A stretch of 23,266 bases of DNA from assembly GCF_000003605.2 (NCBI RefSeq), contig NW_003124897.1:507831-531096 (forward strand), in the 5' to 3' direction. This document shows, in pieces, positions 1-23,266 of this stretch. Numbering within the stretch: the first letter of the stretch is position 1; each line of letters starts with the position of its first letter. The notes beneath the pieces are model-generated. The model did no database searches. It was not told the DNA's origin and saw only the letters and a program-made list of their open reading frames with translations. The position numbers were made by a program, and so were the translations under genes. The stretch comes from Saccoglossus kowalevskii (taxonomy: Eukaryota; Hemichordata; Enteropneusta; Harrimaniidae).

Positions 1-965
1 ACTAGGTATTGTACGATGTCTCCTTTGGTGTACAAGGTATTGTACGATGTCTCCTTTGGTGTACTAGGTATTGTAAGATGTCTCCTTTGGTGTACTAGGT
101 ATTGTATGATGTCTCCTTTAGTGTACTAGGTATTGTATGATGTCTCCTTTGGTGTACTAGGTATTGTATGATGTCTCCTTTGGTGTACTAGGTATTGTGC
201 GATGTCTCTTTTAGTGTACTAGGTATTGTACGATGTCTCATTTGGTGTACTAGGTATTGTACGATGTCTCCTTTAGTGTACTAGGTATTGTACGATGTCT
301 CCTTTGGTGTACTAGGTATTGTACGATGTCTCCTTTGGTGTACTAGGGATTGTACGATGTCTCCTTTGGTGTACTAGGTATTGTACGATGTCTCCTTTGG
401 TGTACTAGGTATTGTACGATGTCTCCTTTGGTGTACTAGGTATTGTAAGATGTCTCATTTGGTGCACTAGGTATTGTACGATGTCTCATTTAGTGTACTA
501 GGTATTGTACGATGTCTCCTTTAGTGTACTAGGTATTGTAAGATGTCTCATTTGGTGCACTAGGTATTGTACGATGTCTCATTTGGTGTACTAGGTATTG
601 TACGATGTCTCCTTTAGTGTACTAGGTATTGTTAGATGTCTCATTTGGTGTACTAGGTATTGTACGATGTCTCATTTGGTGTACTAAGTTTTGTAAGATG
701 TCTCATTTGGTGCACTAGGTATTGTACGATGTCTCATTTGGTGTATAGGTATAGTACGATGTCTCTTTCGGTGCACTAAGTATTGTACGATGTCTCCTTT
801 GGTGTACTAGGTATTGTATGATGTCTCCTTTAGGGTACTAGGTGTTTTACGATGTCTCATTTGGTGTACTAGGTATTGTACGATGTCTCCTTTGATGTAC
901 TAGATATTGTACGATGTCTTCGTTGGTGTTCTAGGAGGTGTATGATGTCTCCTTCGGTGTACTTA
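1..965. repeat. 31-bp satellite array, about 31 copies
   Basis: Head-to-tail copies of a 31-bp unit run from the first base of the window, so the array continues to the left. Each unit carries ACTAGGTATTGTACGATGTC followed by TCCTTTGGTGT, and unit starts at 1, 32 and 63 confirm the period. Units vary in a few positions (CCTTT/CATTT, GGTG/AGTG, TACGATG/TAAGATG). Between about 448 and 634 the TAAGATG/CATTT variant returns every 93 bp, a three-unit higher-order period. From about 870 the units decay, and the array ends near 965. No open frame here looks like a protein. Confidence 0.97.
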
Positions 966-1971
966 GTATATATTTTTTGTTTCCGCTTATGTTTTTTTAC
1001 CTTTCCATTTCTCTGTGTCGGCGGGGTGGCTGGTCGGTACTTCGTGCTTATGAAAAGAACGTATTTACGTTAAAAGTCTTAAGGGGAAGGTTAAGTTCGT
1101 AGTTAGGGTCAGTGGTCGTGGTAGTAGTAAAAAGGCACAGTACAAGTTGGAGTATGTGTGTTTGTACTCATGGTGCCTGGATAAATTCTTATTGAAATAT
1201 TTATTAATATTGTTTGTTTGAAACTTTGACACTTTCTTTCGCTCGACTGTAGCGAAATGTTTGCCGAGTTACGTGAAACCACGTGACAATCTCGCGCACA
1301 ACCGAGTTGCACAACATCGCTGGTTCTATAAAGGTATAAAATTAAGATGCATTATAAGGATGACGAGCTTTTATCCTGGCTGGTAATTTGACTCTTCTTC
1401 CACGACACGGAGTGTAACATTCCTCCTTCGGGGAAGTAACACCTTTCAATAAACACGTTTTAATAAGCAAGGAGGTTTTCTTGAGGCGTTTACACGTTAA
1501 CACAGCAGAAAGAAGCTAACAAGCCGTACGCAGAGGCCGGGTGTAGCTGTAACTCTTGGGGTTCCGATTCCTTGTAATAATGAAGAACCAATATTAGACA
1601 ATGTGTGTACCCCGTTCTTATTTGCATCTACAATTTAATTTCATAAAAGGAAATCCATTTGCCTAGAACACAATAGATATTTCTTAAGGCCATTTTCATC
1701 TTTATATACAGTAACTGATCTTATTCTTTTCGTTCATACCGCCTCACCACCCACCGATCTTTGAACTTTCCGATATGCTGTATTATCTACCTGTCGATTC
1801 CAAACAAACATATACATTAAACAAGGAATGGATTTCGATAAATTTTACAATAATTTTAGTCAGAAAAGTTCAGTTATTGCTTTTAGTTTTCGATCAAATC
1901 ATTTGTGAATTGTTATCTATATTTTATGTGGCGAGGAGCAGACTGTATTACATAACATTTTTATCGAAAGA
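966..1971. other. Gene-free stretch, possible LTR-like signals
   Basis: I see no coding sequence. A TATA-like pair (CTATAAAGGTATAAAA, about 1326-1341) precedes a poly(A) signal AATAAA at about 1449-1454 by roughly 120 bp. The intervening segment contains an imperfect hairpin around CCTCCTTCGGGGAAG. That spacing resembles the U3/R junction of an LTR. However, no TG...CA ends, target duplication or primer binding site could be found, so this is only a weak suggestion. Confidence 0.3.
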
Positions 1972-2118
1972 TTAAAGCGGGAGGGTCGTCACCTGCGCAC
2001 GCGTGGGATTTGAGTCCCAAGCGACGATAACAACACACGCTAAAAACGCAAAGGCTCATGGGTAGACGTTTGTTTGTAAATATCTGACGCATGCACAGGT
2101 GACGACTCCCCCGCTTAA
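1972..2118. mobile_element. TTAA-flanked MITE, GTCGTCACC terminal repeats
   Basis: A 147-bp segment has terminal inverted repeats of about 30 bp. The left end reads AGCGGGAGGGTCGTCACC. The right end, reverse-complemented, reads AGCGGGGGAGTCGTCACC, and both continue into CTGYGCAYGCGT. A TTAA is present at each end (1972-1975 and 2115-2118), as for piggyBac/Kolobok-type non-autonomous elements, although the right TTAA is offset by one base against the arm alignment. It has no coding capacity. It shares the GTCGTC arm motif and an internal GAGTCCCA with the element at 11087-11215, so the two look like one family. Confidence 0.75.
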
Positions 2119-2369
2119 AGGCATATACAACTGTTATTGTTAATAGCGTATTTTGACAATGCTAGCGGGGACGTGCAACACAGAAATAAATTATTCTATT
2201 CCAGCCGTTCAATATCTGTCTTCATGGCTGTTTATCAACATATACTGCGAGTATATCAATCACATTATACTGCAAGGGCTGCTTGATCTTTATTTGATAT
2301 ACGACGCATTATTTTAGTATCGCAGCGCACAATGTGTCATGTAACCATATTCTGACGAGAGATATAACA
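2119..2369. other. Gene-free spacer
   Basis: AT-rich single-copy-looking sequence between a MITE and a satellite array. I see no ORF, RNA gene or clear repeat in it. Confidence 0.5.
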
Positions 2370-3190
2370 AAATTCCATGATATAATCATGTTCCATGACA
2401 AACTTTCCACATTGTCATAACTTTAGAACATACGTTCACGATATAATCATGTTCCACGATAAACGTTCAAAATTATCATAACTTTAGGACACTTGTTCGA
2501 GATATAATCATGTTCCACGATCAACGTTCAACATTGTCATAACTTGAGAACATACGTTCACGATATAACTATGTTCTACGATAAACGTTCAACATTGTCA
2601 TAACTTGAGAACATACGTTCACGATATAATCATGTTCCACGATCAACGTTCAACATTGTCATAATTTGAGAACATACGTTCACGATATAATTATGTTCTA
2701 CGATAAACGTTCAACATTGTCATAACTTGAGAACATACGTTTACGATATAATCATGTTCTACGATAAACGTTCAACATTGTCATAATACTTGAGAACATA
2801 CGTTCTCGATATAACTATGTTCTACGATAAACGTTCAACATTGTCATAACTTGAGAACATACGTTCACGATATAATCATGTTCCACGATCAACGTTCAAC
2901 ATTGTCATAACTTGAGAACATACGTTCACGATATAATTATGTTCTACGATAAACGTTCAACATTGTCATAACTTGAGAACATACGTTCACGATATAATCA
3001 TGTTCTACGATAAACGTTCAACATTGTCATAACTTGAGAACATACGTTCTCGACGATATAACTATGTTCTACGATAAACGTTCAATATTGTCATCACTTT
3101 AGAACATACTTTCACGATATAATCATGTTCTACGTTAAACGTTCAACGTTGTCATCACTTTAGAACACATGTTCGCGAAACAAATCACGT
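2370..3190. repeat. 61-bp satellite array with tetrameric higher-order pattern
   Basis: About 13 tandem units of 61 bp. The GAGAACATACGTTC segment starts at 2546 and 2607, which confirms the period. Each unit holds ACGATATAATCATGTTC, a CCACGATCAACG or CTACGATAAACG variant, and TTCAACATTGTCATAACTT. The order of variants (CCACGATCAACG, then three CTACGATAAACG units, the last with CGTTCTCGA) occurs twice, offset by about 246 bp (from about 2638 and 2884). This indicates a four-unit higher-order repeat. Edge units are more diverged. It is not a CRISPR array because there are no unique spacers. Confidence 0.95.
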
Positions 3191-3234
3191 TCCATAAGAA
3201 ACATCCATCATTGCGTCCGCACTTTGTAATCAGG

Positions 3235-3545
3235 TTTTGCGAGATATAACATGGCTGAATGTTAATCGTAATGGTGGTACACTATTTTATTGCGAAATTT
3301 CGTTATATCGGGAAGACAATAATGAATGTTCGTGATCGCGGTGGTAAATTATTGTAATGAGAATCCTGGTTATATCGCGAAGACAATGTTGGTTGTTTGT
3401 CGACACAAAAACTGAACATACCTGAAAACTTGGATATAGCGTAGAGACAATGTTAGGTGCCATAGTTGAACATTATAATAGTAGGAAACTTACTAGTAGT
3501 TATATCGCAAAGACCATGTTGGGTGGTTATCGTGAAATAACTTAG
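3235..3545. repeat. Diverged repeats in inverted orientation to the 61-bp satellite
   Basis: Four to five degenerate units of about 64-67 bp share TTATATCGCGAAGACAATGT (around 3303, 3370, 3433 and 3499). Motifs GACAATGTTG, TTATCGTG and TTATATCG match the reverse complement of the neighbouring 61-bp unit, so this looks like an old block of the same satellite in the opposite orientation. The relation rests on visual alignment. Confidence 0.6.
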
Positions 3546-4197
3546 ATACATGTTATGTCGAGTTATAATTACGTCATACGCCGACTATGTGTGCAGCAAT
3601 AGTACTAATAAACTCAGAACCAAACTCCCGTACATACAGTAAATCACGGCTTAAATCTTCCGGTTCAGTTCAACTTCGACGCACTTAAAATTAGGCGGTG
3701 ATACAGTGGTCTATATTATTCTGTCATTTCATACATGATTAATCAACATCGATTACTTAAGATTAAATTATATTTGTTATCTGAATTCGAACTATTACCT
3801 ATAATTGTAATCTTTATATGGGATAATACTCTAATGTTGTAGTTGCGAGTTTGAAAACTCAGCGGTTTGTATTCCAGAAAAAAAAGTGTTAATACACGTT
3901 ACAAAATGAGTCGCAGAAAATACAATAATTAAAAGAAAAAACACACACATTGTATTACATTCAACCCAATTCATGATTCCTTTCCGAGATGTTGGTGCGT
4001 TTCATCGATGCTCGCGCATGCGTAGTTGATCAGCGGAGTTCATTCATGAAATGGTCTCACATGGCCACATATCGTAATTTCGTGTATTATACATTTCTAT
4101 TACGCGGTGGGTAATGCCGGTTTATAAAATAAAATACTCTTTCGATTCTGTCAGAGACTGTTGATAACGGTAGTGGGCGGAAGTGACGGAAATGGAA
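3546..4197. other. Gene-free stretch
   Basis: No ORF longer than about 60 codons, no splice-bounded coding block and no obvious repeat. The sequence is AT-rich with ordinary CpG frequency. Confidence 0.5.
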
Positions 4198-4215
4198 GGG
4201 AGGGATGGGGAGGGG
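4198..4215 (+). other. G-quadruplex-type motif
   Basis: GGGAGGGATGGGGAGGGG has four G tracts of three or more with loops of one or two bases, which fits the canonical intramolecular quadruplex pattern. It lies in a wider purine-rich tract (about 4170-4245). Confidence 0.7.
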
Positions 4216-4310
4216 AAGAGTGGGGTAGAGGGAGCGCGACGTCTAGGCCAATGTCAGTGAACGCGTTCTGTAGAGTTTATATAAATGACATTTAGAGAAT
4301 AAAGGACGGT

Positions 4311-4438
4311 GTATTGCCCATTATTGCGTTCTAACAGGCCAAGGGCGGGAATGTTGGATGCGTGCAATAATGGGCGAGCCATAGTCGAGGCCATTATTTA
4401 AACGAACATCTCCGTAATATCGCAATAATGGGCAATAC
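4311..4438. mobile_element. TA-flanked MITE, 18-bp perfect terminal inverted repeats
   Basis: GTATTGCCCATTATTGCG (4311-4328) and its exact reverse complement (4421-4438) bound a 128-bp segment. Taking TA at 4312-4313 and 4436-4437 as the target duplication leaves a 122-bp element starting TTGCCCATTATTGCG, as expected for a Tc1/mariner-type MITE. A third, partial copy of the arm (GCAATAATGGGCG, about 4362-4375) sits inside. It has no coding capacity. Confidence 0.75.
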
Positions 4439-6161
4439 GGAATCTTTTATCTAAATTACAATACCATGGGATATCGAACAATTGAATGCACGCGTAGTGG
4501 TAGCTCGAGAAGAAAGAAATATGCAGTGTGGTTAGCGCGTTGTAGAAGCTTATATGAGTTACGCGTAGATAACACAGATAATTTCCAGATGAAAATGACC
4601 AGGATGTCCTGTCCTAAACAAATAAAGTTGTTTGTTGTTTAAACTATTTATACAAATATGGGGAACATTGAATATTGAGTCGCACATAAACATGTTCGTA
4701 CATTGAACCCAAAGCAGTAGTCTGTTCGGATAGCAGGGATGCAAGTGGTACCAATAAACCAATACAAATGCGGCGTTTCAATAACGGGCAGCGCACGGGA
4801 ATAATTACTTTCAGAGATGTGTCACTTTGGGTCCAGGTATAACACGTACGATAGAGATCGGTAAACACACATAGGTTTGCGTTATGGTCGCGTAGTGACA
4901 GTATTCAAGGATCAACGAAAAGCAATGTAAATGGAGTGTAAAATCCAACTTAATATCGGGAAAGTCAAGCGTAAATGGAAACGAGGAAATGTACTAAGTC
5001 GCGGCCATTAAAACACTATCGTGTATCCACCGAAGCGCGTCTGATCATTAGCTGAGCACCCAAGGACGACGGTCACTCGTCCTCTAGATTGGTTTTAATA
5101 TCGATATGCTGTATCAAAGATAGAAGTTGAAATGTGACAAAAGCACTAGGTGAGTGACAAAGTGACATCATACGCTCGATGAAAATACATTCAAACTGTA
5201 AATAAGTAGAACTTCGTGTCAACTTGTAAGGACATCGGTGTAAAACAAATTGGAGATAATAGTTTTTTTTTATAATTGACGCGGTGGCCAAATTTTCTGC
5301 TCAGTACGAATAAGTTGTAAGAAAATAACATAAAAAATAGTATACATTCTCAAGTTCTGAAATCTTTTCGAAATCGGAATTTTCTAAATATGATTTAAAT
5401 GTAAATAATAATCTATTATCAAATAATGTCATATTGTAAATATGATTATTATGCTTGTAACTTACCAATAACTAACAGTGACACGAGTCAGGTAGGTAAT
5501 TCAGAAATAGTAGCCGTTTAACTAAACCAACTCTACATGTGGCTATAATTGTGTATTTCCATGTAAGGTATCCGGATAATTTTCACACCTCGAAAGGCTA
5601 TAATTAACTTAAAAGCCGGTTTAGGTTGTTTGATGATGTGTATGTGTAAAAATACAGCTTTTATATACGGATTCCCACTGTGTAGTACAATAATGTACGT
5701 GCTGTGCTACAAAATCTCATGGCAATATATGCTTTCCCTTCCCATTAAGTATGCGAGCAATGGTTGTGTAGAAGCCATGACCCGGGGCGTACTGAAGTCA
5801 TTGCGTCATTTTCAACATTACGATTCACGAACTTCTGATAACTATTCCATTATTTTTACATGTTCATTTCCGTTAACATTTCGTAACCCCAGATTCGCTT
5901 TATACTGTAAACAGTAGTCAAAATACTGTACATTTTTTATCGTAGTGGAATTCGAGCTATGGTCATGTGACTGTTTTACAACCCTAGTTGTGCTTCATAT
6001 TTTTGTTTGGAAAGCACAGTTGAAATGCCATGTTCACACTAACATGGTAGACCGGCCCACGGTTATTCATGTACCATGTACACAAAGACAAGATTTCGTG
6101 ATTATGTTATAAGGCAGTTATTTCAATTGTTAAACATCCGATATACAGTGGGCACAATGCG
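4439..6161. other. Gene-free stretch
   Basis: Several short open frames exist on both strands (longest 95 codons, 5630-5917, plus strand). None has recognisable domains, plausible composition or splice context. There is no RNA gene or tandem repeat. Confidence 0.5.
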
Positions 6162-6405
6162 ATGCAGCAACAGCAACAGCAACAGCAGCAACAACAACAA
6201 CAACATCAACAAAAACAACACCATGATCAACAACAACAACATCATGATCAACAACAGCAAAATCATTGACGTCAGTAACAACGACGACGAGATCAAAATA
6301 TCAAAATCAACGATGACGACAATGATAACAGCTACAATAATGACAATGACAACATCACCGCAACCAACAACAACAACAACAACACCACCAACAACGACAA
6401 CAACA
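6162..6405. repeat. AAC/CAG-type trinucleotide low-complexity tract
   Basis: A run of CAGCAA and CAACAA units passes into interrupted AAC, ATC, ACG and ACA triplets. It keeps one plus-strand frame open for about 129 codons (6076-6465), giving an Asn/Ser/Thr-rich string. The openness follows from the triplet repeat, so I do not call a gene. Confidence 0.9.
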
Positions 6406-9400
6406 CAAATTGCGTCAATGTATGTTTATGCTAGCTTGTCAATATTCGATAATAGAGAAATATGAAAGATCAGCAATTATAGTATAACAAAAAACATTAA
6501 TAACAAGCACGGCACTTGTTCGCGCAAAGTCTCACCTGCCAATTTAATTCTTCACCAAAAATCGATCTGGGATTTCCAGAGCAAAAAGCTGTGAGCTGGA
6601 GTAAGTGTGTTGTGAACATAGCTAAGTACCGTTATTATAGTAACTGAGCAAGTATCTGTGCCGTGCAGTTTGTTTTGTTATTTATTGCATATTATAACCG
6701 AGATTGAGACACAGGAGCTTTATATATAACAAACGAAAATACAAATATGAAACACTAAATTATTTATCCATCGATACAGAATATTTAGTCATAACACATA
6801 ATAACAGATAGGTGACAATTAATTCGGGGAGAGCCGATAAACGAAGATGGTCCAGATGAAGGCTTCCATCTGAAGATCGGGATTAAATAGTCACTAAGAT
6901 TATCCATGTCATGGTTAAGCTAATAGCCGGTAAAAAATACGTTGTAGTAATCCACGGCACGTGCCTTTGGGGTGGTCTGTCGTAGACAGCAGACAACATA
7001 TATGTTATGTATAAGGCGAAATCAATATGGCGTGATTATCATTTATTTAACCATGTTCATATCATATCTCACTAGTCATTATTACAACAACATTTCCAAA
7101 CATGGAACTATGAAATCGATCTCGTTAGAAGATAAATAAAAAAAAACACACACACAAACATATTCAGAGTAAGCTGATTTATGCAGGCGTGAGTACCCTT
7201 TGAAAATTAGATAAAATATCGCCAAGAAATTACGTAATAAACCGGAATGGATAAATGTGTTTTTGTTGTTGCTGAAGTACGCTAAACTTAGACGCACGCA
7301 CGGCTAGCCTGGGAGATGTACTATGCAATCAATAACAATGCCAGGAACTAACACATTACGGAGAATGTTTTCATCGGTGCGTCTCGTCAAAAGAATTGTA
7401 CCAAGGCTGGTCTTACCTGTTGTAGATAGCTATTGCGTGTCCAGTTCAAACAATCCTATGTCCATTGCGTCTTTGTTGTAAATAAAAGCTTCTGTCTCCG
7501 CTCTCTTGTACTGAAACGTAACAGAAGAGAAACGGTGCACGTGAGTATATTATACAAGCCCCCAGGCAGAAGGCTGGCTTTTGTCAATGCCGGCCTCTCT
7601 TCTTCATGCACTCTCATGTTCGTTGCCATAGAGACCAAAACGATGCGGGTCCAATCGGATGTAAATGCGAGAGGATTGAGCCAACCGTATTGATAGGTAT
7701 GTTTTTTTTCAAGATGAAAAAAAAAACTACTTTCGAAAAGCACCGACAAGATGGGACAACTCTCATACATATCATCGTACGTATCAACCCAAGTTGTTCC
7801 GCAGGGGATCCAACAAAATAATATAATATTTTCAAACTGATGTTGAAGAAAATAATGAAAAAGTTATGTTTAAAAAGTAGGAATGATATGTTATAGGGTT
7901 GTAATATAGTATTATTGTCGAGTTAAATATTAATAGTTTACTTAATTCTCTCCAGTCTAGGGATTCTCTTATTAATATCCAATGTAGCCTTGTCAATTTC
8001 CCAATCTTTTGCATGTACGCATGCGCAATGTAAATTCATACCCACCAGTACTTATATGTATTGTCTTTTTTCTCCTTTGTAGCCCGGAGCGTCCCTCCGG
8101 TGAACTCATGGAGAGAGAACACTAGAGTTTGTTATTTTAATAATAATAAAAAAAAACTACTTCTCATTCACGTATTTTGTGAACTCAATAACAAAAAACG
8201 TAATAAAATCATTGCTATTGTTCTCGCTAAAGAGAAAGATTATCGCCGGCATTATGTCGAAAGAGGCAAAACTGTGTGTGACAGCGATTTTTAATGTTTC
8301 ACTTTAATTAGTCTGCATCAACGTTGTCGTTTTTTAACGAATATTTTTCTTCCGTTGTCGTTTACGGTACTGCTGCGTGAATACCGACTCTTCTACAATG
8401 ACGTTTTGTGTTGATTTTAACAGGAAGGAAACGTACACATTAAAATGACAGGTGAGATTTTCTGTGAACGTACCGTGCATTGTGTTCCTCCGCCGACGGT
8501 TAATTGGCATCCTGACAATATCGAAACCATGTTCAGTGCCTTACGCGTTAACAAATTGTATTTTTGTGCGTTTTCACAATTATTACATCAATCAATCCGA
8601 GTATAAGATAATGTCACGGTACGGATTGCGACAACTCATTATGAACAAAATTCACCACTGTTAAGTTTCATCGAATATAGGGTGATGAGTTCCATGTTGA
8701 TATATTGGAAATATTATGTGACAATAGCAACGTGGAACCCACGTGTTCGTTCTGTTGTTTTCAACCGATTTTGGATGTGAGTCTGGGGAAACAGACTTAA
8801 TTAATCCATTTAACAGTGAGTTCATTCCAGCACTTGGGGACACGATTATGCTATCATTAGATTTGGTGCGTCAACTCAGAAAAAGGCCAGATTTCGAAGA
8901 GCTCTACCGGCGATCATTAATATGAGCTGCTTGTTATTTTGTGATACTCTTGCAAAAAGGGTAATTTGTGAGTGGGAAACATTATAAAAGTTCTTCTGGT
9001 AAAATGAAACCGCTCCCTCGGGGTAAGCGGACACAACTGGAGAAGTATGTAGAAACTAGAATCATTACTGTGTTATTGTAGCCAGGGGGTCAGTTCTATC
9101 GACCACATATCAATTAAAATGGGTCAACTAGGGAGTATGGAAAAGACGGAGTGAGAGGTTTGATTGAAAAATGCGAGATATAGCGTTATACACGACTGGC
9201 TGTACATGACGAATAATGTCATACTCGGGCTGGCACAAATTCAGCATAACTGACCGTGTAGTCATGACGGTAACTATAGTATCTTTCGGAAAATAAATTA
9301 AAATGCCTATGCACTGACAAAAATTCAAACTCCCGTGTACACAGGAGATGCACGGCCGTCAAAATCAAGGTGTGGACATTTGATCCGTTGACGACCCGCT

Positions 9401-9913
9401 GAGAGTAGGAATTTCAATCGTTTCTCGGTGTTCTTTTCTGGGGATAGACCCTCGATGATAAGAAATATCAAATATTGAACAGAATAACGAAAACCAGGTG
9501 CGTGATCTAATCAATAATGAACATGCACACCATTGACGTCAGTGAACAAACAAGATTCCATTTCGATGTCCGTTTTTGATCGAACCACTCAATTAACCAG
9601 GTATAGAATAACATTTTACGTAACAACACGTCGTCTGTGGACATAGTCGTCTCGCACGATCAGCAACGCCACGAGGCAGTTGACATGAGAGATGGTGACA
9701 ATAGAACCCACATGTACAGCTGTACGTAGATTGTTATTCCACGAATCAGATTTAACATACCCAGTCAAAAGTGATTATTTTTAGGTAATTTCACTAGATT
9801 TTACTTGTTCTGAAATTATAACTGTGTTAAACCATAGACCTTATATATATTGTATTGCAAAGGTGTGATTAATTATTCCTACTCGCATTCGAAGTGTGGA
9901 TATAGAAACAAAT
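6406..9913. other. Long gene-free stretch with one doubtful coding remnant
   Basis: No recognisable gene. Small structures are a near-palindrome CAGATGAAGGCTTCCATCTG (6853-6872), a T8/A10 hairpin at about 7700-7732, and a perfect 6-bp-stem hairpin CCGGAG-CGTCC-CTCCGG (8094-8110). A protein-like plus-strand frame at 8743-8925 is listed separately. Confidence 0.45.
8743..8925 (+). other. Doubtful coding remnant, unrecognised
   Basis: This open frame of about 60 codons has no ATG at its start; it opens at a GTG with stops just upstream. Its product looks more protein-like than neighbouring frames, with GCESGETDLINPF, then FIPALGDTIMLSLDLV, then a charged helix-like RQLRKRPDFEELYRRSLI before TGA. 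I recognise no family. If real it would be a terminal exon or a decayed transposon fragment. No convincing polypyrimidine-AG acceptor was confirmed, and chance openness is quite possible. Confidence 0.15.
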
Positions 9914-9979
9914 AATAGAATAGAATAGAATAGAATAGAATAGAATAGAATAGAATAGAATAGAATAGAATAGAATAGA
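9914..9979. repeat. TAGAA pentanucleotide microsatellite
   Basis: About 13 uninterrupted copies of AATAG/TAGAA. The lack of interruptions suggests a young, length-variable locus. Confidence 0.97.
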
Positions 9980-11086
9980 TGTTGGTTCCACTCTGATGAC
10001 ATGTACACTTTATACGTTTTATTAGCGTACAATACAGTGTGTAACTAATTGAATTGCGTGTCCTTGATTACCGGAACTAGATCACGGAGTAGAAAAGAAC
10101 AGAGCAAACCATTCACCGGGCACGACAGTTAAATGAAATGATAATAACTATCCGTAATTGCATAAAGGTGTTAACATTAAGTAAAAATTAACTCACAATA
10201 ACAGCCTACTTTGTTTTACATTACTGCCAACTTAGAAATAGGAATACTTGAGAGAAAATAAATATTGTATTTTTTCTGAGAATACAAATATATGAAATTG
10301 ACTGGAATATATGTATAGTTACTATAGCAACTATTACATTTGAGTTGTAGTAAATTTAGTATTGGTTACGTCGCCAACGTTTATTATCTAATAATCATGT
10401 AAGAATACAAATATGTGTTTCCAGTTTTAATTTTGTTCATCTGTAATGTTACTAAGGTGGAAAGCGAAATTATTCATTTAACCACCAGTAATGGCGTCGT
10501 AATTCTAAAATCGCGGGACCTCAGCGAAACCACCGCAACGGTAATATTGTGATAATACACTTTATTCATAGATTGGGGGCGCACTTGTTGTCTGGACGGC
10601 AGTGAACGCACCCGGCAGACAACTCCCGGAATTTACGGTTGACACGGTTGTTCTTAACTTGTCTTTTCAGAGACGTGATATATCTTTTATTTGTTTAATG
10701 TAAATAAAAGTAACCAGAAATTGTAAGTCGATGTCATGATGGAAGGAGGCGGGAAGGGGGGGGGGGTGTCGTCTCGTAGTACAAATTATACGTGGTCGCG
10801 TGATGGCGCATTAATATATGTGTCTATATTATGGCGGGCAAGCACTGTAACGAATACATATACGCCGAATGAATTTAATGTCTAGCAAATCACAGCGCAG
10901 TAGATTCCCGCATTCCTGGTATTTACGAACTCATACACCCAAGAATATGTATATTGAATTTACCTGCTTTTGTGAATCCGTGATAAACCGAGCTATCATG
11001 TAAAAAAATGTTTTCATTAGAAACGAATTTACAACCTTAAAAACATGAATCTAATATAAACATCCAATTAATGTTTTTAAACTTTT
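9980..11086. other. Gene-free stretch with small inverted repeats and a G run
   Basis: No coding sequence is recognised. It contains a hairpin with 8-bp perfect arms GTTGTCTG/CAGACAAC (10587-10594 and 10616-10623), one with 9-bp arms CTTTTATTT/AAATAAAAG (10684-10692 and 10702-10710), and a run of 11 G at 10756-10766 preceded by GGCGGG. Confidence 0.5.
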
Positions 11087-11215
11087 AAAGGGCGGTGGTC
11101 GTCGCGTAGCGCGTGTTCGAATTACATGAAAATAAACAATGTATTTTACACGCGTTGTATACGTCGCTATGAGTCCCATATCAAACAGGACGCGGCGTGA
11201 CGACCACCGCCCTTT
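11087..11215. mobile_element. MITE with AAAGGGCGGTGGTCGTC terminal repeats
   Basis: The 17-base AAAGGGCGGTGGTCGTC (11087-11103) is matched perfectly by its reverse complement at 11199-11215, and the similarity extends inward as GCG/ACG. The 129-bp element has no coding capacity. A TTAA lies across the left boundary (11085-11088), while the right flank is TTTC, so the target duplication is decayed or different. The arm motif GTCGTC and the internal TGAGTCCCA recall the MITE at 1972-2118. Confidence 0.75.
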
Positions 11216-12189
11216 TCCATTCATTTCCCAGAATGTCTCTCTGATTGGTCAGACTATGATCAGCTCATGACAACTTGTCACAGCTCCATCGGTAGACTGG
11301 TATGTTACATCACTGACGAAATCGATCAGACGATTACTTTGTGCAAATTCTTTGAATTCATAAAAGTTGAATCTTCGTAAATTTGTTTTAACAAAGCAGG
11401 CTGTTATATTATACTTTCCGAAAATAACCTCCTTCAAGGAGGCAGGTTTAGAGAACCATAAACTGAGCCGTTTTTGAATCAAGAATAAACGAGAGAATAA
11501 ACGCATGATTAGTCAACGTTCATTGGTGCAATCCGATCACGTGGCAATAGTACGAACCCCTAGCTTATATAAATTGTACACCAGTTTGAATTTTACTAGT
11601 ATGTTTGCTATATAATTACCGTCTAATTTTCATTTGGGAAATATGACAAATTTGACTCGTTCGCACATTGAATTTATATTGTAATGCCCTGATATTATAA
11701 TTGAATATTTATTTTTAATGACGTAATACGACAGTATTTCTCGAATCGGTTGATTTAATAAACTTGTTATTTTGCGGGAAATAAAGTTATAAATTACTTT
11801 CGACAACGAGGGACGTATTGTATTAATTAATTAATTAATTATTAAACTGACGTGAAATGACAGAAAGCAATCCATTGGTCTATAAACTATTTGCTTGATT
11901 CTGGCGCGCTCGATATTACGCGTGACTACGTTAGCGACTTCGCGACGCGCGTGGCCACTTCGTACATAGCTAATTTGCTTAAAACTACTATTAATTGTTT
12001 TGCAAATTAAATACATTTATTATAGATATGTGTAATTTCGATTCTATTATGAATACTGATGAACACAATGGCGCACACGTTCAATATTATCACGTGACAC
12101 TGGAATCTGCAAATAAATTATTGGTAGTATCATCCCAGACTAAGAGCTGTTGTGGCTAGTGGGAAAGGCACCATTCAATGGAAATAGCA
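11216..12189. other. Gene-free stretch
   Basis: There is an 85-codon minus-strand frame (11249-11506) and a 61-codon one (11831-12016), with no recognisable domains. A short TTAA-type run lies at 11822-11840. Confidence 0.45.
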
Positions 12190-12935
12190 TGATCTATACA
12201 TAAGGACTATAAGTCCTCTATATGCAAGGGCCATATTTGCACTATACACAAGTGTCATAGTTACACTACGTGAAAGCCATTATTGCATTATACATGGGGA
12301 CCATAGTTTTAATACAGGTGAAGACAATATTTTAATTATATATGTGCCGACCATAGTTTCATTATATGTGAGGGCCATAGTTTTAATACAAGTGAAGGCA
12401 ATAGTTTAATTATATGTTCCAACCATAGTTTTATTATATATGGGGGCCACAGTTTTAATACGAGTGAAGGCAATAGTTTAATTATATGTTCCAACCATAG
12501 TTTTATTATATATGGGGGCCACAGTTTTAATACGAGTGAAGGCAATAGTTTAATTATATGTTCCAACCATAGTTTCATTATATGTGAGGGCCATAGTTTT
12601 AATACGAGTGAAGGCAATAGTTTAATTATATGTTCCAACCATAGTTTTATTATATATGGGGGCCACAGTTTTAATACGAGTGAAGGCAATAGTTTAATTA
12701 TATGTTCCAAACATAGTTTCATTATATGTGAGGGCCATAGTTTTATTACAAGTGAAGGCAATAGTTTAATTAAATATGCCCGNNNNNNNNNNNNNNNNNN
12801 NNNNNNNNNNNNNNNNNNNNNNNNNNNNNNNNTACAAGTGAAGGCAATAGTTTAATTATATGTTCCAACCATAGTTTCACTATATATGTGGCGGCCATAG
12901 TTTCATTCTACGTGGGGTTGTAGTTTCACGATATA
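12190..12935. repeat. 24-bp satellite with 72-bp trimeric higher-order core
   Basis: Monomers of about 24 bp all carry a CATAG/AATAGTTT-type core, such as GCCATAGTTTTAATACAAG, GCAATAGTTTAATTATATG and ACCATAGTTTTATTATATAT. In the centre these three types form a homogeneous 72-bp unit, with CGAGTGAAGG recurring at 12461, 12533, 12605 and 12677. At the left edge (about 12190-12340) only divergent single monomers are seen. The array is interrupted by a 50-N gap, so its true length is unknown. Because 72 is divisible by three, one minus-strand frame (12336-12761) stays open, giving a 24-residue repeat that is probably meaningless. Confidence 0.95.
12783..12832. other. Assembly gap, 50 N
   Basis: Exactly 50 N bases inside the 72-bp satellite. 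A round number usually denotes a scaffold gap of unknown or estimated size. The flanking sequence on both sides is the same repeat. Confidence 0.99.
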
Positions 12936-15490
12936 TTATAATACAGAAATAACTCTAAAGATCGACACATTTGGGCGATGTAGAATGAAAGCCACTACCT
13001 CGCATCTGGGTGCATATTACATCATTAGCATTCCAATCTATGAGTAAGTGTTCCAAGAAGTAGCTTGGCTAGATGCGTTGAAATAAATCAACTTGCCAAC
13101 CATGAACGATACTTAGACATCATTAAAATGGCAGACCAATGTAGTAGATGGTAGTCACTAGCTTATTTACACACTTCACGATATACATCTTTAATAGGCC
13201 GAAACGAGAGTAGGATTTCATTTATCTTGCTTAACGCAGTAGTAATGGATGGACTTTGTTTTTATTCACACTGAGACGATCAAATAACGCCATTGATTTA
13301 CCCTAGATGGTTAGCACAATTTCTTATTAATTTCACCTTCACGTAAATGGTAATAAAATCATCACAGGGTGAGTTGCACTGATGATGCGATGCTGCAGAT
13401 GGCCGCCGAAATCTCGTTGTGAGCGAGAGCGCCACGAGACTCCCCCCCCCTCCGAGTAGCGTTCCATTCTCAACCGCTATCACATCTACTGTTTCAAATA
13501 ACATAGTTTCAACGGCCAGGGGAACAGTAGACGCGACGTCGTTAGAAAATAAAACATTATTCAAGGAGCAAATAAAGTCTCGCGGCTCTCTTGCTCTCAA
13601 CGAAGATATTGGCATCCATTTTTGGAGAAGGCCTATGAGTGCACTCTAAATTAAAACACCCTGAAGACACAGTCCATTGTGCGTCATTATGCGTACACGG
13701 CCTTATTTGCACTGTGAATATCACATGGTACATATGTACCAATCACGCTTTCGCATTAGGGCTGTGATGCTACGTAGCATGCATATCAAAGATTAAAATA
13801 TGGGGATGTTGATTAACATTCCCTTGGCAGATAAATTAGGAAAAATACAGATGTCGGTCAACCCGCGATATAAAACGGCCAGAGAGTTACATAACATGTT
13901 TAGAACGAGGCGTTACTGGTCAGGGCTGCCACAATAAATCAGGCATATCATCCACGTTCGAGAATGACATCTATGACTAAGTTATTATGCAATCGAAACT
14001 CTTATGATTAATCTTATCAAAACCACTGAACCGCGAACGAGGATGACAAGAATGACTTGTATGTGTATACAAATTGAATTGGGTGTACCCATGAGAGTGA
14101 AGGCGCCTAAATAGACACCTGATAAACTGTACATCCAAGTTTGTTATAACTTTGAATGAGCCTATTCGGAAATCAAGTCTCACGTCCATGAGAAGATGTT
14201 TTCATTCCCAAATGATAGTTTCAAATCATAAATTGTAAGACGAATTTTGTAAGATTTTTGAGAATTGCCAATGACATTTTGTGGAACAAACAGACATAGT
14301 CTGATAATGCTCACTACTTGTTTTTCCTAATTTTATTTAGAAACAAATAAACAGTAAATATGCATCCCTCGTGGCAGCTGGCAACATGCCAAATGCCGTA
14401 AAAGGGTTGAAGCATCGAATATTACCCATGGTGTATTAATTGCAAATAAGGCGACGTACGATCACAATCGTATTAATGGTGCTCGAGTTTGGTGCATGTG
14501 ATGATAATTGAAAAATACAATATTCGAACGAATAACTATACTATATTCTTGCTCAAGAACGGATATGAATCCGTCAAAGGGAATGTGAAGACGAACTCAG
14601 CCAAGCCTGAATGAGAACAAATAATTTTTGAAAATGGAGGGGACAGACGTTGACAATCTTGTTTACACAACTATCAGTGAACTGGTGTTCCATCATTCAT
14701 GTCTATTGTTGTCCACGATCTGATATCACCATTATACATATTCTTCACAATTTATCTCATGGCGATATCTAGTAAATTTTTTCTTGGAAAATACCTTCGT
14801 TCATTTATTTATTCACCAAAACATCACACACCCGACCTACAGATTTGATGACCATATCGAGGATTTTGTTTATTTCATGTTGTCAAAATTGGCATGTTCG
14901 ACCTTTTCGCCCACAAAATAGCCTTGATTGCTTTTTTATTTGATATCTATGTTTGTTATGGTTTTCTATCTATGCAATTTAATGAACATTTAATCGGTAT
15001 TTTGTGTTCGTTGTGGATCAAAACTAATCATCACGTTCCAAATGATCAGCTATATTGCTTTCTTAATTACGATTTTTGTTTTGTTCAGCTTTTCTTAAAC
15101 ATTAGCAAGATTGCTTTTAAAGTACCACACGTTTACTATCTTCGATACACCCTTATAGTATGCACTGTACAAGTGTACCATAAGTAGATTACTGAGTATT
15201 TGAAGACTGAATATCCAGGGTTGTCAAACTACCCTCTCGATATATTCTTTTTTTTTTGTTTTTATAAAAATCCATAGGCTAAGATAGGCTAGAGCTTTAG
15301 GAGAAAACCATTATTTTCCTGGGGGTGTACAGGTTATAAACTTGGACTCGTGTGCCTATATTTGTTATATTTGTAATCCCGAAAAAATAGCCGTAATTAC
15401 GTAGTTATGATTGTTGTACACTCCAATGCTTATATGTTTTCTGTTTCCCGACAGTATAACCGTGACACATAGGTCAGTGAATCCTATCAT
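12936..15490. other. Gene-free stretch with two perfect palindromes
   Basis: No recognised gene. TGGTACATATGTACCA (13726-13741, 16 bp) and ATGCTACGTAGCAT (13767-13780, 14 bp) are perfect palindromes 26 bp apart. A run of nine C lies at 13442-13450. A hydrophobic 97-codon plus-strand frame (14894-15187) is present but has no identifiable family. Confidence 0.5.
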
Positions 15491-15493
15491 TAC

Positions 15494-15680
15494 CAATCTG
15501 ATTAAAATCTGATGTAGTGTACGGGCTTTATTTATTTTGGCTATAAACTTATTTTAATTTTATTTTTTTATTACTTTTGTTATTAATGCCCTTTTATTTT
15601 ATTTTATTATTTTACTTTGATTTTGATTTTGTGATTTTTTTAAATCCGCCCTACCTACATCTGAGCCGATGCCTAAGTAA
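15494..15680 (+). repeat. Left inverted arm of the foldback element
   Basis: Pairs with 16608-16769. It is very AT-rich in the middle (TTTTATTTTATTTTATTATT type). Just inside the arm, CGAGATTTCAACGAGAC matches CGAGATTTGAACGGGAC inside the right arm in the same orientation rather than inverted, so a short inner piece has been flipped. Confidence 0.85.
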
Positions 15681-15753
15681 CGAGATTTCAACGAGACCCA
15701 CTATCGACGATTTTAGTCAACGAATCACAGACCTCTTTCTATAGCGCACATGA

Positions 15754-15845
15754 TGACGTCACCGGGCGGAGTCGGGTGGCAAACACACTCAAATAAAATG
15801 GCGGATTATACCGACGTTAGCGACCGAGAATAACACGGCTTTTCG
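15754..15845 (+). promoter_or_regulatory. CRE, YY1-like site and candidate first exon inside the foldback
   Basis: A perfect CRE palindrome TGACGTCA (15754-15761) is followed by AAAATGGCGG (15796-15805), which matches the YY1 initiator-type motif often seen at transcription starts and in transposon promoters. An ATG there opens MADYTDVSDRE, then TAA (15831-15833), and the segment ends in a strong donor TTTCG|GTAAGT at 15845/15846. I infer a captured or element-born promoter and first exon; no transcript evidence is available. Confidence 0.4.
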
Positions 15846-15995
15846 GTAAGTTTATCATTGTCAAATGCAACGAAAGTCATTTTTATGTTAATACATGTAT
15901 TGTGGCTCGAATGGTTCGACTTTAGATCGTTATTTTGCATAGTTATTCTGGGAGTGACTATTTTGTTTCGACCGAACACCAGTGTCTTTTTCCAG

Positions 15996-16064
15996 TCACC
16001 TGCCCTGGAGACGGGTGATGTTTTGTTGACGATCGGGCCAACATCGTCTACGGTATTGAAGCCG
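15996..16064 (+). pseudogene. Candidate second exon of a captured gene fragment
   Basis: The acceptor TGTCTTTTTCCAG ends at 15995. Joining it to the donor at 15845 gives a 150-bp intron. The frame that began MADYTDVSDRE then continues as HGFS|SPALETGDVLLTIGPTSS and beyond, to a TAG near 16064. The single in-frame TAA at 15831 lies before the intron, so if this was once coding it is now broken. I do not recognise the protein. A third possible exon follows the acceptor at 16298, with AATAAA at 16439-16444. Confidence 0.25.
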
Positions 16065-16438
16065 TAGCTGTAAATATTCATCAAATTGTATCAACATTTT
16101 TACATTATACAATAACTCTTTATTAAAGTAATTGAGCTGATTTGGACTGGAATAAAATATTTTTTATTGGAACACATCGCAATTGATGCCGTGGGCCGGT
16201 GACCGTTATACAATTTAAAATCAGTTTGCATTGTTTACTATAGCTGTTTACAGTATTCTAATCATTACGATATACTTATTTTTTTGCTTACATTCTAGAT
16301 AATTATGCTCAGTGATGACTGAATGAACAAACCTTGGCTGGCAAAGATGTATCTGGAAGTGTACACATTTGTTGGAAGTGAAAAAAAATATTCAATGTAA
16401 TGACAAAAATTGTAAAATGCTGAGGAATTTCTTTTGCA

Positions 16439-16444
16439 AATAAA
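16439..16444 (+). terminator. AATAAA poly(A) signal inside the foldback
   Basis: The sequence TTTTGCAAATAAAAATATAC contains AATAAA. It is downstream of a good polypyrimidine-AG acceptor (ends 16298) and upstream of the right arm, which is what a small plus-strand transcription unit inside the element would need. Confidence 0.35.
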
Positions 16445-16553
16445 AATATACTAGCAATTTTCTATTAATGGTTTATTCAAGTGGGCAAAATATAATGTAC
16501 AGAAAGATTGCCCGTTGAGTATCGCTACACTGAAAAGGAAGCAACCGACAGCC

Positions 16554-16563
16554 TATATAAAAG
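16554..16563 (+). promoter_or_regulatory. TATA box next to the right arm of the foldback
   Basis: CTATATAAAAGGGGGG is a textbook TATA box with a G-rich downstream flank. An inverted CCAAT (ATTGG) follows at about 16575. Transcription to the right would start close to the inner edge of the right arm. Function is inferred only. Confidence 0.4.
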
Positions 16564-16607
16564 GGGGGCTGTGATTGGCTGTTACTTACGCGAGATTTGA
16601 ACGGGAC

Positions 16608-16769
16608 TTACATAGGCGTCGGATCAGATGTAGGTAGGGCGGAATTAAAAAAAAAAATCACAAAATCAAAGTAAAATAATAAAATAAAAGGGCATTAATA
16701 ACAAAAGTAATAAAAAATAAAATTAAAATAATTAAAGCCTATACACTACATCAGATTTTAATCAGATTG
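16608..16769 (-). repeat. Right inverted arm of the foldback element
   Basis: Reverse complement of the left arm with scattered substitutions and indels. It reads inward-to-outward from TTACATAGGCGTCGGATCAG to ATCAGATTTTAATCAGATTG. Confidence 0.85.
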
Positions 16770-16772
16770 ATA

Positions 16773-17509
16773 CTAATCATGTTTTGTAAGCTGGGAAATT
16801 GGATACTTGAACGTGTAGTCCCCGGGCGTGTAGTAGACTAGAATAATCGTACTGTCACATGTTTTCGTCTTAGCCTTGTCTTTTCGTTTTAACAGTCACA
16901 GTCCGCTTCATTGAACGTTTAGTTTGATAATTGATGAACATGTATTCATTGTGAGACTGTTGCTTTCAAGTTGTGTTAATAATACAAATATGTTTTAAAC
17001 TTGTCCCTTCCGTTGCCAACGTATTCAATATATGGAAATAGCATATGTGTGTGCATTTGCGCGAGTGATTGGGGGAAATAACAGCGAAAATTATTTCCAG
17101 CTAAAATATAGTATTTTACTGTATACGAATTAGCCTTTGCGATCCCGGAATAAGACACTAGTACTCCTAACCTTAAGTCATAACATCTCAGACTACTATA
17201 GTAACATTGACATGCGTGCATCAGTGTTTTGTTTTTTTATTTCATTCAAAAGATTTAGGGACACGAAAAAAACACGCAGAAATATTTTTTCCTTGTTTAT
17301 ATACTCCACACAACGTAATTTGTCAGTCGTAGCGAGTATGTGTGACAGTTTATTACTTCTGTGTGAATATAATTAAATTATGTAATTAAACGATATGAAT
17401 TTACTCCAATCTATGGGGGGGGGGTCGATCTTCTTAGCAGTGAAACTGGCACGTGAAAATTACAACTCAACCTCGATTTATTCGTCAATAGCATACATAC
17501 ACAGTGGCA
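16773..17509. other. Gene-free stretch
   Basis: No recognisable coding sequence or RNA. A run of ten G occurs at 17415-17424. Confidence 0.45.
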
Positions 17510-17705
17510 GCGGTCGCCCCACGAAGAAAATGTTTGGGGCGTCACCCCTCCAAAATCAAGCGGAAACCCTTTGTGTCAGCAAAATTTCCCCCTAATGCAA
17601 GAAATAGCGTTTTAGATTGTCTAGATTTTAAATTTTTGCATGCCCCTGGACCCCCTAGAGGTTGTGAGCAGATCTCGCCCCCGATGTAAAATTTCGTGCC
17701 GCCCC
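17510..17705. repeat. Possible decayed interspersed repeat fragment
   Basis: The composition differs from the flanks: GC-rich with C-runs (CGCCCCACG, GGGGCGTCACCCCTCC, GCATGCCCCTGGACCCCCTAG, CTCGCCCCCGATG). The GCATGCCCCTGGACCCCC wording resembles fragments of widely dispersed animal DNA transposons as I remember them, but I cannot search to confirm. Two overlapping short open frames here show no domain. Confidence 0.25.
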
Positions 17706-19079
17706 ATCTGAATTACAGATGTGCCAAAAACGTACAACGTTGCCATAGATCTCGTCGAGTAACAATTTTTAGGGCGGAGGCGTTCTCATTGACCTAATAT
17801 AAATACGATGTTTACTCTGATGTTCGAACAAATATTGGCCAAATGCTCGGTGTGCTTACTTGTAGTTTCCTGTAGGATTACATGCATAAAATGAAATACG
17901 GAGAAAACATATGGTTATGAAATGATGATTCTAAGAAGTATACTGTCAATAAATGTGATATGAATAAACACAAACATACATTATACTATAAACCGTCAAA
18001 GGTTATATATAAAGATCCATAAAACGAATGAATCCCGCCCACACATACTGATATTTCTCGAAATTACGTAAATGCATTGTGTGGTGATACTGAACAGCAA
18101 ATGTTCTATCGAGAACCTTGTGCAGCAAGCGAAATTTCACAGTTACAACTGCAACCCAGTTTTTTTAGTTCACGGCGCAACTTGCAACCGGGGCATGCGT
18201 TTCAATGGAATTCAGCTCCCCGTCTACTAAATAGCAAATTACTAGTCAACTACAGAATTGGGTTTTGTCAACCGTCGGAATAAGCTACTTTGGCCAGTAA
18301 TATATGGGGGAATTTGACACAGGAGACATTCACAGCAATCAAAATTGAAACTGCTTTGCGTGCGGAAGTCGACATTACGAAAACCTCAAAGACAGCATAA
18401 TTATGATTACTGCAGATGCGAGGCATGGCTGGCGAAAAACTTTCGTGACACTGACGTGATTGCTATTGGCAATGAAACCCACAAATTCATTGCCAATGCA
18501 GTTGTTACCAACGAAGACATTCGATTTTGTAACGCCATGAAATGAATGGCGCGCTACAAATCAGCCGTACAAGTATATCGGCATCATGACAATAACAAAG
18601 TGAACGTAAAAAAAATCACGCCCATAACAGGAATATGTCTGTCATTAAGTACCTGAGATAAGAGAGGCTGGGGAATGAGAGCCAGAATGATACATGGTTC
18701 AACTTTTACTAAAAAAAAAAAGAACCGTGATGGCACTACCAAGTTTGCTGAAAGGCCGGTTATTGACCGTGTCAGCTGTGTCACGATCAACTGTGTAATA
18801 ATTCCTCCTCACTTCAGTCATCGCATTTAGAGAAGTAATATTCTCTGACGACCTCAGTGAGTTCCCTGGATGTTGGCGAAACGACCATTATTTAGAAATT
18901 CCCGCTAACTTTTACAAAGGCCGCATTGCCATCTTGAGCAATGCTTTATCGGAAGCGGCCCGGGACTATGGATTGAATCCTACTTGTTTAGCGGGGTCAG
19001 GTAATCGAATGTTGAGGTAATCGCAAGTTAAGCGAACCGAATATCAAGACATTTGGACGTGAAAATAACCAAATCTTAT
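17706..19079. other. Gene-free stretch with a strong hairpin and an unrecognised open frame
   Basis: The 66-codon frame 18345-18545 (plus) has a protein-like end (WLAKNFRDTDVIAIGNETHK, then FIANAVVTNEDIRFCNAMK), but no family is recognised. A nested inverted repeat GGCCGC...CATTGC...GCAATG...GCGGCC lies at about 18919-18960. A run of 11 A is present near 18711-18721. Confidence 0.4.
18465..18497. repeat. Perfect 12-bp inverted repeat, 9-nt loop
   Basis: ATTGGCAATGAA (18465-18476) and TTCATTGCCAAT (18486-18497) are exact reverse complements around ACCCACAAA. The loop is short enough for a stable RNA hairpin on either strand. No function can be assigned. Confidence 0.85.
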
Positions 19080-19260
19080 GACAATTGAATGTCAAGATAA
19101 TGTCTAAATAACAACACAATTGTAACATTATGAAACAATGACAAAATAATATTGTAGCAATTACACAATAATGAAATGAAGTTGGAATAATGAAACAATA
19201 GCAATACGATACTGCAGTAATAACACAATAATGGAATAAGCGCTAAACAATGTTCAAATA
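19080..19260. repeat. AT-rich imperfect 60-bp tandem repeat, about 3 units
   Basis: TGAAACAAT recurs at 19131 and 19191, and the neighbouring ACACAATAATG recurs with the same 60-bp offset; a third unit near 19249 is more diverged. It lies immediately left of the CpG-poor domain. Confidence 0.6.
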
Positions 19261-20224
19261 ATGACACAAAGAAACAAAAAATTTCGCTCACACAGTCGCC
19301 TTTCCCCTTGTCATAATGGAAACAAATAGTAAAATGTTCATTTGCAGACTAAAAAAATACCTTTTTATTTTATTCAACAACATAATCTATTTACTTGTGG
19401 AAAATACAAGTAACTGACACAGGAATCAAATTATACAAGGTTATTATAATCCCATACGGTGACATCTTTTTGTTTGATTCCAGTCGTAACTTAGCAAGAC
19501 AAGAATGAGCAAACACAAACAATGAAGTGCTTGGACGATTATCAAATGCTACATTGTTGCTGTGTCCATGTAAACAAAGGGCAAATATGATTATTTTTTT
19601 TACAGAACTCTAAATGCTATTGTTTTTGTGTTCTTTTCAGAACCTTTCAAGCATAGTAGGTACCATGATAATATTTTAGAAATCTTCAATTACCACATCT
19701 TTCCTATACAAATAGTGAAGATAATTGAAGCATTCTCTTGAAGACCACTACATAATAATAATGGACTTTTTGATACATAATATGGAGGGGAAATGAGTTT
19801 ATGCAAACACAACTGGTTATTGAATAAAATACACAAAATCTTTTATGAAATTGTCATAGTTTTAATATTAGGTACACCCAAAACAAGCAGGAATTGTAAT
19901 ACAATGAACATGATTTCAAATTGTCAAAATACACCAGCTCTTGCCCTTAAGCAGTGCTGTGTATATAAAATAAATTAATATCAATAGCAGTTAAGTTTGC
20001 TAGCACAAGTTGGTTAATGCTAAAGGCAAAAGGCATTACAAAACATTAAGGGTCTTGCATTGCCACACAAGCTCAGAAAACAATGTTTTTTTTTGCCAAG
20101 TATGAAAAGTAAGAAAAAAATACACAGCAACACACACTGTTCGAACATTTAGTGAAATGTACACTAGTACAATGTAGCAAAAGCTGCCAGGTTTAAACGC
20201 CACACAGCAACTTCAAAATTACTT
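19261..20224 (-). other. CpG-poor stretch, probable far 3' end of the PRPSAP transcription unit
   Basis: No coding sequence on either strand. CpG is nearly absent (none in 19561-20100), unlike everything to the left. The first minus-strand AATAAA cluster after the boundary is at about 19364-19375 (plus strand TTTTTATTTTATT). It could be a distal cleavage signal for the gene at 21653-23189, which would give a very long 3' UTR. An alternative is simple downstream flank. Confidence 0.35.
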
Positions 20225-20655
20225 AGCATAGTAACATCATATAGAAATGGTGTATAGTACCGGTAATGGTGTATATCATATAGTAATGGTGTACATCATA
20301 TAGTAATGGTGTATAGTAATAGTGTACAGTAATGGTGTATATCATATAGTAATGGTGTATAGTACCGGTAATGGTGTATATCATATAGAAATGGTGTATA
20401 TCATATAGCAATGGTGTACAGTAATGGTGTATATCATATAGTAATGGTGTATAGTAATGGTGTATATCATATAGTAATGGTGTATAGTAATGGTGTACAG
20501 TAATGGTGTATATCATATAGTAATGGTGTACAGTAATGGTGTATATCATATAGTAATGGTGTAAAGTAATGGTGTATATCATATAGTAATGGTGTATAGT
20601 AATGGTGTTCAGTAATGGTGTACAGTACCGGTAATGGTGTATATCATATAGTAAT
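20225..20655. repeat. TAATGGTGTA minisatellite
   Basis: About 23 copies of the ATGGTGT core are arranged as two interleaved modules, a 13-bp AGTAATGGTGTAC/T and a 20-bp AGTAATGGTGTATATCATAT, with occasional ACCGGT insertions. The module order is irregular. A minus-strand frame stays open for 119 codons (20223-20582) and would encode Tyr/His/Thr repeats; I treat this as a repeat artefact. If the long 3' UTR is real, the array would be transcribed as repeated CACCAUUAC. Confidence 0.93.
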
Positions 20656-21652
20656 CATAGTTCAAGTTGCTATTTTGTACTATTCAAATTTTATTTAGGG
20701 AAAGGGGGGTCAAGACTGAAACAAAAAAAGTTTTCTGAGCTTCCGTTTCGATGCAAGACCATCCCTAAAGCAGGCAGTGTGTTAAGCACCTTTACTCCTT
20801 CAGAAAATAGTTAATAAATGCACCTAGCGTTATATTGTATCAATGCTGCTATTACTACGGATTAGCAAAGAAATGGAGGTTGTTAGATTTTGGATAAATA
20901 TAGAAATACAGATAGGCAATGTTTTTTTGAGAATTAAAGTCTTGCAAATAATACAGCAGCTTTTAGAAAATATAATGTAGTGATATAACAGTTTTATTAA
21001 GAGCTGTGACATCTGGAAACATTCTCTGATTTAAGGAAATTACCACACTATCATGCAAGACTTAGTTTATGAACTTTTCTCACAAGAATTTAACCAAGTG
21101 TCCAGTATGCAAGCTTAGACTAACACCAAAAAAGGCTGGTAAAATTTTAATCTGACAGTAATCTGTCTGATGCCAATATGGGTACATATTAAGAGCGGAT
21201 ACTACAGCTCAGTGTGGAACACTGGTTATCTAGTCAGTCTAGTCAACAATTATATTATTAGTCCCATGAAAAGAAATCACAAGCATACCAAATTAAGATC
21301 TCGTCATAAGTACTTCGGTATTCAAATGTATCAAGTTTTTTAAGATGGCCAAAAGTAGGGAATCTTGGTGAACATTTACAAACTTACATGTTAAGAATAT
21401 TTACTGAATTATTGTATGATACAAGAAAGCATATTATAGCGTATTATGTTAGCATAGAAGACAAGTAAGTAAGCAAATTTTACAGGTGTAAAAAAAACAC
21501 AAAAAAGCCTTTACACCAAATCTTCTTTGTATATATGCCACACACATTTTGCCCACACAAAAATATAAGTAGCAGCAGCAATTCCAGGCAAGTGTTGAAA
21601 ATCTCCCGATAAAACAAGGCAATAATCGGCAATTGAATGCCAACCAACCCAG
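20656..21652 (-). other. Probable 3' UTR of PRPSAP with two poly(A) signals
   Basis: Starts right after the stop of the distal C-terminal exon. There is no competing ORF and the stretch is CpG-poor like the gene. Minus-strand AATAAA hexamers occur at 20993-20998 (660 nt past the stop) and 20690-20695 (960 nt past the stop). The cleavage site cannot be chosen from sequence alone. Confidence 0.5.
20993..20998 (-). terminator. Candidate poly(A) signal for PRPSAP
   Basis: The plus strand reads TTTATT, giving AATAAA on the coding strand. It is the first such hexamer after the distal stop codon. A second one is at 20690-20695. Confidence 0.4.
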
Positions 21653-21811
21653 TTAGTCTTCGGAGGCAATGTTTCTGAAGAGATAGGACATGGACTCCCC
21701 AAAGTGGATACGTCGGATAGCTTCTGCTAAAATTACACTGATGTCAATAGTCTGGATTTTATTACACTGTAGTTTCTGTAGTTCATGTGGAATAGTATTT
21801 GTCACTACAAC
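21653..21811 (-). CDS. PRPSAP: PRPSAP C-terminal exon, distal version
   Basis: 53 codons including TAA. The acceptor is ATGTTTTAG, preceded by a strong pyrimidine tract (CTTTCTTTTTTTTCTCGTG). It encodes [36 protein letters not shown] and [16 protein letters not shown]. It is closer to the usual family sequence (IPHE, DIS.IL.EAIRRIH) than the proximal copy. The two copies are 81% identical in protein (42 of 52) and about 77% in DNA (123 of 159), with no length difference. It shares phase 0 with the proximal copy, so the upstream exon can be spliced to either. Confidence 0.92.
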
Positions 21812-23189
21812 CTAAAACATTGGACACGAGAAAAAAAAGAAAGAGAGCTTCCATTTTAGAACACCTTTAGTCATCCGATGAGATATTTCTGAATAGATAT
21901 GACATGGACTCTCCCTGATGGATGCGTCGAATGGCTTCTGATATAATTGGGCTTACGTCGATTGTCTGGATTTTGCTACACTGCAGTTTCTGCAGGGCAT
22001 GCGGAATAGAGTTAGTCACAACAACCTAGGTCATCAGAAAAATAAACATATGATAGCATGGACAGTTTACAACCTAAGCCATGTTCAATGATATGCTACG
22101 CAGTGATGAGAATTCTTAATGTTATTTTCATGCATAATATTGTGGTTCATGTTAATTATGGGGATGTGGGTTTCTACCATGCAACCAGGGATATCTTGGC
22201 TAATATAATATGATCAAGATAGTAATTCAATGATTTCATGCTGAAGTCCAACTCTGAATTACCCAGATATATATTCAACATTCCTCAGAGTTCAATAAAT
22301 ATTTACTAAATATAAATTGTTTGCCACTGCTGTTAATGCTCAGGCACCATTGATAAATGAAATCTGCATGTATAAAAGCTGCATTTCATCTTCCATCATA
22401 ATGAAATCAAAATCAATAAATCTGATTATGTGAACTGAATCACTGTACAATGTTTGTGGAACTGCGCATTTCTGCTTGGCAAAGGGGTTGAACTTTGTAA
22501 TTAAGGGAGTGTGTACGTTTCAATGCAACATACCCAACTATAAAGTAGTTTAATTTATCAAATAGCCAAACCAGGGTCTCCAATAGCATGAGAGGACAGT
22601 AAGTAACAAGGTAATTTCAGATTATACTGAGATTACATTAGTATTTTGTGTAACCAGTACCCAGTGAGGAAAGGAAGAGAAATTAAAATCTTGTTATTTC
22701 TTGTTCCAAAATGGAGGTGTCTCTTGAAATATTATGGAGGGGTCCAGAGAAGCAGCATATGGGGTTTTACAGAATCCCTGTTTTGAAAATACAAGTTTAG
22801 ATGTATTCTATAAGATAGGCAGAACATTGAGTTACATGTAACATGCTATTTAGTTCGTTGTTTATAAAAACCTTGAAACAATAAAATTGAACTCTGTGAA
22901 ATTATACATCAGTAAAACCAATTCTTAAAAATAAAATTAAGATACCTAAAACGGGTGCCGTCAAAACAAATGTTTAGACCTGATTATTATAAAACTTTTT
23001 TTATAAACAATCTGAGGAATGTTTTAATAATATGTTACTAACCTCATCAATAACAGACTCTTCTAGTTTCTTTGGTGCATCTGAAGATAATAAACCGTGT
23101 GTTGCCATTGCATAGATTTTATACGCACCCCTTTCTTTGAGAATCTCAGCAGCATTTACAAACGATTCAACATCATCTATCATATCATC
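21653..23189 (-). CDS. PRPSAP: PRPS-associated protein (PRPSAP), 3' part, alternative last exons
   Basis: This is the 3' part of a gene for a phosphoribosyl-pyrophosphate synthetase-associated protein. These are catalytically inactive paralogues that sit in the cytosolic PRPP synthetase complex and restrain its activity. Visible coding blocks are an internal exon (23043-23189) and two versions of the terminal exon (21867-22025 and 21653-21811), all joined at phase 0. Identification rests on [10 protein letters not shown] at the position of the PRPP-binding loop (PRPS enzymes have DDMADTCGT there), then [37 protein letters not shown] and [11 protein letters not shown]. The sequence mixes features of vertebrate PRPSAP1 and PRPSAP2, as expected of a pre-duplication invertebrate gene. 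The start codon and the N-terminal two-thirds lie beyond 23266. Family assignment is very secure; the choice between paralogues is not. Confidence 0.93.
21867..22025 (-). CDS. PRPSAP: PRPSAP C-terminal exon, proximal version
   Basis: 53 codons including TAA, following the acceptor TGATGACCTAG. It encodes [36 protein letters not shown] and [16 protein letters not shown]. It joins the upstream exon in phase 0 and keeps the conserved EAIRRIH helix and the SYLF segment, which in PRPS enzymes lines the C-terminal allosteric/interface region. Relative to the distal version it has Ala for Glu after IPH, Pro in the helix start (DVSP), and Gln for Phe before GES. Only 53 bases separate its stop codon from the distal exon's acceptor AG, so its 3' UTR must run through the distal copy. 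It is intact, with no frameshift. Confidence 0.9.
22026..23042 (-). other. PRPSAP intron before the alternative last exons
   Basis: A 1017-nt intron when the proximal acceptor is used, or 1231 nt (to 21812) when the distal one is. The donor is GTTAGT; the proximal acceptor region is TTTATTTTTCTGATGACCTAG. The intron is AT-rich and CpG-poor. I looked for a third degenerate copy of the terminal exon and saw none. Confidence 0.85.
23043..23189 (-). CDS. PRPSAP: PRPSAP internal exon (49 codons)
   Basis: The exon is 147 nt with phase 0 at both ends. The acceptor reads GTCATTTGCAG|GATGAT and the donor GATGAG|GTTAGTAA. It begins exactly at the PRPP-loop equivalent [10 protein letters not shown], where acidic residues replace the TCGT of active synthetases, and continues through [20 protein letters not shown] and [18 protein letters not shown]. 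Loss of the TCGT loop argues for the non-catalytic associated protein rather than PRPS itself. The reading frame is open upstream of the acceptor for only two codons, so no start codon belongs here. Confidence 0.95.
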
Positions 23190-23266
23190 CTGCAAATGAC
23201 AATATTTGATTACAGACTGTTTTGCTTGTCAGATGTTACCTTCATGTTGATGTTCTAGTAGTGTGT

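Follow-up and report, generated by a model that had tools for sequence, protein, structure and literature searches.

The alternative exons 9 and 10 of PKM tune a protein of central metabolism and lie at a subunit interface. Exons 4a and 4b of OGDH are likewise described as alternative exons that tune the regulation of a central-metabolism protein (PMC7969005). The PRPSAP locus analyzed here resembles both genes in having candidate alternative exons in a metabolic protein. The alternatives in PKM and OGDH differ from the PRPSAP pair in being internal exons of catalytic subunits and in having an established function.

Closer in form are exons 6a and 6e of COQ-2 in helminths, annelids, and molluscs, the a-form of which is more similar to the exon found in other animals and the junctions of which are shown by RNA-seq (PMC7434440). 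Like these, the PRPSAP exons are homologous candidate alternatives of equal length in a metabolic protein, and the COQ-2 exons switch that protein. In contrast to the COQ-2 pair, which comprises internal exons of an enzyme with junctions seen in RNA-seq, the PRPSAP pair comprises candidate alternative terminal exons of an associated protein, predicted from genomic sequence. In exon 8 of VEGF-A, proximal and distal 3' splice sites 66 bp apart yield VEGF-Axxx and VEGF-Axxxb, which are of the same length but have different C termini (PMC5852594). The PRPSAP arrangement is similar in that its last intron would end at either of two 3' splice sites and so give alternative C termini. The tails of VEGF-A are not described as duplicates in the account we draw on (PMC5852594), whereas the PRPSAP alternatives are homologous 52-codon exons that match at 42 of 52 residues.

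Choice among terminal regions is also known from Drosophila, in which PGRP-LC has mutually exclusive 3' variable regions and pip has terminal exons, and from human capping protein beta, whose 3'-terminal exons are described as homologous, as are those of pip (PMC9013439, PMC3228551). These cases are described with separate 3' regions, several poly(A) sites, or competing RNA structures. The PRPSAP alternatives are likewise terminal, with one to be chosen at a time, but could share a single 3' UTR farther downstream, and the linker between them folds worse than its shuffles. Papers on PRPS evolution describe conserved splice junctions (PMC12238573, PMC13252144) and N-terminal start-site isoforms (PMC12238573). 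Within the titles and opening parts of abstracts that were searched, we found no description of a C-terminal exon pair in PRPSAP; annotation databases might list predicted variants. Alternative exons that tune metabolic proteins and tandem terminal exons are both already known, and PRPSAP is a gene in which such a pair would be informative. We favor, at a probability of roughly 0.75, the reading that the last coding exon of this PRPSAP gene of Saccoglossus kowalevskii was duplicated in tandem long ago, that both copies were kept, and that one donor and two competing 3' splice sites give either tail.

Anatomy and identity of the locus

The gene lies on the minus strand, with its 3' end at the right end of the window (the whole stretch of DNA that was analyzed, 23,266 nt in length). 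Its shared penultimate coding exon (23043-23189, minus strand; 147 nt, 49 codons), recognized from the sequence, tblastn, and a PF14572 match, begins at the acceptor TTTGCAG, encodes a peptide ending in ...EESVIDE, and closes at the donor GAG/GTTAGT, with phase 0 at both ends. The following intron (22026-23042, minus strand) extends 1,017 nt from the donor GTTAGT to the acceptor of terminal coding exon A, ...TTTTTCTGATGACCTAG, and 1,231 nt when measured to the acceptor of terminal coding exon B, ...CCAATGTTTTAG. Exon A (21867-22025, minus strand) and exon B (21653-21811, minus strand) each encode 52 amino acids followed by TAA. Two intact 159-nt terminal exons in tandem, each with its own acceptor and stop and in the same phase, had been proposed in the preliminary description and can be read directly from the DNA, with phase 0 in both; the span given there, 21653-22025, covers both exons plus the 55-nt linker that separates them. 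This linker (21812-21866, minus strand), which runs from the stop of A to the acceptor of B, contains a long polypyrimidine tract and ends in the acceptor TTTTAG. Judging from the geometry, it would be 3' UTR when exon A is spliced in and intron when exon B is.

A candidate poly(A) signal that both mRNAs could share (AATAAA, 20993-20998, minus strand) lies about 650 nt 3' of the B stop. A further AATAAA (21758-21763, minus strand) occurs within exon B, where it forms codons 17 and 18 (Asn-Lys), and exon A has AGCAAA instead. A short 3' end of the A mRNA at this internal hexamer is conceivable, and B mRNAs could be cut short there if it were used. The window also holds long tandem arrays at 1-963, 2379-3178, 12286-12772, and 20263-20655, with units of 31, 61, 72, and 33 to 112 nt, the last allowing several overlapping readings. 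For most of its length, an open frame at 12322-12855 on the plus strand reads through the 72-nt array, and a run of N comes after it. Ten of the 25 listed open frames were compared with Pfam and had no match at 0.01, and Rfam gave 0 matches at gathering scores.

The assignment of the gene to PRPSAP is borne out by its closest solved structures, which are human PRPSAP2 and PRPSAP1, and by an aspartate at the position of T225 in PRPS1. The predicted splice products score 162 bits (A) and 165 bits (B) against human PRPSAP2, with a range of 153 to 165 bits over PRPSAP2 and PRPSAP1 together, and at best 82 bits (A) and 89 bits (B) against human PRPS1 and PRPS2. Both also exceed the PF14572 cutoff of 27, at 172 bits for product A and 178 bits for product B, a family that matches 14 of 14 prokaryote control genomes as well and hence does not separate PRPSAP from PRPS. 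Replacement of the catalytic T225 of PRPS1 by Asp is described for PRPSAP2 (T225/D262; PMC12238573), and residue 6 of our query, which lies in the shared exon and aligns to position 225 of the PRPS2 chain, is D. This test of catalytic residues covers the T225 position, the other residues named in that source (PMC12238573) falling in upstream exons. The upstream exons, in which the inserted non-homologous regions of a PRPSAP would be expected, were not found: the three stretches adjoining the window are almost wholly N, and the next 40 kb (N runs included) gave no match.

Proposed splice-site choice at the last intron

Under the favored reading, the donor at the exon end 23043 would be joined to either of two competing 3' splice sites, one just before 22025 and the other just before 21811. 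Use of the proximal site would produce tail A with its own TAA and leave exon B as 3' UTR, and use of the distal site would remove A within the intron and produce tail B. A separate 3' end would not usually fit into the 55 nt between the A stop and the B acceptor, so B should be part of the 3' UTR of the A mRNA. Under either outcome the protein would be full length, its tail would have 52 residues, and no exon junction would be required after the stop, so that splice choice would alter the tail and need not alter the amount of protein. We infer that both junctions are used.

The anatomy matches the type of choice seen at exon 8 of VEGF-A, with one donor, two acceptors, and a reading frame from each acceptor to its own stop. 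The two exons share the equal length, frame, and homology of mutually exclusive exons (159 nt each, phase 0, 42 of 52 residues), but they do not form an internal cluster, as both copies end in TAA and no later coding exon is expected. In the strict sense, mutually exclusive exons are neighbors flanked by further exons, and terminal clusters are kept apart from them (PMC3228551). The label of mutually exclusive terminal exons in the preliminary description does not quite fit: the tails are homologous, equal in length, and would be made one at a time, but the choice would be between two acceptors of a single intron.

Both acceptors are plausible. When the 58 HAG sites of the region are ordered by their number of pyrimidines and, where that is equal, by their number of Ts, the B acceptor is 2nd and the A acceptor 6th by this crude measure; B has 14 pyrimidines in 19 positions, as one of four such sites, and A has 13 of 19, also as one of four. 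The pyrimidine tract of the B acceptor is longer than that of A.

Control of the choice by RNA structure was considered and rejected. The linker folds less stably than its own shuffles (190 of 200 shuffles were as good or better), and 88 of 200 shuffles of the other acceptor region fold as well or better, so that neither acceptor region surpasses its shuffles. The intron contains a 13-nt perfect inverted repeat (22277-22289 and 23011-23023), one arm of which is about 20 nt from the donor and which would loop out most of the intron; inverted repeats of equal or greater length arose in 15 of 500 shuffles. Splicing from A to B by way of a weak donor (AG/GTGTTC) after the A stop was also considered; it would involve a 53-nt intron, would leave the protein unchanged, and seems unlikely.

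Divergence and probable use of the two copies

Exons A and B differ at 36 of 159 nucleotides, with 7, 4, and 25 of the differences at first, second, and third codon positions. The codon count made by hand in the preliminary description is exact: with the stop counted, the 53 codons comprise 24 that are the same in both copies, 19 that differ synonymously, and 10 that differ nonsynonymously, with 0 indels. The blastn alignment of A with B (E = 6e-35; 126 of 162 nt identical) extends from the acceptor TAG through the TAA and finds no homology in the flanks, and neither tail has a further match at an E of <0.2 when searched by tblastn against the window. The confinement of the likeness to the constrained part is as would be expected for an old duplication.

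The ratio of dN to dS between the copies, a calculation that had been suggested as a check, is about 0.08 by NG86 (dN 0.12, dS 1.48), and the corresponding dN and dS are 0.12 and 1.23 by ML and 0.13 and 0.92 by YN00; LWL85 gives a dN of 0.11 and a dS of 12.6, a sign of saturation. Bootstrapping of the NG86 ratio yields a median of 0.08 and a 2.5 to 97.5% range of 0.02 to 0.21 over the 869 of 1,000 replicates that were usable, dS being undefined in the other 131. When all 36 differences were placed on one copy in neutral simulations, 10 or fewer replacements occurred in 0 of 5,000 runs, whichever copy served as the start. Placing 18 differences on one copy gave 371 to 376 of 5,000 runs that lacked a stop and had at most 10 replacements, and placing 12 gave 2,774 to 2,957 such runs. 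Taken together, dN/dS and the simulations uphold the proposal that both copies have been constrained at the protein level, over the greater part of their history; given the runs with 18 and 12 differences, the pair by itself would also be compatible with one copy having recently fallen out of use. From dS and generic rates, the duplication is probably old, on the order of tens to hundreds of millions of years, and related species should therefore share the exon pair.

With the tails numbered as in PRPS (exon position plus 268), the human residue is kept by B alone at 274, 278, 292, and 296 and by A at 319. At position 297, A has the residue of the PRPSAPs and B that of PRPS2, and at 285, 294, 305, and 317 neither tail has the human residue. 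Identities to human PRPSAP2 are 40/52 for A and 42/52 for B, those to PRPSAP1 are 35/47 and 38/47, and those to PRPS2 are 28/48 and 33/48. Exon B, with Phe at position 305, looks like the ancestral-like copy, and exon A, with Gln at that position, the more derived one.

These comparisons bear on the possibility that only one copy is in use, with the ancestral-like B making the protein and A having lost its use recently or being spliced at noise level, which we regard as unlikely. It would fit with the greater distance of A from the human proteins at the four positions where B alone keeps their residue, with the higher scores of product B against PF14572 and human PRPSAP1, PRPSAP2, PRPS1, and PRPS2, and with the longer pyrimidine tract at the B acceptor, but a few bacterial chains (1dkr, 7pn0, 5t3o, and 5mp7) score A higher. 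Moreover, A has an acceptor and a stop of its own and an open frame of 52 codons, and over a dS of about 0.9 to 1.5, a copy that was idle for most of the time should show many more replacements or a stop. Among the eight residues of the filament and ADP contacts discussed below, A departs from human PRPSAP2 at 305 only.

It is quite improbable that both tails are made but that the protein difference is near neutral and selection acts on the 3' UTR. The geometry does force a UTR difference between the mRNAs, with that of A being 214 nt longer and including all of exon B, and several of the replacements are mild (among them T/S, V/I, I/L, D/E, and S/A). Against this stand the replacements that are not mild, A/E at 278, P/V at 294, and Q/F at 305 (with three bases changed), and the low dN/dS, which indicates that the amino acid sequences of both copies were constrained over most of their history.

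Searches of the 572-Mb assembly found no second locus among the best-scoring candidates, which are all that these searches score. The DNA of exon A returned one place, exon A itself, in a search that missed the 78% identical exon B and thus excludes only near-identical extra copies; the protein of exon B returned two places, B and A; and PF14572 returned three places out of four candidates, all at the PRPSAP locus. As this locus is the sole match among those candidates, a haplotype artefact, which the preliminary description had named as a possible source of the second copy, is unlikely. Upstream of the gene, the bases immediately outside the window are N, but an allele or a misjoined fragment is an extremely remote explanation: the copies have 36 differences in 159 bases and are separated by 55 nt of uninterrupted sequence, they have no further match among the best-scoring candidates, and a dS near 1 would be extraordinary for alleles. 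Queries of the PRPS1 type, including a full-length human PRPS1, also led to the PRPSAP locus alone; that they missed a catalytic PRPS gene more likely reflects N runs or the few scored candidates than absence of the gene. Three scans of viral contigs found no relative, and a scan of genome contigs found 16 loci, all prokaryotic and read as PRPS.

Contacts in the two candidate tails

The preliminary description held that the C-terminal segment corresponds to interface and allosteric residues and that exchanging it could tune how the protein restrains PRPP synthesis. Such residues are indeed present. The ADP contacts described for the tail segment are S308, S310, and F313 (PMC10227994), and the filament contacts through which hexamers stack are E298, R301, R302, N305, and E307, as described in papers on PRPS2 and the Escherichia coli enzyme (PMC10227994, PMC9232217); the filament interface is described as retained in PRPSAPs (PMC12238573). 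Positions 308, 310, and 313 are identical in tails A and B, however, and four of the five filament contacts are the same in both, so that a single contact, 305, differs. At this position human PRPSAP1, PRPSAP2, and PRPS2 have Asn, A has Gln, and B has Phe, with all three bases of the codon differing between the copies. A 2025 paper also presents PRPSAPs as molecular scaffolds with a part in shaping how the complex assembles (PMC12238573), and given this role, the earlier wording of restraint may be too narrow.

Because the tail holds the hexamer-stacking residues and the copies differ at 305, we infer, more weakly, that tail choice may tune the way in which PRPS filaments or mixed complexes are joined or capped by a PRPSAP subunit. 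Filament contacts are not enriched among the differences (1 of 5, versus 9 of 47 other tail residues). Read from the alignment by eye, 14 divergent prokaryotic PRPS sequences (16 loci were fetched, two of which lack the column) have H (four sequences), K (three), Y (three), N (two), or E (two) at position 305, which indicates that the site tolerates change and counts against the filament reading. A more specific and rather doubtful proposal is that splicing runs a filament switch, in which tail A (Gln305) would stack between PRPS hexamers and tail B (Phe305) would cap or break the stack, or the reverse. Phe305 cannot form the side-chain hydrogen bonds that Asn305 makes to R301 and E307. Tissue or stage would then set filament length and the ADP sensitivity of PRPP synthesis through acceptor choice, with the amount of protein unchanged.

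PRPP is a building block of nucleotides, its synthesis is a rate-limiting entry to nucleotide synthesis, and PRPSAPs are relatives of PRPS without the catalytic residues. It is an open question how PRPSAPs determine the size of the PRPS complex and its regulation, and the structural basis of the partnerships between PRPS and PRPSAP has been called unclear (PMC12238573). Two natural tails that are 10 residues apart, including one filament contact, would be a ready-made experiment on the role of PRPSAP, and the PRPSAP pair would join COQ-2, OGDH, and PKM as a case of metabolism tuned by exon choice.
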